Of a DNA stretch of 64,000 nt, positions 1 through 64,000 are shown piece by piece. Origin of the DNA: a virus. The notes under the pieces are model-generated. The model saw nothing but the letters and a program-made list of their open reading frames with translations, was not told the origin of the DNA and searched no databases. Position 1 is the stretch's first letter; each line of letters starts with the position of its first letter. A program made the translations under genes and the position numbers. The stretch lies in IMG/VR virus record IMGVR_UViG_3300050821_009835, positions 1 to 64,000 of that record, one strand, 5' to 3'.

Positions 1-102
1 CCAAATGAACTTAGTGAAGAACAACGGAAGGATTTATTTGTCTATGTTCGCAAATACTTAAAGGAGTCTCTGGGCCGTTTAGGGATAAATTGCATTGCAT
101 AA
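1..102 (+). CDS. C-terminal end of an unidentified protein (5' truncated)
   Basis: The window opens inside an open frame that runs 33 codons to a TAA at 100-102. The visible tail is charged and helical-looking, with a RKYLKESLGRLGIN stretch near the end. No domain can be recognised from so short a piece. It is on the same strand as the secreted-protein genes that follow. Confidence 0.6.
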   Translation, partial: PNELSEEQRKDLFVYVRKYLKESLGRLGINCIA

Positions 103-218
103 AAACCAGTGCAAAGCGGTGTCTATTTTGTGGGGTTCAAAAACAAACCAAAAATGGTGACCCACCCAAGACTGAGCAAATCAATCAGCAAACTCAAGAA
201 GATGAACTACTAGGATAG
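90..218 (+). CDS. Possible 42-aa CxxCG micro-protein
   Basis: A TTG at 90 with an AGGGA box just before it opens a 42-codon frame that overlaps the end of the upstream gene by 13 nt. The product has one CLFCG knuckle (half of a zinc ribbon) followed by a Gln/Glu/Lys-rich hydrophilic tail. Similar one-knuckle proteins are common further right in this window. The unusual start codon and small size keep confidence low; the stretch 103-225 could instead be a leader of the large gene at 226. Confidence 0.35.
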   Translation: MHCIKTSAKRCLFCGVQKQTKNGDPPKTEQINQQTQEDELLG

Positions 219-225
219 AAATATA

Positions 226-3200
226 ATGAAAAAATCACTGTTGACAGGACTAATCCTCCTCTTAGCTTCTTTTGCGACGGCTCAAATACCAACTCCAATT
301 CGCAGTGTGTCCACCCTGCCAGTCACCTGCCATGGCGGTAATGCATCAATTTATACCGATGAAGTTGTACTTATTACAGGTGGAGTAGGCACAACTTATT
401 ATTGTTCGGCTCCAAATACTTGGACTGCTTTTTCTAGTGGTGGGGGTTCGGGTACAATTAACCCAGGAACTCAATATCAGATGCCTGTGTACGTTAGCGG
501 CGGCACCACGGTCGGGCCTAGTGCTTTTTTAAGCACAGATGCTATTGGAAACTTGAACGTTTCCACCGATATTTTCTCTCCCCTTCTTGATGGTGCAATT
601 GCCTTCGTTGATGGTAAAACATATCTGACAGCTCAATCAGTTTACGCTGCTAATCCAAATTGGTCGGGAAAAATTATCATTCCTTCTACCTTTGGCAGCC
701 CGGTTAATTGGACAACGGATCCTTATGCCAATACAGCAACGGTTGCAGTTCCCACCGTTACGGTGACTGGAACGAGTTGTTTAACCAAAATCCCAAATAA
801 CATGTACGAGGAAGTGCAACTATTCGAGGCCGACTCTAGCGGAAGTATCGTAGCGAGTGCTCCAGTTGTCTCCTCAACGAAAGGTAATGGTTCCACTTGT
901 TATAGTGTCACTGTTCCTACTGGGGCAATAATTGGTGGATTACAGGAAGGCTTCATTTTTGCGGAAGCATGTCTCACCAGCCCGTGTTCGCCATTTACAC
1001 CAACACTTCAATCAATAGGATCAGCAGAAGCAACTTTCACAGCAGCTGGGACTCTAGCTAATCTAAATTCTACGACTTCATCTACTGGATCCGGAGTTCA
1101 ACCTATTGCTGTGGATGCAGGCCTTCAGATGATAGGCACTGACATTTATCTAGAAGGAGTAAATTACGTTGTTAACGCCCCAGTAGTTCTTGGAAATCCT
1201 GGATTAATGCGCGGCAATGCCGTCGGGAACGGGGCAGGTGGAACCGTGGTACAAGCGGGTACTTCATTGCCCGCACCAGTACCTGTTGCACCAGCTCCCA
1301 AAGGTCTGCTTGTAACTGGAGGGAGTGGCACTTTAAATAACTATCTCACAGTTGAGACAGCGGTTACTTGGGGTTTGACGAGTCCTTATAACACAGTTCT
1401 ATCAATCAGCCGTGCTCAAACCTTTGGTCCATTTACATCTACATTGACTCAAGTTGAGTTGATGCAGCCCTCCCCGCCATTTCTTCCGAACCCGTGGACT
1501 CCATCTATGACATATTGGATTGGGGCAACTGTGGATGATGAAAACAACTTGAATACAACTGGCCCTTGTCTATGGAAATTGACCGCAATTTCGAGCGGGA
1601 GTTTCAATTATACCACTGCAGCATCAAATTTCTTTCCTAGTTGTACATCAGGAACGCCGGGTTCTACCACTACAACAGATGGAATTGCAACGTGGACTTT
1701 ACAGATGGTGTCTAAAAACGTGGCGGCTCAAGCATACAATGCTGGGGATGAAGTCTGGGATTCAACACATCACGTTTTTCAGCAAGCACAAACAGCGTTT
1801 ACTTCAAATGGCTCACCAACTTATCGCCCTTTATTTGCTGCCGTTTCCACAGGTGACAATGGTTTGTGGGCTAATATAGGAAAGAATGTTATCCCCCATC
1901 CAGGAATAGTGTTCTATGCTCAATCTGGCTCGTCTAGCTCCGGTTCTTACAGTGGGTTAGCGGCGGTAGAAAGTTCTCCTGTTTTTGTTAATTCTGGCTG
2001 CACGAACTTTTTCACCGCTGTCGCAACATGTGGCCTGGGGCAGACACAGGCCACGGTGTTCATTTCTGCAACTGGGGCAAACACTGCTGCTCCTAGCAAC
2101 CTAACGCTTTCTGCAACTGCTTGTCCTCAGGGTTTGACCTGCGGGAACCTCTCGGCGACGATCTACTATGTTCAGATGATGTGGGGCACACCGCTTGGAT
2201 TGACCCCGCCCTTTGCCGAGGCGACGGTTAGCGGATTGTCGAACGGTCAGGGCATTCTGGTTACGCCGCCTTCGATAGCATCTGCCCCACCTGAAGCGAC
2301 CTGCTACAGCCTGGGCACAAACGATTCATCAGCTGGCGGGAGTTTGGCTGAGATGATGGAGCCGCCCGACGGCTTCAATGTTATTGCTGGTACCGGAGGC
2401 TCTTCTCAATATCTGAACGGCCTTCAGCATGGTCAGTGCATTCCACTTGGCGAGACAGCCGTAATTGTGAATGACCAGCCTAACTCCCAAGCCTTCGGCT
2501 TTGCCACCCTAAAAATTCCGGGTTCTCCGCTGCCCACGGTCAATACAACAGGCAACATGATTTCCCTGGGTAGTGTTGATCCACTTGCGCCCAGTGTACT
2601 TTTGGGTAGCAATTATTATTCACGGATCAGCGATCTAACTCTGGAAGCGAGCCCAGTTGGGTTAAACCACGCCGCTCCTTATACTGGTCTATTATTCAAC
2701 TCAAGTGCCCAAGAACAGAGCGGCCCTTTTCATGTTCAATTCAACGATTCAGGCTCCTACGACTACTATGCTAAAGGTCCAGATGCTCAAAATAGCAGCA
2801 TGGGAGATGATCACGATACAGGGATCCCTAACGACGGTAAAGAGTGTGTTGTTATTGATACAGTTGGTGCATTTCGTGGGGTATTCGGTGGTAGCATGTG
2901 CGGAGGTACGCAAGGTGCTCAGTATTCCAATCGGAACGCGATTCACGCTTACACTCCTCTTTGGTCCAACTTTGGTGCTATGCAGATCAATATGCAAAGT
3001 GTCATTGCGGAAGGTGCAGTAGATGCTTTTGAATGTTCTAATTGTAACTTGGTTGTTCTTATTGATGCACTTACTACTTCCACAACTGGCCGCCATGTTC
3101 TTGATTTAGCTCGCTTTGACGAAGGTACCTACAATTGGAGTGTTGACGGTGCTTCAGCTGGTGGTGCTGGTGTGTGTGCAATTCGTGATGATACTTTGAA

Positions 3201-5115
3201 CGACGGTGCTTGCCTTACTACGGTCACCAAAATTGGTAAATGCTCCGCTGGCAATGTGGCTGATGTGGCAAGCGCGTATGAATCGCTTGATTGTCCTGGT
3301 GATCCTGGTGTACCTAATCAATTTTACGCTGGTTTTACTGTAGGTACTACGGCTCAATTTGGATTTAGTCAATCTGGAGCTGGCTTGTTTAATGGAGCAA
3401 CAGTCACTGGCAACAGTACTGCTAGTTTTTCTCCTTTCTTAATTACAGGTAACCCAGTACCACCAGGGGGAACAGGTGCGACAGCTTACCCTCAGCTTTA
3501 TTTTAATCAAACTGGAAACACGCCTCCTACAAGTTTTAGCACGGGGGGTACATTGTTGGGTTTCAACCTACCCTCTGGCTTCGTTGGAGATACTATTGAA
3601 CTTCACTTTAATGGTGGTCCAGTTATCTTTAAAGTGGATTACCAGGGGAATACAACAGCAAACACTGTACAGTCTTCTGAGTATAATATCAATGGGACTA
3701 CCACAAGTTACGTAAACTGCCCACAGCCTAACAATGCAATCTGTTCTTCTGCTCTTAGTGGTACGGAAACACCCCTGTACATAGGAACTTCTGGCACTAG
3801 TATAACAATTCTGGGAGCAACAACTCCATTGGTGTACTACATTGCTGGCCAGTACCAAACTATCAACACTACGCTGACGATCCCAAATTGTGGCAGCCAG
3901 CCCTGCTGGACTACACCTGCGGGAGAAACCGAGATCTTCATCTTTGCTCTCTTGGATACAACAAATTGGGCATCCATCCCGCTGGCGGATATTGCTATTA
4001 CCACTTGCCCATTGTTGATTTCCTATGTCCCGCCACCGAACTGTGCAGCAGCAAGTTCCACCAATCTACAATTCTTTTTCAATCTCGGAACGAATCAGAT
4101 GATGGCTTGCAACGGTGCGGGAAGTTGTGGAACATTCTCCAACTTCACGGCTAAGGCTGCCATCTTGTTGGGCGTTGCCATGGTGAGCACTACGCCGACA
4201 GTAGATGGCGTGGTAGGTATGCCTTTCAATATGGACCCCACTTACATCTATGAGAATTTTGGGGACGGTTCAAGCGGATCGAAGGTTTTGACCTCTGGTA
4301 CTACCACTCAAGATGGAGTGTTTAAATACTCCAATTTCAGCATGTCAAACGCAACCTTGCAACATACTCAGGTGGCAGGCAGCGTTAACACACCAGGTCT
4401 TTTAGTCTATAGTCAGACCCCCGTTATTCTAGCGGATGCACAAGGAGCCTCCACTATCAACGTTAATGGATTATCTCTGGCGGGGCCAACTGGAACAGCG
4501 GGAACATGCACGACTTCTAACTCTGCATTTGGACGTTCTGGGTCAGGAGGAGGATCTGGCGGAGCGAGCAGCACCAACGCTGGATGCAAAGGTGAAGCTC
4601 ACTACTCTTGGGGATTTCAGGTGGCAGGAGGTGGAGGAGCAGGCACCGCAGGTTCCCCAGGGACAGCAGGTCAGTCCGGTCAATCATGGAATACGGGTTG
4701 GGCGGCAGGTGGTGTCGACTTACAGCCAATGTCATTGGAATATTACGCAGATGGATTTGGTAGCCCCGGCGCAGCAGGTGCTGGCGTATCTGCGGGCGGT
4801 ACGGGCGGTAATGGTGGGACTGGTGGAGGAGTCGCGGTCATCAAAACACCTTCGATCAACGTCGTGTCCGGTTCAACCATGTCAGCAAACGGAACTGTTG
4901 GAACCATTGGGACTACTTCTACGACTAGTGGTGGTTGTGGCGGTGGGGGTGGGGGAGGTACGGCGGGTTACATTGCCGGCTTTAGTGTAAATGGCGTTGC
5001 CGGGATTACGGCTTCAGGTGCAATTGCAGTGACTACTTGTACTGGTCTCTCCCCAGAATCAAGCAACGGTGGAGCTGGTGGAGCTGGGCATGTAGTAGCT
5101 GTTCGAGTACGTTAA
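226..5115 (+). CDS. Giant secreted adhesin / tail-fibre-like protein with Gly-rich C-terminus (1629 aa)
   Basis: The N-terminus is a textbook Sec signal peptide: two lysines, a hydrophobic core (residues 5-16) and a signal peptidase I site ATA|Q at 17-20. The body is Ser/Thr/Gly/Asn-rich with few charges and regular beta-like strands, as in surface adhesins and phage fibres. Residues from about 1420 to the end are Gly-rich (GGGGAG, GGNGGTGGG, a run of seven glycines), resembling the polyglycine regions of phage adhesins. No catalytic motif was recognised. An AGGATA box lies 10 nt before ATG 226. Two further signal-peptide proteins follow. A cleavable signal peptide is odd for a virion protein; this may be a secreted or outer-surface product made during infection or lysogeny. 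Function is inferred, not shown. Confidence 0.8.
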   Translation: MKKSLLTGLILLLASFATAQIPTPIRSVSTLPVTCHGGNASIYTDEVVLITGGVGTTYYCSAPNTWTAFSSGGGSGTINPGTQYQMPVYVSGGTTVGPSAFLSTDAIGNLNVSTDIFSPLLDGAIAFVDGKTYLTAQSVYAANPNWSGKIIIPSTFGSPVNWTTDPYANTATVAVPTVTVTGTSCLTKIPNNMYEEVQLFEADSSGSIVASAPVVSSTKGNGSTCYSVTVPTGAIIGGLQEGFIFAEACLTSPCSPFTPTLQSIGSAEATFTAAGTLANLNSTTSSTGSGVQPIAVDAGLQMIGTDIYLEGVNYVVNAPVVLGNPGLMRGNAVGNGAGGTVVQAGTSLPAPVPVAPAPKGLLVTGGSGTLNNYLTVETAVTWGLTSPYNTVLSISRAQTFGPFTSTLTQVELMQPSPPFLPNPWTPSMTYWIGATVDDENNLNTTGPCLWKLTAISSGSFNYTTAASNFFPSCTSGTPGSTTTTDGIATWTLQMVSKNVAAQAYNAGDEVWDSTHHVFQQAQTAFTSNGSPTYRPLFAAVSTGDNGLWANIGKNVIPHPGIVFYAQSGSSSSGSYSGLAAVESSPVFVNSGCTNFFTAVATCGLGQTQATVFISATGANTAAPSNLTLSATACPQGLTCGNLSATIYYVQMMWGTPLGLTPPFAEATVSGLSNGQGILVTPPSIASAPPEATCYSLGTNDSSAGGSLAEMMEPPDGFNVIAGTGGSSQYLNGLQHGQCIPLGETAVIVNDQPNSQAFGFATLKIPGSPLPTVNTTGNMISLGSVDPLAPSVLLGSNYYSRISDLTLEASPVGLNHAAPYTGLLFNSSAQEQSGPFHVQFNDSGSYDYYAKGPDAQNSSMGDDHDTGIPNDGKECVVIDTVGAFRGVFGGSMCGGTQGAQYSNRNAIHAYTPLWSNFGAMQINMQSVIAEGAVDAFECSNCNLVVLIDALTTSTTGRHVLDLARFDEGTYNWSVDGASAGGAGVCAIRDDTLNDGACLTTVTKIGKCSAGNVADVASAYESLDCPGDPGVPNQFYAGFTVGTTAQFGFSQSGAGLFNGATVTGNSTASFSPFLITGNPVPPGGTGATAYPQLYFNQTGNTPPTSFSTGGTLLGFNLPSGFVGDTIELHFNGGPVIFKVDYQGNTTANTVQSSEYNINGTTTSYVNCPQPNNAICSSALSGTETPLYIGTSGTSITILGATTPLVYYIAGQYQTINTTLTIPNCGSQPCWTTPAGETEIFIFALLDTTNWASIPLADIAITTCPLLISYVPPPNCAAASSTNLQFFFNLGTNQMMACNGAGSCGTFSNFTAKAAILLGVAMVSTTPTVDGVVGMPFNMDPTYIYENFGDGSSGSKVLTSGTTTQDGVFKYSNFSMSNATLQHTQVAGSVNTPGLLVYSQTPVILADAQGASTINVNGLSLAGPTGTAGTCTTSNSAFGRSGSGGGSGGASSTNAGCKGEAHYSWGFQVAGGGGAGTAGSPGTAGQSGQSWNTGWAAGGVDLQPMSLEYYADGFGSPGAAGAGVSAGGTGGNGGTGGGVAVIKTPSINVVSGSTMSANGTVGTIGTTSTTSGGCGGGGGGGTAGYIAGFSVNGVAGITASGAIAVTTCTGLSPESSNGGAGGAGHVVAVRVR

Positions 5116-5148
5116 AAAGAACTTCTAACTTATTGTTAGGTGTACAAG

Positions 5149-5271
5149 ATGAAGCGTCTGGTGACATTGGCTCACGGGTTGCTTTTACTGGTTACAACTG
5201 CTAGCACGGGCAGCGATAGAGAAGGCCGAGCAAGACCTTCGCAAGCTTCCAGCGTTTATCAACCCAAGTAA
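5149..5271 (+). CDS. Small putative secreted peptide (40 aa)
   Basis: ATG 5149 opens a 40-codon frame ending 12 nt before the next gene. Residues 1-18 form a signal-like segment (Lys-Arg, then a Leu-rich core, then TTASTGS), followed by a polar Arg/Ser/Gln tail. It lies between two clearly secreted proteins on the same strand, which supports a real gene, but the coding signal in such a short frame is weak and the ribosome site (TTAGG, 9 nt upstream) is poor. Confidence 0.4.
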   Translation: MKRLVTLAHGLLLLVTTASTGSDREGRARPSQASSVYQPK

Positions 5272-5283
5272 GAAGGGGGTTTT

Positions 5284-5700
5284 ATGAAGCTGCTGACCGT
5301 AGTTCTGTTCGTTCTATTTACTGCATGTTTATCTCCCGCCCAAACTGGACCGCAGAGAAGCCGTTTGCCGATAACTTGGGTTCAGTGTCAAACCTGCCCT
5401 CCTATCGAAATACCAACGGCTGTTAGTGACGGGGATTTTGTATTTATTGCGCTGCACTGCCCGTACGAACACTGCGGTTTACCAGAATTCAATTACACCA
5501 ACCGTCTCCATGCGGGAATAAAATTTGGGGAACTTGGCCCTCCTGTCGATTCTGATGATTCCCACGCATATCAGTTTTTTATGACGTGGGTAGCACAAAC
5601 TGGTTTAATGAAAGTGTATATTCCGGTTCCGGTCAGCGGGATTCGGTATGAAGCGGTTATCGAAGTTACGACGCCGACGGCGGTGGGCACCAACCCATAA
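5284..5700 (+). CDS. Secreted or lipoprotein-like protein (138 aa), unknown function
   Basis: The start is set by a strong AAGAAGGGGG box just upstream. Residues 1-19 are a signal peptide with hydrophobic core LLTVVLFVLF. Either cleavage at SPA|Q (17-20) or a weak lipobox ending at Cys15 is possible. The mature part holds a CxxC pair (CQTC) and a second C-x4-C group (CPYEHC), so disulphides are likely in an oxidising compartment. No family was recognised. It is the third signal-peptide gene in a row, pointing to a small set of envelope-directed products. Confidence 0.75.
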   Translation: MKLLTVVLFVLFTACLSPAQTGPQRSRLPITWVQCQTCPPIEIPTAVSDGDFVFIALHCPYEHCGLPEFNYTNRLHAGIKFGELGPPVDSDDSHAYQFFMTWVAQTGLMKVYIPVPVSGIRYEAVIEVTTPTAVGTNP

Positions 5701-5738
5701 GAGGAAATAACGCGCAAAGAACGCAAACCTTCCGAGTA

Positions 5739-6905
5739 TTGATAACTGTGTCACTGATCACTCAACGCCCACAGCATTTAAATAGCGTCATTGGACAAGA
5801 ACGTGCTATTAAGGTTCTTCGAGCTGTTCTTCATAGTGAGAAATTCCTTTTACGAGGATTTATTTTTTCTGGCCTCACAGGAAGCGGAAAAACATCTGTC
5901 GCTTATCTTGCATCTCGTGCTTTAATGTGTGCTGGTCGCAGTCCAGAGGGCTGTGACTCCTGCCCCTCCTGTAAAACAATTGCTAATCAAGGCATTGATG
6001 CCCATCCTGACTTTATGGAAATAGCTGCAGCAGCTAAACCTGGAGTGGAAGCTGCTCGAGATATCCTATTGACTGCGGAGTCCCTCCCTGTCTTGGGGAA
6101 ACGGCGCGTGGTTATGATTGACGAAGCGCACTGTTTAAGTCCGGAAGCGTGGAAGGTCTATCTAAAACCTCTAGAACTGATTAACAACGATGCGATTTTT
6201 ATTTTTGTAACCAATCAAGAGAGACAGATTCCGGCAGAAATTCATGGCCGCTGTTGTCGGCTTAAATTTGGCAAAGTGGACGAAGAGACCCTTCTGGGCT
6301 TTCTTGTTAATGTCGCCTCAGCTAATCAGATCCAATACGAATTGGACGCTCTGAAGTTAATCTCTCGCTCTGCAAAGGGCATTGTACGAGAAGCATTGAG
6401 TGTTCTGGACATTTGCGCAGCAATAGGCACGGTAACTAAGGAACTCGCCATCAATGCCATCTACGATGATCTAGAAGATACAGCGTTAAATATCTACTTA
6501 CGTATGGCTGCCAAAGATCAGAAAAGCGCGGTTGAGATCGCAGATAATGCCTGTAAAACAGAATCTCCGATTCGACTAATTGAATCATTGTTTGCAACTT
6601 ATGCCAAGTGCGTTTATCGCCCGGAGTCACCAGGGCAGATCACTATTCGCGATAGCTTTCGGGACATTTGTGGTATGACTCAGATTTTCTTGAAGTGGGC
6701 AACCCCCCAGCAACTCTCGGCAGATGTTGTTCCCTTGTTAGTAGTGGAGTTAATGTCTCTAGGAGAAACTTCTCGCAATTTGGATCGCATCGTTAGCTTC
6801 GCTCCGCAAGACCGTTCTAAACTGGTTTCTACTCCTGTTGCACCAGGGGTCGAAACAGTAAGTAGATTCGCGGAATTAACTGGGGCAAAATCAGTTAAAC
6901 TTTAG
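5739..6905 (+). CDS. dnaX: DnaX-type clamp-loader AAA+ ATPase
   Basis: Close in layout to the gamma/tau subunit of DNA polymerase III, which loads the sliding clamp. Residues 18-21 give the VIGQE motif. Walker A is G45-T52 (GLTGSGKT). The four zinc-binding cysteines of DnaX are present (C64, C72, C75, C78). Walker B is D128-E129-A130-H131, and a GRC box carrying the likely arginine finger follows near residue 170. At 388 aa it matches gamma rather than full tau. No ATG is available in frame; TTG 5739 or GTG 5748 are the candidate starts and neither has a clear Shine-Dalgarno. The next gene follows after 28 nt. A bacterial-style clamp loader in a phage is unusual, since T4-like phages use gp44/62. 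Confidence 0.9.
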   Translation: MITVSLITQRPQHLNSVIGQERAIKVLRAVLHSEKFLLRGFIFSGLTGSGKTSVAYLASRALMCAGRSPEGCDSCPSCKTIANQGIDAHPDFMEIAAAAKPGVEAARDILLTAESLPVLGKRRVVMIDEAHCLSPEAWKVYLKPLELINNDAIFIFVTNQERQIPAEIHGRCCRLKFGKVDEETLLGFLVNVASANQIQYELDALKLISRSAKGIVREALSVLDICAAIGTVTKELAINAIYDDLEDTALNIYLRMAAKDQKSAVEIADNACKTESPIRLIESLFATYAKCVYRPESPGQITIRDSFRDICGMTQIFLKWATPQQLSADVVPLLVVELMSLGETSRNLDRIVSFAPQDRSKLVSTPVAPGVETVSRFAELTGAKSVKL

Positions 6906-6933
6906 TATTTAAATCAGTTGGAGGGAGCCCGCA

Positions 6934-8058
6934 TTGATTTTAGAATTTGGCCCGGTGGAAAAACTAAAGGGAATGAATTGGGTGGCTCTGGAACTCAGAT
7001 CAGAACGTACGATTGAACCCACCATGCGAAGAGTTGGAAACAAGATATCAGGGATTTTCCGAAACGATCCAATTGAGATCTTTATACCCATAACTAAACG
7101 CGACTTAGACATTTTTGAGATGGGAACGATGAATCTGATCTTTGCTCGTTCCACAAATCTCAATGCCTTGTTTCGTTTAATGACCGTTACAGGAGTTGTA
7201 CAATTTCTCACAGAAGGAGAAACTAAACGCCATAAAGCTATTGAAATTTCTGACGATTATGTTCAGGGGTTGATCATTGAAGCCGAAAAATTATACGAGA
7301 CTTTGGGTGAAGGCATTGAGGTTGGAAGTTTTGTTCGCATATTAAACGGTGAAATGCGGGATTTCTGTGGGACAGTAGAAGTCATCGACGCAGGCCGAGC
7401 CATTATTCGTATCAGTTTAAAAACTAAGACCTGCTTAAACGAAACACCTGTAAAGAATTTACTTAATCTCTCCCAAGTTCCTAAGGAACAACGTGTCTGG
7501 TACTATGGATCCCTGGTGGATCAATTAGTTGCAGACAAAGACGCGGATGGGCTTGCATTGATTGCAGAAGACCTCCCTAATGGAAAAACAGAGGAGACAA
7601 TTTCTGAATTTCCAGAATTTTTCGAGGCAACCGATGAAGCAAAACGTCATACTCGGCAGCGAACGGTGACCGCATTTGTGAAGAAACTGATTTTATTAGA
7701 TAAGATCCATGAGCCAATGGAAATTGCTAAGAAAGTTGTTGCTGCTCTTAAAACAGGAGACATTAAAGCACCAAAGAATATATTCATTGGATATTGCATT
7801 ATAAAAGACAACTTGATGAAACTGTACTTCAAGAATATCGATCCCACTCTCAATAATTATCGGGATGTGATCCACAAGTACGGGCGTAAGTACAAATTCA
7901 GTGCGCAGGATATCTTCAATTTGGATCTATCTCTGGGAATACCTATTCAAAGCCAAGAGATTTGTAAAGACGGTCGCTCTCGTGAAGCTCGTATGAAGGC
8001 TTCAAAACAGGCTTTGAAAAAGCAAGCGAAAGTAAAAGTAAAAATCGCAGTATCATAG
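6934..8058 (+). CDS. NusG-like NGN-KOW transcription elongation factor with C-terminal extension (374 aa)
   Basis: The first 120 residues follow the NusG N-terminal (NGN) pattern: WVALELRSER at the start, an FIPI strand, then LFRLMTVTGVVQFL and an ISDDYV segment, matching the NusG 'TPGV-x-GF ... I-S-D-E-E-V' stretch. Residues about 130-162 (VGSFVRILNG ... CGTVEVIDAG) match a KOW motif. About 200 extra residues follow, helical and Lys-rich, with no recognised fold. TTG 6934 is chosen because GAGGGAG sits 6 nt upstream. NusG family proteins bind RNA polymerase and can antiterminate (RfaH-type specialisation). Here it may retune host polymerase for long phage operons. Family call from pattern only. 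Confidence 0.75.
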   Translation: MILEFGPVEKLKGMNWVALELRSERTIEPTMRRVGNKISGIFRNDPIEIFIPITKRDLDIFEMGTMNLIFARSTNLNALFRLMTVTGVVQFLTEGETKRHKAIEISDDYVQGLIIEAEKLYETLGEGIEVGSFVRILNGEMRDFCGTVEVIDAGRAIIRISLKTKTCLNETPVKNLLNLSQVPKEQRVWYYGSLVDQLVADKDADGLALIAEDLPNGKTEETISEFPEFFEATDEAKRHTRQRTVTAFVKKLILLDKIHEPMEIAKKVVAALKTGDIKAPKNIFIGYCIIKDNLMKLYFKNIDPTLNNYRDVIHKYGRKYKFSAQDIFNLDLSLGIPIQSQEICKDGRSREARMKASKQALKKQAKVKVKIAVS

Positions 8059-8073
8059 AACGAGGAGAAACAC

Positions 8074-8373
8074 ATGAAAGCTATTTTCTTGCTTGACCGT
8101 TTGGATGAAACGGGTAAGGTTGTAGAGGAAAATGTTAGAGCATTGGAAATACTACCATCCCAATTTCAGTTAAAAGAGACAGAGGAATTCCTGACATGGC
8201 TGTGTTTTCCCGTGGGGGATCAATCTAATCTTGTCACCGCAAAGTTTGTACCCTTAGTGGCTTTTCCCGTTGGTCTAAAGAGGAAGCCAGCAATACCCGA
8301 TGCTGCTTTGAAGGTGAAGAAGCTGGCACCAGCAAAGAAAGTGCTTACAAAGAAGAAAGCTGCAAAGAGTTAA
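8074..8373 (+). CDS. Hypothetical protein with Lys/Ala-rich tail (99 aa)
   Basis: A strong GAGGAG box precedes ATG 8074, 15 nt after the NusG-like gene. The first 70 residues look globular and mixed alpha/beta. The last 25 are built of Lys, Ala and Pro (KVKKLAPAKK, KKKAAKS), like histone-type nucleic-acid-binding tails. Function unknown; DNA or RNA contact is a guess from the tail. Confidence 0.75.
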   Translation: MKAIFLLDRLDETGKVVEENVRALEILPSQFQLKETEEFLTWLCFPVGDQSNLVTAKFVPLVAFPVGLKRKPAIPDAALKVKKLAPAKKVLTKKKAAKS

Positions 8374-8376
8374 TTT

Positions 8377-8973
8377 ATGGCAATTAAAGTCCAGCGCACA
8401 CATGGTCTCCGGGCCACTATGGAGAAGTGTGGCTGTAAGGCAACTCAAGAGTATGAAGATTCCTCATTGTTAAACAAAATTGAGGATACAACGATTTATA
8501 CTCCTTGTCAAAAACACAAGATTTCGGCAGAAGCAGCTGAGACCTTCAAAGAAGTTCTCCTAGAAGTATTGGAAACTGCGCAGATGCAGGCGCGTAAATT
8601 TCCAGATCCTAGTGTGACCCCAAGCAAATCCATTGGTCATTCCATTGAAGATGTTGCAGCGGCGCAATCTTCGGGAGCGGTCTCTGCTACAAGAACACCT
8701 ATCAATAGAAGCGGTTCAGGTTCTCGTTTATCTGTTCGACGTTCCAGCGATAGCGGCTCATTACCGCGTGTTTCTACAGCAGTAAGGAATGCCAGGGCAT
8801 CCGGTAGTGCAACCTCCATCGATGCTGAACTTGCTAGAACCCCAGATTTTGCAACACCGGGCAGAATTGGCCCAATAAGCCGTGAAAAGGTACAAGAAGC
8901 TATAGATGAAGCTGCTGAGTCAGGGGAGCCAGTTACGCCGCTGGATGTTATTTTAAGTGTGAATGACGAGTAG
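8377..8973 (+). CDS. Hypothetical protein with N-terminal Cys cluster and Ser/Arg-rich linker (198 aa)
   Basis: Starts 3 nt after the preceding stop. Residues 18-47 hold C-G-C and a later C-x2-H pair that could bind a metal. A helical segment rich in Glu follows (about 50-75), then a low-complexity Ser/Arg/Gly stretch (about 95-150) and a short acidic C-terminus. No family recognised. The last 26 nt overlap, tail to tail, the minus-strand gene at 8948. Confidence 0.7.
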   Translation: MAIKVQRTHGLRATMEKCGCKATQEYEDSSLLNKIEDTTIYTPCQKHKISAEAAETFKEVLLEVLETAQMQARKFPDPSVTPSKSIGHSIEDVAAAQSSGAVSATRTPINRSGSGSRLSVRRSSDSGSLPRVSTAVRNARASGSATSIDAELARTPDFATPGRIGPISREKVQEAIDEAAESGEPVTPLDVILSVNDE

Positions 8974-9283
8974 TGCGACGAAACTTATTGGACAAAGGTG
9001 TTATAGTCCAAGGATTACCGCTGTCGATGGATTTACCACAGAAATCCTCTAATTCTTCCAAAATGTGAAACCAGGGAGTTATAACAAAGCCGATCAATGG
9101 CGGCTCTAAACGTGATCCTATTGCAATCGCAGGTTTGACGTGAGTTTCTGGCCCGAAATCCTCTAATCCAAGGCGAGCAGCAAGGTCAGTATAAGCACGG
9201 ACAACTGTTATCTCCTCGATATCGCAAAGGACTTCACAGCTGAATCGGCTACAAACCTCGTCTATAGCCCTGTGGAATTTCAT
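8948..9283 (-). CDS. Hypothetical protein (111 aa)
   Basis: Lies 5 nt after the stop of the DUF6011-type gene in the minus direction, so the two form a short operon. The protein is globular-looking, with an acidic mid-part and Arg/His-rich end, four cysteines near the N-terminus and no motif I recognise. The 3' end overlaps the convergent plus-strand gene by 26 nt. Confidence 0.6.
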   Translation of the reverse strand: MKFHRAIDEVCSRFSCEVLCDIEEITVVRAYTDLAARLGLEDFGPETHVKPAIAIGSRLEPPLIGFVITPWFHILEELEDFCGKSIDSGNPWTITPLSNKFRRTTRHSHLK

Positions 9284-9288
9284 TTACT

Positions 9289-10116
9289 TTAGAAACTCTC
9301 CACTGGCTCGTTGCCATAGACTGCTTGATAGCGACGCTCGTTCATCTGCTCTTCTGCACGAAGTGAAGACATTTCTGCTTCTCGTTCGTCGATAACTTCT
9401 TGACGGCCAGCCTCATCGCCCCAGAAGCGATCGTCTTCAATCGGATTGGCGGTGAACCGTTTGGTCCAGAACTGAACAGCGGCTCCCTCGGTCAGTTGTT
9501 CACCGATCCCGAATGGGTCGTAGAACTTCTCAGTTTCCATCGCCTTCAGAAAAGAAACCATGCGTGAGATAACGGCCTTGTCATCTTTCACCGGGGTCGT
9601 GCGTGTTTCATACGAAGTGGCTTCAAAGTGGAAACCTGTCTGCACCGGGGCTGCATTTGGGTCAGCGTACACTGATCCAGGCGTTCTAACAGCTGCAACA
9701 GCTTCACGAGCAGCAATCTGGTCAATCTTCTCCCAAGCGTACTTCTCGGCACAATCAGGACCCATGCCGGCATGAATCGAGGCGGGGACTGTCAGCTCGC
9801 GACCACAACGGCAGCAGCGACCTTCTTTCATCGCATAAGCCATACCAGCTTCCATGGGGTTGCGAGCGATACGATTGATTGCGTTCTGAAGAGCTTCCAG
9901 ACGTTTCGGGTCAAATTCGTTACGGAACCGCTTCCACAACATTACGCGGTTGTCGGCGGAGAGGAATGCAATGCCTTCATAGCGTGAACCAGACTTGCGC
10001 GACAGGATGGACTTGCCTTTGAAGGAGCCGGAATCTTCTCCTTCGTTGTTGTTAATGCTCAGTGTGCGATATTCACCGTTGCTGTAAACCAGCGTGTATC
10101 GTCCATTCTGAATCAT
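9289..10116 (-). CDS. DUF6011-type zinc-knuckle protein (275 aa)
   Basis: A GRCCRCGREL ... GMGPDCAEKY segment (around residues 100-127) matches the small Cys-cluster domain found in many phage proteins (DUF6011: CxxCGR-x(n)-S-x3-G-x-GPxC). The N-terminal 90 residues are beta-rich (TLVYSNGEYRTLSI). The C-terminal third is acidic and helical. ATG 10116 has GGAGGGAA 5 nt upstream. The role is not known; such proteins sit beside nucleic-acid enzymes in phages. It is divergent from the plus-strand gene at 10178 and first gene of a two-gene unit. Confidence 0.75.
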   Translation of the reverse strand: MIQNGRYTLVYSNGEYRTLSINNNEGEDSGSFKGKSILSRKSGSRYEGIAFLSADNRVMLWKRFRNEFDPKRLEALQNAINRIARNPMEAGMAYAMKEGRCCRCGRELTVPASIHAGMGPDCAEKYAWEKIDQIAAREAVAAVRTPGSVYADPNAAPVQTGFHFEATSYETRTTPVKDDKAVISRMVSFLKAMETEKFYDPFGIGEQLTEGAAVQFWTKRFTANPIEDDRFWGDEAGRQEVIDEREAEMSSLRAEEQMNERRYQAVYGNEPVESF

Positions 10117-10141
10117 TGTTTCCCTCCATCAATAAACTACG

Positions 10142-10170
10142 CAGACAGGGAGAAAAACGGGTATTATAAT
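10142..10170 (+). promoter_or_regulatory. Sigma70-like promoter, perfect -10, giving a leaderless start
   Basis: TATAAT at 10165-10170 with CAGACA (4 of 6 to TTGACA) at 10142-10147, spacer exactly 17. Transcription would begin at about 10177-10178, on the ATG of the next gene, leaving no leader. It lies in the 61-nt divergent region. Confidence 0.6.
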
Positions 10171-10177
10171 TGGCACA

Positions 10178-10345
10178 ATGATTTTCCCAGTAAAACTCGC
10201 TTTGTTAATCGTCACAGGATGGCTGATTGGGTCGGTTGTCTTTGCGTTAACGGGTGATCAGTTTATCGCAGTTGCGAGTTTCCTGCTATGGGCGGTTTTG
10301 AATCGGAAAGCAGTATTAAACGAAGAGGGTGAACCCAATGCATAA
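10178..10345 (+). CDS. Small two-helix membrane protein (55 aa)
   Basis: Translates as two hydrophobic segments (about residues 2-24 and 29-41) split by a short GDQ turn, with a charged C-terminus. The start has no Shine-Dalgarno but sits 7 nt after a perfect TATAAT, consistent with leaderless initiation. The end overlaps the next gene by 8 nt. Function unknown; small phage membrane proteins of this type can be holin-like or host-envelope modulators, but nothing here decides that. Confidence 0.55.
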   Translation: MIFPVKLALLIVTGWLIGSVVFALTGDQFIAVASFLLWAVLNRKAVLNEEGEPNA

Positions 10346-10580
10346 GATTGACTTACCTGTACTTCGCGGTAATAAAACAGCTTGTTACAGGTATCTTGTT
10401 GGAAATCATTCAGTGGGGATAATTTCACCCACAAGAAAAAAGCACTTGGCTACTATTGAGAAAGTCAAGAGTATGTGGACAGGGGCACCTGTTGTTCCTG
10501 ATATTCTTTACGGTCAGTACGATCGTAGAATCACTCCAGAAGAGGTCGCTAATTACATCCTTCTCATGCGTTTGGCTTGA
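10338..10580 (+). CDS. Hypothetical protein (80 aa)
   Basis: ATG 10338 is preferred over GTG 10329 because GAGGG lies 9 nt upstream of it. The product is basic, with a possible helix near the C-terminus (PEEVANYILLMRLA). It overlaps the end of the membrane protein gene, so translation is probably coupled. No family recognised. Confidence 0.6.
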   Translation: MHKIDLPVLRGNKTACYRYLVGNHSVGIISPTRKKHLATIEKVKSMWTGAPVVPDILYGQYDRRITPEEVANYILLMRLA

Positions 10581-10591
10581 TTAATCGCATT

Positions 10592-10619
10592 TCGCCTTTT
10601 ACTCCCAAAGTAGAGGCGA
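10592..10619 (+). promoter_or_regulatory. Stem-loop holding the ribosome site of the next gene
   Basis: CGCC-TTT...AGA-GGCG arms with an inner TACT/AGTA stem fold over a short loop. The 3' arm contains AGAGG, the likely Shine-Dalgarno of ATG 10626. A related hairpin occurs at 56777-56790. Could control translation; not proven. Confidence 0.35.
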
Positions 10620-10625
10620 TTCACA

Positions 10626-10847
10626 ATGAGCATTCGTTGCGTGCACAGCATCCATTCTGAATGTGATATCTTCGTCCAAAAAACGGGTGGTGGCGACGTT
10701 CGCCTTCGCCTTCGAGAAAAAGACCCTGAACTCGTTTCTCCTACAGATTTTGAGCTAGAAGGTGACCCTGCACATATTGCTGAGGCACTCAGTTTTATCG
10801 TCGGGGTTTTGACAAATTTGGACGCCTTAGACAAGGAGCCAAGTTAG
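10626..10847 (+). CDS. Hypothetical protein (73 aa)
   Basis: Begins 7 nt after the stem-loop at 10592. The sequence has a beta-rich first half (CDIFVQKTGGGDVRLRLRE) and a helical second half. No domain recognised. The HNH gene starts 4 nt after its stop. Confidence 0.65.
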   Translation: MSIRCVHSIHSECDIFVQKTGGGDVRLRLREKDPELVSPTDFELEGDPAHIAEALSFIVGVLTNLDALDKEPS

Positions 10848-10851
10848 TCTC

Positions 10852-11124
10852 TTGAAACAGTCTCCTATCGCCCGATTTTGCTTCTATTGCGGGCGGACAC
10901 TTTCTCGTCGAACAAAAACTCGTGATCATTTACAACCTAAGAGCAGGCATGGAAGTAGTGCTCGTTACAACATCGTGGACGCATGTCGTCCTTGCAATGC
11001 CCTAAAAGGTGCCCTCGCCCTCGAGGAATTCAGGGTGGTGATGGCATATCGAGCCGGACAAATTAAAGCTGCTAAAATGCGTTTTCCTGGGGAAATTAAA
11101 AAACCACTATCTCAAACCAAATAG
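10852..11124 (+). CDS. HNH endonuclease (90 aa)
   Basis: A compact HNH nuclease: CFYCG zinc knuckle at residues 9-13, then the R-D-H-L-x-P catalytic strand, then N-x-V-x-A-C-x2-C-N-x3-G. This layout is typical of small phage and group I intron-type HNH enzymes that nick or cut DNA. TTG 10852 is the only reasonable start and has only a distant AGGAG (14 nt). Its last 18 nt overlap, tail to tail, the minus-strand GT2 gene. It may be a stand-alone homing or packaging-type nuclease. Confidence 0.85.
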   Translation: MKQSPIARFCFYCGRTLSRRTKTRDHLQPKSRHGSSARYNIVDACRPCNALKGALALEEFRVVMAYRAGQIKAAKMRFPGEIKKPLSQTK

Positions 11125-12072
11125 ATTTTTCTTCTTAGCAGCTTCTACTATACGTCGACGACGTTCCACGGCTCTTTGAACTTGAGGATGATTTACGGCT
11201 GCGCTTGCGGCTTGCTGTTGGAGTTCGCGCCAATTAGGCGGTGCATCAAACACTTCAGGGATAGAGGGAAGAGATGGAGGTGCTGTTCTTCGGAGCGGCC
11301 TGGGAGCCATACGATTCGGGAGAACAGGATCTGCGAGAGTTGGGTTGATCGCTGGCGTCAGGGTAGTCGGCAGGGCATTCAAGGATGGCCAGAGATCGGG
11401 GTGCAACGATTTAATTTTTGCAATTAGTTTAGGCCTGTTTACTCTCTTGAGCATCGAGTCGTGCTTTTCACGATAGTGGAAAATAGCTTCCGGGACAATA
11501 ACAACCTTCCAACCTCGCTTTACTATGTCAATCCAGAGATTCCAATCCTCGTAACCAATATGCTCTTTGTCGTATCCACTAAGTGCGGGGTTGTACCCTC
11601 CAACTTCCATAAGAACACTGCGTCTGATGAGAGAGCACACGGGTATGCAATTGTCCATCTTGAGTTGGTCCAAAGTGGGAGAGGACGTGTGCCAGGTGTA
11701 ATCCTTAATGCCAAAGCAAGCTGCGAAGGTGCCAACTATTCCTACCTCATCACTCATCTGAGGTACAGTCTTGCTGAGGTAATCTCTGTCAATCCAGTCA
11801 TCTGAATCCAAAGGAAGAATGAATTTCCCTGAGGATGCAGCTATGCCAGCATTTCTGGTTAGAGATAACCCTCTATTCTTCTGGGAGATTACTCGTACTC
11901 CTTTCCCCTCATAACTTCTCGCTACGGCTAAAGAATTATCAGTAGAGCCATCGTTTACTACAATAATTTCCGTGTTCCCATAATCTTGCTCCAGCGCCGA
12001 TTCAATGGCCTGAGAAAGATATTGAGCGTGGTTAAAAACCGGGATGATAATAGAAACTTTGGACATTGCCAT
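11107..12072 (-). CDS. Glycosyltransferase family 2 (GT-A fold), 321 aa
   Basis: Opens with the GT2 signature VSIIIPVFNHAQYL, followed by EIIVVNDGSTDNS and the metal-binding LDSDDW. The GT domain covers about residues 5-225. The last 80 residues are Pro/Ala/Arg-rich and probably not catalytic. Such enzymes move a sugar from a nucleotide donor to a growing glycan on the cytoplasmic side. It is the last gene of the minus-strand sugar operon and begins 3 nt after the SDR gene stop. Confidence 0.9.
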   Translation of the reverse strand: MAMSKVSIIIPVFNHAQYLSQAIESALEQDYGNTEIIVVNDGSTDNSLAVARSYEGKGVRVISQKNRGLSLTRNAGIAASSGKFILPLDSDDWIDRDYLSKTVPQMSDEVGIVGTFAACFGIKDYTWHTSSPTLDQLKMDNCIPVCSLIRRSVLMEVGGYNPALSGYDKEHIGYEDWNLWIDIVKRGWKVVIVPEAIFHYREKHDSMLKRVNRPKLIAKIKSLHPDLWPSLNALPTTLTPAINPTLADPVLPNRMAPRPLRRTAPPSLPSIPEVFDAPPNWRELQQQAASAAVNHPQVQRAVERRRRIVEAAKKKNLFGLR

Positions 12073-12075
12073 CTT

Positions 12076-12753
12076 TCATTTACGACCATCCTCGGAAAAT
12101 GTGGAACGGATGGTCAATTCTGTTACTTCCACTGTTTTAGGGAGGGAAAGTATAAATTCAATAGTATCGGCCACAGACTCTGGTTGCATCAGGAGCTCTG
12201 GCTTGTAAATGCGATCCTCTTGTTCATAGAGGGATTTTAAGAGTGGTGTGGCAATTCTTCCCGGAAACAATGATAGAACTCTCACACCTTTTTCATTTGC
12301 TTCGATTCTAAAACTATCGGCAAAGGCTCGTAGAGCGTGCTTCATAGCAGCGTATTGCTCTAACTCGGATCGTTGTACAAAAAGACCAGCAAACGAGTTT
12401 ACAAACACTATTTGACCCTGTGCTGCTGCAAGTAAAGGGAAGAATCTGCGGGTAACGATGTACGGTGCTCGGAAGTTGATATTGTACTGAATGTCCAAGT
12501 CTGCCGGATCATGGCTTTTCAAAAGAACCCCGGCGCTGTGAATGAGAATATCTAATTTGCCCTCTTCAGCCAGGGCTTGAGATATAGTGTCTCTGCCCTC
12601 TTCGGTTCCTATGTCTGCAAGCACCCCAATACATCCGGCCTGAAAATTGTCTTTTCTGCCTACACCGTACACTTTCACACCCTTCTCTACTAACTTTTGA
12701 GTGATAGCTTTCCCCAAACCGCCTGTAGAGCCGATTACTAAGGCTGTTTTCAC
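12076..12753 (-). CDS. Short-chain dehydrogenase/reductase (225 aa)
   Basis: Rossmann NAD(P) motif GSTGGLG at residues 7-13, VNSFAG carrying the catalytic serine, and YAAMK with the Tyr/Lys pair. The start is GTG 12753, overlapping the fcl stop as ATGTGA with AGGAG 6 nt upstream; an upstream frame-extension exists but overlaps fcl and is unlikely. By position it probably reduces or modifies a keto-sugar nucleotide made by Gmd, though the family does not fix the substrate. Confidence 0.88.
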   Translation of the reverse strand: MKTALVIGSTGGLGKAITQKLVEKGVKVYGVGRKDNFQAGCIGVLADIGTEEGRDTISQALAEEGKLDILIHSAGVLLKSHDPADLDIQYNINFRAPYIVTRRFFPLLAAAQGQIVFVNSFAGLFVQRSELEQYAAMKHALRAFADSFRIEANEKGVRVLSLFPGRIATPLLKSLYEQEDRIYKPELLMQPESVADTIEFILSLPKTVEVTELTIRSTFSEDGRK

Positions 12754-13694
12754 ATGTTCTCCTGCTGTTTGATGTACCACGCTATGGTTTTGTCCAGTCC
12801 TTCTGAAAGAGTAGTACGCGCTGTGAAACCGAATTCTTGCAACGCACGCTCGGTGTTCAAGCATCGTTCAGGCTGACCATCAGGCATTGTAGAGTCGAAA
12901 AGAATCTCGCCAGTGTAACCTACTTTTTGCGCGATCATGGTTACAAGATCGCTTATTGCAGTTGTGCAACCCGTGCCAATATTAACGGGTGCACCCCCAT
13001 CGTATTTCTCCGTCGCCATTACAACTGCTTTGGCTGCATCTTCAATATAGAGAAATTCACGAAAAGCGTTACCACTGCCCCAGACACTAACAGGAGATTG
13101 CGCGTTAATAGTGGCTTCATAAAATTTCCGAATCAGAGCGGGCATTACATGAGAACTGCTGGGATTGAAGTTGTCATGAGGACCATAAAGATTAACAGGT
13201 AAGAGGTGTATCACGTTGAACTTGTACTGGTCTCGATAGGCTTGACCCATCACCATCAAAGACTTCTTTGCAATGCCGTAAGGGGCATTAGTTTCTTCAG
13301 GATAGCCATTCCACAAATCGTTCTCGTTGAATGGAACCGGAGTAAATTTTGGATATTCGCAGACCGTTCCGAGTTGCACGAATTTTTCTACCCCTTGTTT
13401 ATGGGCTGCGTGCATCAATAGGATGCCCATTAGGGCATTATCATAAAAGAGATCGGCAGGTCGTTCTTTGTTCAATCCTATGCCACCACAGTGAGCAGCG
13501 CAATGAATTATGATGTCAGGAACGGTCTTTTGAAGTACAGTATCAATCTGCTCTTTGACTCGTAGATCGTATTCGATTGACGTGGGTGCGGATACTTCTC
13601 TACACCCGCGCTGGTGTAATTCTGAAACAATATGCTGTCCGAAAAAACCCGCTCCACCTGTGACGAGGACGCGTTTGCTGGTTAAATCAATCAT
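12750..13694 (-). CDS. fcl: GDP-L-fucose synthase (GMER)
   Basis: Converts GDP-4-keto-6-deoxymannose to GDP-L-fucose (epimerase plus NADPH reductase). Visible: GGAGFFGQH dinucleotide motif, [28 protein letters not shown] (catalytic Tyr/Lys), and NLYGPHDNF followed by [13 protein letters not shown] with the conserved active-site His. The usual SSCIYP box reads GTVCEYP: the catalytic Ser is Thr, the Cys is kept. Length 314 aa is normal. Overlaps gmd by 4 nt, so both steps are translationally coupled. A fucosyltransferase (GT11) lies at 21679, giving the product a use. Confidence 0.92.
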
Positions 13695-14665
13695 TGGAGT
13701 GCCACCTTTTCTCGCTTTGCATCGATCAAATCTGAATCCACCATCCTACGCACAAGATCTCGAAACTTAATTTGAGGCTCCCAGCCTAATACTCTTTTCG
13801 CCTTAGAAGAGTCACCCAGAAGAATATCCACTTCGGTTTTTCGATAGTATTTTGGGTCAATTCCAACGTACTCATGCCAGTCCATTCCGAGATAGCCAAA
13901 GGCCTCGTCTAAAAGTTCCCGAACTGTGTGCGTCTCTCCTGTAGCAATGACAAAATCATCGGGAGTATCTTGTTGCAACATAAGCCACATAGCGTTTACA
14001 AACTCTGGGGCGTATCCCCAGTCTCGTTTAGCCTCCAAATTTCCCAGCAGTAACTTTTCTTGCAAACCCAGTTTAATCCTAGATGTTGCCTTAGTGATCT
14101 TACGTGATACAAAAGTCTCCCCTCTTCGTTCAGACTCATGGTTGAATAAGATGCCATTACACGCAAACATCCCCATCTCTCGATAATTGACTGTGGTCCA
14201 AAAAGCAAATTGCTTTGCTATTCCATACGGGCTACGTGGGTAAAATGGGGTATTCTCATTTTGCGGTATCTCCTGAACTTTCCCATAAAGCTCACTAGAT
14301 GAAGCTTGATAGAATTTGGCTCCAGGACTTTGGGCCTTGATCGCTTCAAGAAGCCGGAGAGTTCCCAAACCGTCTACGTCAGCGGTATATTCAGGGATAT
14401 CAAAACTGACACGCACGTGGCTTTGTGCACCCAGATTGTAGACTTCATCCGGCTGGATCTCTCCTATGAGGCGGCTCAGGGCGCTGCCATCTGTCAAGTC
14501 GTTGTGATGAAGATGAAGTTGGTCGAAGATGTGGTCTATTCGCCCGGTATTAAAACTGCTGGAACGACGGATGATACCGTGAATCTCATAGTCCTTCTCT
14601 AATAGAAGTTCCGCAAGGTATGAACCGTCTTGACCCGTGATTCCAGTTATTAATGCTTTTTTCAA
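13691..14665 (-). CDS. gmd: GDP-mannose 4,6-dehydratase
   Basis: Makes GDP-4-keto-6-deoxy-D-mannose from GDP-mannose. The N-terminus [20 protein letters not shown] is diagnostic, followed by [20 protein letters not shown] and [12 protein letters not shown] (Ser/Glu/Tyr/Lys catalytic set), and a C-terminal KRVLGWEP. 324 aa is slightly shorter than most bacterial Gmd. The stop overlaps the start of fcl (ATGA), and its own start overlaps the stop of the upstream methyltransferase gene, so it sits inside one operon. Confidence 0.95.
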
Positions 14666-15231
14666 TCTAACACTACCCGAGCAATGCTCATCTCTACCTT
14701 GGCTTGTGGTGACAATCTCAAGATGCCGTTAACGCAGGGACAAACATTCTCTTCACATTTGTGATCCGAGTAAAGATCAGTGTTGATGATGTCATCAACC
14801 AAGATTACACTATGAGTCAGTTTTCTATTGAGTAGATATTCAAGTTCATAATGCCCAGAAAACTTGTGCTTTGCTGAACTGAGTGGGCCGGGGTCATCTG
14901 AACCTAAATGGGCATCCAGCCAGAATAGAATACGTTCATTGGGTAGATTCTTCACTATCTGAGGGAGAAGAATCTCACTGTCCCCTTGGTACAAGTGAAC
15001 GTTGTTCACGCCCAAGAATTTATTTTTGCAGTACTCGTAGCGTTCTGCGTGAAGCTCTATGGAATACACTTCTTTGAAGATATGACGGGCGAACTCTACT
15101 GATCTTCCATCATTGGTTCCAGTCTCAACAAAGGTTTCTAAGCCATAGGTATCGTGGTAGAACTTCATCTGGTTGTGCTTGTAGACTTCAAGTTCTTGCC
15201 AAGACATTATTCCTGGGTTGAAGGTAGGCAT
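14662..15231 (-). CDS. SAM-dependent methyltransferase, class I (189 aa)
   Basis: [14 protein letters not shown] is a glycine-rich SAM-binding loop, followed by [13 protein letters not shown] (acidic end of strand 2), a GDSEILL strand and LFWLDAHLG / ILVDDI later strands. This order fits small class I methyltransferases found in glycan clusters. The start at 15231 is preferred over a longer frame because AAGGA lies just upstream. It overlaps the C-methyltransferase gene by 25 nt and gmd by 4 nt. Substrate unknown; a sugar O-methylation is likely from context. Confidence 0.75.
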
Positions 15232-16397
15232 TTTATCCTTTCTGGATAAGGGGTAAAATAATCCCCTTGGTAAGTCTCCGCGTATCGTTTGAAGATTTCT
15301 GTTGCATAGTTCCAAGAGAAAATACAGGTAGACTCAGGCTGAGCATCAAGCCAGTCTTGAGGAGATCGCACCTCAATTTGTGTTCCCGGAATAAACTTCC
15401 CGATTTTCGCTGGGGCGTCATCAGCCACGGCGTCAATCAAGGTGTGATCAATACCGCAATAATTCATCATCACTGTTGCTTTCGCCGCCGCCCCAAATCC
15501 CCAGATCCTCTTTCCTTGACTTTTGAAGCGCAAGAGAGTGTTTTTCAGGTCGTAGGCAACTTGGTCGGCATACTGTTGTAGGGTATGTACATTCTCTAGC
15601 CCATATTCAACGAACGGGAATGTAGTGGAAGCGATACCTACAAGGTCTGGATACTCCTTCTTACATGTGACGCGGAGGGAGCCGCCTTGCGATGGAAGTT
15701 GCTCTACGTTTGCAATGTACAGCCCATGACGACTGAAGAGACGATCCAGGGATTTGAAGGAAAAATAATAGCAGTGCTCGTGGTAGATAGTGTCGAACGT
15801 GCCCTTATTCAGCAGGTCGCCAAGGTAAGGAACTTCGATCATGCAAATTCCTTCTGGCTTTAAAATTTCTGCAATCCCAGCCACGAAATCATTGATATCC
15901 GGTACATGAGCTAGAACATTATTGGCGTGGATAACATCAGCTTTGGGTAGAGTGAGTGCTAAGTCGTGAGTGAAGAATTCCGGTATAGTTGGGATGCCTT
16001 TCTTAACAGCAACTTCGGCAGGTCCTAGCGCCGGGTCAACCCCTAGAACAGTAAAGCCGTGATCTTTGTAAAATTGCAGCAAGTAGCCGTCATTGCTGGC
16101 AAGTTCGATCACTAGAGCATCTGTGGGAAGTGTTTTGACAGTTCTTTCGACTAGGACTTTTGCAGAGTCTACTACAGATTTGCAGACGGTAGAGAAGTAC
16201 AGATATTCTACAAACATCTTTTCAGGCAAAACGTAATTTCGGATTTGTCCCAATGCGCAAGATGCACAGTACATGATATCTAGAGGATGCTTCTCGAATG
16301 CTTCGTCCCGGGAGGTGAGAAGTTCATTCGCTAGGGGAGTTTTTCCAAGAGAGAATATCATTTCGGTGTTATCACCGCAGCTGCGACAGTTCATCAT
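15207..16397 (-). CDS. NDP-sugar C-methyltransferase (396 aa)
   Basis: Three-part layout of the sugar C-3 methyltransferases (TylC3/TcaB9 type): an N-terminal zinc site C4-x2-C7 and C44-x2-C47, a PLAN motif, a central SAM domain (IELASNDGYLLQFYK and VLGVDPA), and a C-terminal domain starting near IWGFGAAAKATVMMNYC. HEHCYYFS carries the probable catalytic Tyr/His pair. Known relatives add a branch methyl to a 4-keto-6-deoxysugar nucleotide, the kind of compound Gmd produces. Overlaps neighbours on both sides, so part of the same operon. Confidence 0.88.
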   Translation of the reverse strand: MMNCRSCGDNTEMIFSLGKTPLANELLTSRDEAFEKHPLDIMYCASCALGQIRNYVLPEKMFVEYLYFSTVCKSVVDSAKVLVERTVKTLPTDALVIELASNDGYLLQFYKDHGFTVLGVDPALGPAEVAVKKGIPTIPEFFTHDLALTLPKADVIHANNVLAHVPDINDFVAGIAEILKPEGICMIEVPYLGDLLNKGTFDTIYHEHCYYFSFKSLDRLFSRHGLYIANVEQLPSQGGSLRVTCKKEYPDLVGIASTTFPFVEYGLENVHTLQQYADQVAYDLKNTLLRFKSQGKRIWGFGAAAKATVMMNYCGIDHTLIDAVADDAPAKIGKFIPGTQIEVRSPQDWLDAQPESTCIFSWNYATEIFKRYAETYQGDYFTPYPERIKCLPSTQE

Positions 16398-17332
16398 ATA
16401 CCTAGCCTCTCAACCATCTTTACATTGTAGTATTCTGGGTTATCCCAGTCCGAGAATTTATCGACATTGGCCGCAAGTTCTTGGACGATCTGTTCAACCC
16501 TTTGCTGGGGATTGAATGCCAGAATAGATTTTGCTTTCTCTATAGAGATTTTGTAATTACGTTTATCTGGATTCGTGGTAGTGTTAAGTTTTACTCCCAT
16601 GAGATTAGCCATGATTTCAGCTATCTGCCCAACTGTGTAATTTTCAGATGCTATGTTGAATGCCCCAGAAATGCCCATATCCGCTTCCACAGCTTTAACG
16701 TATGCTTGCGCGGCGTCAGCAATACCTAGAATGGGCCTCCAGATCTCTGGATTGCTCGCAGTGATCATGCCGTCTCTAACGGCGGACTTGTACATGGCAT
16801 TTATGATGAGGTCCAAACGCATCCTTGGACTGTACCCACAAACCGTGCCTTTACGCAGGGTAATAACAGAGAAATTCTCATCCTGCAAATGTAAAACTGC
16901 CTGTTCCCCTAGCATCTTAGAAATCCCGTAAGGATGTTTACAGATTGGTGGATCTTCCTCTACACATATCCTATCCGTCAGATATTCATAGATAGAACAT
17001 GTGCTGGCATAAACGAATCGTTTGACGTGAGCCTGTTTTGCAATGTATGCTAAGTACGCGGGTGCCGATGTATTGAGAATGAAATTCTTTCCCGGAGAGA
17101 GTTCACAGGTAGGGACACTGGACATTCCAGCTATGAAAACAACTCGTTCATAGGGTTCTAAATCACTTTCTGTTAAATCAAAAACATCTCTGTTGTACAA
17201 CCCGATACCACCAGGCAGATGATTACCAAACCATAAAAGATCCACTACATCTACGCTGTGTCCATGTTCTAATAAGGCGGGCACTAAACGTGATCCCACA
17301 TACCCAGCTCCTCCTGCTACAAGAATTTTCAT
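16394..17332 (-). CDS. NAD-dependent sugar-nucleotide epimerase/dehydratase (312 aa)
   Basis: MKILVAGGAGYVGSRL is the extended-SDR nucleotide motif; STCSIY carries the catalytic Ser/Thr and HPYGISK the Tyr/Lys pair. The fold is that of UDP-glucose 4-epimerase relatives. ATG 17332 is chosen: it overlaps the upstream TGA as ATGA and follows AGGAG; a 7-codon longer frame is less likely. Probably acts on the same deoxysugar branch as the adjacent C-methyltransferase; exact reaction unknown. Confidence 0.88.
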   Translation of the reverse strand: MKILVAGGAGYVGSRLVPALLEHGHSVDVVDLLWFGNHLPGGIGLYNRDVFDLTESDLEPYERVVFIAGMSSVPTCELSPGKNFILNTSAPAYLAYIAKQAHVKRFVYASTCSIYEYLTDRICVEEDPPICKHPYGISKMLGEQAVLHLQDENFSVITLRKGTVCGYSPRMRLDLIINAMYKSAVRDGMITASNPEIWRPILGIADAAQAYVKAVEADMGISGAFNIASENYTVGQIAEIMANLMGVKLNTTTNPDKRNYKISIEKAKSILAFNPQQRVEQIVQELAANVDKFSDWDNPEYYNVKMVERLGI

Positions 17333-18129
17333 GCTAGTTTCTCCTGCAGCCATTTGGTCTTCTTTTCATGGTACTCTGCAGATTTTTGATTCCAGTTGGA
17401 ACCTGCACGGTAGTGTAACACAATGGGATTTCCAGAAATCGAGTACCATTCATAGTCTATACCTGTGAAATCTGCTTCATCAACTGTGGGTGTGGCCCCA
17501 ATATGGAGTTGCCTTAGTCCGGGATGAGCTTGCAGATATTTGTAAGTCTGCCCTCCAACATCCACCGGGATGCCCTTAGCTGTACCACAATACCAATCCA
17601 TAGTTTCGGGGCTAGGCAATAGAGACGGGTTAGTTAGTATCATGCCACTGTGCATGTTTATATCAGAAATTCTGTCGCCCAGTCTATACTGCATGGGATG
17701 AAATCCAATATCGTATCCTTGCAGAAAATCAGAGAGTTTGATCGGCGCCATTAAAAACATGTCAGATTCCAGAAAACAAATAGGTGTCTTTTCCCAGCAT
17801 ATATGGGTTTTCCACGCCCAACAGAGGGGGTAGGCGCAGGCTATGTTTGCGTTGCTGTAAGTGCCGTTTGGCAAAAACAAAGAAGGGAAGACACTCTCTT
17901 GAACTTGGCATGGGTCTTCTATTGCAGAGGTTCTTACGATATCAATAGCTTGAATCCCGATTTTAGAGCAGACAGTTTTGATCTTCTCGTAATTGTTCTT
18001 GTCAATATCAAAGACAGCGTTGTTGAAGACAACAAATTCAAAAGGCTCTTGAAGATGCTTCTGAAAGGACTGAAATTGCAGCCCAATGAAATCGGGCCGC
18101 CTGTGAGCAACTGTAAAGAGCTTAATCAT
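17329..18129 (-). CDS. Putative GT-A glycosyltransferase (266 aa)
   Basis: IKLFTVAHRRPDFIGLQ at the start and FLESDMFLM in the middle (a DxD-like ESD metal site after a hydrophobic strand) fit a GT-A transferase. A later HPMQYR ... DINMHSGMILTNP stretch resembles the acceptor side. No CAZy family is assigned with certainty. ATG 18129 is used; a longer frame from TTG 18156 exists. First gene of the left minus-strand operon, with TATAAT on the minus strand at 18168-18163. Confidence 0.65.
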   Translation of the reverse strand: MIKLFTVAHRRPDFIGLQFQSFQKHLQEPFEFVVFNNAVFDIDKNNYEKIKTVCSKIGIQAIDIVRTSAIEDPCQVQESVFPSLFLPNGTYSNANIACAYPLCWAWKTHICWEKTPICFLESDMFLMAPIKLSDFLQGYDIGFHPMQYRLGDRISDINMHSGMILTNPSLLPSPETMDWYCGTAKGIPVDVGGQTYKYLQAHPGLRQLHIGATPTVDEADFTGIDYEWYSISGNPIVLHYRAGSNWNQKSAEYHEKKTKWLQEKLA

Positions 18130-18162
18130 TAGTGTGGGAAATTCCTTCGCTATCAATACTCA

Positions 18163-18168
18163 ATTATA
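18163..18168 (-). promoter_or_regulatory. Minus-strand -10 box of the left sugar operon
   Basis: Reverse complement reads TATAAT within TTTATATAATTG in the 56-nt divergent gap between 18129 and 18186. No good -35 at 16-18 nt. The transcript would start near 18156 and include an AAGGA box before ATG 18129. On the plus strand the same AT-rich block (TATATAAA, 18165-18172) could serve the 18186 gene. Confidence 0.45.
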
Positions 18169-18185
18169 TAAACGGAAGGTGATCA

Positions 18186-18890
18186 ATGGGAATAAGAATC
18201 TACAATCCGCCACTCACAGGAACTGCTTATAACTGGCGTCAATCAGCCACGGGAAACGAAGTTCCTGGCGAGTCATTGGCCGTGGCTTACGGCACGGATG
18301 TAGTGAAAGGAAATTTAATGATCGTTGTAGTGGGCGGTGGAGCTGCTTCCGCAGGTTCATTTCCCATCGCCTCAATTTCTGATACTCTCAGCAGTTCTTG
18401 GAATCTCATTCCAAATTGCCCAATTGAGAGCAATCCAGATGTAACTACGTCCAATTTGGCCTGGATGTGGTGGGCGATTGCCCCGTCATCGGGAGCAAAT
18501 ACAGTGACTGTTACCATGAATCAGTCGACTTACTACGAGATGAGTATCGCAGAGTGGTACGTCTATGGAGCTGTTCCCACACTAGATGCTTTTGGTGTTG
18601 CTGCGCACACTACTGGAACAACGTTAAGCGTTTCTTCCTCAAGTTGTTTGAATCCTTCTGATTTACTTGTTGCTTTCGTAGACGTTAATGCTGGGGATAG
18701 CACTTTTGCTCTTTCGGGCTATACGGAGAGGGAGGCAGATACCGAAGGTTCGACGTCTTTATGGGATGCATCTTCTTCGGTTACAGGTACGCAGACTGCT
18801 AACTTCACTGGTTTAGCCTCGGGAGATGCAGAAGCCATTATTGCATGCTTTTCAGGCATACCTCTCCCACCTAGTATCATCATCTGTTAG
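18186..18890 (+). CDS. Virion-like beta-rich protein (234 aa)
   Basis: Preceded by a strong AAGGTGA. The protein is Ser/Thr/Ala/Gly-rich with strand-like repeats (NTVTVTMNQSTYYEMSIAEWYVYG) and reads like phage tail-fibre or decoration domains built on jelly-roll or Ig-like folds. No motif fixes a function. It stands alone on the plus strand between two minus-strand runs; its last 4 nt overlap the end of the FkbM-type methyltransferase gene tail to tail. Confidence 0.65.
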   Translation: MGIRIYNPPLTGTAYNWRQSATGNEVPGESLAVAYGTDVVKGNLMIVVVGGGAASAGSFPIASISDTLSSSWNLIPNCPIESNPDVTTSNLAWMWWAIAPSSGANTVTVTMNQSTYYEMSIAEWYVYGAVPTLDAFGVAAHTTGTTLSVSSSSCLNPSDLLVAFVDVNAGDSTFALSGYTEREADTEGSTSLWDASSSVTGTQTANFTGLASGDAEAIIACFSGIPLPPSIIIC

Positions 18891-19546
18891 TACCCGCAAT
18901 TGATAACAGAATCTTCGGTGTAGAGGTCTTTCCAATTGGCAGGATCAACACCAAGTTGTTCTCCTAATTCTTTAAGGACAAATATGGTATTGCCAATATG
19001 GCAGGCCAATTCATAACCCTTTAGTTTCGCCAAGTCCACCATAGAGGCAAACGAAGCCGCCGCATCCCTTCCTGCTGGTTTTCCTAGTTCTGGAATTTTC
19101 CGCATTTCTGGCCCGTATGAGGTGTTAACCTCTATGACTACAACTCTTGGGCGATAATTTTCCAGAGTTTGCCAGATGAGATAGTCATCGTTGTCCACAT
19201 CTATTGACAGCAGGTCTAAGTCTTTAGGGAGTGGGGTTTTATTGAGGATTTCTTCAATATTGCTGGGACGTACAAATTCTTGCATTAGAACTGCCCGATT
19301 TATTTCCCGAAAATTGTTTTGGAGTTGTTTAAATCGCTCAGCTTCTGCTTCTATGAGAACGGCTGACCATCCTTGGTTCATGATGAGGTCATAGGTGTTG
19401 GAAATTGTTTTGCCATCCCAAGCTCCGAACTCGCAACACCATTTATTTGCAGCGCCTATCTTTTTGAAGATGGCGTCAATGACGCCATCTTCACCGTTTT
19501 GACTTGTAACATTATGCCTATGTTCCTTCAACCAAAGACTGGACAT
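18887..19546 (-). CDS. FkbM-like methyltransferase (219 aa)
   Basis: SQNGEDGVIDAIFKKIG and WCCEFGAWDGKTISNTYDLI give the FkbM-type SAM site; LLSIDVDNDDYLIWQTL carries the IDVDG-like strand. Such enzymes O-methylate sugars or natural products. The start overlaps the upstream stop as TAATG (chosen over a 6-codon longer frame). It is the last gene of the long right-hand minus run and follows a small virion-like gene. Confidence 0.82.
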   Translation of the reverse strand: MSSLWLKEHRHNVTSQNGEDGVIDAIFKKIGAANKWCCEFGAWDGKTISNTYDLIMNQGWSAVLIEAEAERFKQLQNNFREINRAVLMQEFVRPSNIEEILNKTPLPKDLDLLSIDVDNDDYLIWQTLENYRPRVVVIEVNTSYGPEMRKIPELGKPAGRDAAASFASMVDLAKLKGYELACHIGNTIFVLKELGEQLGVDPANWKDLYTEDSVINCGY

Positions 19547-19932
19547 TAGGCAACGCCATAGCAACCACTGTATTCGATGACGTAACCATCAGCTACAGTA
19601 GGAGAGTTAGAATAATCCTGGCAACGTGCAACTCCAGCACCGTCAGTTGCATCAACAGTTGCTGTCCACGCCACGCCCGTTTCCACTGTTTCTCTTCCTG
19701 CAAATGTGTAACCCCCGCCTACAGGGAATACAGCATCAATAGGAAGACTAAAAATTGGACCTTGTCCTGTTCCCACCGTTGTGATAGTGAGTGTAACTTG
19801 GAAGAAAACTACAGGTCCTATTTGACAATAAGATGCTACAGCAGACGTATCTGTGAACGTGCCTTCTTGAGCTGTTATTGTTGGAGTATAATCCGTCCAA
19901 ATGCTAAATCCGGGTACTAACAATGCACTCAT
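19546..19932 (-). CDS. Tail-fibre-associated small virion protein (128 aa)
   Basis: Begins after AAGGAG. FSIWTDYTPTITAQEGTFTD followed by alternating strands (VVFFQVTLTITTVGTGQG) is a common pattern in distal tail-fibre and collagen-like fibre domains of phages ('WTSYTP' type). Ser/Thr/Val-rich, four cysteines. Structural role is inferred from composition and pattern. It sits among glycosyltransferases, one reason to suspect fibre glycosylation. Confidence 0.65.
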   Translation of the reverse strand: MSALLVPGFSIWTDYTPTITAQEGTFTDTSAVASYCQIGPVVFFQVTLTITTVGTGQGPIFSLPIDAVFPVGGGYTFAGRETVETGVAWTATVDATDGAGVARCQDYSNSPTVADGYVIEYSGCYGVA

Positions 19933-19970
19933 TTTCTTTCTCCTTTGGTGTTCTTGTAGTATAGTTTAAA

Positions 19971-20903
19971 CTAATTCTCTAGTTCTCGTACAGCAGCTGC
20001 TATCCCATCAATCTTGTTTAGATACGTGTGTTTTGCTGCTATTTCATCCATGAGGCTGTGGAGTTCCTCTACCTTCATATCTTGAAGTCGTTCTTTGGCG
20101 TCGTAGAATAGTTGGTATGTATCCGGGTTGTAGATTAAACGTCCACCGAATAGATCGTTAGTATACTTTGAATGTGTTATCCCAAACTGGCCATAACTGA
20201 TGTTCTTGAACAACCGACAGGGAACATAACCTCTTTCTATTTGATCAAGTCTTTGCAAGGCCGGAGCCATGTAAGATTCTTTGATGAGACGTACTCCTTC
20301 TTCTGGACTGACAGGCGGCTTATTTACGCCGTATCCGCCGTATCCTTCAAAGCCAATACCATTCTCAGCAGCAGCGCGACGGAAATTGGAAATTGCTCCT
20401 TCGTTGCTGCTGTCTATTGTACCAATATAATTTATGAGAGTACTGTTCGAGTTGAAGACTTGCTTAGGTTTATTCATCGCAATTTCATGAGGCAACAAAT
20501 CTGTTCCCCATCGAAATGCCAGCGAACGATGCCCTTTATCAAAATAAATTTCTGGTCCTACCTCCACTACAGAATCAGCATAAGAGTTTAAGCTGCAGTG
20601 TACTCCAAAACTAAGGGAGTTCAGTCCTTCAAAATGCGATCGGCAAGAATCATCTAGATTGTGGACGATGTAAAAGCCATCTTGTCTTTGAGGTATACCA
20701 TGATAGGCGCAATTCATAGTCAGGAAACAAGACCCTGCAAAATCAATCTGAGAAATATCATCCCCGTTCTCTAGCCAGTAAACTTCTTTCCCTAAGAATT
20801 GAAGAGTCTTCAAAAAGGCTTCGTGTATGTGACCATACGTGTTGTAGGGGCGCTTTGCGCCCCATATAATCCATTTGCAGGTATCAATGTTGAATTCGTT
20901 CAT
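19971..20903 (-). CDS. Putative glycosyltransferase, GT-B-like (310 aa)
   Basis: Lacks the GT-A DxD pattern. The C-terminal half (VPCRLFKNISYGQFGITHSKYTND) resembles the donor-binding half of some GT-B transferases in capsule clusters, and the first half (KWIIWGAKRPYNTYGHIHEAF) looks like an acceptor Rossmann half. Assignment leans on context: its start overlaps the previous glycosyltransferase-like gene by 4 nt, with AAGGAA upstream. Function not certain. Confidence 0.5.
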   Translation of the reverse strand: MNEFNIDTCKWIIWGAKRPYNTYGHIHEAFLKTLQFLGKEVYWLENGDDISQIDFAGSCFLTMNCAYHGIPQRQDGFYIVHNLDDSCRSHFEGLNSLSFGVHCSLNSYADSVVEVGPEIYFDKGHRSLAFRWGTDLLPHEIAMNKPKQVFNSNSTLINYIGTIDSSNEGAISNFRRAAAENGIGFEGYGGYGVNKPPVSPEEGVRLIKESYMAPALQRLDQIERGYVPCRLFKNISYGQFGITHSKYTNDLFGGRLIYNPDTYQLFYDAKERLQDMKVEELHSLMDEIAAKHTYLNKIDGIAAAVRELEN

Positions 20904-21694
20904 GATTTTTCCTTAATGGCCTGATTCCCAAACTTGTCCAACCACCATCTAGAGGCATTGAATGCATTCAGGCATAATATGTCCTTTCGTTCAATCACCA
21001 AAATGGTTTTTTCGTTGGCATACCAGCCTTGGACCATGAAGTCCGGGGCTTTCGTCATCTCCATATTTAAGCGATGCAAAAGCACACTAGCAGCGGTTTG
21101 GTCTTGTCGATGGCCAAGTACTCTAGGATCATCGCTAGCTTCTCCGTCTATGTTATTCTTCGGTCCTATGAATGCCCCTTTCTTTTCCAATTCTTGCCAT
21201 TGATGGAAAAATTTTTGGGCGATATCGTGTTTAAAACACAATCCAAAAGCGTTGGTCGAACACTGTGGAACATGAAATGATTCTTCTCTTGTCAGACCAA
21301 GAATCGGGAGAGCTGAATCGCATGTCCATTCTCCGTTGTTGTTGGACATATTATCTGAAAACCAATAACCGCGCTGCTCAATATACTCCCATAGAGGAAT
21401 TAATTGACGTATGGGTATGATAGATGAATCAGCCCAAATAACAGTATCGCAACCCCGTTTATGCGCTTCATCTATGGCGTAGAGTTTAAAAGCATAAGGG
21501 CTGTCTTTCGGTTGGGGGCTTCCTGGTGGAAGATTATAGCCAGTCCATTGCAGAGTTTGTTCCCCCCACATGTGAAAAAAGAAATCCAGACGATGTTGCA
21601 TAGCATCAAAATCCGCCCCGTCATCGTCACAACCGGGATTATGCTTACGCCCACCTCCCACTGAAACTATGATCCGACTCACAATTTCACCCAT
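20900..21694 (-). CDS. Putative glycosyltransferase-like protein (264 aa)
   Basis: ATG 21694 is chosen over a longer frame as it overlaps the fucosyltransferase end by 16 nt. Visible: FKLYAIDEAHKRGCDTVIWADSSIIPI, a Rossmann-like strand ending in an acidic loop (WADSS) that could be the nucleotide-sugar site, and DQTAASVLLHRLNM further on, like acceptor helices of GT-A families. No family recognised. The position between two sugar enzymes suggests a transferase. Confidence 0.5.
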   Translation of the reverse strand: MGEIVSRIIVSVGGGRKHNPGCDDDGADFDAMQHRLDFFFHMWGEQTLQWTGYNLPPGSPQPKDSPYAFKLYAIDEAHKRGCDTVIWADSSIIPIRQLIPLWEYIEQRGYWFSDNMSNNNGEWTCDSALPILGLTREESFHVPQCSTNAFGLCFKHDIAQKFFHQWQELEKKGAFIGPKNNIDGEASDDPRVLGHRQDQTAASVLLHRLNMEMTKAPDFMVQGWYANEKTILVIERKDILCLNAFNASRWWLDKFGNQAIKEKS

Positions 21695-22455
21695 CTTTCT
21701 GGAATCAAATCTTTTGTGTCTATGTTCGCCGCAAACCACCGTTTTGGGGCGATTACAATACGATTTGTTTGTTGATCCCCTAACCAAGCTCCCCACCAGC
21801 TGAAACTAGAATTAGCCAGTATCGCATGCTGGCAGCCACTCATTAGATAAAGATCCTCGTGGGGGGCATTACTGTTGTGGTCAACCACAATGCAATCCGT
21901 AGGGAAATTTTCCCGGCACCAATGCGGTTCGTCTGAAAAGACAAAAAACTTAACGCCTTCTCGCTGTCCTCGAATGACGTTCATGGCCTTGGTGTAGTAG
22001 TCTATTGTCGGCATACCATGAAATGCATTCGTGCTCCCACTTGTGTAATCTCCACGTCTAACGTGTAGAAATGTGCTGTTTTCTGTTCTCAAGATTGCGT
22101 CCATAATTTGATTCGTTTGGCCACTCGCAGGATTTCGCAGTGTCACTTCTTTACGAACAATATCAGTGTTGAAGTATTTCTCAGTCTGCCAATAACCGAT
22201 GAAGCGACTATCATGAGGAGCTGTATACACACCGCTATCATAACAAAACGAAGGTTCCCGATATTCTGACAGACCTGTTCCATTTGCAAACAAAACATTT
22301 ACGTTGAATGCATCAAGTGAATAAGCACGAAGATGCCTGTCACCTAAATTGTATTTTTCAAAGAAAACATCTTCATTTCTAGCCAAAGACACTGAACGTC
22401 CAAAAGCATACTGGAAGAGTTGATTGCCCACGCCGCCGCAAAGTTGAACGATCAT
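21679..22455 (-). CDS. GT11 alpha-1,2-fucosyltransferase (258 aa)
   Basis: All GT11 landmarks are present: MIVQLCGGVGNQLFQYAFGR at the start, FIGYWQTEKYF, the HVRRGDY donor-binding box, FSDEPHWC, and the C-terminal LMSGCQHAILANSSFSWWGAWL. Members transfer fucose from GDP-fucose to the 2-OH of galactose (H-antigen type linkage). GDP-fucose would come from gmd/fcl in this same window. Overlaps the upstream GT31-GT6 fusion by 4 nt, so the two are made together. Confidence 0.93.
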   Translation of the reverse strand: MIVQLCGGVGNQLFQYAFGRSVSLARNEDVFFEKYNLGDRHLRAYSLDAFNVNVLFANGTGLSEYREPSFCYDSGVYTAPHDSRFIGYWQTEKYFNTDIVRKEVTLRNPASGQTNQIMDAILRTENSTFLHVRRGDYTSGSTNAFHGMPTIDYYTKAMNVIRGQREGVKFFVFSDEPHWCRENFPTDCIVVDHNSNAPHEDLYLMSGCQHAILANSSFSWWGAWLGDQQTNRIVIAPKRWFAANIDTKDLIPERWVKL

Positions 22456-23840
22456 CTAGATTCCTTGTCAAGTGCCAGCAACTTGGGTACTATGCTTACA
22501 CGGCCCGCTCTCTTCCACTTTTCCGCGTAACGCCCAGCGGTCTGATACTCACTCTGTGGGTAACAAAAAGAGGGGTCTAAGATTTTAGCTGGCGGGTGGT
22601 CGTAAAGATACCTCTGAAGGTGACTTTCATCGTGCCAAATAGCAAGAATCCCGTTGGCATCATCTGTATTAACTGCCTCTTTGATTGTTTCCGCCATCTG
22701 TAAAAACGCTGAACTTGCGCCACCATTGAATCCACCACAGAAATAAGTTTCCCCAGTTGGGCAGCAAGCTGTAGACCGAGGGTTGGTTTCGGGAGTTCCA
22801 GGAACGCCCACGTAGCCCGGATGTTCTGTAGCTGTGATGCCACCCGAAAAAATCTCATCTGCCGTCACCGGGGCAACAAACAGCATGTCTGCATCCGAAT
22901 AGAACAACTGATCATATTTGGAAAGAATCTCGCGTGCGCCCCAAATGGCATGATAGCGCATAAGTGTTGCTCGCGGGAATCCAAGATGCACATGCTCTAC
23001 GACGATGCAGTCGGTAAACCCCGTTGGATCATCGGTAAAAATAATCACGTCATGGGGTACAAAAAATTGCTTTGCTGAATCAATAAGCTGCCTGGCGTTT
23101 CTGCGGTAAGTTTCACCCGTCGCAATAATGATGAGAGCTGTTTGTTTTTTAGTGTCGGGAACTGTATCATAACAGGCGTGCATCATTTCTGAGGTGCAGG
23201 GGTGAATGGCGATATTAGAAGTTTGAATCCCCGGCTTGAATAAATCCCCTATCTTTAGAAATTTTGCTCCTATGCTACGATACCTATCATCGTATTTATG
23301 AGCAATGCCACTTTTGTGTAGGACTTCGCCTACCCAATGATCTTCTAAAGTGTTTGTTATCCTTCCATTAGCAATCAGATCGGCAGACCTTCTACTCACC
23401 CAGTATCCCAGTCCGGTTGCATAAGGATATTTGCCCAGGTAACTAATGGCTCCGATATAATCGTGTGCTTCGAAACCGCTACCCATTAAACGATCTACCC
23501 AGATGTATGTATCATCATCAGTCATGAAGATATGGTCATAGCCCTGTTTCACTGCCCAAGCACAAATGGCTTTAGTTTTATAGGGTAAACTTTTGTAATC
23601 ATCGCAGCAATCCAAAACTACTTCATCGGATAATAAGGCACGATTGGCCCCTTGTCCATAGAAAAATCTAACATCAGTATTGAGGTATGCTGTAAAGTCT
23701 TTTACCCAAGTATCACGGCATGCCTTAATCTGCTCGTCAACATTGTTAGAGCGATGCTTTTCTTGATTGGTCCAATCCCAGCCTTTTCCTGTCATGGGAA
23801 CATAGCGATGACAAGCTTTTATAGCAACCAGAACTTTCAT
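22452..23840 (-). CDS. Fusion of a GT31-like galactosyltransferase domain to a GT6 (ABO-type) domain (462 aa)
   Basis: Residues 1-225: GT31/Galactosyl_T pattern with VRFFYG, DDYKSLPYKTKAICAWA, GYDHIFMTDDDTY (metal site D108-D110), ATGLGYWVSRRSA and LEDHWVGEVL. Residues 232-440: GT6 pattern with TALIIIATGETYRRNA, FPRATLMRYHAIW, FYSDADMLF (DxD at 316-318), YFCGGFNGG and AIWHDESHLQRYL. GT31 makes beta-1,3-Gal linkages; GT6 adds alpha-1,3-Gal or GalNAc to Gal, as in the A and B enzymes. ATG 23840 overlaps the upstream GT6 stop (ATGA). A longer frame upstream is rejected. The fusion could do two consecutive steps. Confidence 0.88.
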   Translation of the reverse strand: MKVLVAIKACHRYVPMTGKGWDWTNQEKHRSNNVDEQIKACRDTWVKDFTAYLNTDVRFFYGQGANRALLSDEVVLDCCDDYKSLPYKTKAICAWAVKQGYDHIFMTDDDTYIWVDRLMGSGFEAHDYIGAISYLGKYPYATGLGYWVSRRSADLIANGRITNTLEDHWVGEVLHKSGIAHKYDDRYRSIGAKFLKIGDLFKPGIQTSNIAIHPCTSEMMHACYDTVPDTKKQTALIIIATGETYRRNARQLIDSAKQFFVPHDVIIFTDDPTGFTDCIVVEHVHLGFPRATLMRYHAIWGAREILSKYDQLFYSDADMLFVAPVTADEIFSGGITATEHPGYVGVPGTPETNPRSTACCPTGETYFCGGFNGGASSAFLQMAETIKEAVNTDDANGILAIWHDESHLQRYLYDHPPAKILDPSFCYPQSEYQTAGRYAEKWKRAGRVSIVPKLLALDKESR

Positions 23841-24541
23841 GATGGGAGATTCCTCTGCTCGTACGGCTGTTTCCCATTTATAGCCGGACGATTGGGAGTG
23901 CCTTTTGGGACCCGCCATATTTTTGTGGCTGGAGTTCTAGACCATGTGTTGTAATCTAGCCCCAGTTCCACAGTTGGCGGGAATTCGTACAAATATCGAT
24001 TGAGATGACTTTCATCATGCCAAGTGGCAATGAAATCGTTGGCATTGTCTATATCAATCCGCTTACTGATGATCTCTGCCATGGACAGAAATGCTTGGGT
24101 TTTTCCTCCTTGGAAACCACCGATGTACATCTTGCGAATATCCTTTTTGCTAAGGTAAGCGGTAGAACGAGGGTCTTCTTCCGGGGTGCAGTATTGGCCG
24201 CCGCTCATAATGAATGAGGCGTGAATACAAGCAGTAATGCCGTCGGAGAGAATTTCTGTTCCTATTGGAGCAGTCATGTTCATACAGATGTCCATGTAGA
24301 AGATGTATTCATACTGGGACAGCCATTCTCGTTGATTGAGCATGGTATGATAGCGCATCAATGTAACATGAGGCCAGCCTACGTGAGGAATTTGCACTTG
24401 TTTGGTGACCCCAAATCGCTGGGGACTATCTGTAAATAGCAAGATGTCGGAAGGAAGGAATCGTGCCGAAGTGATGGCAGGTTGAATAAATTTATGGTAG
24501 TCTCGTCCAGTGCAAATGAAGATTAAAGCAGTTTTATTCAT
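23837..24541 (-). CDS. GT6 (ABO/alpha-galactosyltransferase-type) glycosyltransferase (234 aa)
   Basis: Same family as the neighbour's C-terminal half: ALIFICTGRDYHKFIQPAI, WPHVTLMRYHTML, MYIGGFQGG and the very characteristic IATWHDESHLNRYL. The usual DxD position reads MDICMNM: the second acidic residue is Cys, so metal use may be altered. Bacterial GT6 members are also known to lose DxD. ATG 24541 overlaps the upstream TGA. Likely retaining alpha-1,3 transferase; donor unknown. Confidence 0.9.
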   Translation of the reverse strand: MNKTALIFICTGRDYHKFIQPAITSARFLPSDILLFTDSPQRFGVTKQVQIPHVGWPHVTLMRYHTMLNQREWLSQYEYIFYMDICMNMTAPIGTEILSDGITACIHASFIMSGGQYCTPEEDPRSTAYLSKKDIRKMYIGGFQGGKTQAFLSMAEIISKRIDIDNANDFIATWHDESHLNRYLYEFPPTVELGLDYNTWSRTPATKIWRVPKGTPNRPAINGKQPYEQRNLPS

Positions 24542-25185
24542 TCCAGCAATCCTCTCACCGTTTCCCATGTCACAGGTCTATACTCGAGAGGTCCTAAAGT
24601 CTTCTTGCAAGCATTAGCGGGGTGCACAGCCGCGACCACCAAGGTTGGATCTTTGATATCCAATTTTGCAGAAGGTGGCAATTTGAGCTGGAGTTTATAG
24701 TCTGAACCCGCTGCCGAAGGTTCAAATTTATGATTTTCCCAGAGTTTTTTACGAAAGGCAATAGAGGCTAACCAGTTCACGCGGGGCGGCGAAGTATAAT
24801 GCCAGGCTTGATGAAAGTCTTCTTTCACAAAATACAACGTACTGGTACCTGTTAACATCAGTGCAGGGCTATCTATCATTGGTTGAATCTGGTGCGAAAT
24901 TCTATGAGTGGGATACACATCATCATCATCATGGACTATACAATATTCTCCTGAAGCATACTCGCAACAGATATTCATTTTCTGCCCATGATTTTTCTGA
25001 GGGAGATCTCGGAAATACTTTATTCTGGGATCATCGGGAAGCAGGTCTTTGATAGGATCTGGGCCATCATCTAACACTATGAGTTCAAGATTGGGGTAGT
25101 CTTGTTTTTGAAAACACTTGATGGCACGAGGGATGAACGCTCGTCTGTTGAAGGTTGGCATTAAAGCCGAAACTAGAGGCATCAT
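24538..25185 (-). CDS. Glycosyltransferase family 2 (215 aa)
   Basis: LVSALMPTFNRRAFIPRAI and LELIVLDDGPDPIKDL give the GT2 nucleotide site; YCIVHDDDDVYP is the metal-binding strand. Shorter than usual GT2 enzymes, with a C-terminal segment that holds a likely catalytic Asp near SAAGSDYKLQL. Overlaps both neighbours by 4 nt, so firmly in the operon. Adds one sugar of the glycan; donor unknown. Confidence 0.88.
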   Translation of the reverse strand: MMPLVSALMPTFNRRAFIPRAIKCFQKQDYPNLELIVLDDGPDPIKDLLPDDPRIKYFRDLPQKNHGQKMNICCEYASGEYCIVHDDDDVYPTHRISHQIQPMIDSPALMLTGTSTLYFVKEDFHQAWHYTSPPRVNWLASIAFRKKLWENHKFEPSAAGSDYKLQLKLPPSAKLDIKDPTLVVAAVHPANACKKTLGPLEYRPVTWETVRGLLE

Positions 25186-25784
25186 AAGATAGCAACGTGA
25201 CGATCATGCTTTCCGAAATTATAAAATTTGAGTTCTTTGTGAAATCGATCCACCGCTATTTCTACAACTGCTTTTGCGGCACCCGGCCAATGAGAATCAG
25301 CGAAATCATCTACAATAACAACACCACCCTCTACCATACGGGGGAGTACGAATTCTAACGCCGCCTTAGTGGGTTCATACAAGTCTACGTCAATGTGAGC
25401 GAATGCGATACGGGAATCTTCTAAGCCAGCGAAGGTATCGGGTATCGTACCTGGGTGTAAAATCGCAAAATCAGCATTTACAAAACCTCGAACATCCTCG
25501 ACAGAGGTAGCGGTAAACATACCTTTCTTTGGATAGGTACCATCTTCTGAGTTTATGTTAGGAAATCCCGAAAAGGTGTCAAACAATCGGAGATGGCGTG
25601 GGCGATATCGTAAAACTTCTGCCAGGATTCTAGCACTCCCGCCCCGAAATACTCCACATTCCCAAAATTCGCCTTGGAGGGAAGCTGCATCTCCCGCATT
25701 GCTATATAGAGATCGGGCACGATTGACGTCCATCTGCAATCGGGGTTTTACTAATTCGAATATTTCCTGAAAGGACATCCTCAT
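25182..25784 (-). CDS. TylF/MycF-type sugar O-methyltransferase (200 aa)
   Basis: Motifs of the macrocin O-methyltransferase family in order: GEFWECGVFRGGSARI (SAM loop), LFDTFSGFP, FAHIDVDLYEPTKAAL (metal-binding Asp strand) and GGVVIVDDF. These Mg-dependent enzymes methylate sugar hydroxyls. Together with FkbM-like and C-methyltransferase genes it suggests a heavily methylated deoxysugar. Overlaps the GT2 gene by 4 nt. Confidence 0.9.
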   Translation of the reverse strand: MRMSFQEIFELVKPRLQMDVNRARSLYSNAGDAASLQGEFWECGVFRGGSARILAEVLRYRPRHLRLFDTFSGFPNINSEDGTYPKKGMFTATSVEDVRGFVNADFAILHPGTIPDTFAGLEDSRIAFAHIDVDLYEPTKAALEFVLPRMVEGGVVIVDDFADSHWPGAAKAVVEIAVDRFHKELKFYNFGKHDRHVAIL

Positions 25785-26569
25785 TTTCTTCCTGAAATAC
25801 GGCGACTTTTTGATTTGATGGTTGGGTTGGGTTTATACAACTCTTTTAATCCCATGCCTTTGCACGGATAGGAATCCAATGGTAGTGTATACATCTTGCC
25901 ATCTTGGTCTAAATGCACAGGGAGTACACCCCCGTGAGCCATGATTTTGAATCCTGCTTTCGTAACCTTGTCGCAAAAATACAGATCGTCTGTCCCACCC
26001 TCATGAGCACAGACACTTGGTTCGCCATCCCCTAAGTCTATAATTTTGTCTACGGGATTCTCTCGAGGTTCAAAAAACCAAGGTTTAGAGAGGTGTTTAA
26101 AAACTTCTGTTTTGATAAGCATGGCACCTGTTCCCAAGCCAGCGCACTCGAATATATCTCCCACTTTCCATTTGTAGTATGGTCCACCACCGAGTTTCTT
26201 AAACACTATGGGCTGAGGAGGATCGGACTTAGTGCAGTAGATACCCCCGCATATCATAATAGAAGGGTCTTTTTCTATTTCTGTATGCAGATGAGTCAAA
26301 GTGAAGTTGGGGCAGATAGTATCGTCGTCCAGAAAGAACAGGTACTCGGCTCCTATATCCACGACTTTCTCCGCTATAATCTCCCGATTCTTGGCCCTAT
26401 CTGCGTGCTTCTCTAGTCGATTTCTACGTTCTATATCGGGATTACCTCTGACCATCCACGCAACAGACATGCCAACAGGCGGCCCTAAGCCAGGCAGGCT
26501 CATAGCCCAGCGTATGTCTACTTTGCGCCCAGAAGTTGCTATTCCAATTGCTATGCCGTCGAAACTCAT
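25781..26569 (-). CDS. Glycosyltransferase-like protein, GT2/GT-A type (262 aa)
   Basis: The FFLDDDT metal site at about residue 78, preceded by EKVVDIGAEY and followed by HLHTEIEKD and a GGIYCTKSDPPQP segment, fits GT-A enzymes of the GT2 kind common in large phages. GLGTGAMLIKTEVF and AHEGGTDDLYFCDKVTKAG match the acceptor half. It starts directly after the stop of a tail protein gene (TAAATG), linking fibres and sugar transfer in one transcript. Confidence 0.75.
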   Translation of the reverse strand: MSFDGIAIGIATSGRKVDIRWAMSLPGLGPPVGMSVAWMVRGNPDIERRNRLEKHADRAKNREIIAEKVVDIGAEYLFFLDDDTICPNFTLTHLHTEIEKDPSIMICGGIYCTKSDPPQPIVFKKLGGGPYYKWKVGDIFECAGLGTGAMLIKTEVFKHLSKPWFFEPRENPVDKIIDLGDGEPSVCAHEGGTDDLYFCDKVTKAGFKIMAHGGVLPVHLDQDGKMYTLPLDSYPCKGMGLKELYKPNPTIKSKSRRISGRK

Positions 26570-28111
26570 TTACAGATAGAATACTGTGCCTTGCAAAGTT
26601 CCAGTCGTAGTCGTAGTCGTGGAAGAATATGTTGTCGATAGAGAGATCGTGATACCATTGGAGAAGTTTGCCAAAGCAATGGCACCTGGCGGGATACAAA
26701 ATCCTGTACCATAACCAGTAACTCCTGCAGGACCCGTGTAAACCGCAAAAGACATTATCCAGTTTGCCAATGTCGTGTTGGTTGTGTTCCAGAACTGTAA
26801 AAACAGCTGGGTTGTTGTAGTGGATGTAGCTGTAAAGAAGACGTTGAATCCATATAAGTTTCCAGCAGTCCCTTTGACGTTCGCTACACCAATGCCAGAG
26901 TGAGAACTGACAAGACTGGTTGCCGCACCCAATGAAGCATTGGGTATATTGACAGCGTTAACCGCCATAACTTCCGTGCCTGTGGGTGCAGTTCCTAGGG
27001 CGGAAATTGCAGCCGTGATGACGTTGGTCTGGTCGCAGATTGCAGTGAATACGCCATTGGTTTTGGCGTTGGTTACGCCCAAGTTCCCAACAACGTTCAC
27101 ATCCACCACGCCTGTAGCGGTTGTGGTTTGATTTGTACGGGCTAGTGTCGTCCCCATGAACAACGAGGCATTAACACCAAGGGCATTGCCAGTTGGGGCA
27201 GTGGTACCAAAAGTGTTAGGCGTACCAAGAGCCGTAGTGCCTGAGAACATGGAAGCATTAACAGTACCTGCAATTACTGCACCCGGTGTCGTGCCAAAAT
27301 TTACGGCTGCACCCAGAGCAGTTCCTGCCCAGGCTTGCAAATCAGAGTTAAGTGCACCGTGCAGATCGGTAACGGGTAAAACCATATCCCCAGTTGTGTA
27401 GGTCACTGTAGAATATGCAGTTTCAGCAATTGCCGGTAATACGCCAATCAGAGTAGCGCCCGGAGCTGCATTGTTGTTGGTGAGAGTACCAACAGCACTG
27501 ACATTGAGGGCACTGCCCGTAGCGGAAAGCGCAGTCTGCCCAGCGAATAATTCGGCATTAACAGCTTGCACATCAACCGTGACGGCTGGAGCGGTTCCCC
27601 AAACAGTTTGTCCCGAAACAAAAACATTGAGCGATGATACAGGAGGGCTTCCTGCAGTTGTAAAAGTTGCCCCGGTAATGCCCACAGTCCCGTACACAAC
27701 ACTGTTTGCATTGACGAACGAATCTGCAGCATAGCCGATTATGACGGTTCCGGTTCCAAGAATAACTGTACTCAGAAGAACCTGGAAATAGGGGATAGCT
27801 GTGAGGTTGAATTCAAAAGCAGCGTAAGTATTGTTCTGGAGATTATAGGTAGGACCGATTATGGTTGTAGTGCCGGGTGTGATGCCTTCGAGATTGAACC
27901 AATTTGTACCATCTAAAGAGCCCTGAAATGTGACTGTGCCCTGAGTGATTGTACTAGATTGTTTGAGGGTAACAATCAGTGTATTGTACGAGTAATCTTG
28001 GCTTACAAGTGAAGCCACTGTATTAAGAGTAGTGGCTTGACTCCACGTAACAAATGAAGCATTCGATTCACCAACTGATAAACTAGCTTGAATTGGGAAC
28101 TGTGATTCCAT
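26570..28111 (-). CDS. Tail-fibre / virion protein with shared beta module (513 aa)
   Basis: Starts after AAGGAAG. Ser/Thr/Ala/Val-rich, few charges, with a module (VTFQGSLDGTNWFNL and, further on, GVLPAIAETAYSTVTYTTGD ... LPVTDLHGALN) also found twice in the neighbouring 827-aa protein. Repeats of short xxNAxLFxGTTALxT units fill the middle. This is the make-up of phage fibre or decoration proteins. The C-terminal 100 residues look like a distinct beta-domain. Exact virion location is inference. Confidence 0.7.
   Translation of the reverse strand: MESQFPIQASLSVGESNASFVTWSQATTLNTVASLVSQDYSYNTLIVTLKQSSTITQGTVTFQGSLDGTNWFNLEGITPGTTTIIGPTYNLQNNTYAAFEFNLTAIPYFQVLLSTVILGTGTVIIGYAADSFVNANSVVYGTVGITGATFTTAGSPPVSSLNVFVSGQTVWGTAPAVTVDVQAVNAELFAGQTALSATGSALNVSAVGTLTNNNAAPGATLIGVLPAIAETAYSTVTYTTGDMVLPVTDLHGALNSDLQAWAGTALGAAVNFGTTPGAVIAGTVNASMFSGTTALGTPNTFGTTAPTGNALGVNASLFMGTTLARTNQTTTATGVVDVNVVGNLGVTNAKTNGVFTAICDQTNVITAAISALGTAPTGTEVMAVNAVNIPNASLGAATSLVSSHSGIGVANVKGTAGNLYGFNVFFTATSTTTTQLFLQFWNTTNTTLANWIMSFAVYTGPAGVTGYGTGFCIPPGAIALANFSNGITISLSTTYSSTTTTTTGTLQGTVFYL
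27330..27484 (-). repeat. Shared fibre module, copy in the 513-aa protein
   Basis: Encodes NNNAAPGATLIGVLPAIAET... through LPVTDLHGALNSDLQA. Near-identical amino-acid blocks are at 29049-29210 and 29855-30005 in the next gene. Boundaries approximate. Confidence 0.7.
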
Positions 28112-28156
28112 GAAAACTTCCTTTACAGAAGACTTTCTTTAGCTACAAATGTCTGA

Positions 28157-30640
28157 CTACAACGCCGCGCTTTGTTCGGACCACTGAATAGATGCAAGCA
28201 TTTGAGCAGTGCCTGTAATGGATTGTCCACAAATGGAGAATTTATCTCCTGGCGTGCCTGCTGCGATGGCTTGGAGAAGAGCTTGTTGAATGTTAACCGT
28301 CCCCACGTATCCAGAAAAGACCACAGTCCCGGCAGTGATAGCAGATGCAACTATATCGGTTTTCATATTGCCTTCTGTTCCAGTAAAGGTCGCGCCCGTC
28401 AGAGTTCCGTTCTTTACTACACGAACCAACGCGATAGTACCATTGCTGCCGACGTTGATGCCGCGTAGCAAGAAGATAATTGAAGATGAGTTTGTCTCGA
28501 TAGAAAGCAAAGGAATTAGAGTTGTACCTACTGCGACCTGCGTAGCGGCGTTATCGAAACTGTAATATGACAGAGATGAAGCATTTGCTTCATCAACTGG
28601 TACCATACGGACTGCACCACCCAGAGAAGTGGTTGCTAGAACTTGATCACCCTGCGTGTAAGCTTCAGCAGAAGCTGTAGCAATATAGTCTAACGAGCCA
28701 ATATTAGTTGTCGTTGGGGCTGCGTTGTTGTTAGTCAGGTTGCCCACAACTGTAGTATTTCCTGACGAACCTGCGATTTCAACGTTAAGTGCGCCGCCAG
28801 TATTCGTTAAGGCTGTTGTACCACTAAAGAGCGAGACGTTTGCGTTGACTGCTTTAACAGCACCCGGCCCCGTACCAAAGTTTGCCATGGCACCCATGGC
28901 GTTTGTGCCGTCGCTAATTTCAGTAAACAGCGGATTAGCTGCGCTGATTGCCGCAGTTCCTTGGAAAATAGAAGCGTTTACACCCACTACGTTGACTGCG
29001 GCGGGAGCTGAACCAAAGGCCGTAACGCCTGTTGCACCCAACTGAACTCCAGCAACAGCTTGGAGATCCTCGTTGAGAGCACCGTGTAGATCTGTGACTG
29101 GAAGAACTAGATCACCAGTGGTGTAGGTGACCGTGGTATACGCAGTTTCAGCGATTGCAGGCAAAACTCCAATCAACGAAGCTGTGGGCGCTGCATTGTT
29201 GTTAGTTAGAGTACCATCAACTATTGTTGTGCCTGATAAAGGTAAGTTGGTCGGTTCTGTGGCTAACGACGCCCAGTATGGCGTTACAGATCCAGATCCT
29301 GTGAATGTGGTAGAGACATCAGTGCGAATACCGACGTAACCTTGAGCCAAAATGAGGAATGCAATATTCGTGCTGGCCTGCAGAGTATAAGGATTCGTCA
29401 ACGGTGCATAAGTGTTTGGATTAAGCACCTGAGCAACAGGAATCGTCGTCCAGTTTACGTTGTCATAAGTTCCCTGGAATGTTACGGCACCAGCAGTGAT
29501 AGTAGTTGTTTGATCAAGAGCTACTAGATAAGCCGGGGCACCCGACAGTTGACCTTGTGTTGTTGTTCCAGTTGGATATTGGAACGTTCCACCTGGGGTG
29601 CTACCGCCAGCCCAGACTGTTCCTGTCTTAAACTGCACGCCAGGAAAGTTTAACAGGTTGGCTGATTGATCCTGCTGCACTGCCGTAGCTTGCGTGGCTG
29701 TTGGAGCAGGTTCTGTCGTGCTGTAGATGCCACTTACTGCCAACGCATTTGTTGGGGCTGTGCCAGATCCAACTGTGGAATCTAATGTGGCCGCCCCGTG
29801 GCCTTCAATTCCCACCATTTGTACGCCGGATGCGGCTGTAACAACAGCAGTGCCTCCAACAGCTTGCACATCAGTATTGAGAGCCCCGTGTAGGTCAGTA
29901 ACAGGCAGTACCATGTCGCCTGTTGTGTAGGTGGCGGTTGTATATGCCGTTTCAGCAATTGCGGGTAGTACCCCGAGGTTGTTATTGGACGGGACTGCAT
30001 TGTTATTCGAGAGAGTGCCAGATACTGTAGAGCCCGCACTAGTAGTGATGCTTGGTTCATATGCTAATGTCGCCCAGTTTGGTGTAACAGATCCTGACCC
30101 CAAAATTACAGTAGACAATTCAGCACGGATTGCAATAAAACCCTGAGACAGGATGAGGAACGGAACATTCGTGCTCGGTACGAATGTGTAAGGGTTTGTT
30201 AACTGCGCAAAAGTTGCAGGGTTTAAAACTTGCGCAGTTGGAATTGTTATCCAGTTGGTGCCATCATAGGTCCCCTGAAAAGTCACTGCACCTTGAGTGA
30301 TGGTTGTAGTCTGGTCGAGTGCTATTAAATAAGCTGGAGCGCCTGCAAAAGCACCAATGGTTGCGGTGCCTGTAGCGTATTGAAGTGTGTTAGAACCTGT
30401 GCCGCTATTCCATGCAGCACCCGTTTTGAACTGAATTCCAGGAAAGGCAAGCGAGTTTCCCGATTGATCGGATTGGGCAGCAACTAACTGTCCGTTAGCT
30501 GGAGAGGGTGCTGTGGTGCTATAAACTGCACCATCCTGAATCGCAGCTGCAGGAGCGGCAGCTCCAGGAACTCCCAGAACTGCATTACCCGCGATATCGT
30601 TTAGCCCAAATACTGTGATGCCAGTGTATAAATTAGGCAT
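28157..30640 (-). CDS. Modular tail-fibre / virion protein with tandem 230-aa repeats (827 aa)
   Basis: Begins after AGGAGAG. Contains two tandem copies of a module of about 230 residues, each with a YSTT-x-P-x-P start, QSDQSGNSLAFPGIQFKTG, an AGAPAYLIALDQTTTI strand, VTFQGTYDGTNW, and the end block GVLPAIAETAYTT ... DLHGALN-x-D-x-QA. A third, decayed copy follows (NLTNNNAAPTTTNIGSLDYI). A C-terminal domain of about 150 aa (NSSSIIFLLRGINVGSNGTI) has relatives at the end of the 447-aa protein. Typical of fibres that evolve by module duplication. Confidence 0.72.
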   Translation of the reverse strand: MPNLYTGITVFGLNDIAGNAVLGVPGAAAPAAAIQDGAVYSTTAPSPANGQLVAAQSDQSGNSLAFPGIQFKTGAAWNSGTGSNTLQYATGTATIGAFAGAPAYLIALDQTTTITQGAVTFQGTYDGTNWITIPTAQVLNPATFAQLTNPYTFVPSTNVPFLILSQGFIAIRAELSTVILGSGSVTPNWATLAYEPSITTSAGSTVSGTLSNNNAVPSNNNLGVLPAIAETAYTTATYTTGDMVLPVTDLHGALNTDVQAVGGTAVVTAASGVQMVGIEGHGAATLDSTVGSGTAPTNALAVSGIYSTTEPAPTATQATAVQQDQSANLLNFPGVQFKTGTVWAGGSTPGGTFQYPTGTTTQGQLSGAPAYLVALDQTTTITAGAVTFQGTYDNVNWTTIPVAQVLNPNTYAPLTNPYTLQASTNIAFLILAQGYVGIRTDVSTTFTGSGSVTPYWASLATEPTNLPLSGTTIVDGTLTNNNAAPTASLIGVLPAIAETAYTTVTYTTGDLVLPVTDLHGALNEDLQAVAGVQLGATGVTAFGSAPAAVNVVGVNASIFQGTAAISAANPLFTEISDGTNAMGAMANFGTGPGAVKAVNANVSLFSGTTALTNTGGALNVEIAGSSGNTTVVGNLTNNNAAPTTTNIGSLDYIATASAEAYTQGDQVLATTSLGGAVRMVPVDEANASSLSYYSFDNAATQVAVGTTLIPLLSIETNSSSIIFLLRGINVGSNGTIALVRVVKNGTLTGATFTGTEGNMKTDIVASAITAGTVVFSGYVGTVNIQQALLQAIAAGTPGDKFSICGQSITGTAQMLASIQWSEQSAAL
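29049..29210 (-). repeat. Shared fibre module, copy 2 in the 827-aa protein
   Basis: Encodes the NNNAAPTASLIGVLPAIAET to DLHGALNEDLQAV block. Compare 27330-27484 and 29855-30005. Boundaries approximate. Confidence 0.7.
29855..30005 (-). repeat. Shared fibre module, copy 1 in the 827-aa protein
   Basis: Encodes NNNAVPSNNNLGVLPAIAET to DLHGALNTDVQAV. Third member of the repeat set. Boundaries approximate. Confidence 0.7.
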
Positions 30641-30696
30641 GTTTTCTCTCCTAAACTATTGGCAGATCTTCTCTATCTATTAAACAGGAAGTGATT

Positions 30697-32040
30697 TTAT
30701 CGTTCAGTCCATCGTAAAGCAGCAGCAGCATGTGTAGAGTTTCCGTTAACATCTCCATCAATTGCAATCGTTAAAATATCTCCAACGGCAGGAGACCCTG
30801 AAAATCCAAAAAGAATTTCGTAAGTGTTAGCACGAGTTCCCAAAGTCGTGTAACCTGAATCTATGGCTACACCGCCAGTAATTGTAGTGGAATCAACGTC
30901 CATTTGAGCATTGGTACCCGACACATTTACCCAGTTTGTCCCCCCACCCAAGGTCGCATTCTTGTAAAGGGTCCATTGGGAAATGGCTGGCATTGCTGTG
31001 ATATCCAGCCCTGTAAGCGTAAAAACGATTGATCCAGCTCCTGACTTAGGTCGTATCGAGAGAAGTGGGGTTAGAGTTGTGGGAACACTGACAATTAGGT
31101 TCCCTGTATTGACAGAATAGGGGGCTGCATTAGAGGTAGGAGTGCCGGGGTTAACAACGTAAACATTGAGAGCTTCCGTTGCTGAATAATCAGTGAAAGT
31201 GAGTGGGGCTAAAGTTAATTCAATCGCTGCTAGAGAGCTTTCGGCAGCGGGGTCCTGCACTACCCAGGGGGATGTGCTTTGGGTGACTGGAACACTACTA
31301 GGGAATACCACTTGAGCTTCAGTTGGATTTACAACGTATACATTGAGTGCATTCTCAGCTGGGCTACCATAAGGGGTCAGGACCAGATTCTGCAATTCCT
31401 TATTCGCATCTTCGGCACCCATTAAGACTGGTTGAATCGTAGTAGGTGGGGTATAAGTTGGAGGAAAATTTATGGCGCTCCCAGCAGCATACAATCCCTG
31501 TACCAGCGGGTCAGCCCAAACTGCACTCGTATTACCCGGTTGAGAGATTAGAATTTCTCCTGGATGAGTTGGTAAATTGCCCGCGATGTCGATTGTCCCA
31601 ACCTCGTTGGCATTAACAACACCTTCCAGAGTATAGGTTAGCACAGCCCCTGTACTCACGGTCATGGTTGACGTGAGATTTGTGCCACTTGTAATGTCCG
31701 CAAAAGAAGTTGAAGATGCCCCAGTGTTGGTGAAAGTGACTTCACCATTCGGGCCAAACGTGATAACAATTCCTGTGCCCGGGATAAAGTTCAAGGTACT
31801 TTGATCTGTAACCGGGGTGCCATTAACTTCGATCAGACTAGAGGGGATAGCAGGCAGTAAGCAAGGATCAATCGTTCCTGCCGCACCTGTCATGACAAGG
31901 CTGTAGGGATTTGCAGAGCAACTGTAGGTTGCGCCAGCTCGCCACTCCGTCCAGGGAACTTGGCCAACTTTGTCACGACGATTGACAATGACCGAAAGTT
32001 CCAGTGCATCTTGGATTGGATTTTGAATGGTGTTACTCAT
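30697..32040 (-). CDS. Tail-fibre / virion protein (447 aa)
   Basis: The N-terminal region (LSVIVNRRDKVGQVPWTEWRAGATYS, then a FIPGTGIVITFGPNGEVTFTNTG strand set) is a pattern often seen in phage minor tail proteins. The middle holds NVYVVNPxxA repeats shared with neighbours, and the C-terminal 120 residues (LLSIRPKSGAGSIVFTLTGLDI) resemble the end of the 827-aa protein. It overlaps the upstream gene by 8 nt. Structural role inferred. Confidence 0.68.
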   Translation of the reverse strand: MSNTIQNPIQDALELSVIVNRRDKVGQVPWTEWRAGATYSCSANPYSLVMTGAAGTIDPCLLPAIPSSLIEVNGTPVTDQSTLNFIPGTGIVITFGPNGEVTFTNTGASSTSFADITSGTNLTSTMTVSTGAVLTYTLEGVVNANEVGTIDIAGNLPTHPGEILISQPGNTSAVWADPLVQGLYAAGSAINFPPTYTPPTTIQPVLMGAEDANKELQNLVLTPYGSPAENALNVYVVNPTEAQVVFPSSVPVTQSTSPWVVQDPAAESSLAAIELTLAPLTFTDYSATEALNVYVVNPGTPTSNAAPYSVNTGNLIVSVPTTLTPLLSIRPKSGAGSIVFTLTGLDITAMPAISQWTLYKNATLGGGTNWVNVSGTNAQMDVDSTTITGGVAIDSGYTTLGTRANTYEILFGFSGSPAVGDILTIAIDGDVNGNSTHAAAALRWTER

Positions 32041-33022
32041 ATCTGTACCATGCGATTATTTCAGATCCTGCTTCCGGAGGATTCACAAACGTGATGATGT
32101 CACTGGAAATAGTGTAATCGACGCCAACAGCTAAGACTTGCCCATTTTCAACAAGAATCAGACTGGCTGTTGGAACTGGAGTATGAACCAGGTTGAATAC
32201 TGTGTTGGACCCGTCAATTGTACCTGATGGTGTTTCTCCATCTGAAAACTCAACACCAGCAGTTACACTCCCTCCCCCGTATCTATACCACGCGACTATT
32301 TCATATCCAACCGCTGGAGGATTTATGAATGTTACGATGTTGCCAGAAATAGCGTAGTCTACACCGACGGTTAGCACTTGTCCATTTTCAGTAAGGATTA
32401 GACTGGCTGCTGGACTTGGTGCATGTGCCAAAGTAAAGATTGTATTGGTCCCATCAATAGCTCCCGATGGGATCTCTGCATCAGAGAATTCTACACCCGA
32501 TGATGCCGTTCCACCAATGAACAGTTGTTCTAGATCGTATATGAATCGAGCTGCGACAGGACCATCAAGTCTGCGAGGGGCTTGTGTTGAGGGGACGCCA
32601 GATGAGGCGTAGTATAGTTCAATAAAACGGGAACTTGCATCCAAAACAGTTGCTCCTGCACTTTCTAACGCAGAGGCATAGTTTGAAGCGATGAAATTAA
32701 AAGTGAGGGCAGTTGGGGATATTCCAGTTACGCGACCAATTTGACCATTGAGGAAGTTTGCATTGGTGAAATTGGTGAAAATAACCAATTGGTTTAGTTT
32801 AGCTGCACCTGGGCTACACGAAAGAACCAAACTATTATTGTTGAGAACAACATTGGTAATATTGGAAGATACGATAACTTGTTGATTCGATTCATACCAT
32901 TGTACACCATTTGTCTCTACAAAAATTTCTCGGCCAAGAGGATCAACAGCAGGGTCAGGCTTGAAAATCCAGAGCGCAGATTGAATGGTTGTATTGGATT
33001 GCCAGCCGCTAAATGGTGCCAT
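32033..33022 (-). CDS. Virion protein with duplicated 78-aa 'IDGTNTxFxLAHxP' domain (329 aa)
   Basis: First gene of the long minus run, with AAGGA 7 nt before ATG 33022. Residues about 175-329 are two copies of a domain: VEFSDAEIPSGAIDGTNTIF ... VGVDYAISGNIVTFINPP ... EIVAWYRY. Such 'IDGxNxxFxL ... GVDY' domains are frequent in phage tail and neck proteins. The N-terminal 170 residues (FSGWQSNTTIQSALWIFKPD) are probably the virion-binding part. Exact place in the particle unknown. Confidence 0.7.
   Translation of the reverse strand: MAPFSGWQSNTTIQSALWIFKPDPAVDPLGREIFVETNGVQWYESNQQVIVSSNITNVVLNNNSLVLSCSPGAAKLNQLVIFTNFTNANFLNGQIGRVTGISPTALTFNFIASNYASALESAGATVLDASSRFIELYYASSGVPSTQAPRRLDGPVAARFIYDLEQLFIGGTASSGVEFSDAEIPSGAIDGTNTIFTLAHAPSPAASLILTENGQVLTVGVDYAISGNIVTFINPPAVGYEIVAWYRYGGGSVTAGVEFSDGETPSGTIDGSNTVFNLVHTPVPTASLILVENGQVLAVGVDYTISSDIITFVNPPEAGSEIIAWYRYE
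32048..32251 (-). repeat. Duplicated fibre domain, C-terminal copy
   Basis: Encodes the second VEFSDGETPSGTIDGSNTVF ... AWYRY unit. Direct repeat of 32287-32490 with clear nucleotide similarity. Confidence 0.75.
32287..32490 (-). repeat. Duplicated fibre domain, N-terminal copy
   Basis: Encodes the first VEFSDAEIPSGAIDGTNTIF ... AWYRY unit; partner of 32048-32251. Confidence 0.75.
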
Positions 33023-33080
33023 TGCGCAGTCCTTCGGCTCAAGTAATTTGACACCCGCTTGTGGTTGGGCGAGTGTCTAA

Positions 33081-33094
33081 CTATCTTTCGATAG
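33081..33094. other. Small perfect hairpin in the divergent intergenic region
   Basis: CTATC-TTTC-GATAG lies in the 106-nt gap between the two major divergent transcription units (33022 minus, 33129 plus), 21 nt before the plus-strand -10. A regulator site or chance; the stem is only 5 bp. Confidence 0.3.
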
Positions 33095-33115
33095 CTGATT
33101 TTCATTATCCGCTCG

Positions 33116-33121
33116 TATAAT
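33116..33121 (+). promoter_or_regulatory. TATAAT -10 box 7 nt before an ATG (leaderless type)
   Basis: CGTATAAT sits so close to ATG 33129 that the message would start on or next to it. No Shine-Dalgarno and no convincing -35. It opens the 31-kb plus-strand run. Confidence 0.6.
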
Positions 33122-33128
33122 TAACTGA

Positions 33129-33419
33129 ATGAAACCACAAGAAGCTGTTCTCAGCACCGTGACGGACGCATTGCTCGCTATGACATTATGCCCGTATGAT
33201 GAGTACAACACAATTCTTCCCCAGATCAAGAAGCAGCTTGCTTTAATCAATAAAAATGGAGTTGCTACTTTTGAGAAAACTCTTTTCGAAGAACTCCCGT
33301 TGACGACAGCACGGCGAGCATATCAAACAGCCATTCGGGTTGCTTTGGGGCAGGACAATGTTTTTCGGGAATACGTACCTCCCCAAAAATCAAAATCTAA
33401 GAAAAAGAGTATTAAATGA
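33129..33419 (+). CDS. Hypothetical protein (96 aa)
   Basis: First gene of the large rightward cluster. Helical-looking, with a Lys/Ser-rich tail (PPQKSKSKKKSIK). No family recognised. The stop overlaps the next start as ATGA. Confidence 0.7.
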   Translation: MKPQEAVLSTVTDALLAMTLCPYDEYNTILPQIKKQLALINKNGVATFEKTLFEELPLTTARRAYQTAIRVALGQDNVFREYVPPQKSKSKKKSIK

Positions 33420-33615
33420 GAACTAAGAAGGACAAGTGCCCTACTTGTGGCACTGAATTCATTCAAAGTATGCACCCGTTTGATGTAGAAGTGCGCGAAC
33501 GCTACAAAAACGTCGATCTGACGCTGCTAAGAAAGGCTGGAAATTAAGAAAACGACGCCTTAAAGTCGTCAAGGCTCTTCTAAATGAATATCAGCGTCGG
33601 TGGCCCAACCAGTAG
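33416..33615 (+). pseudogene. Zinc-knuckle protein gene split by a -1 frameshift at an A5 run
   Basis: ATG 33416 reads MRTKKDKCPTCGTEFIQ and stops at 33547 (43 aa). From the CAAAAAC run at 33505-33511 the -1 frame continues, giving KRRSDAAKKGWKLRKRR... to a TAG at 33613-33615. The 'RRSDAAKKGW-x-x-RR' phrase is common in phage zinc-knuckle proteins, so the two halves probably belong together (about 66 aa). Either a missing A in the assembly, real decay, or programmed slippage (the site resembles but does not match the X-XXY-YYZ rule). Confidence 0.6.
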
Positions 33616-33709
33616 TTCACGAACACCGGCTACTGCATTCGGGCTACGACTCCACAATAACTGTAATTTGAATCCCTTCGGTAGTTTGAAACGAAGGTAA
33701 GGAGATTTT

Positions 33710-33964
33710 ATGGCAGAGAATTTCGTAAAGCGAACCACTGTGTTTCAGATTCATTGCAGTAACTGTGATAACGACACCGTCTACAACGAGAAGAGCGACT
33801 TCGCAACTTGTTCTGTATGCAGAGCTTGCACACTCTGGTACGTTGCTGAGCGCGAGGGTCGTGTGAAGACAGCTACGCCCCCTTCTAAGGAACAGGCATC
33901 AATCCCGCTAGTCACTACTCGAGATAAGGTTGCCAATCCCAAAGAGATTCTCGCAAAGGTTTAA
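33710..33964 (+). CDS. Zinc-ribbon-like protein (84 aa)
   Basis: A clean AAGGAG precedes ATG 33710. CSNC and CSVCRAC (residues 16-40) make a probable four-cysteine zinc site; the C-terminal half is polar. No further family. Short intergenic spacing to the next gene (2 nt). Confidence 0.72.
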   Translation: MAENFVKRTTVFQIHCSNCDNDTVYNEKSDFATCSVCRACTLWYVAEREGRVKTATPPSKEQASIPLVTTRDKVANPKEILAKV

Positions 33965-33966
33965 AG

Positions 33967-34155
33967 ATGCCGTGTACTTACTCAGGAAGCATTGAAGGCG
34001 ACAGATTGATGCTCACTCAGGATTTGGTGACTGAGTTGACTCAGCTTCTTTGTTCACTTTGTAAACGGTGCGAAAAAGAAAAAGTCAAACTGCCTCGTAG
34101 AGTTTCAATCTGGTGGAAACAGCATAAAAAAGTGGATGCGAGGGCAAAAATCTGA
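33967..34155 (+). CDS. Hypothetical small Cys protein (62 aa)
   Basis: Has CSLCKRC in the centre and a Lys/Arg-rich C-terminus, so nucleic-acid contact is possible. Its TGA overlaps the next ATG. No family recognised. Confidence 0.6.
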   Translation: MPCTYSGSIEGDRLMLTQDLVTELTQLLCSLCKRCEKEKVKLPRRVSIWWKQHKKVDARAKI

Positions 34156-34406
34156 TGGCTTCCCAAATCACATTTTTCCGAAAGAATCCTGACCACAGTT
34201 TTGTTGAGCTCTTCGATGGTGTGGCGCAAGAGGTTCCACGTAAGGATGAAATTGTCATTTTTGCACGCGGGTACGAGATCGACGGGCACGCAGGGATTCG
34301 CTATCGTGTTGCAGAAGTGGCCCACTGTTTTATCAGTGGATATGGCTACGACGACACGATGAGTACAATCAGTCACGTTGAAATCACATTAGAGGAATTG
34401 CAATGA
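34155..34406 (+). CDS. Hypothetical protein (83 aa)
   Basis: Compact acidic protein with alternating strands (EIVIFARGYEIDGHAGIRYRVAEV). Starts inside the previous stop (TGATG). Function unknown. Confidence 0.65.
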   Translation: MASQITFFRKNPDHSFVELFDGVAQEVPRKDEIVIFARGYEIDGHAGIRYRVAEVAHCFISGYGYDDTMSTISHVEITLEELQ

Positions 34407-34413
34407 GTTCAGA

Positions 34414-34524
34414 ATGTTTAACTGTCCTTGTTTTGAAGGTTGGGAGTATGTTTGTTTAAGGTGTCACCCAGACAATCACGGTTGGAAAATGGCACAAACA
34501 AGGAAGCGTGATCCCGATTTCTGA
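34414..34524 (+). CDS. Possible 36-aa zinc-knuckle micro-protein
   Basis: A short frame reads FNCPCFEGWEYVCLRCH with a Trp/Lys-rich end. The C-x-C ... C-x2-C-H spacing is typical of tiny zinc proteins seen elsewhere in this window. No good ribosome site, so confidence is low. Confidence 0.4.
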   Translation: MFNCPCFEGWEYVCLRCHPDNHGWKMAQTRKRDPDF

Positions 34525-34549
34525 CCATTGAACCGAAGGGCATTCCATT

Positions 34550-34555
34550 TAGTAT
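34550..34555 (+). promoter_or_regulatory. Candidate TAGTAT -10 box, 8 nt before ATG 34564
   Basis: The following gene lacks a Shine-Dalgarno. Same arrangement as at 33116, 35304, 41063 and 43547. Confidence 0.4.
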
Positions 34556-34563
34556 TGAGCAGT

Positions 34564-35028
34564 ATGAAAATCATCGGTTTTACCGGAAGCAGCCGGGGGA
34601 TGAACGCCGATCAGAAGGATGGGTTTCGTTCACTAATTCGAGGAATTGTTAGGTCTGAGATTCAACAGGGTGATTCCTTCATTGAGTTCCACCATGGGGA
34701 TTGCATAGGAAGCGATGACGAGGCTGCCACCATTGCTTATGAAGAGGGCTGTAAAATTGTAGCCCATCCCGGCTACCCAGCAAAGAAACCCGAAGACACA
34801 ACCTTCCGAGCATTTAACCCTCATAATGAAATCACTCTTTCTGCTAAGGAGTTTATTAAGCGGGACTATGATATTGTAGACATTGCAGATCATGTGATTG
34901 CTGCTCCGCATACTGACAAAGAGCTAGTGAGGAGCGGTACTTGGACAACCGTTCGATATGCTCGTAGGGTAAACAAAGGAATCAGTTTTGTGTTCCCAGA
35001 ACGCAGAATGGTTTCCGATGCACATTGA
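34564..35028 (+). CDS. SLOG/Rossmann nucleotide-binding protein (154 aa)
   Basis: MKIIGFTGSSRGMN opens a Rossmann-like fold; HHGDCIGSDDEAATIA, KIVAHPGYP, DHVIAAPHT and the RSGTWTTVRYA box match the SLOG superfamily (DprA/LOG/TIR-linked nucleotide-binding proteins). Such proteins bind or process nucleotides and occur in phage and defence contexts. ATG 34564 preferred; a TTG 36 nt upstream would extend it. Biochemical role unknown. Confidence 0.72.
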   Translation: MKIIGFTGSSRGMNADQKDGFRSLIRGIVRSEIQQGDSFIEFHHGDCIGSDDEAATIAYEEGCKIVAHPGYPAKKPEDTTFRAFNPHNEITLSAKEFIKRDYDIVDIADHVIAAPHTDKELVRSGTWTTVRYARRVNKGISFVFPERRMVSDAH

Positions 35029-35050
35029 ATTTTAACTAGGAGAACCACAT

Positions 35051-35233
35051 ATGTACATGATGATCCACGATCCAAAACTCGAGGATCGCATCCAAAACAC
35101 GATCACTCTACTCGTGATTGATCGTGGAATGACTCCCCTTGACACGGCTAATTATCTAATCATGGTTGAAGGTTTCACTCGTGAAGATGCAGACGCCGCC
35201 GTCGGTTTTTGGCTTTATTCCAGCAACACCTAG
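35051..35233 (+). CDS. Hypothetical protein (60 aa)
   Basis: AGGAG precedes ATG 35051. Helical, with a GFTREDADAAVGFWL segment that resembles a UBA/VHS-like small helical bundle; this is an impression only. Confidence 0.6.
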   Translation: MYMMIHDPKLEDRIQNTITLLVIDRGMTPLDTANYLIMVEGFTREDADAAVGFWLYSSNT

Positions 35234-35301
35234 ATTCACCTACACTCGTGGCCAAATACGATCGAGCAGTAAAGGCTGTAACCTAATTTTTCACTTTGCG
35301 C

Positions 35302-35309
35302 CGTAGAAT
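35302..35309 (+). promoter_or_regulatory. CGTAGAAT box 5 nt before the deformylase ATG
   Basis: TAGAAT at 35304-35309; ATG at 35315; no Shine-Dalgarno in between. Part of the recurrent CCGTAGAWT set suggesting leaderless messages. Confidence 0.5.
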
Positions 35310-35314
35310 AAAGC

Positions 35315-35914
35315 ATGATCAAGACAAAAGTGAACGACGCTCTTCGTATTACCTTGGAAACCGGCACGTTGAATATGCGCTATTACGAAGAGGATCCCGA
35401 CCCGATTCTTTCCGCAAATTGCGCACCTTTCGAACCAGGCGAGTTTGGTACAGACCTTGTGCGGTTTAGTGTATTGCTCATTGAAAAAATGTTATCAACG
35501 TCCACAGGAATTGGACTGGCTGCACCACAAGTCGGTATTCTCAAACGAGCATTTGCAATGAAATATCCGGATATAGATAAACGAGAGGCAATCGTTCTCT
35601 ACAATCCAATCGTGATACCCGAAGGCGACGACTGGCTCTATAACGAAGGTTGCCTGTCTGTTCCCGGTGTCCACAACCAAGTCAAACGTCCCAAAAATGC
35701 AATCGTCCGTTACCAGAACGAAATCGGGAATGAGAAACGGATTGAATTGGAAATGCTTCCAGCGCGAATTGTCCAGCATGAGAATGACCATCTGAATGGG
35801 ATCATGTTCTTTGACCGCTTAACTAAGCAGATGCGTAAAGCAACGCTTCGTGAGTGGGAAAAAGAACGAACTCGCCGAGCCAAAGATTTATTTGGAACTG
35901 GAAAACAGGTATGA
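35315..35914 (+). CDS. def: Peptide deformylase
   Basis: Removes the formyl group from nascent proteins. Three signature motifs are intact: GIGLAAPQ (65-72), EGCLS with the metal ligand C113, and QHENDH with H155, E156 and H159. At 199 aa it is longer than compact marine-phage deformylases. Phage copies are thought to keep N-terminal processing going when host synthesis is shut down. First gene of a small cluster; the next ATG overlaps its stop. Confidence 0.93.
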   Translation: MIKTKVNDALRITLETGTLNMRYYEEDPDPILSANCAPFEPGEFGTDLVRFSVLLIEKMLSTSTGIGLAAPQVGILKRAFAMKYPDIDKREAIVLYNPIVIPEGDDWLYNEGCLSVPGVHNQVKRPKNAIVRYQNEIGNEKRIELEMLPARIVQHENDHLNGIMFFDRLTKQMRKATLREWEKERTRRAKDLFGTGKQV

Positions 35915-36318
35915 AATTGATGCCGCCAGAACCTATTGATAAACTGGGTATGCCTATCAGGGTTGGTGATCCAGTTGCTTACGGTCATGCTTTAGGCCGA
36001 TGTGCGGGCATCCGTGTGGGTAAAGTTGTTGATATTAAGTACCGGGGGAAAGACCACAATGATATCGACCTTTGGAGCATCAGTGTCTGGGGAGTAGATG
36101 ATGACTGGGCACCCATGGTCTATTCTAAACAGCATTGGGACCCGAAAATCTATGGTGCACATTTGAACGATAAACGAGGGACACTGCAGTTTCCAGAACG
36201 AATGATTGTTCTGAAGTGGGGGCAGTTAAAACCGGAGGTTGCTAAAATGCTGACTCCAGTGAACAAAAATTACAAGCTGCCACCCGAAGAAACAAGTAAA
36301 GGACGACGGGGCTACTAA
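35911..36318 (+). CDS. Hypothetical protein (135 aa)
   Basis: Starts within the deformylase stop (ATGA); an upstream in-frame ATG is rejected because it lies deep inside def. Beta-rich with an SH3/KOW-like look (GDPVAYGHALGRCAGIRVGKVVDIKY) and a conserved-looking WGVDDDWAPM stretch. Function unknown. Confidence 0.68.
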   Translation: MKLMPPEPIDKLGMPIRVGDPVAYGHALGRCAGIRVGKVVDIKYRGKDHNDIDLWSISVWGVDDDWAPMVYSKQHWDPKIYGAHLNDKRGTLQFPERMIVLKWGQLKPEVAKMLTPVNKNYKLPPEETSKGRRGY

Positions 36319-36461
36319 TGAATGCGATCTGGGAGTTCTTTTTCTGCCCAGTGCACGGCGTTTTTGTCCCAGCAAATTGGGCATTCATCCTACCCGCATT
36401 GAGTGCAGCGACGGTATTCGTAAGAGGGAATTGGCAACGGTTACGAGGGCTTTTCAAATGA
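36318..36461 (+). CDS. Small hydrophobic protein (47 aa)
   Basis: TAATG start. Aromatic-rich (IWEFFFCPVHGVFVP) with one hydrophobic segment (about 16-35) and an Arg-rich end; may be a membrane peptide. Stop overlaps the next ATG. Confidence 0.5.
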   Translation: MNAIWEFFFCPVHGVFVPANWAFILPALSAATVFVRGNWQRLRGLFK

Positions 36462-36761
36462 GATTGACCAAAGCACAACGCGCAGTTATGCTGGAGATGC
36501 TGAATGGGTCTCCTCTTGTCGAGTTCCTGACTCCCCGCCGTGACCAGATTTTCTTTCGCACGTTGGGTGACTTCGGGCCAAGCTGAACTATGCAATAGAC
36601 GGAAAGAAGGTCCGATATGCGACATTTCGGACGCTGTTCAAAAACAACCTGATTCGGCCATCGGTCAGAACCCGCAGTATGCAGCCGGATTCACATCGCC
36701 TGACATCGGGACCACGAAATTCTATCTGACAGAGCGTGGAGCGGAGCTAATCAATGGGTGA
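36458..36761 (+). pseudogene. Winged-helix-like gene interrupted by two frameshifts
   Basis: Frame 1 (36458-36586) reads RLTKAQRAVMLEMLNGSPLVEF and stops early. From about 36580 the -1 frame reads KLNYAIDGKKVRYATFRTLFKNNLIRP, and from about 36662 a further -1 shift gives TKFYLTERGAELING to a TGA at 36761. Joined, they make a plausible 100-aa winged-helix protein ending in the usual 'Y-x-LTExG' wing. The joins lie near GGGCC (36575-36579) and TCGG. The next gene overlaps the final TGA (ATGGGTGA), as expected for an intact neighbour. Decay or base-calling error. Confidence 0.55.
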
Positions 36762-37761
36762 GTTCAAGGAACACTATTTCGATTACAGTCGAGGTCGGGA
36801 GAACCGCCCCACTTTGTTCGTGATGGTTGGCATCTCTGGCTCCGGAAAGTCCACGGAATGCAAAGCTCGCCTGAATAAGACAGCGGGTAGGGCAATCCGA
36901 CTCAATCGGGATGACATGCGGCGTATGTTGTATGTCAATGTGCCCTGGGAAGCTCATAAGGATAACTACGTTCGAGCTGTTGAGTTGGACATGGCAAAAC
37001 GCGCCCTACATAAGGGTCTAGACGTCTACATTGACGACACCAATTGTATCCGCAAGACGCGGTACAGCTTTGAGGAACTCGCCAAAGAGGTGGAGTGCAA
37101 GCTATGCATCGTTGAAATGACCGTGTCATTCGATGAGTGTGTTAAGCGTGATCTGGCCCGGCATCAATCTGGGGAATGTGTCGGAAAAGATGTAATCCTG
37201 AAGCAGTACAAGGACTTGAATAAGAATCGCGTCGAGGTTGAGGACGCGGGAAAGCCGTTGAGCAAACCAGTGTTGACGAAGCCAGCGATGATGCGAGAGA
37301 TGCTGCATAACGGCGGCTTCACTCTCCGTCTGCCCGAAGCTCCCATCGTTATCTATGATGTAGACGGAACGTTGGCGAACCACGAAGGTGTGCGCAATCC
37401 CTATGACGAGAGTCGGGTAATCCACGACAATCCATACCCGGCGATTGTTGCTCAGGCTCGAAAGGACTATGAGACCAAAAACCTTTTCATCTTCTCGGGC
37501 CGCAAGGAAAAGTCGGGTGACGACACTTGTGATTGGATGGAGATGCACGGCGTTAAGTTCGATTTGATGCTCAATCGGTTGACCAAGGATAACCGTCACG
37601 ATACGGAAGTCAAGGGTGACATGTTGGATTTGATCCTTGAACTCTTCCCGATCGAGAAGATCGAATATGTTGTGGACGACCGCCCGGTGGTGTGTCGCCT
37701 TTGGGAGCGTCGGGGTCTCAAGGTCCAGTGGGCGCGTGGTCGTGACTTAGCCGATTTTTAA
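36754..37761 (+). CDS. pseT: Polynucleotide 5'-kinase / 3'-phosphatase (T4 Pnkp type)
   Basis: Repairs RNA ends by adding a 5'-phosphate and removing a 3'-phosphate. Residues 24-34 hold the kinase P-loop GISGSGKST; NRDDMRR (51-57) supplies the catalytic Asp and Arg. The phosphatase half has the HAD motif DVDGT (202-206), IFSGR and VDDRP. Domain order (kinase then phosphatase) and 335 aa match the T4 enzyme. The ligase partner is at 38376, so the pair can rejoin tRNAs cut by host anticodon nucleases. Confidence 0.95.
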   Translation: MGEFKEHYFDYSRGRENRPTLFVMVGISGSGKSTECKARLNKTAGRAIRLNRDDMRRMLYVNVPWEAHKDNYVRAVELDMAKRALHKGLDVYIDDTNCIRKTRYSFEELAKEVECKLCIVEMTVSFDECVKRDLARHQSGECVGKDVILKQYKDLNKNRVEVEDAGKPLSKPVLTKPAMMREMLHNGGFTLRLPEAPIVIYDVDGTLANHEGVRNPYDESRVIHDNPYPAIVAQARKDYETKNLFIFSGRKEKSGDDTCDWMEMHGVKFDLMLNRLTKDNRHDTEVKGDMLDLILELFPIEKIEYVVDDRPVVCRLWERRGLKVQWARGRDLADF

Positions 37762-37774
37762 GGAGACTATTTAA

Positions 37775-37963
37775 ATGATTCAGACAATCGGCATGCCGAG
37801 CGGTGGTCCGCGAGACAGTTTTCGAGGAACTGTTGAGCAGGGGTGCCCAATATGCAGGTGGTTCGGGCATGTTGGGGCATTCCCTGCTCACTGGAAGACT
37901 CATTCACTCATTGATCGGGCGGCGTATCGTGTCGACCGTTGGTTACAGCATTGGTATTTATGA
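37775..37963 (+). CDS. Small Cys/His protein (62 aa)
   Basis: AAGGAG upstream. CPICRWFGHVGAFPAHWKTH gives C-x2-C ... H-x3-H, a zinc-finger-like spacing. Lies between the two RNA repair genes. Stop overlaps the next ATG. Confidence 0.6.
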   Translation: MIQTIGMPSGGPRDSFRGTVEQGCPICRWFGHVGAFPAHWKTHSLIDRAAYRVDRWLQHWYL

Positions 37964-38163
37964 ATGAGTTTCCTGTTGTAAAGACCTTCGAAGAAGCCGA
38001 ACCGTTTATTAGGAGCGGAATCGGAATCGCCGTTGATCTCACAGGGAATCCTGATTCTGAGAATATCCAGCGTCGAATTTCTGAATTGCATCGTGAAGTT
38101 TGTTCTACCACTTTGCGGCGTAGCGCCGTTTGGGAGCCCGGTAATTCTTGCAGACTAGCGTGA
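37960..38163 (+). CDS. Hypothetical protein (67 aa)
   Basis: ATGA overlap with the preceding gene fixes the start. Mixed alpha/beta, with no recognised motif. In the RNA repair cluster. Confidence 0.55.
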   Translation: MNEFPVVKTFEEAEPFIRSGIGIAVDLTGNPDSENIQRRISELHREVCSTTLRRSAVWEPGNSCRLA

Positions 38164-38208
38164 CAAAAACTTTGTGACGTCAGATCGTTTGTTTCAGAGG
38201 ATGAATTT

Positions 38209-38379
38209 ATGACCGCAGCTGAATGGAAACAAGCCGCTGAGAGCCATAGGAGATTGGCTGGAGATTATCGACAATATGCAGAAATCTTAACAAATACAGC
38301 TCGGTCTGAAGAAACTGCAGCTAATGCTTGCGAGATTAACGCTAGTCGTACCTTGCGAGAAGAACAAGATCAGAAATGA
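38209..38379 (+). CDS. Hypothetical helical protein (56 aa)
   Basis: AGAGGA lies 7 nt before ATG 38209. Very high in Ala, Glu, Arg and Gln; likely one long helix or coiled coil. Its stop overlaps the RNA ligase start by 4 nt, so it is co-translated with the ligase. Confidence 0.65.
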   Translation: MTAAEWKQAAESHRRLAGDYRQYAEILTNTARSEETAANACEINASRTLREEQDQK

Positions 38380-39491
38380 CAAAACTTTGTGACATCCTTG
38401 ACGTTGACTTGCTCCAGAAGCACATCGCCGAAGGTGTCGTCCGCTTTGCCACCCACCCGCTTTATCCTAATCTTCGGATTTACAACTACACAGAAGTGGC
38501 CCAATTTGGTCGCATTTGGGATAATGTCACCAATGTAACTCGTGGTCTCATTGTTGCCGATGATGAAGTAATCGCGAGGGGATTCAATAAATTTCACAAC
38601 CTGAACACTTCAGGTGTTGATGAGACACTGGAAGCTAATTTGCCAAAGACAATTCCACTTGTTACAGAAAAACTGGATGGTTCTATGGGCATTCAGTATT
38701 TCTGGGATGATAAATTGTGGGTTGCCTCTCGCGGCTCTTTTATGTCGGAGCAGGCAAAATGGGCGAATAACTGGATTCGTAACCGTCAGTTTATCGGTAA
38801 TCTGCTACACTACGCAACGGTGGGAAATGATCACACGATCCTATATGAGATAATTTACAAGGAAAACCGCATAGTCGTCGATTATGACTACGAAGGTTTG
38901 ATTATCACGGGATGCGTGGATACTGAGACGGGTCATGAGGTTGATCGTTCGGTGCTGGAGCAGATTGGCAAAGATTGTGATATCCCAGTCGTTAAAAAAT
39001 TTAATAAAACGTTGACGGAATGCGCAGCTGAGAACAACTTGAACGAAGAGGGCTATGTCCTCACTTACGACAAAGGCGATAATGCTCCTCCTCTAAAAAT
39101 TAAAGTCAAATTTCTCGAGTACTGCCGCCTCCATCGCATTTTGACCGGGCTGAACCCGAAGGCTATTTGGGAGATGCTGGCTGCAGGGCAGGGTGAAGCT
39201 GTTGATCTTATTCTCGACGATCCTACGATGCCATCGGAGTTCATTAAGTGGTTCGGTTCTTGGGTGGCTCAGCTTCGTGGTCAGTATATAATAATGGAAC
39301 TTCAATCAGCGGCGGTTTTCTACATTAAGCCAGAGGGAACGCGCAAGGATATAGCACTGTACTTCCAAAAGACGCCCAATCTTTGCCCAATTCTCTTCGC
39401 TATGCTGGATGGTAAGGATCCTGCACCCATAATTTGGAAGTTATTGAAAGTAAAAGCTGCAGATGAGACATTCAAGAAGGAAGATGAGTAA
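38376..39491 (+). CDS. rnlA: RNA ligase, T4 Rnl1 family
   Basis: Joins 3'-OH and 5'-phosphate RNA ends with ATP. The nucleotidyl lysine is K99 in EKLDGSMG (KxDG motif I), the same position as in T4 Rnl1. Upstream is TRGLIV; downstream are YEIIYKENRIVVDY (motif III), EEGYVLTYD (motif IV) and LKIKVKF (motif V). 371 aa is the usual Rnl1 size. With Pnkp it forms the classic tRNA repair pair. Confidence 0.95.
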   Translation: MTKLCDILDVDLLQKHIAEGVVRFATHPLYPNLRIYNYTEVAQFGRIWDNVTNVTRGLIVADDEVIARGFNKFHNLNTSGVDETLEANLPKTIPLVTEKLDGSMGIQYFWDDKLWVASRGSFMSEQAKWANNWIRNRQFIGNLLHYATVGNDHTILYEIIYKENRIVVDYDYEGLIITGCVDTETGHEVDRSVLEQIGKDCDIPVVKKFNKTLTECAAENNLNEEGYVLTYDKGDNAPPLKIKVKFLEYCRLHRILTGLNPKAIWEMLAAGQGEAVDLILDDPTMPSEFIKWFGSWVAQLRGQYIIMELQSAAVFYIKPEGTRKDIALYFQKTPNLCPILFAMLDGKDPAPIIWKLLKVKAADETFKKEDE

Positions 39492-39754
39492 TGAGCGGAA
39501 AACCCAATCCAGAAGAAGTAAAGGAATTAGTAAAAGCACTTAATCAGGTTACATGGGCTCGCGAGCGCATTGCCGCAGTTACGGCGGAAATCAATGGTTA
39601 TGCAGCTCAACTTCGAGCATACGAAATAAAACTATCCACAGCCCAACAAAAGGTACAGGACTGCTTGAATTCTATGGATGTAAGTCGTCCGGGTAACATC
39701 GGATGGGAACAGCGACAACTCGCTCTTCTATCTTTGATGGCGCAACGAATGTAG
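39491..39754 (+). CDS. Coiled-coil protein (87 aa)
   Basis: TAATG overlap with the ligase stop. Long heptad-like stretch (EEVKELVKALNQ ... AYEIKLSTAQQKVQDCLNSM). Possibly a partner of the ligase; no direct evidence. Confidence 0.65.
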   Translation: MSGKPNPEEVKELVKALNQVTWARERIAAVTAEINGYAAQLRAYEIKLSTAQQKVQDCLNSMDVSRPGNIGWEQRQLALLSLMAQRM

Positions 39755-39796
39755 CTGCCTCTCCTCTTCCTCCCGTAGATTGTGAGCGAGGGAATT

Positions 39797-40036
39797 ATGT
39801 CAACCGCAGCAGTAAGTCGCAAAAGCCTAGTTCTGCCCGTTGGCGTTAAACTGAAGAGATTCTCGCTGTTTGACGCAGTGTTTGGGTGCAGTCATAATTG
39901 GAGTTGGCCCCTTACGTTGAGGTCGCAGACGTACCCAAAACCCTATGATGCGTATCAGACTTGCGTAAATTGCGGGGCTGAACGGTATTTCAGGACAGAT
40001 ACAGCTCAGGGTGGTCCACTTTTTAGAAAGGTATAG
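39797..40036 (+). CDS. Zinc-binding protein (79 aa)
   Basis: ATG 39797 has GAGGGA 5 nt upstream and is preferred to GTG 39782. C-x-H ... C-x2-C layout (FGCSHNW ... QTCVNCGAERYF) of a phage zinc ribbon. Basic N-terminus. A CCGTAGATT box lies at 39774-39781, just upstream. Confidence 0.65.
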   Translation: MSTAAVSRKSLVLPVGVKLKRFSLFDAVFGCSHNWSWPLTLRSQTYPKPYDAYQTCVNCGAERYFRTDTAQGGPLFRKV

Positions 40037-40037
40037 T

Positions 40038-40160
40038 ATGACTCTACTCAGGTGCATCAAGTGTAACCGCGTACTCACTCGCCGTATGAAGTTCATCTTC
40101 GTGGGTCACAGCCCGATCTGTGACACGGCCACAGGTTGTCCAAAGAAGGAATTGAAATGA
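40038..40160 (+). CDS. Zinc-ribbon micro-protein (40 aa)
   Basis: Reads LRCIKCNRVLTRRM ... SPICDTATGCPKK: four cysteines as C-x2-C and C-x5-C, a compact zinc ribbon. Starts 1 nt after the previous stop with GAAAGG upstream; the stop overlaps the next ATG, which supports it as real. Confidence 0.6.
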   Translation: MTLLRCIKCNRVLTRRMKFIFVGHSPICDTATGCPKKELK

Positions 40161-40402
40161 CCAACGAGAACCCGAGAATGAAGAACCACAACCGTAACCA
40201 GTATCAGCTTCGGCAGCCACTGCCCAAGGGTGCTGCTGCTGAAATCCTGTCCAAAACTCGTGAATTTATCGAGTTCTTAGACAGCACTAAAACCACCACA
40301 CATCCTGTAATTCGCTCCCTACGAAACAGCGCAGAATTGCAGTTGGGAAGTTTGGTTGGATTGGTCGAGGCCGAACGCTGGAGGGAGGAACATCCCAGGT
40401 GA
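40157..40402 (+). CDS. Hypothetical helical protein (81 aa)
   Basis: ATGA overlap defines the start. Helical, with a basic Asn/Arg-rich N-terminus and an end rich in Glu/Arg. No family recognised. Confidence 0.6.
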   Translation: MTNENPRMKNHNRNQYQLRQPLPKGAAAEILSKTREFIEFLDSTKTTTHPVIRSLRNSAELQLGSLVGLVEAERWREEHPR

Positions 40403-41052
40403 GTAAATCGTTTTCGGCGAGCAGAGGAACGCAAGAGCGAATTCTAATGAGGACACTGCCCGCGAGTCAATCTCGATTTCAAAACATTTATCTTTTTCAT
40501 GACAGAGGAGGTTCGCCCGACGGTGCTGTTTTAAATCTTGAAGCAATTCTCCAACATGCCTTTTATGATGTTAAATTCTGGCGGCCCGACTTTCCTCATC
40601 GGGACCTAGGAGTAAAAGCTGAAGAGTCTCTTGATTATGCTATTCTACAATATCGTAAAGAAATTATCCCCAATTCCTTGATTGTGGGAATTGGGCTAGG
40701 GGGTTTAATCGCAGCCAAACTCCAAGAGTTGAGCCCTCATTTAAACTTGAGCGTTATCACTCTGATGTCACCTATGCACGCGGGTGTTGTGTCTCTGGAA
40801 GAGAAAAATAAACAACGAATTGCTTTTTATTCCAAAGAAGACCCCGAAGCTCTGTATCACTCAGATTGGCCATTTGCTGAAACTTTCGATTTGCCTATGC
40901 TTCGTTATCACGAAATTAACAATTGCAAGTATGCAATTTGTTATTTAATCGTCACCTACATCCAAGGTAAGGGATTGACCGAGGCAGTAAACAATTTGTT
41001 TCCTCCAAACAAAGATTTTGTAACCGAACCTTTGAACTTAGCTAAAATCTAG
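40399..41052 (+). CDS. Alpha/beta-hydrolase-like protein with Gly at the nucleophile elbow (217 aa)
   Basis: NIYLFHDRGGSPDGAVLNLE resembles the oxyanion turn, and LIVGIGLGGLIAAKLQE the nucleophile elbow, but the usual G-x-S-x-G reads GIGLG: the Ser position is Gly. Later TLMSPMH and a DLPMLRYHE end fit the fold. If correct it is a non-catalytic hydrolase relative. GTG 40399 overlaps the previous stop (GTGA) with GGAGG upstream. Confidence 0.55.
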   Translation: MSKSFSASRGTQERILMRTLPASQSRFQNIYLFHDRGGSPDGAVLNLEAILQHAFYDVKFWRPDFPHRDLGVKAEESLDYAILQYRKEIIPNSLIVGIGLGGLIAAKLQELSPHLNLSVITLMSPMHAGVVSLEEKNKQRIAFYSKEDPEALYHSDWPFAETFDLPMLRYHEINNCKYAICYLIVTYIQGKGLTEAVNNLFPPNKDFVTEPLNLAKI

Positions 41053-41060
41053 TTTCTTGC

Positions 41061-41068
41061 CGTAGATT
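41061..41068 (+). promoter_or_regulatory. CGTAGATT box 5 nt before a run of ATG codons
   Basis: TAGATT at 41063-41068, next to the 12-bp repeat array. No Shine-Dalgarno between it and ATG 41074. Confidence 0.5.
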
Positions 41069-41112
41069 CAAACATGGATTCAAACATGGATTCAAACATG
41101 GATTCAAACATG
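41065..41112 (+). repeat. Four perfect tandem copies of a 12-bp unit containing ATG
   Basis: GATTCAAACATG repeated four times without a mismatch. The first copy is part of the putative -10 box; each copy ends in an in-frame ATG (41074, 41086, 41098, 41110). Confidence 0.95.
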
Positions 41113-41202
41113 GATATCACACACCTTCCTGAAGCTCTCTATCTACAGGGTGAACGCGAAGCAGAATTCGAAGAAATCCGTCAGGAGACTGTTTATGCCT
41201 AA
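41074..41202 (+). CDS. Micro-protein with (MDSN)3 N-terminal repeat (42 aa)
   Basis: From ATG 41074 the frame encodes MDSN three times, then MDITHLPEALYL and an acidic Glu-rich end. Any of the four ATGs could start it, the shortest giving 30 aa. It has a -10-like box instead of a Shine-Dalgarno. The stop overlaps the next ATG region (ATGCCTAA), with AGGAG inside this gene serving the next one. Unique sequence; function unknown. Confidence 0.55.
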   Translation: MDSNMDSNMDSNMDITHLPEALYLQGEREAEFEEIRQETVYA

Positions 41203-41410
41203 GAAGCCCGTCATTCTTGTACCCGGAATTGTGCAAGGCGCTAGGAAATATTTTCGAAAGTCCTGCTACATCCGAGAAACTATGAGCAGAGGTAAACTGG
41301 TGATTCGAGTAGTTGTGGTAGGCTTCATTCTGCTGGCGAAGATTATGACACCAAGTTACATGATTAGTCTGCTTCTCATATTTGAATTGATTCGCACTAA
41401 CGCTATCTAA
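41195..41410 (+). CDS. Small membrane protein (71 aa)
   Basis: ATG 41195 follows AGGAG by 7 nt; a longer frame from 41150 is rejected. N-terminus basic (PKKPV), then an amphipathic KYFRKSCYIRET part, then two hydrophobic stretches (LVIRVVVVGFILLA and MISLLLIFELI). Possibly inner-membrane; function unknown. Confidence 0.65.
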   Translation: MPKKPVILVPGIVQGARKYFRKSCYIRETMSRGKLVIRVVVVGFILLAKIMTPSYMISLLLIFELIRTNAI

Positions 41411-41661
41411 TGGAAAATCGAGAAGAAGTCGAACGCATTTGTCATGAAGCCGTGCAAAATTACAATGGACTTGTGCATGCACGTAGCTATGAACAAGATC
41501 TGCGTCTTCTTCTAGACATCCAAGTTCAAGGCGTACAATTCCTGGAACGGCAAGCAGAAGAGTACAACCGGCAGATTCGCGCTTTAGGTTTCCACGACAT
41601 AGGTCATGCAAGGACAATTCTTCAACGAGAGGATAATCATGAAAACGTACACAACCATTGA
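41410..41661 (+). CDS. Hypothetical protein (83 aa)
   Basis: TAATG start. Highly charged helix-rich protein with many Glu, Arg, His and Gln. No motif recognised. The following start lies inside its last 23 nt. Confidence 0.6.
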   Translation: MENREEVERICHEAVQNYNGLVHARSYEQDLRLLLDIQVQGVQFLERQAEEYNRQIRALGFHDIGHARTILQREDNHENVHNH

Positions 41662-41947
41662 AGTTAAACAGAGTCATATAAATCGGGGTTACAGTCACGT
41701 TGATGACCCAAATAATTGCATCATCACTTTGGCTGTACGTGCAGCTTTTCGAGGGTGCGGCGTTTCCTGTGGTTACGACTATGTCACCATTAATGGCGTA
41801 GATTGTGGTCTACCTTTTGCTGCTCGGAAATTGCAGAGCCGTATTTTTGGTGGTCCTGTTAAAGCTCCGGTCAAGCGAGGCGACATAAAGCCTTTCAAGT
41901 TTCGCCTCCCGATTACAAGAAAGCAGTTGGAGAATGCTGCACTCTGA
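41639..41947 (+). CDS. Hypothetical protein (102 aa)
   Basis: ATG 41639 has GAGAGGA upstream. Beta-rich with an RGCGVSCGYDYVTINGVDCG core and a basic end. Not recognised. Confidence 0.62.
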   Translation: MKTYTTIEVKQSHINRGYSHVDDPNNCIITLAVRAAFRGCGVSCGYDYVTINGVDCGLPFAARKLQSRIFGGPVKAPVKRGDIKPFKFRLPITRKQLENAAL

Positions 41948-42128
41948 ATTCGTTTGCATGTATTGTGATCCGCCTCCAGATTTAGAAAATTTGGAGACGA
42001 AGATGATGTCTTGCCACATCTGTCAGAAGTCAACCTGGCATTGGAGTAAGACAATCGACCCTCTGGAACCGCGCCGGGGAGTGGTTACCGTCAGCATGTG
42101 GGGAGGCAGCAATGCTAAAAAACACTAA
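41934..42128 (+). CDS. Zinc-knuckle protein (64 aa)
   Basis: CMYC and CHIC pairs about 18 residues apart, then a Trp-rich stretch (STWHWSKT). Overlaps the previous gene by 14 nt and the next by 17 nt. Four-cysteine zinc ribbon by spacing. Confidence 0.6.
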   Translation: MLHSEFVCMYCDPPPDLENLETKMMSCHICQKSTWHWSKTIDPLEPRRGVVTVSMWGGSNAKKH

Positions 42129-42480
42129 GTTAAAGACAACTAGCAACGCGCCTGCGCCTAAGCGCGAAAAATCTCATCCGCTCCTCACGTGGGTCATCGA
42201 GGAGGATGCTGGCATCCTTGTCATCGAACCCTCCTGCGTCAACACTGACTATGCCAACGGTGACTCTCAGGGTCATGAGATCACCTTCCACAGTTTCGCT
42301 GATGCGCGGCGTCAGCTTTTCCACCTGATCTCCGAACTGAACGAAATCGAGTACAACGCCGATCCCTACTTTTGCGATCATTGTCTGGCGCAGGGAGTGG
42401 AGACCAAGCTCCCTTACGAGATCACGCAGACTGAGGATTGGGATTGCCCTGTCTGTAACTGTCCAAACATGGGAGGCTAA
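42112..42480 (+). CDS. Zinc-ribbon protein (122 aa)
   Basis: N-terminal 80 residues alpha/beta (WVIEEDAGILVIEPSCV), then CDHC ... CPVCNC making a C-terminal zinc ribbon. No enzyme motif. Followed by an unannotated 84-nt gap that holds a 20-codon frame (42481-42543) and the hairpin at 42538. Confidence 0.68.
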   Translation: MLKNTKLKTTSNAPAPKREKSHPLLTWVIEEDAGILVIEPSCVNTDYANGDSQGHEITFHSFADARRQLFHLISELNEIEYNADPYFCDHCLAQGVETKLPYEITQTEDWDCPVCNCPNMGG

Positions 42481-42537
42481 ATGTCGCGAAAGCTACTAAA
42501 AGCGAACGGTAGAAACTACCCGTTTGTTCGGTCCCAT

Positions 42538-42554
42538 CCGTAGATTAACTACGG
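42538..42554 (+). promoter_or_regulatory. Perfect hairpin directly before the ribosome site of the next gene
   Basis: CCGTAG-ATTAA-CTACGG: 6-bp stem, 5-nt loop, immediately followed by AGGG and then ATG 42565. It also contains the CCGTAGATT string seen at other gene starts, so that string may be structural here. Confidence 0.45.
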
Positions 42555-42564
42555 AGGGAACACA

Positions 42565-42795
42565 ATGACGGCAACTTCAGCACAGATCAATCAACTCCTG
42601 CGGCACGTCGCAGAAGCCATCATCGAGTCCGTTAGGGAAGCTGGCCCGATGGGTGCTCCCGGTGGAAGTCTCTACGCAGCGATGATGACTCACGGTTTCT
42701 CCCTTGACAATTTCAATCAAATCATGTCTGGTCTTGTGTCTGCTGGTATGTTGGAAAAGCGCGGTCAACTGTACTTCGCGAAAGGAGTAAAGTAA
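42565..42795 (+). CDS. Winged-helix DNA-binding-like protein (76 aa)
   Basis: GGAGGGAA upstream. Pattern AEAIIESVREAGPMGAPGGSLYAAMMTHGFSLDNFNQIMSGLVSAGMLEKRGQLYFAKG: helix, turn, helix, then a wing ending in a Lys-Arg-Gly turn. A likely small transcription factor. TAATG overlap with the next gene. Confidence 0.65.
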   Translation: MTATSAQINQLLRHVAEAIIESVREAGPMGAPGGSLYAAMMTHGFSLDNFNQIMSGLVSAGMLEKRGQLYFAKGVK

Positions 42796-43250
42796 TGACT
42801 CCGATTCAGAAAAATTTCTATCGAATTGCAAAATTGATGGTGGAGACGCGCCTTTTAGCTGCAAAGCAAGGTGCAGCCTACCGCGCTGAGGGCAACTTAC
42901 CTATCGCTCGTTCTTACGAGCACATAGCTCATGATCTTCAAGACAATATGGGCGGGAATTCTTTGCAATCTTTGGTCAGACACCTTGAAAGTGAGCAAGA
43001 TGGCATTTACAAGCCTAGTTTTACTGTTACCGAAGATGAGATTCAGGCCGATATGACCAATGTATTGCGCTATGTCAATTCGCATCGTTCTCCTGAAAAG
43101 TCTCGTTTGATGGACGAATACATTCTGGGTATTAAGCCGAAGCAGAGTCGTGAAGAATTGCAAGCGGAATGGACAGAGCAGTTCGGGGAACACACTGAAT
43201 GTAAAGAATGTGGTACTCAGTGTGAAATGCTGTTCATGGAGGGAAAATGA
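42795..43250 (+). CDS. Hypothetical protein with C-terminal CxxC knuckle (151 aa)
   Basis: Helix-rich body, then CKECGTQC near the C-terminus, a metal-site candidate. Start overlaps the previous stop, end overlaps the next ATG. No family recognised. Confidence 0.65.
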   Translation: MTPIQKNFYRIAKLMVETRLLAAKQGAAYRAEGNLPIARSYEHIAHDLQDNMGGNSLQSLVRHLESEQDGIYKPSFTVTEDEIQADMTNVLRYVNSHRSPEKSRLMDEYILGIKPKQSREELQAEWTEQFGEHTECKECGTQCEMLFMEGK

Positions 43251-43525
43251 AATCCACCCAATTCACGCCGAGTACACATGTGCGCATCTACATAGAACTT
43301 TTAGTCTACAACTACGATGCTTCGCCTCGCCATCAACGAGTTGAATACACTTGTGTCTCTGAAGAACGAGCCAAGTCAAAGGCGGACCGTCTGAAGAAAC
43401 TTATTGGGCACTGGGGTGATTCCAGTAATAGAACAGACCGTTGGCTGACAGAGCATATGGGCATCTATGGGTTCATTGAGCAAGTCGAGGGAATCTTCCG
43501 TCAAATTACAACTCGAATCGAATAA
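43247..43525 (+). CDS. Hypothetical protein (92 aa)
   Basis: ATGA start. Beta-rich first half (VRIYIELLVYNYDAS), Lys/Arg-rich helical second half. Function unknown. Confidence 0.62.
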   Translation: MKSTQFTPSTHVRIYIELLVYNYDASPRHQRVEYTCVSEERAKSKADRLKKLIGHWGDSSNRTDRWLTEHMGIYGFIEQVEGIFRQITTRIE

Positions 43526-43544
43526 CCGATAACAGAACTGTAAG

Positions 43545-43552
43545 CGTAGAAT
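43545..43552 (+). promoter_or_regulatory. CGTAGAAT box 6 nt before ATG 43559
   Basis: TAGAAT at 43547-43552; the following gene has no Shine-Dalgarno. Another member of the leaderless-type set. Confidence 0.5.
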
Positions 43553-43558
43553 ATCTAC

Positions 43559-44098
43559 ATGAGTACCAGACAGGAAACGGTAGGACGGCACGGACTCCTT
43601 GCCGACTACATCTTTAAAGGCCAATACTTTGATGCAGGCCTCCAATCGAAGATGCGGTGCTCCGTGTGCGGCGCAGACCTCAGGTTCTGCTACATTCTGA
43701 AAGAGAATACTTCAGACCGTCCTACCCCCTCCAAACTAACTATCGGGCAAGAATGCTTTCGCCTTTTCAAAGGCGAAGTCTTGATTCAACTCCGAGCAGC
43801 AGCGGTGCTTCTTGAAAATGCCGTTGTAGCGGAAGCACGCGACAAGAAAATCTTCGTTCCGCAAATAGAAGTTCGATCACGCCGAGACACTTGGCGTCAA
43901 CTGAAACGCCGTGCTTTGGACGTAATTCGCGAATACAAGTCCAAAACCGGGAAAGAATGGCTTCCTGAAGATCTCTTCTACCTGAAAATTGCAGCCGAAC
44001 AAACCCCCGTTGAATTTAAACGTGCTAAGAGTGCCATTCGATGGTTTGAGAAAACTACTTTACTTCTGGAAGAAAAACTTGCAATTGTCACCCAATAG
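43559..44098 (+). CDS. Zinc-binding protein (179 aa)
   Basis: CSVCGADLRFCYIL followed by LTIGQECFRLFKG (residues 34-75) is a recurring phage zinc domain (C-x2-CG ... IG-x2-C). The C-terminal 100 residues are basic and helical. Possibly DNA-associated. First gene after a short gap. Confidence 0.7.
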   Translation: MSTRQETVGRHGLLADYIFKGQYFDAGLQSKMRCSVCGADLRFCYILKENTSDRPTPSKLTIGQECFRLFKGEVLIQLRAAAVLLENAVVAEARDKKIFVPQIEVRSRRDTWRQLKRRALDVIREYKSKTGKEWLPEDLFYLKIAAEQTPVEFKRAKSAIRWFEKTTLLLEEKLAIVTQ

Positions 44099-44100
44099 GG

Positions 44101-44106
44101 TATATC
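44101..44106 (+). promoter_or_regulatory. Weak TATATC box 7 nt before ATG 44114
   Basis: Follows the stop at 44098 directly. Same spacing as the other candidate leaderless starts but a poorer match. Confidence 0.3.
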
Positions 44107-44113
44107 AGTAGAT

Positions 44114-44356
44114 ATGGGCAATGCAAGCTTGCAAGTTCGTGTTAACGGCGTTCCTGCTTCTAAGCTGACGTTACGTCGTCAGATGTGTTCTGGTTACCCA
44201 GATGGCCCTTGGGAAGTTGTAGTAACCGATCCTGTTTTAGGGTCGTTTGCTATTAGCGACGATTTTAATATTGAGGTAAAGCAGCGCGGGCAACCCTGGC
44301 GCAAAATTCTTGTTGCTGAACTTTTAACCATTCTTAATATTGGGATTTCCCACTAG
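44114..44356 (+). CDS. Hypothetical protein (80 aa)
   Basis: Beta-rich N-terminal two thirds (SLQVRVNGVPASKLTLRRQ) with a hydrophobic end (ILVAELLTILNIGI). No Shine-Dalgarno. Unknown. Confidence 0.55.
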   Translation: MGNASLQVRVNGVPASKLTLRRQMCSGYPDGPWEVVVTDPVLGSFAISDDFNIEVKQRGQPWRKILVAELLTILNIGISH

Positions 44357-44364
44357 GAGTCAAT

Positions 44365-44562
44365 ATGAGTTACGGGGAAGAAGACTACTACGAAGAAGAC
44401 GAAGAGTATTACGAAGATGAGGATGGCTGCGAATACCGTGAGCTTGAAATCGGTGAGAACGGGCGCATTCAGCGTGGCGTAGTACAGGAAGAGGAAGACT
44501 TTATCGACGACGAAGAGGATTACGAGAAAGACGAAGAGGATTACGAGAAAGACGAAGAATAA
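44365..44562 (+). CDS. Extremely acidic protein (65 aa), possible DNA mimic
   Basis: More than half of all residues are Glu or Asp, with many Tyr. It ends in a 7-residue repeat DEEDYEK (two full copies plus a part). AGGAG precedes ATG 44365. Proteins of this composition (for example T7 Ocr, DNA-mimic anti-restriction proteins) can block DNA-binding defence enzymes, but there is no sequence homology here. Confidence 0.65.
   Translation: MSYGEEDYYEEDEEYYEDEDGCEYRELEIGENGRIQRGVVQEEEDFIDDEEDYEKDEEDYEKDEE
44509..44559 (+). repeat. 21-bp tandem repeat inside the acidic gene
   Basis: Two identical 21-nt copies (44509-44529, 44530-44550) and a partial third (44551-44559), encoding DEEDYEK. Confidence 0.9.
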
Positions 44563-44676
44563 GATTCGTTCTGGTCGTATCTGAAATACGAGAAAGAAGA
44601 TCTGAATTTATTGACGCTCAAGCTAAAGAAAAAGGGATTGAAGTTTGGACAAAAGAAAAACACTCAAAGAGGGAAC

Positions 44677-44841
44677 ATGAAGGTATCAAAGGAACTAGCA
44701 GATGTGTTGAAACAGGCGAGTGAAGAAGTTGAAAAATGGCCTCAGTGGAAACGCAGCCTTGATCCAATCGGGGACAAATCCCAAGGTGTGCCCCCGTATT
44801 CGATGGATGCACGCAATGATTTAAGAAAGATGGGACGATAG
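44677..44841 (+). CDS. Hypothetical protein (54 aa)
   Basis: GAGGGAAC before ATG 44677 makes this start better than TTG 44611. Helical, with a possible KWPQWKRS motif. Unknown. The preceding 114 nt (44563-44676) is an open, Lys/Glu-rich stretch without a usable start. Confidence 0.5.
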   Translation: MKVSKELADVLKQASEEVEKWPQWKRSLDPIGDKSQGVPPYSMDARNDLRKMGR

Positions 44842-44871
44842 AAACCTCCTCTACGGGGTCAAAATCAAATC

Positions 44872-45231
44872 ATGACCAAATCTCGTCAATATCTACTTGA
44901 AATTCTATTGTTCCTCGTTGTTGCTATATGTGGTTATCAAATTGACATGGCTATGTTAACGAGGTATTCCAGCCATGAACAGGGAGCTCTTAATGCCTTG
45001 GTTCCAAAAATTGAGCAAAAACAACAAATGGCTCCAGAGTTGAAAAAGACTCTCCCGAAGAAATCTTTCTCCCCTAAATCGGAAGATCCGCACTTAGATT
45101 TTCATCCTGTTGTTCCCTATGCATCTTCTAATGATGGACGCGATTTAGCCCCATCACCCGTTCCGCAGTGTGTCGAAGCTGGGAACACTTGGATGGAACC
45201 TCAGTGTTTTCGGGTATTCAGTAGCATATGA
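44872..45231 (+). CDS. Membrane-anchored protein (119 aa)
   Basis: One N-terminal hydrophobic segment (residues 9-22: EILLFLVVAICGYQ), then a polar Pro/Lys/Ser-rich part and a C-terminal C-x11-C pair. Suggests an inner-membrane protein with an exported domain. No family recognised. Stop overlaps the next start. Confidence 0.62.
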   Translation: MTKSRQYLLEILLFLVVAICGYQIDMAMLTRYSSHEQGALNALVPKIEQKQQMAPELKKTLPKKSFSPKSEDPHLDFHPVVPYASSNDGRDLAPSPVPQCVEAGNTWMEPQCFRVFSSI

Positions 45232-45611
45232 TCGATCAGGAAAAACAATCATCAGAAGCTGAGATCAAGGGAATTTGCCATACGGATGCTGAATGTAAGC
45301 AAATGTACAAAGACTTGACTCCTGAGATCAAAGCCCCGGCAATGGCTATGTTGGTTAACGAATTGAAGCCAGCCACCGAGCAAATTCAGAAAGCCTACAA
45401 CGCTGAACCGAATGGATGGTCAGTAAACTACCACTTCAGTTGGGGCATGGCGGTTCGAAATCTTCTTCGTGAGAAGGGGTACGGCGAAGAGTATTTCGGC
45501 GTGCATAACTTGGATGATATCTATGTCGCACTGGTCGAAGAAGCTCTGAATCTAGGAGGCTCGCATGAAAGCAGCGGAAGCAAGAACACAGGCAACATCG
45601 ATCCATCGTAA
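45228..45611 (+). CDS. Hypothetical protein, phage conserved-looking (127 aa)
   Basis: ATGA start. The middle (NGWSVNYHFSWGMAVRNLLREKGYGEEYF ... LDDIYVALVEEAL) is a pattern recurring in phage hypothetical proteins; I cannot assign a function. The next gene begins 47 nt before its end after AGGAGG. Confidence 0.65.
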   Translation: MIDQEKQSSEAEIKGICHTDAECKQMYKDLTPEIKAPAMAMLVNELKPATEQIQKAYNAEPNGWSVNYHFSWGMAVRNLLREKGYGEEYFGVHNLDDIYVALVEEALNLGGSHESSGSKNTGNIDPS

Positions 45612-46095
45612 AGAAGCTGCTAAGAAGTCTGCTGCGCTCAAGAAGCGCCGTGCGGCTCTCAGGATTTCCGTTCCACGCCTCCGCGCCGAACGCATCAAGA
45701 AAATCGAGAAGGAGTTCCGCGACAGCATCAAGTATGCTGTGGAAACTGGAGCAAAAGAGACGACCATCTGTCTCTCTTCTGACCACCATGATCTCCTGCG
45801 CGGGCAGTACAAGTATCTTCCGACCAAAGTCACGGGATACGACACGTCTTACTATCAGAGACGAGAGATTCGTACTTGGTATCATGCTTGGGGTGCGGGT
45901 TATCTCAAGTATGCTCCGTGGGGCAAGTACGTCAAGATCGTGTTGGCGAAGCTCCGGTGCGACGGGTTCAAGTGTGAAGTTACTGATCAGAATACGCAGC
46001 ATGATGACTCCGCTGCTTACCTGAACAGTGGCGGCGAGTGTGGTTCCGAAGAGATTTACTACACAAGAGATACAATCCTGACGATCAAGTGGTGA
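45565..46095 (+). CDS. Basic protein with KKSAALKKRRAAL N-terminus (176 aa)
   Basis: A perfect AGGAGG site precedes ATG 45565. The first 40 residues are Lys/Arg/Ala-rich, the rest alpha/beta with a Tyr/Trp-rich middle. May bind nucleic acid. No family recognised. Confidence 0.62.
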   Translation: MKAAEARTQATSIHRKEAAKKSAALKKRRAALRISVPRLRAERIKKIEKEFRDSIKYAVETGAKETTICLSSDHHDLLRGQYKYLPTKVTGYDTSYYQRREIRTWYHAWGAGYLKYAPWGKYVKIVLAKLRCDGFKCEVTDQNTQHDDSAAYLNSGGECGSEEIYYTRDTILTIKW

Positions 46096-46098
46096 TTT

Positions 46099-46509
46099 AT
46101 GGGAGACACGGCGTTGGTTAACAATCGTGGACCAGTAGAAAATGTAGCAGCTTATTACAAGGCTCTCGTCCAGGATCTTCGTCGTAAGAAGCAGCTCCGC
46201 CTTGATGGTGAAGCCACGGACCATATTTGGTTGATGGAAGATCGCCCTGGTCTTATCGGTATTCGAATGGACTGTGGGGATTCGGGCGTGGTTTACGTTA
46301 CACCATCTCAGGCAAAAGATCTTGCCACACAATTAACATGTGTGTTGCGGCAAATGACCCCTCAACCTTTTGTTGGCGGGGCGCGAGCTAATCCCAGTGC
46401 TGTGGCAGTTGTTGGTCAGATCATTGCTGGCAATATCGTTCAATGCGCAAAGTGCTATAACGAAGAAGGTTCATTTTCCTGCATTCGACCCGCGCATCAA
46501 TCACAGTAA
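46099..46509 (+). CDS. Hypothetical protein (136 aa)
   Basis: Alpha/beta body (WLMEDRPGLIGIRMDCGDSGVVYVTPSQAKDLATQL), then a Gly/Ala-rich linker and a C-terminal CAKC ... C. Sits 8 nt before the helicase gene. Unknown. Confidence 0.62.
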   Translation: MGDTALVNNRGPVENVAAYYKALVQDLRRKKQLRLDGEATDHIWLMEDRPGLIGIRMDCGDSGVVYVTPSQAKDLATQLTCVLRQMTPQPFVGGARANPSAVAVVGQIIAGNIVQCAKCYNEEGSFSCIRPAHQSQ

Positions 46510-46517
46510 TAGACAGA

Positions 46518-49500
46518 ATGCCTGAAGAGCTTCTCCAATGTCCATTAGTCACTGAGTACACAAAACTCATTGGCTTGAATTCGGACATGTTAGAGAAGCT
46601 CTTCGTTTTGCGGCAGTGGAATATAGAAGACAAGACTAACCCTATTCCTTTTAACTGGCCCTCTCTTCTTCGTAAGGAACTCTCACCTGGCGTTCCATTA
46701 GACCTCCGTCAATACCAAATCCAGCAAGTACACCATCTCTGTCGTATGCCTCGCTTTATTGATGGGGATAGCGTGGGTTTGGGAAAAACTATCGAAGCTA
46801 TCGCGGCAGCAACTTGGATCAAGGAACGATTCCCGAAAGCTAAAATAGTTATCCTCGCGACGAAGTCAACAACATGGCAGTGGTTCGATGAAATTATCCG
46901 CTTCAGCTATCTGCAGCCCTATGTCATGCGAGACACCTACAAAGGCATTAGTGGGCATAATGCTCGTTTGGCTCAGATGATGGCATTTCTTGAAGACACT
47001 AGTAAAAAAGACGTAATGATCTGCAAGTACAGCAGCCTTATAGGAAAACGCCGAATTGTTACGGATAAAGATGGTGTTCAACATAAGGAATTGGTTTCGC
47101 AAGAAATCAAAGCCATGGCGACCATCTTTAAGCAACATGGTAATAACATCATCCTGATTACGGACGAATGTCAAAAATACAAAGGCCCAGGAACTTCCAT
47201 TCGCAAACTAGTCATGGCCTTAGCCCGATATGCTGGAAAAACCTGGGCATTGTCGGCTACCGTTATCAAAAACGATCTTTCTGAATTCTACAACATCGCT
47301 TATGCCATCGGTATTCGTCCTTTGGGAGACCTTGCAGATTTTGCTGAAAATCATTGCAACTTCTACGACCAACACATCGGGGGAGGGCGATTTATTCCCG
47401 TTCTTTCGGGCTATAAGAACGTTGCTAGGTTCAAAGAGCAGCTCCGCCCCTTTTTTCTTGGACGCTCTCAAAAGCAAGTGAAAGAGCCCCTCCCGCTACT
47501 CTCTACATTGTTTCACCCGGTTGAGTTAGATGCCAAGCAAACCAAGCTCTTGTTGGAAGATATTCCTAACGGGACCTTCCAACTCCCACCCGCAATTATC
47601 AAAGAAGCCGGGCAGATTTTTGAAAAAGAACGTGACCCCAACAACCAGATGACCATGTTGTCTGTTCAGCAATTAGTTGCCAATCATTGGGCATTGATTG
47701 ATCGCTATGATGAAAAAACTTTCCACACTACGACCTTGTCCCCTAAAGAAGAGGCTCTATTAGACATGCTGGATGGGGATTTTCGCGATGAAAAAGTCAT
47801 TGCTTTTGCTCAACCTCTCTCTGCTAAAATCCTCACTCCTACTGGATGGAAGACTATGGGCAAAATAAGGATCGGAGACGCTGTGGTAGACCCCGACGGC
47901 GGTGTGGGTTATGTGGAAGGAGTATATCCTCAAGGAGAGAAAGAAATTTTTCGGGTCACGACTAAGAGTCGAGCTTCTACTGAGGTTACTGGGGATCATC
48001 TGTGGTTGTATCAAACACCATATGGACGAGATCATGGAATTTGGAAAGTGCGTTCCACATATCAGATTCTAAAAAAAGGACTCCAAAGAATAGATAAAAC
48101 AGGGAGAGATAATCAATATCATAAGGCGTTCCTTCCTCTTCCTGGCCCCACAGAATTCTGTTCCCACACATTTTTACCAATTCCCCCTTACACATTGGGT
48201 GTGCTTTTAGGAGATGGTGACATCTCTAGCGGAGGTGTAACGTTTGGGGTGGAAGATGGAGAAATCGCAGATAGAGTAGGCAAGGAGTGTTTAGAAGGAA
48301 TCGAGCTTAGAAATCATGGCGGGCAAAGTGGTTCCCCGAAATGCATAGGTTATAGTTTGTCCACAACTGTCCCCACCAAAAAAGACCATAGAGGTTACAA
48401 TGTTGGTCAAAATAACCGCTATCTCAATTCGCTACGAGATCTTGGTCTTTGTCAGCCTTCTAACAAAAAATTTATTCCCCGAATTTATTTGCAGGCCTCC
48501 CTACAAGATAGGATAGAGCTATTGCGCGGCTATCTGGATACAGATGGCTGCTGTACAAAAGGAGGGTGTGTTTCTTCAGGATCGGTGTCTAAGCAGCTTT
48601 CCTTAGATGTAGCTGAATTAGTGCGCTCCTTGGGAGGTTTAGCTTATTTCAATGGGCCAATCCAGAACTTTTATAATCATCAAGGAATTAGAAAACAAGG
48701 ACAGGACAGTTGGGACCTTGTCGTCCAAGTTCCGTTTAATCCATTCTATTTAGAACGCAAAGCGCGACGATGGAAACCTGCGGCAAATCCTTTAAATCCA
48801 ATTCATACCATCGAATTAGTAGGCCAAACCGAAGTCCAATGCATAAAAGTGTCTACAAAACGATCCTTGTATATCACCGATGATTATATTGTGACACACA
48901 ATACTAAATATCGAAGTTGGATTGATCGTCTTGAATGGCTTACTAAGAATGGGCACTTTACAAAACGGGAATTCTTGCGCATTACTGGAGCTGAAGACGA
49001 GAAACAACGGAGAGTTTCTAAGGCGCTATTTCAAGATCCAGAATCTAAGCACGATCTGATTGTTCTCAACAGTGCGGGCATCGAAGGCATTAATCTCCAA
49101 CAAGCTGCACACATGCTCTGTCTTGATCTGCCCTGGTCTTGGGGCGACCTTATCCAGTTGGTGGGTCGGATGGTCCGCATGGCTTCTCCACATTCAGCGT
49201 GCACTCTTCATGTATTGATATCTAAGGGCACAATTGATGAATACACCGTAGAAACTTTAAAGGGCAAAAAGGGGGTCTTTGAGAAAATCCTTGGGGAATC
49301 TCATTCAGCAGGTATCTTAGATGATAGGCTGTTACACGACCTTGATTCTGGCATGGAACATGTAGGTTCAGATGCAGAATTTAAGTCTATGCTTCACGCT
49401 CATTGTCGCTCCGTAGGAATGAAAAGTTTTCTTGAAGGCGATTTGATTGCTGCTGCAAGTAATGAAGATTATAAGATGATTTTTGAAAAAGGTGGCAAAG

Positions 49501-49562
49501 CAAAACGTCGCAAGCGCCGTCTTCCAACTGACGAGGAGATAGATGCAAAATGGAATCTATGA
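46518..49562 (+). CDS. SNF2-type DNA helicase/translocase interrupted by an intein (1014 aa precursor)
   Basis: Superfamily 2 motifs: LRQYQIQQVHHL (Q-like), Walker A GDSVGLGKT (83-91), motif II DECQ (216-219), ALSAT (III), then after the intein NSAGIEGINLQQA (V) and QLVGRMVRMASP (VI). After removing the 364-aa intein (residues 432-795) the helicase is 650 aa. The junction falls at motif IV: ...KVIAFA / TKYRSWIDRLEWL. ATP-driven DNA remodelling in replication or repair is likely. No Shine-Dalgarno is evident. Confidence 0.93.
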   Translation: MPEELLQCPLVTEYTKLIGLNSDMLEKLFVLRQWNIEDKTNPIPFNWPSLLRKELSPGVPLDLRQYQIQQVHHLCRMPRFIDGDSVGLGKTIEAIAAATWIKERFPKAKIVILATKSTTWQWFDEIIRFSYLQPYVMRDTYKGISGHNARLAQMMAFLEDTSKKDVMICKYSSLIGKRRIVTDKDGVQHKELVSQEIKAMATIFKQHGNNIILITDECQKYKGPGTSIRKLVMALARYAGKTWALSATVIKNDLSEFYNIAYAIGIRPLGDLADFAENHCNFYDQHIGGGRFIPVLSGYKNVARFKEQLRPFFLGRSQKQVKEPLPLLSTLFHPVELDAKQTKLLLEDIPNGTFQLPPAIIKEAGQIFEKERDPNNQMTMLSVQQLVANHWALIDRYDEKTFHTTTLSPKEEALLDMLDGDFRDEKVIAFAQPLSAKILTPTGWKTMGKIRIGDAVVDPDGGVGYVEGVYPQGEKEIFRVTTKSRASTEVTGDHLWLYQTPYGRDHGIWKVRSTYQILKKGLQRIDKTGRDNQYHKAFLPLPGPTEFCSHTFLPIPPYTLGVLLGDGDISSGGVTFGVEDGEIADRVGKECLEGIELRNHGGQSGSPKCIGYSLSTTVPTKKDHRGYNVGQNNRYLNSLRDLGLCQPSNKKFIPRIYLQASLQDRIELLRGYLDTDGCCTKGGCVSSGSVSKQLSLDVAELVRSLGGLAYFNGPIQNFYNHQGIRKQGQDSWDLVVQVPFNPFYLERKARRWKPAANPLNPIHTIELVGQTEVQCIKVSTKRSLYITDDYIVTHNTKYRSWIDRLEWLTKNGHFTKREFLRITGAEDEKQRRVSKALFQDPESKHDLIVLNSAGIEGINLQQAAHMLCLDLPWSWGDLIQLVGRMVRMASPHSACTLHVLISKGTIDEYTVETLKGKKGVFEKILGESHSAGILDDRLLHDLDSGMEHVGSDAEFKSMLHAHCRSVGMKSFLEGDLIAAASNEDYKMIFEKGGKAKRRKRRLPTDEEIDAKWNL
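47811..48902 (+). mobile_element. Class 3-like intein with LAGLIDADG homing endonuclease (364 aa)
   Basis: Begins at Gln1 instead of Cys/Ser (QPLSAKILTPTGWKTMGKI) and ends THN followed by Thr as +1 residue. Block B reads T60-G-D-H63-L-W65; block F has C344 in VQCIKVS; block G is T362-H363-N364. Trp (B:12), Cys (F:4) and Thr (G:5) are the WCT triad of class 3 inteins, in which the block F Cys replaces Cys1. Two LAGLIDADG-like motifs (LGVLLGDGDI and LRGYLDTDGC) indicate a DOD homing nuclease. Confidence 0.88.
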
Positions 49563-49723
49563 ACAAACGTGACCTATTTTCAGAAGCAGTAGAAGCAGCC
49601 GAAAAGGCGAAAGCAACAGAGCCTCTAAAAAGCAAGATTGTCCGCTATGCAGGTTGGGGATTTTTCATCTTGCTCGCTTTAGGCTTGCTCATTTGGCCTG
49701 CCATGATGGGATTTTCGAAATGA
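49559..49723 (+). CDS. Small membrane protein (54 aa)
   Basis: ATGA overlap with the helicase stop. Polar helical N-terminus (EAVEAAEKAKATEPLKSK), then one transmembrane segment (about 31-50: GWGFFILLALGLLIW). Function unknown. Confidence 0.6.
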   Translation: MNKRDLFSEAVEAAEKAKATEPLKSKIVRYAGWGFFILLALGLLIWPAMMGFSK

Positions 49724-49760
49724 CCCAAATAACAGGATCATTATGCCCCAGATAACAGGG
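49720..49760 (+). repeat. Imperfect 23-bp duplication of a gene start
   Basis: ATGACCCAAATAACAGG at 49720 and ATGCCCCAGATAACAGG at 49743 differ at two of the first 17 positions. The first copy opens only an 11-codon frame; the second starts the 102-aa gene. A tandem duplication of the translation start. Confidence 0.7.
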
Positions 49761-50051
49761 ATTACTCTCAGCGTAAATTTCGGGGACAAGGAATACGGTA
49801 AAGGGTCAGATTCCTTTATGAATGCTTCTTTGAAGTGGGAGGATTCTGAAGCTCCCACTTTACTCCAGTTGGACGATGTGATCATCGATGGGCTGGACTT
49901 GTATTTTGCGGTTTGGCAAACACTTCTTGCTAGTCGTTATACGACGGGCGTCATCAATGCCGAGGAGTTTAACAAGCGCCTGGAAGCCAGTCAAAAACGT
50001 CTCAAAATGATTCGTAAATTTTACAAGAAGGAGATTTCTGAAGATCACTAA
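49743..50051 (+). CDS. Hypothetical phage protein (102 aa)
   Basis: Begins MPQITGITLSVNFGDKEYGKG, a small beta-rich N-terminus, followed by helices (NKRLEASQKRLKMIRKFYKKE). The general look recalls small phage proteins linked to recombination, but no family is assigned. TnpB follows 36 nt later. Confidence 0.6.
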   Translation: MPQITGITLSVNFGDKEYGKGSDSFMNASLKWEDSEAPTLLQLDDVIIDGLDLYFAVWQTLLASRYTTGVINAEEFNKRLEASQKRLKMIRKFYKKEISEDH

Positions 50052-50065
50052 TAAAATTAGTTTCT

Positions 50066-50087
50066 ATACTATCTTTCTTTGTAGTAT
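50066..50087 (+). other. Hairpin abutting the tnpB start
   Basis: ATACTA (50066-50071) pairs with TAGTAT (50082-50087); the loop is 10 nt and ATG 50088 follows at once. Could be the left end structure of the IS element or a translational control. Confidence 0.4.
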
Positions 50088-51206
50088 ATGGAGCAGAAAT
50101 ACACCTACAAGTTTCGTCTGTACCCAACAAAGGAACAGGAGATTCTCCTGAACAAGCACTTCGGGGCCGTGCGCTGGGTGTGGAACCATTTCCTTGAACG
50201 GAGGCAACGTTTCTATTTAGAAGCCAAAGAGAAGCAGCTTGCTAAGAAGCAACTGTATTATGCAGAGAATTGCTCAGAAGTTGTAAGTCTCAAGAAGTCC
50301 CCAGAAACTCAGTGGTTAAGAGAAGTGGGTGCTCAAAGCCTTCAACAATCGTTGAAAAATCTGGACGCAGCTTATAACAATTTCTTCAAAAAACGAGCCC
50401 AATTCCCTAAATTCAAATGCCGTCACGGGAAGAACACCTTTCGGGACCCACAAGGGGTAGAAGTAGACGACGAGAAACTATACATTGCTAAATTTTCTGA
50501 AGGTATAAAAACAGATAACCACAGAAAAGTGGAAGGGAGAATTAAGCACGCCACAGTAAGTAAGTCTAAATCAGGTAGATATTTTGCTGCGATTATGGTG
50601 GAGCGAGAAATAGCCGGGTTACCTTTAGCAAATTCTCAGATCGGTGTCGATCTAGGATTAACTGATCTGGTAGTAACATCTTCTGGTAGAAAGTACGGAC
50701 GATTAAAAATCCCCAAGAACCTACTTCGAATTCGTCAAAAAGCAATTTCACGAGCAAAGAAAGGCAGTCGAACTCGAGAGAAGGCTCGCTTGACCTTAGC
50801 TCGTTTGCACGAAAAAATTAACAATCGGAGAAGTGATTTCCTCCATAAGATTTCTCGAGAACTTATTGATGAGAACCAAGTCATAGTTTTAGAGAGTTTT
50901 AACGTTAAAGGCATGATGCAAAATCATCACTTGGCTGGGGCTATAGGTAACGCGGCTTGGTCGGATTTTGTCACTATGCTGAAATACAAAGCTGCATGGT
51001 ACGGAAGACAAATTGTTCAAATAGACCGCTGGTTTCCATCGTCGAAGACGTGTGGAAGCTGTGGGTATGTTTTGGAGAGTTTGCCCCTATCTGCCAGATC
51101 TTGGGTTTGTTTCAAATGTGGAAGCAAACATGACCGAGATATCAATGCAGCGAGTAATATACTGAAGCAGGGATTAAATCTGCTTTCCGTGGGAACCACG
51201 GTTTAG
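50088..51206 (+). CDS. tnpB: TnpB, RNA-guided nuclease of the IS200/IS605 (IS1341) type
   Basis: Full-length 372 aa. N-terminal TYKFRLYPTKEQEILL helix-turn region, RuvC catalytic residues D188 (GVDLGL), E269 (VLESFN) and D351 (HDRDINAA), and a zinc finger CGSCG ... CFKCG. Active TnpB uses an omega-RNA from its own 3' end to cut the empty donor site and keep the element. No tnpA is nearby, so it would need a partner in trans. A hairpin at its 3' end fits the omega-RNA/right-end region. Confidence 0.93.
   Translation: MEQKYTYKFRLYPTKEQEILLNKHFGAVRWVWNHFLERRQRFYLEAKEKQLAKKQLYYAENCSEVVSLKKSPETQWLREVGAQSLQQSLKNLDAAYNNFFKKRAQFPKFKCRHGKNTFRDPQGVEVDDEKLYIAKFSEGIKTDNHRKVEGRIKHATVSKSKSGRYFAAIMVEREIAGLPLANSQIGVDLGLTDLVVTSSGRKYGRLKIPKNLLRIRQKAISRAKKGSRTREKARLTLARLHEKINNRRSDFLHKISRELIDENQVIVLESFNVKGMMQNHHLAGAIGNAAWSDFVTMLKYKAAWYGRQIVQIDRWFPSSKTCGSCGYVLESLPLSARSWVCFKCGSKHDRDINAASNILKQGLNLLSVGTTV
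51187..51201 (+). ncRNA. 3' hairpin of tnpB, candidate omega-RNA / right-end structure
   Basis: CCGTGG-GAA-CCACGG, a perfect 6-bp stem ending just before the stop codon (51204-51206). In IS605 elements the omega-RNA covers the last part of tnpB plus the right end. The exact RNA limits and guide cannot be set here; the guide would begin after the right end, within about 51207-51250. Confidence 0.45.
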
Positions 51207-51250
51207 CCGTCTGTCTTGGGTTGAAGTAAGACCTGATTGGGGCGGAATCC

Positions 51251-52996
51251 ATGAAATGGAAGTTCACAAGAAGGAAGTCGCGACCAGTGAGTGAACAAAC
51301 AGCAACAATCATAGCAGCCCTTCAAGCTGATAAAATTCTCCAGGGCAGTTTTATTCTAAAGCAAATTGACGACTTAAAGAATAATCTCCGTTATCGTACA
51401 GATGGTACTTATCTGTCATTTGACGATATGTGGCTAAGTCTTGAAGCACAGATTGACGGGTGCCCAAAGCTGAAATTGGAGACAGCCGTTCCCACCGGAA
51501 CTGAGAATCAATACATTGTCAAATTGGTTCAAATTTTGGAACAGGCCTTAGACGACACTGACCGAGTCGGCCAGAAGATTATCCATTTTGAGTCTAAGTT
51601 AAAGGATGCCAATAGCCAGATCAAGACTCTCCGTGGTGCATTCGTGGTTTGGTACACACTGGCTGCGTTCGAGATTCTATCACAACGGGGTATTACACTT
51701 CCAACGACTAATCTGAGACCGCTGGCCGAGTCTGAATTCGCTCGATTGATGGGTGGAACTGTACAGACTGTTGAGTCATTGCTTGGGGCGGTTAAAGCAT
51801 CCATAGATCGTCTGAAACTTCACAAGAAAACTCAGCAAGAGAAGTTTGATTTGGGTAAAGATCAGGCTAATGCAAGTTGGACTAGCAGTTTTCCTGCCTT
51901 TGGTTCCACAATAGGTGAATCGGAACCCGAGCAAACTGAAGAGGTGGAAGAACCCGCAGATGAAGATACCCCCGCTTTTATGACTATAACGCCTAAAGTG
52001 ATCCCAGCGCCCGTTTATCGTCAAGCATCAAATGGTGGGGTAGAAACTAGCGAAGGCGTTCCTGTTGTTCGCGGGGATGAAAATGGCCTGCCTAAATTGG
52101 TTATCAGCAATGCTCCAGTAGCAGTTCAGACTTTTCAAGGCGCACCAGGCCCATCTTTAACTGTTGCTGTTGTCCCGGATGAGAAATATGACGCTCTTAA
52201 AGAAGCTGTCAAGGCAGGCCCAGTAGACGCTCAACAATTCGCTGCTTTATTGAGCGACGAACCTGTCAAATTGAAACCAGCCAAGATTACAAAAGATCCA
52301 AGCACGATCAAAGCGAAAAATACGGCTATTCTGACATTTGTAATGCCCGATGTTGCTATTGTAGTCGACCGTGTTAAGGATGGTTTACCAGAGAAGATTA
52401 AATGCGTTGTTTGTGATCGTCGAATTCGTGTAGGACAAAAGATGTTTGAACGAGATGGTGGTTGGGCGCACGCGGTACAAGTAGAATGCGAAACGTCGAC
52501 AAAAACAGTTAAACCTCCGCAGTTACCATTCGGAGACAGCCCAGATGCTCCTCCCCAGACGAAACCTCTTGAATCTGTCGGGCCAATTAAAGCTACTGTA
52601 GTCGGCACTGGTGACACGTCCCAGGATACCATCATCGCCCAGATGACAAAAGAGAACCCGATTATCGAGACTCTGAAGGCGAATCCTGTCCTTGCGACTT
52701 TGAATCCGACCTTAGCTGTGAAAGCGGCTATGATGCAAAGTCCCGTACCTGATGAATTAAACGACCTTCTTGACAAAGCGCGCAAGGTTACTATGTCTCC
52801 GGAAGAAACCGAAGAACAACGTCGTAGTTTCACAGCGGGGAATGTAGCTCTTGATACGGGACGTTCTTTGGAGCAAGTTCGTCAGGATGTAGATAGGGTG
52901 GCGGAAGCAATAAAGATTGACGAACCTCTTGTGTCTGAAGTACAGAATATTCCGCCGCGCAAACGGATTGCTTTTTTAGAGGATGAAGTGATATGA
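51251..52996 (+). CDS. Large hypothetical protein with C-terminal zinc-like motif (581 aa)
   Basis: N-terminal 220 residues helical and coiled-coil-like (LVQILEQALDDTDRVGQKIIHFESKLKD). The middle is Pro/Val/Glu-rich linker. Residues around 385-420 hold CVVCDRRIRVGQKMF ... GGWAHAVQVEC, a possible zinc-binding treble-clef. A 'RKRIAFLEDEVI' end overlaps the next gene by 4 nt. No known family; possibly a scaffold or regulator. TnpB inserted just upstream leaves its start at 51251 intact. Confidence 0.7.
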   Translation: MKWKFTRRKSRPVSEQTATIIAALQADKILQGSFILKQIDDLKNNLRYRTDGTYLSFDDMWLSLEAQIDGCPKLKLETAVPTGTENQYIVKLVQILEQALDDTDRVGQKIIHFESKLKDANSQIKTLRGAFVVWYTLAAFEILSQRGITLPTTNLRPLAESEFARLMGGTVQTVESLLGAVKASIDRLKLHKKTQQEKFDLGKDQANASWTSSFPAFGSTIGESEPEQTEEVEEPADEDTPAFMTITPKVIPAPVYRQASNGGVETSEGVPVVRGDENGLPKLVISNAPVAVQTFQGAPGPSLTVAVVPDEKYDALKEAVKAGPVDAQQFAALLSDEPVKLKPAKITKDPSTIKAKNTAILTFVMPDVAIVVDRVKDGLPEKIKCVVCDRRIRVGQKMFERDGGWAHAVQVECETSTKTVKPPQLPFGDSPDAPPQTKPLESVGPIKATVVGTGDTSQDTIIAQMTKENPIIETLKANPVLATLNPTLAVKAAMMQSPVPDELNDLLDKARKVTMSPEETEEQRRSFTAGNVALDTGRSLEQVRQDVDRVAEAIKIDEPLVSEVQNIPPRKRIAFLEDEVI

Positions 52997-53730
52997 GCTT
53001 AGGACCAATCGATATCTGCTTCAGTTGTAATATTGGCGAGTGTGATAAGTGCGATGGTTACACTATCATGAAACACGTTTGCCAGCACGGATGCAGCGTG
53101 AAAGAGTTTGTAGACAAACCTGCGCATGTTGCCTATTTGTATCTCTGGGAGTTCTATGATGAGATCGATGACGACCAACATCGGCTAGAAAAATTGACCC
53201 AAGATTATTTCGATGTGATGCAAAAAGCACCCGGATCAAGCCACAATCATCAAGCCTGGCAGGGTGGTTACTTACACCATGTCATGGAGTGCCTCAATAT
53301 TGGTGCTCAACTGTACAACACACTTAATCAGCTTCGTCCGTTACCATTCACTCGGAAAGATGCGTTGGTTGTGATGTTTTTGCACGATATTGAAAAACCA
53401 TTTAAGGACAGCCCAACGATGGTTAGCCCGCTAGGAAAATCTTGGAATGAATATTGTGAATGGGCACAAGCAACTGTTTTGGCACCTTGGAATTCATTTG
53501 ACTGGAAAATGGTACGGCGTCAGTTTAGAAAAGACATCATCAACCGTCTCGGTATTGAACTAACAAAGGAACAATGGGCAGCACTGGAATATGTAGAAGG
53601 TGAGCGGGAAGATTACACACCGGGCAAACGTTTAATGAATGAACTCTGTGCATTTTGCCATTGTATTGATGTCCTTAGTGCTCGCTTGTGGCACGATAAA
53701 GGGAAGGAACAGAAATGGCAACAGCTGTAA
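52993..53730 (+). CDS. HD-domain phosphohydrolase with N-terminal Cys cluster (245 aa)
   Basis: C9-x2-C12-x4-C17-x2-C20 plus C30 and C34 make a zinc cluster. The HD domain follows: GYLHHVMECL (H95, H96), then FLHDIEKP with the H131-D132 dyad, and a distal CHCIDVLSARLWHD. HD enzymes hydrolyse phosphate esters of nucleotides or cyclic nucleotides. The substrate cannot be told. The next ATG overlaps its last 16 nt. Confidence 0.8.
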   Translation: MSLGPIDICFSCNIGECDKCDGYTIMKHVCQHGCSVKEFVDKPAHVAYLYLWEFYDEIDDDQHRLEKLTQDYFDVMQKAPGSSHNHQAWQGGYLHHVMECLNIGAQLYNTLNQLRPLPFTRKDALVVMFLHDIEKPFKDSPTMVSPLGKSWNEYCEWAQATVLAPWNSFDWKMVRRQFRKDIINRLGIELTKEQWAALEYVEGEREDYTPGKRLMNELCAFCHCIDVLSARLWHDKGKEQKWQQL

Positions 53731-53924
53731 GTGTCTTCATCGAAATAGTCAGATTGAACAATCCTGGGCCAGTCTTGGGCTTGGTTTACTATGGCAACAA
53801 GTGCGTAGGACGTGTCCATCTAGAAGACAACGAGGGGTTAGTTTTCGTTCCTGAGGGATCCAGCCGTCTTAACGCAGAACTCTTGATTGCGATTGCAGAA
53901 ATTCTGAACCACTGGGCGAGCTAA
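53715..53924 (+). CDS. Hypothetical protein (69 aa)
   Basis: Compact alpha/beta (SVFIEIVRLNNPGPVLGLVYYG ... LLIAIAEILNHWAS). Coupled with both neighbours by overlap. Unknown. Confidence 0.65.
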   Translation: MATAVSVFIEIVRLNNPGPVLGLVYYGNKCVGRVHLEDNEGLVFVPEGSSRLNAELLIAIAEILNHWAS

Positions 53925-54220
53925 TGGCAGATACAAGACCACCTATTCCACAGAATTTTAAGTGGTATTCCGTTTGTTCTGGGCATAGTTGTACTAATCC
54001 AGAACACAACCATGGAAACTGTTTTAGATATTGCTCCGACTGCCCTCGTTGTAACACTGGTCATTGGGTTAATGACGAACTCCAAGAATTAAACAGCTGG
54101 CTGTACAAACAAAACCCAAAACTCTGGCGAAAATGGGCCAACAGAGAGACACACCCTGCGGAGCCGGGGCATGCAGCCCGTCATTTTCTGGAAAGTGTGT
54201 TTCCGAAACTGATAAAATGA
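53924..54220 (+). CDS. Cys-rich protein (98 aa)
   Basis: Nine His/Cys residues in VCSGHSCTNPEHNHGNCF ... CSDCPRCNTGHW suggest one or two zinc sites. C-terminal half helical with many Trp. TAATG start. Confidence 0.65.
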   Translation: MADTRPPIPQNFKWYSVCSGHSCTNPEHNHGNCFRYCSDCPRCNTGHWVNDELQELNSWLYKQNPKLWRKWANRETHPAEPGHAARHFLESVFPKLIK

Positions 54221-54681
54221 TCAACCTGATCGTACAACAATTCGATGGCCCCACTATAATAGATCTGGCACCTATTTTACATCTTATTGAAGGAACGGTA
54301 AACGTTCATTGGATGAATTCTCATGCTGAACAAATTCTCATAGAGAAACATCGTGGTCGAGATTTTCTTCTTCATGTTGATAATCTGACTATCATGGAAA
54401 AATCGGCTACCGCATTGGGCTTAAACTATGTTTTAGATTCGAATGTCTACCAATCTGGGTTAGCTGCCCTCATTCATCAAAAGATTGCGAACTGGCGTGC
54501 TTTTACGGAGGGTGTGGGATCTTCGGTGTCTCGTAGTATCCTTACTAGATTATCCGCTGATTCAATCCGCAAAGGTGGTCGTCCTCGATTAGCAGCAATT
54601 GCTGCGGAAAGCGTATTAGAAAATATGAATCCAATTGACGCGGACGTATTACTGCGGATTGCAGCTTTAAACGCGAGGTGA
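54217..54681 (+). CDS. Hypothetical protein (154 aa)
   Basis: ATGA overlap fixes ATG 54217; the longer frame upstream is a shadow of the Cys-rich gene. Mixed alpha/beta with a basic RKGGRPRLAA segment near the end. No family recognised. Confidence 0.65.
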   Translation: MINLIVQQFDGPTIIDLAPILHLIEGTVNVHWMNSHAEQILIEKHRGRDFLLHVDNLTIMEKSATALGLNYVLDSNVYQSGLAALIHQKIANWRAFTEGVGSSVSRSILTRLSADSIRKGGRPRLAAIAAESVLENMNPIDADVLLRIAALNAR

Positions 54682-54684
54682 TTA

Positions 54685-54954
54685 GTGCTCGACACTGAAG
54701 ATGCTATCTCAGAAAAATTTCTGGATATTAAGATTTTTATGCGCATTGGTTCGGATGGTCAACCTCAACTTATCCGTATGGAACCTATGGTTACGGCAGA
54801 CAACACGTTCATTCCAAGTATGGTTCGCGTATACATTGATGAAGAATCAACCCCCACAGTTTTAACCCGTGATGCGGCGTATCTAATGCTAGAAAACACA
54901 AACTGTGTACCCATTGAAGAAGCAATGCGGTATAAACATTTGATGAGGAACTGA
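54685..54954 (+). CDS. Hypothetical protein (89 aa)
   Basis: GTG 54685 with GAGGTGA 7 nt upstream is a good start. Beta-rich, acidic. Unknown. Confidence 0.62.
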   Translation: MLDTEDAISEKFLDIKIFMRIGSDGQPQLIRMEPMVTADNTFIPSMVRVYIDEESTPTVLTRDAAYLMLENTNCVPIEEAMRYKHLMRN

Positions 54955-54957
54955 TCC

Positions 54958-55128
54958 ATGTTAGATAGCTTATTTCTCAAATGGCAGTTTATGTCTATGG
55001 CCGACCAGGAGAACGGTAAACAGGCAGAACTTGATAATGATTACGAGATTCTGCAAGAGCAAATACGGGGGCACAAACGATGCTACGTCAATCTGGGATT
55101 GGAGGCGCAAGGCGTTTGCAATGGCTAG
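54958..55128 (+). CDS. Hypothetical protein (56 aa)
   Basis: Frame from ATG 54958, with GAGGAACTGATCC upstream. Helical and acidic in the middle (AELDNDYEILQEQI). Overlaps the next gene by 8 nt. Coding potential is modest. Confidence 0.5.
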   Translation: MLDSLFLKWQFMSMADQENGKQAELDNDYEILQEQIRGHKRCYVNLGLEAQGVCNG

Positions 55129-55300
55129 TATTTCAAAAATTCGAGAGGCAGTGGACAAACTTGTCGTCCCGGAGCAGCTGGGCATGAAAATGCTTGTACC
55201 CATGTCTGAAGTATTCGGTGCCCTCCGTGAATATGCCTTAAAATACGGCTACAAGATGCGAGATCTACACGAACTTAACAAGGCTACCCGTAGTCTATGA
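55121..55300 (+). CDS. Hypothetical helical protein (59 aa)
   Basis: Starts at ATG 55121 inside the previous stop. Helical (SKIREAVDKLVVP ... SEVFGALREYALKYGYKM) with a Tyr-rich end. Unknown. Confidence 0.55.
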   Translation: MASISKIREAVDKLVVPEQLGMKMLVPMSEVFGALREYALKYGYKMRDLHELNKATRSL

Positions 55301-55602
55301 ATGATGCTATGAGTGACGCTCTTAAAGAACGAACCGAACGCGGCGAAATCATCAAAGCGTTCGATGTCAGCATTGACAATGATATCAACACTTTCGGGGA
55401 GAACATCATCGTTCTTGCTTTAGATATTACAGAGGCTCAGGTCATTGCGCACGAAGCTGTCAGTGCGTTAAATGAGATGACCAAACGGACGGACCTTCGA
55501 GTGAAGGGTGTCAATGAGCAGTGTTTCGTAGTTGCGCCGGAACTTGGGTTTAAGGTAGAAACCTGGATTGAACGTCTCAAGATTGCGTTAGAAGACGACT
55601 AA
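55297..55602 (+). CDS. Hypothetical protein (101 aa)
   Basis: ATGA start. Alternating strands and helices (NIIVLALDITEAQVIAHEAV), a ferredoxin-like pattern by eye. Unknown. Confidence 0.62.
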   Translation: MNDAMSDALKERTERGEIIKAFDVSIDNDINTFGENIIVLALDITEAQVIAHEAVSALNEMTKRTDLRVKGVNEQCFVVAPELGFKVETWIERLKIALEDD

Positions 55603-55616
55603 CGGAACCCATTAAC

Positions 55617-55715
55617 ATGTGGCTCAGAACCTGCCCTCTGTGTGGTCGTGAACTTCACAAAGCGACACTAAAGGAAGTTCTGCGCTGCTTGTGCGGTTGG
55701 GTTTGGGGAGCGTAA
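55617..55715 (+). CDS. Zinc-ribbon micro-protein (32 aa)
   Basis: WLRTCPLCGRELHKATLKEVLRCLCGW: two C-x-C type pairs 17 residues apart make a complete mini zinc ribbon. It stops on the base before the phosphatase ATG, which supports a real gene. Confidence 0.55.
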   Translation: MWLRTCPLCGRELHKATLKEVLRCLCGWVWGA

Positions 55716-56381
55716 ATGCCTGAAACAGAACAACAAAATTGGTTCGATAAAGTTCCCACATCTCGGATTACCGACAACATTTTCTTAAGTGGCTACAAGC
55801 CCGCAGCGGATCTTTGGTCGGCGAATCCTCTTGGAATAACCCATGTTTTGAATGTCTCTACGAACGAACCATATTTGCAAGCCGAAGGTATCTCTTACAT
55901 GGATTGTCCTTTCCATGATGGCCATCCTATTCCAGAAGATAAATTTGCAGCATGCATGGCCTTTATGCAATCTGCTTGTGAAAGCGGGGGTAAGATCCTA
56001 GTGCATTGTGCCGCAGGTATATCTCGTTCTGCTACCACCGTTGCAGCATATCTGCATTACAGTAAGCAGATGGAGTTAAACGATGCTCTCACTTATATAA
56101 TGGCTTGTCGACCAATTGTGAACCCGGCTGTTGCAACGTTGAATAGTGCCCGTAAGATGTTGAGGGCATGGCCCTACGATGGGTCTATGTCGGAGGTATC
56201 GGAGGACAAGAAACTTCTGGAAGATGCAATCCTTCAATTCATCATCAACAAAGCGAAGGATTCTCACCCCAATTCAGAATGCCCAGTTCGTGTCATGTTA
56301 CTGCGTGAGAATCCTGGAAAATTGGGTGCAAATACTCCTCGTCACACCATAAAATGTAACTGTTCACCCAAATCTAAGTAA
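55716..56381 (+). CDS. Dual-specificity protein phosphatase (221 aa)
   Basis: Active-site loop VHCAAGISRS with C98 and R104; the general acid is probably D68 (PFHDGHP). N-terminal RITDNIFLSGYKPA is typical of VH1-like phosphatases. The last 60 residues are extra and Pro/Asn-rich. It could reverse Ser/Thr/Tyr phosphorylation of host or phage proteins or capped RNA. Such enzymes are known in some large phages and viruses; target unknown. Confidence 0.88.
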   Translation: MPETEQQNWFDKVPTSRITDNIFLSGYKPAADLWSANPLGITHVLNVSTNEPYLQAEGISYMDCPFHDGHPIPEDKFAACMAFMQSACESGGKILVHCAAGISRSATTVAAYLHYSKQMELNDALTYIMACRPIVNPAVATLNSARKMLRAWPYDGSMSEVSEDKKLLEDAILQFIINKAKDSHPNSECPVRVMLLRENPGKLGANTPRHTIKCNCSPKSK

Positions 56382-56405
56382 TAGGGTACCTGGAGGCATA
56401 AACCA

Positions 56406-56762
56406 ATGTCTGAAGGAACAGTAACATTAGAATCAGTAAAATCCACAACGAATTGTGACGATGATTATAAGGCCCAGCAAATGGAGCAAGTTAAGGTATT
56501 CCAAGTATTCCAAACCACTCCCTGGGAACACGTTCAGTTGTTCTTACTCGCTCGATACCCGCGCCTCTTTATGTTCATTTGGGGCAGTGAAATTCTGGAC
56601 TGTCTGGAAAGTCTATATAGTCTGGACAGTCCAGAAGATCCCGAGGAATTTGAAAACAACAAAGTCATAATGAATTATTTGCGGAAGCGTTCCAATCACG
56701 CACAAATTGGCAACAAGAAATCGGTTGAGAAGATTAAACTGATTCCTCAGGCCGGGCAATAA
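56406..56762 (+). CDS. Hypothetical protein (118 aa)
   Basis: Preceded by TGGAGG. Aromatic-rich middle (HVQLFLLARYPRLFMFIWGSEILDCLESLY), acidic stretch, basic end. Contains a 10-bp inverted repeat (56595-56634). Unknown. Confidence 0.62.
   Translation: MSEGTVTLESVKSTTNCDDDYKAQQMEQVKVFQVFQTTPWEHVQLFLLARYPRLFMFIWGSEILDCLESLYSLDSPEDPEEFENNKVIMNYLRKRSNHAQIGNKKSVEKIKLIPQAGQ
56595..56634. repeat. Perfect 10-bp inverted repeat inside a coding gene
   Basis: CTGGACTGTC (56595-56604) and GACAGTCCAG (56625-56634) with a 20-nt AT-rich centre. Encodes two similar LDxLES/LDSPED phrases, so may be a duplication by-product or a structured RNA or protein site. Confidence 0.6.
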
Positions 56763-56776
56763 AGTCAATTCCCCTA

Positions 56777-56790
56777 CCTCTAAGTAGAGG
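56777..56790 (+). promoter_or_regulatory. Hairpin with the ribosome site in its 3' arm
   Basis: CCTCT-AAGT-AGAGG: 5-bp stem with 4-nt loop, the 3' arm holding AGAGG, 6 nt before ATG 56797. Similar to 10592-10619. Confidence 0.4.
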
Positions 56791-56796
56791 GATTTC

Positions 56797-57339
56797 ATGC
56801 CTGTCGAGAAAGAAAAAAGCTCCAAGGGAATTGCTACAGAAATTAAGGCTCCGGGTATATATGATGCCGCAAGCAAATATACCATCTTCCTTGCTGGAGC
56901 AATTGACCAAGGAAAATCTGTCGATTGGCAAAAAGAAGTCGCTCAGGCTCTGTCTGAATTTGATATTCTCATCTTAAATCCCCGCCGTGACGACTGGGAT
57001 AGTTTGGAGCAATCGGCTGATAATGCCCAGTTTGCTCAACAAGTGACCTGGGAACATGACGCGATGAAGGCAGCAGACCTCATTATCTTCGTCTTCCTCA
57101 AAGACAGCAAAGCCCCGATTACATTCTATGAGATGGGCCGCTTCGGACGGGAGAAGACCGCGCTGGTTTGTGCCGAAGAAGGTTTCTACAGACAGGGCAA
57201 CCTCGATGTTTATTGCCGGTTGGATGACATACCAATCTACCACAACTTAGAAGCCATGCTAGAGGATCTCAAGAACGTCCTCTCGAAACATTTCGGTGGT
57301 CCGGTTGGCCCTTTCATCAATCCGAATGCAGAGGCTTAA
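56797..57339 (+). CDS. Nucleoside 2-deoxyribosyltransferase-like protein (180 aa)
   Basis: TIFLAGAID, then DWQKEVAQAL, ILNPRRDDWD, QQVTWEHDAMKAADLIIFVF and PITFYEMGRFG match the deoxyribosyltransferase-like family (Pfam 'Nuc_deoxyrib_tr_2' pattern), with the catalytic Glu in the YEMGRF motif. Role may be in nucleotide salvage or base modification. The adjacent Nudix, DUF5664 and HD genes would fit nucleotide-pool control. Confidence 0.85.
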   Translation: MPVEKEKSSKGIATEIKAPGIYDAASKYTIFLAGAIDQGKSVDWQKEVAQALSEFDILILNPRRDDWDSLEQSADNAQFAQQVTWEHDAMKAADLIIFVFLKDSKAPITFYEMGRFGREKTALVCAEEGFYRQGNLDVYCRLDDIPIYHNLEAMLEDLKNVLSKHFGGPVGPFINPNAEA

Positions 57340-57705
57340 ATGCTCTTCGTCTTGACTGCGGTTGAAGGCAAAGAAGAACGTCCAGTGGCAGTTGTCGATA
57401 ACGAACAGACAGCTAACAACTGGGTTGCTGAGGGCAAAACTCACAATTGGATACCTTTTGAGCTGAACGATGTGGGTGGGTTAGGAACCTACACCCCCTT
57501 CAAGCCAGCCCCGGGATCCCCCGCTGAAGCTGAAGCCAAGAAGCGTGAACAAGAACACCAGCAGTTGCAGAAAACTCAAGAACTAGTGGGGCAGTTGCAG
57601 GAAGCCAACAAGAAATTGCTTAAAATTCTTCGCAGCAAAGGTGTTAAGATCCCCGGTTTGACTGCTAGCCAGTTGTTGACACCTGCCCATGAGTGGAGTA
57701 TTTAA
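57340..57705 (+). CDS. Coiled-coil protein (121 aa)
   Basis: Starts on the base after the previous stop. Residues 70-105 (EAEAKKREQEHQQLQKTQEL ... LLKILRSKG) are a clear coiled coil. N-terminal 60 residues globular. Unknown. Confidence 0.65.
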   Translation: MLFVLTAVEGKEERPVAVVDNEQTANNWVAEGKTHNWIPFELNDVGGLGTYTPFKPAPGSPAEAEAKKREQEHQQLQKTQELVGQLQEANKKLLKILRSKGVKIPGLTASQLLTPAHEWSI

Positions 57706-57709
57706 CAGT

Positions 57710-57871
57710 ATGAAGAAATGCATCTTGTGCTCGGATAAGGCCAAAAAAGGCAGTGTCTACTGCACTAAGTGCGAAATTCGTGTTCACGTTTCAGGAGACA
57801 TTGCTCCCAAGGGTACATTCAAGAAAACTGTTACGGGTCGTGCCAAAGTTGTTCGCACAGCGGAGGCCTAA
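57710..57871 (+). CDS. Zinc-ribbon protein (53 aa)
   Basis: MKKCILCSDKAKKGSVYCTKCEIRVHV is a four-Cys zinc ribbon; basic C-terminus. ATG 57710 follows the preceding stop; an in-frame ATG at 57689 would add 7 residues. Confidence 0.6.
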   Translation: MKKCILCSDKAKKGSVYCTKCEIRVHVSGDIAPKGTFKKTVTGRAKVVRTAEA

Positions 57872-58174
57872 ATGGTCGTATGGGCATGGTTTGGCTGGTG
57901 GAGAAGTTGGATTAGTATTCTGGCTGTGTATCGGTTCCTGAAAGACCCGCATGGTGTGGCTTTCCACACCACTCGTTGGGTGGGCGGAACGGTAGCGAAA
58001 CTTGCCGTTCTCGTTCTTATCATTGTAGTTTCAGCCAACATCTGGGCGTTTAGTGAGCGGTTCATTTTCCACGTACCTAAACAAGAGATCATACGAAAAA
58101 TGTATAGGATTGATGACGCCCTAGAGCACTGGAGCAGCGTCGTGGTTCAGAAGTTGAACAGAAAGTTAATATAA
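57872..58174 (+). CDS. Membrane protein (100 aa)
   Basis: Trp-rich N-terminus and a strong transmembrane segment (about 43-60: KLAVLVLIIVVSANIWAF). Polar helical end. Starts immediately after the previous stop, and its stop overlaps iscU (TAATG). Function unknown. Confidence 0.65.
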   Translation: MVVWAWFGWWRSWISILAVYRFLKDPHGVAFHTTRWVGGTVAKLAVLVLIIVVSANIWAFSERFIFHVPKQEIIRKMYRIDDALEHWSSVVVQKLNRKLI

Positions 58175-58650
58175 TGGCATACAGCGACAAAGTGATAGAT
58201 CACTATAATAATCCACGCAACGTCGGTTCTATGGACAAGAGCAGTTCCGATGTAGGAACAGGACTGGTAGGAGCACCTGAGTGCGGCGATGTGATGAAGC
58301 TCCAGATTCGTGTCAATAAAGATACGAATGTCATTGAGGATGCCAAGTTCAAAACGTTCGGGTGTGGCAGCGCAATTGCCTCTTCCAGCCTCGCAACTGA
58401 ATGGGTGAAGGGCAAAACTATAGACGAGGCCTTTGCCATCAAGAACACTGAAATCGTAAAAGAACTGAGTCTCCCTCCAGTAAAAATCCACTGTAGTGTG
58501 CTTGCCGAGGATGCCATCCGTGCTGCTATTCACGACTGGAAACGAAAACAAGTATTAAATGAGCATGGATCTCCTCAAAACCATACTGAAAATACAGAAA
58601 GTACTGGGGCCACATCTAGCCCCGAAGCGTCTACTCTCTTTCCGTCCTAA
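58174..58650 (+). CDS. iscU: IscU Fe-S cluster scaffold protein
   Basis: The three cluster-binding cysteines are in place and in the usual context: C37 (PECGD), C64 (FGCGSAIASSS) and C107 (KIHCSVLAEDA), with D39 and H106. Opens with YSDKVIDHYNNPRNVGSMD. The fold ends near residue 125, then about 30 extra residues (NEHGSPQNHTENT...) overlap the next gene by 92 nt and may be non-essential. Assembles [2Fe-2S] clusters with a cysteine desulfurase (not seen in this window, so host IscS is needed). Possible recipients: phage iron-sulphur proteins. Confidence 0.93.
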   Translation: MAYSDKVIDHYNNPRNVGSMDKSSSDVGTGLVGAPECGDVMKLQIRVNKDTNVIEDAKFKTFGCGSAIASSSLATEWVKGKTIDEAFAIKNTEIVKELSLPPVKIHCSVLAEDAIRAAIHDWKRKQVLNEHGSPQNHTENTESTGATSSPEASTLFPS

Positions 58651-58966
58651 GGACGCTCATTCTTCTTGGGGATGTTGCTATCCTGCAACGGAAGCTCTGT
58701 ATTATCTATGGGGGGAAGAACATGGTTTTACTCCTCACTATGTTGCCTACGAGGTTGCGCCGGGAGTTTGCACCACACATTGGTTCTTACGAGATAAGTC
58801 CAAAGTTATGTACGTTGATCCCACCGGATCTCAATTCCAGAATGGCATGCCCGATTACACTAAAGGCATTTCTTGTGGATTCTTGACTAAAAACCATCTA
58901 AACGAGCGCGACAGATTATGGAGCAGATACAACGGAGACAAGGATTACTATGAAAAGGGACATTGA
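58559..58966 (+). CDS. Putative Cys-His-Asp papain-like protein (135 aa)
   Basis: HSSWGCCYPATEALYYLWG, CTTHWFLRD and YVDPTGSQF place a Cys, a His and an Asp in papain-like order (C38/C39, H74 region, D86 region). This 'GxCYxAxEAL ... THWFL ... DPTxxQF' pattern is common in phage proteins of unknown role. It overlaps iscU by 92 nt in another frame, unusually long. May be a protease or transglutaminase-like enzyme; not certain. Confidence 0.6.
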   Translation: MSMDLLKTILKIQKVLGPHLAPKRLLSFRPKDAHSSWGCCYPATEALYYLWGEEHGFTPHYVAYEVAPGVCTTHWFLRDKSKVMYVDPTGSQFQNGMPDYTKGISCGFLTKNHLNERDRLWSRYNGDKDYYEKGH

Positions 58967-59000
58967 TCGTATTAGAAGAAGTTAAAAAGAGAATTTCACA

Positions 59001-59699
59001 ATGACACTGAAAATAGAAGGTGGCACGATTAACGATACTTTATTTGACATCCCTAAATGCAGATTCTGCTCTGCTGATGCTGTAGGTCACTACAAGTTAT
59101 CAAAGGGGTGCTTTTGCTTTCCAGACGACAAGGAACAGGACTTGTGCGCTCAACACGTCGTCAGCGCCACTCCAATCGATTCATTTGAGTTAGCTCACAA
59201 ATATCCAAACAGCGATTGGTTCTACAGCCATTACAGCAGCCAAGTCAAGTCGCAGTCCTACGCTCGCATGATCATCCGAAACAAAGAAGGCAAATTCCTC
59301 ATCCTCAAGAATATCAAAGATGGAAGCAACCGTTGGGAGTTTCCGGGCGGTAAGACAGATCCTGGTGAGAACCTAGTAACAACAGCAAGACGAGAGACTG
59401 CGGAAGAGACAGGTGTCAAAGTCACGGTCTGTCGATATGTAGCAGAGAGGTTCATTCATGTAGACAGCGGAGATTGGCGAGGAGAAATCTGGGAAGCTGT
59501 GGACTGGAAAGGAGAACCGAAGATCCTCGAACCAGCCAAATTCCAGGAGATGCGCTGGGTAACCAGTGAAGAATTTGCAGGTCTACCTCAAATTCCACGC
59601 ATGGGCGTAGACTTAGCCAGGATGGTTGAAGAGCGCGACCGTGCTGAGAAAATTCTCCACGAAGTTCACGTAGAAGTCCAACCACACTCGAATTCATGA
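59001..59699 (+). CDS. Nudix hydrolase with N-terminal zinc-like region (232 aa)
   Basis: The Nudix box is complete: G117 x5 E123 x7 R131-E132 ... E135-E136-x-G138. Residues 20-50 contain CRFC ... CFCF ... C, a possible zinc site not usual in Nudix enzymes. The C-terminal 60 residues are charged. Nudix enzymes hydrolyse nucleoside diphosphate derivatives (for example 8-oxo-dGTP, NAD or capped RNA). Last 4 nt overlap the metallopeptidase gene. Confidence 0.9.
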   Translation: MTLKIEGGTINDTLFDIPKCRFCSADAVGHYKLSKGCFCFPDDKEQDLCAQHVVSATPIDSFELAHKYPNSDWFYSHYSSQVKSQSYARMIIRNKEGKFLILKNIKDGSNRWEFPGGKTDPGENLVTTARRETAEETGVKVTVCRYVAERFIHVDSGDWRGEIWEAVDWKGEPKILEPAKFQEMRWVTSEEFAGLPQIPRMGVDLARMVEERDRAEKILHEVHVEVQPHSNS

Positions 59700-60397
59700 T
59701 AAGCCTCCAAGCGACGAAACTCGAGCTTTACATGTTAGGCGTTGAATTGAGTCGAAAATTCCTCTCAGTAAATCACTTAGGTGCCCCGGAGTATTTCACT
59801 TTCGAAGAAGTTCTCAAACGTCCTTTTACAGATCCCATGCATCGTCGTTTAATCAAGTTAGTTAACGGTCCAAAACAAGGTTATGGCACGGGCTGGTATT
59901 ATGATAATACGGCCTTCGTGAATTTGAAAAAAGCAGCCTCTCTGGTTAAGAAGCCGCGTTGCTCAACCTGGTCTTTTCCTGGTTACAAGATCGACCGGGA
60001 GCCTTGCGGAGTTGTTGCCCACGAAACCGGGCACCACGTTGACCATGTCTTAGGCGAAGGGCAAAATCCAAAATTAACGCCGGGGATGAACCCGGATGCC
60101 AACACTATCCGTCTCTACAACACTCTCTTCCGAGGATCGCCAAGTTCGCATCCTGAGTGGGCTAAGGTTGTCCGCCTGAGCAAGCCCATCACTTCTTACG
60201 AACCGAACCTTCATGAGTCCTTCGCGGAAACTGGGCGGCTTTTTATCCTGAATCCCGATCTTCTCGAGCAGGGCAGCCCGGAGAGATTTAAATTTTTCAC
60301 GAAAGTTGGTCTTAAACCGAGCGAAACTCGCGACTTCCGACAAGTGCTAGATCACCCAGATTATGTCGCCGCCGCAGAAAGATGGATTGCCAAATGA
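59696..60397 (+). CDS. Putative zinc metallopeptidase (HExxH) (233 aa)
   Basis: VVAHETGHHVDHVLG contains H109-E110-x2-H113, the zinc-binding signature. A later NLHESFAETGRLFILNP segment may give the third ligand (Glu/His), as in gluzincin-like phage proteins. N-terminal 90 residues helical. Could process a virion or host protein; specificity unknown. Confidence 0.78.
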   Translation: MISLQATKLELYMLGVELSRKFLSVNHLGAPEYFTFEEVLKRPFTDPMHRRLIKLVNGPKQGYGTGWYYDNTAFVNLKKAASLVKKPRCSTWSFPGYKIDREPCGVVAHETGHHVDHVLGEGQNPKLTPGMNPDANTIRLYNTLFRGSPSSHPEWAKVVRLSKPITSYEPNLHESFAETGRLFILNPDLLEQGSPERFKFFTKVGLKPSETRDFRQVLDHPDYVAAAERWIAK

Positions 60398-60561
60398 CAC
60401 CAGAAAATATACGTGAATGGGATAAGACCTTTGATGATAAAAGTGTGACTGCGGAAGTTGCTAGAGCTAGAGCAAGAATTGAAATCGCCGCCCAACTTTC
60501 AGAATTAAATCTCAATATGCGTTCTGTAATACAACTTTTGGGGGGTCATCGCGGCAAATGA
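60394..60561 (+). CDS. Hypothetical helical protein (55 aa)
   Basis: ATGA overlap with the metallopeptidase. Ala/Arg/Glu-rich helix (EVARARARIEIAAQLSEL). Unknown. Confidence 0.6.
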   Translation: MTPENIREWDKTFDDKSVTAEVARARARIEIAAQLSELNLNMRSVIQLLGGHRGK

Positions 60562-60576
60562 GAAGCTGGAGGGAAA

Positions 60577-60757
60577 ATGCTAGGCAAGGCATACAGGCTT
60601 TACGCTACAGGCGAGGGCTGAGACGAGCGAGAAGGGAAGCAAGCCGAAGAAGCATCGACTCGTATTGTCGTTGGGGTCTAAACGATGGTACTGCCTGGAT
60701 TGCAAGCGGTGGTTCAAGAAGCGAATTAAGGCGCACTGTAAAGGAGTGAGGCCATGA
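60577..60757 (+). pseudogene. Small zinc-finger gene broken by a +1 frameshift at GGG
   Basis: A very good GGAGGG precedes ATG 60577. The frame reads MLGKAYRLYATGEG and hits TGA. In the +1 frame from the GGG at 60615-60617 it continues ETSEKGSKPKKHRLV ... WYCLDCKRWFKKRIKAHCKG to a TGA at 60755-60757 that overlaps the next ATG (60754). C-x2-C ... H-x-C spacing fits a zinc finger. One extra G in the assembly or a real frameshift. Confidence 0.6.
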
Positions 60758-61123
60758 AGAACGAAGCACCACAGCTCTATCACGTCACGGTCCATCTGTA
60801 CCCGTCAGGGATCACCGACAGCGGCTATTGGCACTCGGAGTACAACGACCGGGGATGAACTGATCGCCCTCAATCGCCGGGTGACGGAAACCCGTGAGAA
60901 ACTGGACGCCGCACACATAGAGAATCAGCGGAAATTTTGGGCAAAGCAGCGAGAGATGCAGAAGAAGGGCGAATCCACCCGTATGGGACTGGGGCCGCAC
61001 AGAACGGAATTTAGCGTCACTATCGTTCGGTTGGAAGATTCCGTGATCGACGGCACCAAGCTGATGGCAGAATTCAACGAATTTGCAACAAGGGAAGGTT
61101 TAATGGCAGACCCGACAAATTAA
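60754..61123 (+). pseudogene. Hypothetical gene broken by a +1 frameshift at GGGG (about 122 aa)
   Basis: From ATG 60754 the frame reads MKNEAPQLYHVTVHLYPSG and ends after 34 codons at 60858. Shifting +1 at GGGG (60851-60854) joins it to DELIALNRRVTETREKLDAA ... FATREGLMADPTN ending at 61123, a smooth continuation. The join through one extra G is likely an assembly error or a mutation. Function unknown; the second half is a helical coiled-coil-like region. Confidence 0.6.
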
Positions 61124-61161
61124 GCCATTTTTAAGTATTGAGGTTTAGGCAAAGGATTATC

Positions 61162-61437
61162 ATGGTAACGCTAAAAGAAATCAATCATTTGATTCGCACC
61201 AACCACACTTGGACAGCAGTCGCATTTGCAGCCTATCCTAAGGAATTTCTCTCCGTTAAAGACGTAGCAAAGGTTCTCTTGACAACTCCTGGCGCTATCT
61301 AAAAACGTGTTCAGCGGCACTCCATCCCATTCTTCACCGTTAGCAGTGGTATAGATGCACGCAATCGTTTAGTATTTCTTCGGTCAAGCCTGCGTCTATG
61401 GGCCGCAAATAAACCTGAACTCGATTCACTATTGTAA
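61162..61437 (+). pseudogene. HTH DNA-binding gene with in-frame TAA (91 codons)
   Basis: Starts at ATG 61162 after AAGGAT. The frame runs KEINHLIRTNHTWTAVAFAAY ... VKDVAKVLLTTPGAI then TAA (61300-61302), and without a frame change continues KRVQRHSIPFFTVSSGIDAR ... LRLWAANKPELDSLL to the next stop. The 'V-x-LLxTxPGAI-x-KRVxRHSIPFF' phrase is a typical excisionase or MerR-like helix-turn-helix, where the stop sits at a usual Tyr or Trp position. Nonsense mutation, read-through or base error. Confidence 0.65.
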
Positions 61438-61461
61438 CTCCGGGTATCAGGTAGATAGATT

Positions 61462-61944
61462 ATGGCGGTTACAGACGTTGGCTTCAAAAAAGTCGCGAAT
61501 GAAGAGCACGATTATGGGACTGGTGCCCACCGCGATTCTCGTGGCGGAAAAGGTGCCCTCCACTGGATTCCATTTGACAGTCTCTTTCTTGTATCCCGTA
61601 TTTATGAGTTAGGCAACAAGGGTAGAAGTGCAAATGGGGACGGGAACGATCGAAATTGGGAGCACGGCATGCCCATCATCGATCTTTGTCAAAGTGCGCT
61701 AAATCACATCACGGCGTATATTTCTGGGGATCGTTCAGAACCCCATCTTCCACAAGCAGCTTGGAACATCATCAATGCTATCCAAATGTCAATTTGGGTG
61801 CACCTGGGTTTTAGGCCAAAATCACTGAATCAACTTCCCAATCACCGGACTAATTGGAAGCCCGGTGATGAATCTCCTTGCCCATTATCCTCTCAAGAAA
61901 TTGAGTGGTTGGCGTTTCGTGGGATAAAGAAAGCAGAATCTTAA
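61462..61944 (+). CDS. DUF5664-type dATP/dGTP diphosphohydrolase-like protein (160 aa)
   Basis: HDYGTGAHRDSRGGKGALHWIP, IYELGNKGRSA, DRNWEHGMP, SALNHITAYISGDRSEPHLPQAAWN match the phage family annotated as dATP/dGTP diphosphohydrolase N-terminal (MazG-like all-alpha). In other phages the family lies in nucleotide-pool or modified-base pathways. TAATG start of the next gene overlaps its end. Confidence 0.85.
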   Translation: MAVTDVGFKKVANEEHDYGTGAHRDSRGGKGALHWIPFDSLFLVSRIYELGNKGRSANGDGNDRNWEHGMPIIDLCQSALNHITAYISGDRSEPHLPQAAWNIINAIQMSIWVHLGFRPKSLNQLPNHRTNWKPGDESPCPLSSQEIEWLAFRGIKKAES

Positions 61945-62447
61945 TGGCAAATCTAAACATGGAAGTAGCACAACTTGCTGAACGATGGGCTAATGCCTTT
62001 CCTCAAGATATCCAACCCGCTGATTTTTGGGAGGGACTTCTCTATCGCTTTCATCCGGATGTTATTCATCGTAAGTTAACGGATGTTTTGCGCTATCGAG
62101 ATGGCATTGCTAAACCAGGCCCGTACTTCATCACTTCCATTAGTTCGCAAGGGAAGGAAGTTCAAAAATTGCTACAATTGTCTCCACTATTTTCTTATGA
62201 AGAAATTGAAGAGCCTGTTAGTGAAGGAATCAAGCGGCGACTAAGGCGTAGCATGGCTCAAAAAACCATCTTAAACAAAATCACACGCCAACGTAAGAAT
62301 TTAGGCAAGCCTCCACTGCCTGCCGAAGATATCTTGGCAGAGATTAAGTCACTCTATCGTGACGGTAAGGGCATCACTATTAAACACCAGATCTGTTTGG
62401 TGGGTCCTGTTGCTTATGACTTCGTTGCCGCTAAGGTTGCAGTGTAG
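61944..62447 (+). CDS. Hypothetical protein (167 aa)
   Basis: ATG 61944 in TAATG; the longer frame from 61905 is rejected. Basic, helix-rich, with KRRLRRSMAQKTILNKITRQRKN in the middle. May bind nucleic acid. Ends 1 nt before the HAD gene. Confidence 0.65.
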   Translation: MANLNMEVAQLAERWANAFPQDIQPADFWEGLLYRFHPDVIHRKLTDVLRYRDGIAKPGPYFITSISSQGKEVQKLLQLSPLFSYEEIEEPVSEGIKRRLRRSMAQKTILNKITRQRKNLGKPPLPAEDILAEIKSLYRDGKGITIKHQICLVGPVAYDFVAAKVAV

Positions 62448-62448
62448 T

Positions 62449-63378
62449 ATGGCTCTATTTATTGAGAAACCTGTTGCTTGCGTGTTTGACTGGGATAAGA
62501 CATTAAGCCCAACCTATCAACAACGTCCCCTCTTCAAGGAATACGGCGTTGATGAAAAGACGTTTTGGGAGCTAACGCATACTCGCACTCGCGCTCACCA
62601 ACATTATACTCAGAATCGCTGCTTCGTTGAGCATGAATATCTAAATACCATCCTCGATTACACCCGACGCGGCGTCTTCAAAGGATTGAATAACGCCAAG
62701 TTAGAAGAGCTGGGTAAGACCATAGAGGTCTACCCTGGCGTAGAAGACTTTTTTCGTAAGTTGAAGGAAGAAGGTGCCGAACTTTATGTTGTTAGTGGCG
62801 GGATTCGCTCCATGCTCAAGGGCATTCCATTTGTCAAAGAAACTGTAACCGAGATTTACGCAGCTGACTTCGCTGACTATGAATTGGACGATTTGGGAAA
62901 GAAGATTCCGAAAGAGACAATTCAGTCTATTGTCGTCTCTGTTATTCCCACTGATAAGACTCGCATCATGAACGAGATTTCTAAAGGCTGCGCCCACGGA
63001 AATTTCGATACCAATGCTACTCTTGTTCAAGAGCGACGTCGCATTCCATTTAAACGCATGATCTACATTGGCGACGGAGTATCAGATATCCATGCATTTG
63101 AAACCGTTCGGCGCGACGGGGGATTTGCTGTTGCTGTGTATAATCCTAATGAACCGCAATTTGATCAAGCAGAAATGCTTCGTAGCAATGGTTGGGTAGA
63201 CCTGATTGCTACTGCCGACTTTCGGCCTGGTGCCAGTGCTCACGATTGGGTGCTTCAAAAGGTTCGTCGTATCCGGGATGGTATCAAGAAAGAAGAAATC
63301 GCGGTTAGAGAAGCTGAATTGGAACAGGTTCGGAAAGTCGCGCCGAAATACATTCACGCCTGGTCTAAAGAAGATTAA
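62449..63378 (+). CDS. HAD-family phosphatase, PSP-like (309 aa)
   Basis: HAD motif I CVFDWDKTLSP, motif II VVSGGIRSML, motif III/IV YIGDGVSDIHAFE. The cap insertion is long (residues about 25-120). Overall layout recalls phosphoserine-phosphatase-like enzymes. ATG 62449 is preferred (just after the previous stop); the frame upstream of it is a shadow. Substrate unknown. Confidence 0.88.
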   Translation: MALFIEKPVACVFDWDKTLSPTYQQRPLFKEYGVDEKTFWELTHTRTRAHQHYTQNRCFVEHEYLNTILDYTRRGVFKGLNNAKLEELGKTIEVYPGVEDFFRKLKEEGAELYVVSGGIRSMLKGIPFVKETVTEIYAADFADYELDDLGKKIPKETIQSIVVSVIPTDKTRIMNEISKGCAHGNFDTNATLVQERRRIPFKRMIYIGDGVSDIHAFETVRRDGGFAVAVYNPNEPQFDQAEMLRSNGWVDLIATADFRPGASAHDWVLQKVRRIRDGIKKEEIAVREAELEQVRKVAPKYIHAWSKED

Positions 63379-63389
63379 TTGGAGGGAAC

Positions 63390-64000
63390 GTGTCGCTATA
63401 TCGTTTGATTAAAGGATTTGTACCGCCTCAAGATTTGGAAGAGGTTATTGCTGAGACCTTTGTATTCAAGAAGGTATACTACACCCCAGAAAATCTTGAG
63501 CACCATATTGCCTATCTTTCGGACGACAAACCCCACCGCACTTCGCATGCTTACGCCGTCTCCTCTCATGTACCAGGACGTTATTTAAGTGCAGAACTTC
63601 CCTATATCAATTTACGCGATAGAGATGATTGGGAAAAATGGCACTTAACTCAACTTTATCGCAATGTTCGAAACGAAATGGGGCTCTGCGAAGACAATCG
63701 CATGCTCTTCAACGTGCAAGAGTATTACGGCGGGTCCGAACATGTACCAATGCATTGTGACGGTGAACTGTTAGAGTTTGATGTCCGCGAAAACGGGTCC
63801 TTGGATATCAAGCGTAGCATCCGACCGGATCTCGTGGCTGTGCTCACGCTGGTCAACGATACGGAGGCCGGGGGGACTCGCGTGCACCCGGTTGACGCGA
63901 TCGACAACTCTATCGTTATTCGCGCTGAAGCTGGAGACCTTCTGATCTTCGACAACGTGAACGCTTTCCACAGCGTCGACGCCTTGACCGGAACCGTGAA
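63390..64000 (+). CDS. 2OG-Fe(II) oxygenase-like protein (3' truncated by window)
   Basis: GTG 63390 with GGAGGG 3 nt upstream. The visible 203 residues include EHVPMHCDGELLE (H-x-D iron ligands) and GDLLIFDNVNAFHSVDAL (second His), the double-stranded beta-helix pattern of PKHD/prolyl-hydroxylase-like dioxygenases. Such phage enzymes may hydroxylate proteins or modify nucleotides. The C-terminal Arg that binds 2OG is expected just past the window edge. Confidence 0.85.
   Translation, partial: MSLYRLIKGFVPPQDLEEVIAETFVFKKVYYTPENLEHHIAYLSDDKPHRTSHAYAVSSHVPGRYLSAELPYINLRDRDDWEKWHLTQLYRNVRNEMGLCEDNRMLFNVQEYYGGSEHVPMHCDGELLEFDVRENGSLDIKRSIRPDLVAVLTLVNDTEAGGTRVHPVDAIDNSIVIRAEAGDLLIFDNVNAFHSVDALTGTV

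Follow-up and report, generated by a model that had tools for sequence, protein, structure and literature searches.

Class 3 inteins are defined by the lack of an N-terminal nucleophile together with Trp at block B:12, Cys at F:4 and Thr at G:5, the WCT triad (PMC3196547, PMC7891396), and 1701 of them have been counted (PMC7891396). A class 3 intein in the Snf2 protein of Deinococcus radiodurans has been experimentally established (Brace et al. 2010, as cited in PMC3196547 and PMC7664689), so that an SNF2 host is not in itself new. An earlier note on the DNA described here called the class best known from phages and mycobacteria, a description that stands in part, with the count and the Deinococcus case set beside it. 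Inteins that occupy different positions in the same host protein often diverge strongly (PMC2814812), and because homing requires flanking homology the colonization of new sites is expected to be very rare (PMC1635734). A precedent for a change of site is the clade of the mycobacteriophage inteins TerL1-c and TerL1-e, which also holds DnaB-b (PMC5050341).

The window analyzed here is a 64,000-nucleotide stretch of an IMG/VR virus record (IMGVR_UViG_3300050821_009835) whose full length, 264,912 bases, is inside the jumbo-phage size range. It contains an SNF2-family helicase gene with an intein (all coordinates are those of the window; a slash marks a junction):

46518..49562, + strand: host gene, phage SNF2-family helicase (Pfam PF00176/PF00271; PHROG 62 DNA helicase, E 3e-57)
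46518..47807, + strand: N-extein, 430 aa, ending ...EKVIAF (alignment with intein-free orthologs)
47808..48902, + strand: class 3 intein, 365 aa, AQPLSAK...IVTHN (junctions from empty orthologs and 136 aligned relatives)
47808..47810, + strand: intein position 1, Ala, non-nucleophilic (Ala1 in 98/136 relatives)
47811-47813, + strand: intein position 2, Gln, the Gln1 of the earlier note (Gln2 in 116/136 relatives)
48903..49559, + strand: C-extein, starting at Thr+1 (TKYRSWIDRLEWL), helicase C-terminal domain with motifs IV-VI (PF00271; INO80 alignment VLIY/SQ versus VIAF/TK)

The reading frame is uninterrupted from end to end and encodes a 1014 aa precursor, or 649 aa once spliced, with matches to PF00176 (E 6.5e-20) and PF00271 (E 1.4e-9) that bear out the proposal of an in-frame insert in an SNF2-type helicase. 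The nearest isolated relative, gp94 of Tunturiibacter phage Tunturi_5, is intein-free and shares 55.7% identity over residues 3-651. Alignment with intein-free orthologs shows that the P-loop (GLGK/T), motif Ia and motif II are each unoccupied in the window helicase, and no further inteins were found across the 264,912-base record. A lone TnpB/OrfB-type gene (50088-51206, + strand; PF01385, PF07282, PF12323) lies ~0.5 kb downstream of the intein-bearing gene, flanked by genes at 49743 and 51251. It looks like an insertion, since homologs of these two flanking genes are adjacent in Tunturi_5; they are near neighbors in related contigs, and no Rfam RNA family was matched near the TnpB/OrfB-type gene.

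The precursor reads ...EKVIAF/AQPLSAKILTPTGW...CIKVSTKRSLYITDDYIVTHN/TKYRSWIDRLEWL..., and its left junction differs from the one first proposed. The intein had been placed at 47811-48902, with Gln at position 1; the end at 48902 stands, and the ortholog junctions move the start to 47808. In Tunturi_5 the intein-free helicase reads EKVIVY/TKSKSW across the junction, and all 25 distinct orthologs compared with the window gene, with inteins removed, have V/I/L-x-x-F/Y and then directly T/S (26 orthologs aligned). Because the empty orthologs lack an extra residue, excision of AQPLSAK...VTHN restores the ancestral reading exactly, whereas excision of QPLSAK...VTHN would leave one extra Ala in the helicase. 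A start at Gln, with that Ala staying in the mature protein, might be favored by the conserved Pro-Leu that follows Gln and by tblastn matches that start there if the query does, but we regard it as barely credible: a residue added between VIAF and T is seen in no empty ortholog, Ala1-Gln2 is the consensus across the 136 related inteins, 104 of which (~76%) sit directly after Gly-Lys, mostly at P-loops, and the spacing from Ala1 to Gly13-Trp14 matches that in the solved class 3 intein MchDnaB1. By these sequence comparisons the junction is one codon upstream of the earlier position and the first residue is Ala, the usual one in class 3. The Cys344 and Asn364 of the first numbering become Cys345 and Asn365, and the corrected residue 1 is not the Cys that the earlier note had named as counting against its assignment.

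The residues that define the class are as follows:

47997..47999, + strand: His64, block B position 10 (invariant, 136/136 relatives)
48003..48005, + strand: Trp66, block B:12, W of WCT, two residues past His64 (134/136)
48840..48842, + strand: Cys345, block F:4, C of WCT, predicted first branch point (136/136)
48894..48902, + strand: Thr363-His364-Asn365, being the G:5 Thr (T of WCT), the penultimate His and the cyclizing Asn (each 136/136)

The earlier note had proposed an alignment with class 3 inteins, and in it the W, C and T of the triad are present in 134, 136 and 136 of the 136 related inteins. The junction alignment places no Cys, Ser or Thr at position 1, where the absence of Cys or Ser was anticipated and the residue proves to be Ala; the intein ends in HN and is followed by Thr, one of the +1 residues (Ser, Thr or Cys) of class 3, and the predicted Trp, Cys and Thr are all in place. 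With Ala1 and Cys345 it has neither the Cys1 or Ser1 of class 1 nor the absence of Cys at F:4 that marks class 2, and as judged from sequence it has every element of the class 3 definition. The homologs found group with the window intein and carry the WCT residues, in trees that had no class 1 outgroup.

Matches to the intein occur at 575 places in 559 phage records. With hundreds of homologs we have ruled out a chance or miscalled insert. Close relatives were recovered by alignment-based scans; single-sequence scans with the intein or the N-extein confirmed no close relative.

Between the splicing blocks lies a homing endonuclease domain, and both of the LAGLIDADG motifs reported earlier are present with their catalytic Asp residues kept:

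48159..48767, + strand: LAGLIDADG homing endonuclease domain, intein residues 118-320, borders approximate (Pfam LAGLIDADG_3 slightly below cut-off; fold match to PI-SceI, TliVMA and I-DmoI)
48192..48218, + strand: LAGLIDADG motif 1, TLGVLLGDG, catalytic Asp136 (Asp in 129/136 relatives)
48468..48470, + strand: Lys221, likely the endonuclease block D lysine (Lys in 133/136)
48522..48548, + strand: LAGLIDADG motif 2, LRGYLDTDG, catalytic Asp246 (Asp in 134/136)

An AlphaFold model of the intein (pLDDT 91.5, pTM 0.90) has an intein-plus-homing-endonuclease fold. Foldseek matches it over its whole length to the PI-SceI, TliVMA and PhoVMA inteins (E down to 4e-17 for PI-SceI/TliVMA), the splicing domain to the class 3 DnaB inteins 6RIY, 6RIX and 6BS8 (2.3-2.5 A over 88 columns for 6RIY and 6BS8), and the endonuclease domain to I-DmoI. 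These data bear on whether the element is instead class 2-like or an inactive remnant that has lost its first nucleophile, so that the protein goes unspliced and the helicase is dead. Position 1 does lack Cys or Ser, splicing here is predicted only, and the class 3 intein of Arthrobacter is a known pseudogene (PMC3196547); however, that pseudogene lacks Cys F:4 and His B:10, while in the window intein the WCT triad, both His residues and Asn365 are intact, the frame is open, the predicted fold is of high confidence, and the extein is conserved on both sides, SNF2 motifs included. We therefore consider decay of this kind very unlikely. The best explanation as a whole, in which we have strong confidence, is a complete class 3 LAGLIDADG intein that is predicted to home and has relatives at other sites of a jumbo-phage SNF2 helicase.

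Splicing and DNA cutting by the window intein are both predicted, the former by the route taken from studied class 3 inteins (PMC7891396, PMC4031507). Cys345 would attack the Phe(-1)-Ala1 bond, with His64 and Thr363 helping, to form the first branched thioester; the N-extein would then be transferred to Thr+1, Asn365 would cyclize and release the intein, and an acyl shift would seal EKVIAF-TKYRSW. The endonuclease presumably cuts intein-free motif IV alleles in co-infecting phages, where repair would copy the intein in, and the candidate target in empty orthologs is ...gtcatcgtctac/accaagtac....

Alignment places the intein in motif IV, after Phe430 and ahead of Thr431 (spliced numbering). The insertion point immediately precedes the conserved Ser/Thr and corresponds to the position between Y and S of INO80 VLIYSQ, which confirms the insertion site named in the earlier note. 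Among the orthologs found in 2.9 million viral contigs this site is filled in four, the window, L099, L102 and L103, and a DNA-pattern scan of viral contigs for the motif IV junction gave none beyond those already known (several loci are the same contig: L014 = L102 = L178 = L259; L103 = L177 = L276; L099 = L268; L015 = L115 = L179). No record of SNF2 motif IV as an intein site was found in the literature searched, and the site is precise, rare and apparently unrecorded. The motif IV inteins of the window and L102 share 62% identity and their host helicases 58%, so a recent transfer lacks support. Motif IV carriers are scattered in the helicase tree, requiring at least three gains or losses, and this patchy occupancy fits either homing with loss or repeated loss of vertically inherited inteins.

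Other sites of the same helicase gene are occupied in orthologs. Class 3 inteins are present at the P-loop (GLGK/T) in L102, L103 and L116, at motif Ia (TTKST/T) in L115, and directly behind motif II (DECQKFK/S) in L116, such that L102 and L103 have two inteins at once (P-loop and motif IV), as does L116 (P-loop and motif II). The two-intein ORF of L116 (IMGVR_UViG_3300036766_000194) starts from 1530, and its second intein, DECQKFK/AQPLTSK...VTHN/SVGG, is divergent, with ~40% identity to the others and Ser at +1. A distant homologous helicase, the 1000 aa ORF of L007 (LR745208.1), carries a class 1-like intein with Cys1 (GLGK/CKPLDSL...NHN/TLEV), and the P-loop site of related phage helicases is therefore used by two intein classes.

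The seven inteins of this helicase family make up a single clade in a maximum-likelihood tree of 49 rows (98/90; 99% of bootstraps), and the endonuclease-only tree recovers the same seven (95/90); with the splicing blocks alone the clade fails to resolve. When the tree is extended to 85 rows, L181, an intein at the P-loop of another SNF2 helicase, joins to give an eight-row clade (100/93), and the strict family clade without it has an AU p of 0.176 and appears in 2% of bootstraps. Exact monophyly is thus neither shown nor rejected. A quick tree of 120 rows unites the P-loop, Ia and IV inteins (SH-aLRT 98) and places the motif II intein, which is on a long branch, elsewhere. AU tests reject trees in which the family P-loop inteins are made to group with other P-loop inteins (p 0.018), and likewise trees in which the motif IV inteins are made to join them (p 0.021); these values are flattering since the groups were chosen after inspection of the tree.

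In related phages the closest relatives of the window intein occupy at least two, and probably three, further positions in this helicase gene, and their membership in one small clade, with the motif II intein perhaps excepted, suggests that new sites were colonized, for the most part inside a single gene. The nearest inteins outside the family clade are all at P-loops, which makes the P-loop the likely starting site. The most likely course of events is that a class 3 intein at the P-loop reached the other sites by rare moves, largely within this helicase gene, and we give an even chance to the stronger statement that class 3 inteins can move within one gene, a single lineage having colonized the P-loop, Ia, IV and probably the position behind motif II. 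Ectopic cutting through a DNA target common to the four sites was considered and rejected: the sites share no similarity above that of other Thr/Ser-codon sites, and they reveal no path by which the moves could have taken place.

This lack of mutual similarity is also in line with separate origins, from other genes, of the inteins at the several sites, in which case their proximity in the tree would reflect sampling and no spread would have occurred within the gene. The position of L181 in or beside the clade agrees with such separate arrivals, and the intein scans took the best 80 loci per query. Against them, L181 is the only non-family member of the clade to emerge from two independent intein scans across 2.9 million viral contigs and a third across GTDB genomes, each limited to those 80 best loci per query; the endonuclease-only tree is concordant, and both splittings of the family were rejected by the AU tests. 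We find independent arrival possible yet rather doubtful, and spread largely within the gene remains our preferred reading.

Two further groups of class 3 inteins were encountered. Inteins with Pro1, often 400-415 aa, recur after ...GFLPG/ or GYLPG/ in a host that looks like PhoH, a candidate identification (L017, L021, L036, L045, L183-L185, L193, L194, L197, L198, L211, L212). Genomes of Opitutaceae and other Verrucomicrobia share one at the P-loop of a probable RecD-like helicase, GGPGTGK/TTILRA (L145, L148, L154, L155, L156, L160, L161, L164), which seems to have persisted for a long time within a single bacterial family.

This helicase family bears on the open question of how inteins come to occupy new sites. 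Related class 3 inteins in as many as four positions of one helicase depart from the usual rule that non-allelic inteins are distant, and the up to four filled sites with ~20 distinct empty alleles constitute a set on which site-jumping and change of endonuclease target can be tested. The window intein itself offers a further splicing element, at a rare site and flanked by Phe(-1) and Thr(+1), and the greater value is in the surrounding family pattern.

The window intein is a canonical member of class 3, a class already known in SNF2 proteins from Deinococcus Snf2 and phage PhiPA3. The D. radiodurans intein, by its description in the citing papers, likewise belongs to class 3 and interrupts an SNF2-family helicase; the block F Cys branch, predicted for the window intein, was shown experimentally there. 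Its host gene is bacterial. Gp233 of Pseudomonas phage PhiPA3 (L176) is also a jumbo-phage SNF2 helicase with class 3 residues, and its intein is 34.6% identical to that of the window over the full intein, but it is inserted at the P-loop (AGTGK/AQPL...HN/TYMT) rather than motif IV. The mycobacterial DnaB class 3 inteins (MchDnaB1, 6RIX/6RIY; M. smegmatis, 6BS8) share the Ala1 spacing, WCT and HINT fold; their solved chains are ~125-146 residues without an endonuclease domain, and the host site is the DnaB P-loop. The haloarchaeal MCM/CDC21 a-d inteins (PMC10643990) occupy four sites of one helicase gene, with two often filled together, a likeness in site count and occupancy in what is an archaeal MCM helicase. 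TerL1-c and TerL1-e resemble the helicase family in that class 3 inteins from separate positions in a single phage gene belong to one clade (PMC5050341), but the host is a terminase and the sites are two.
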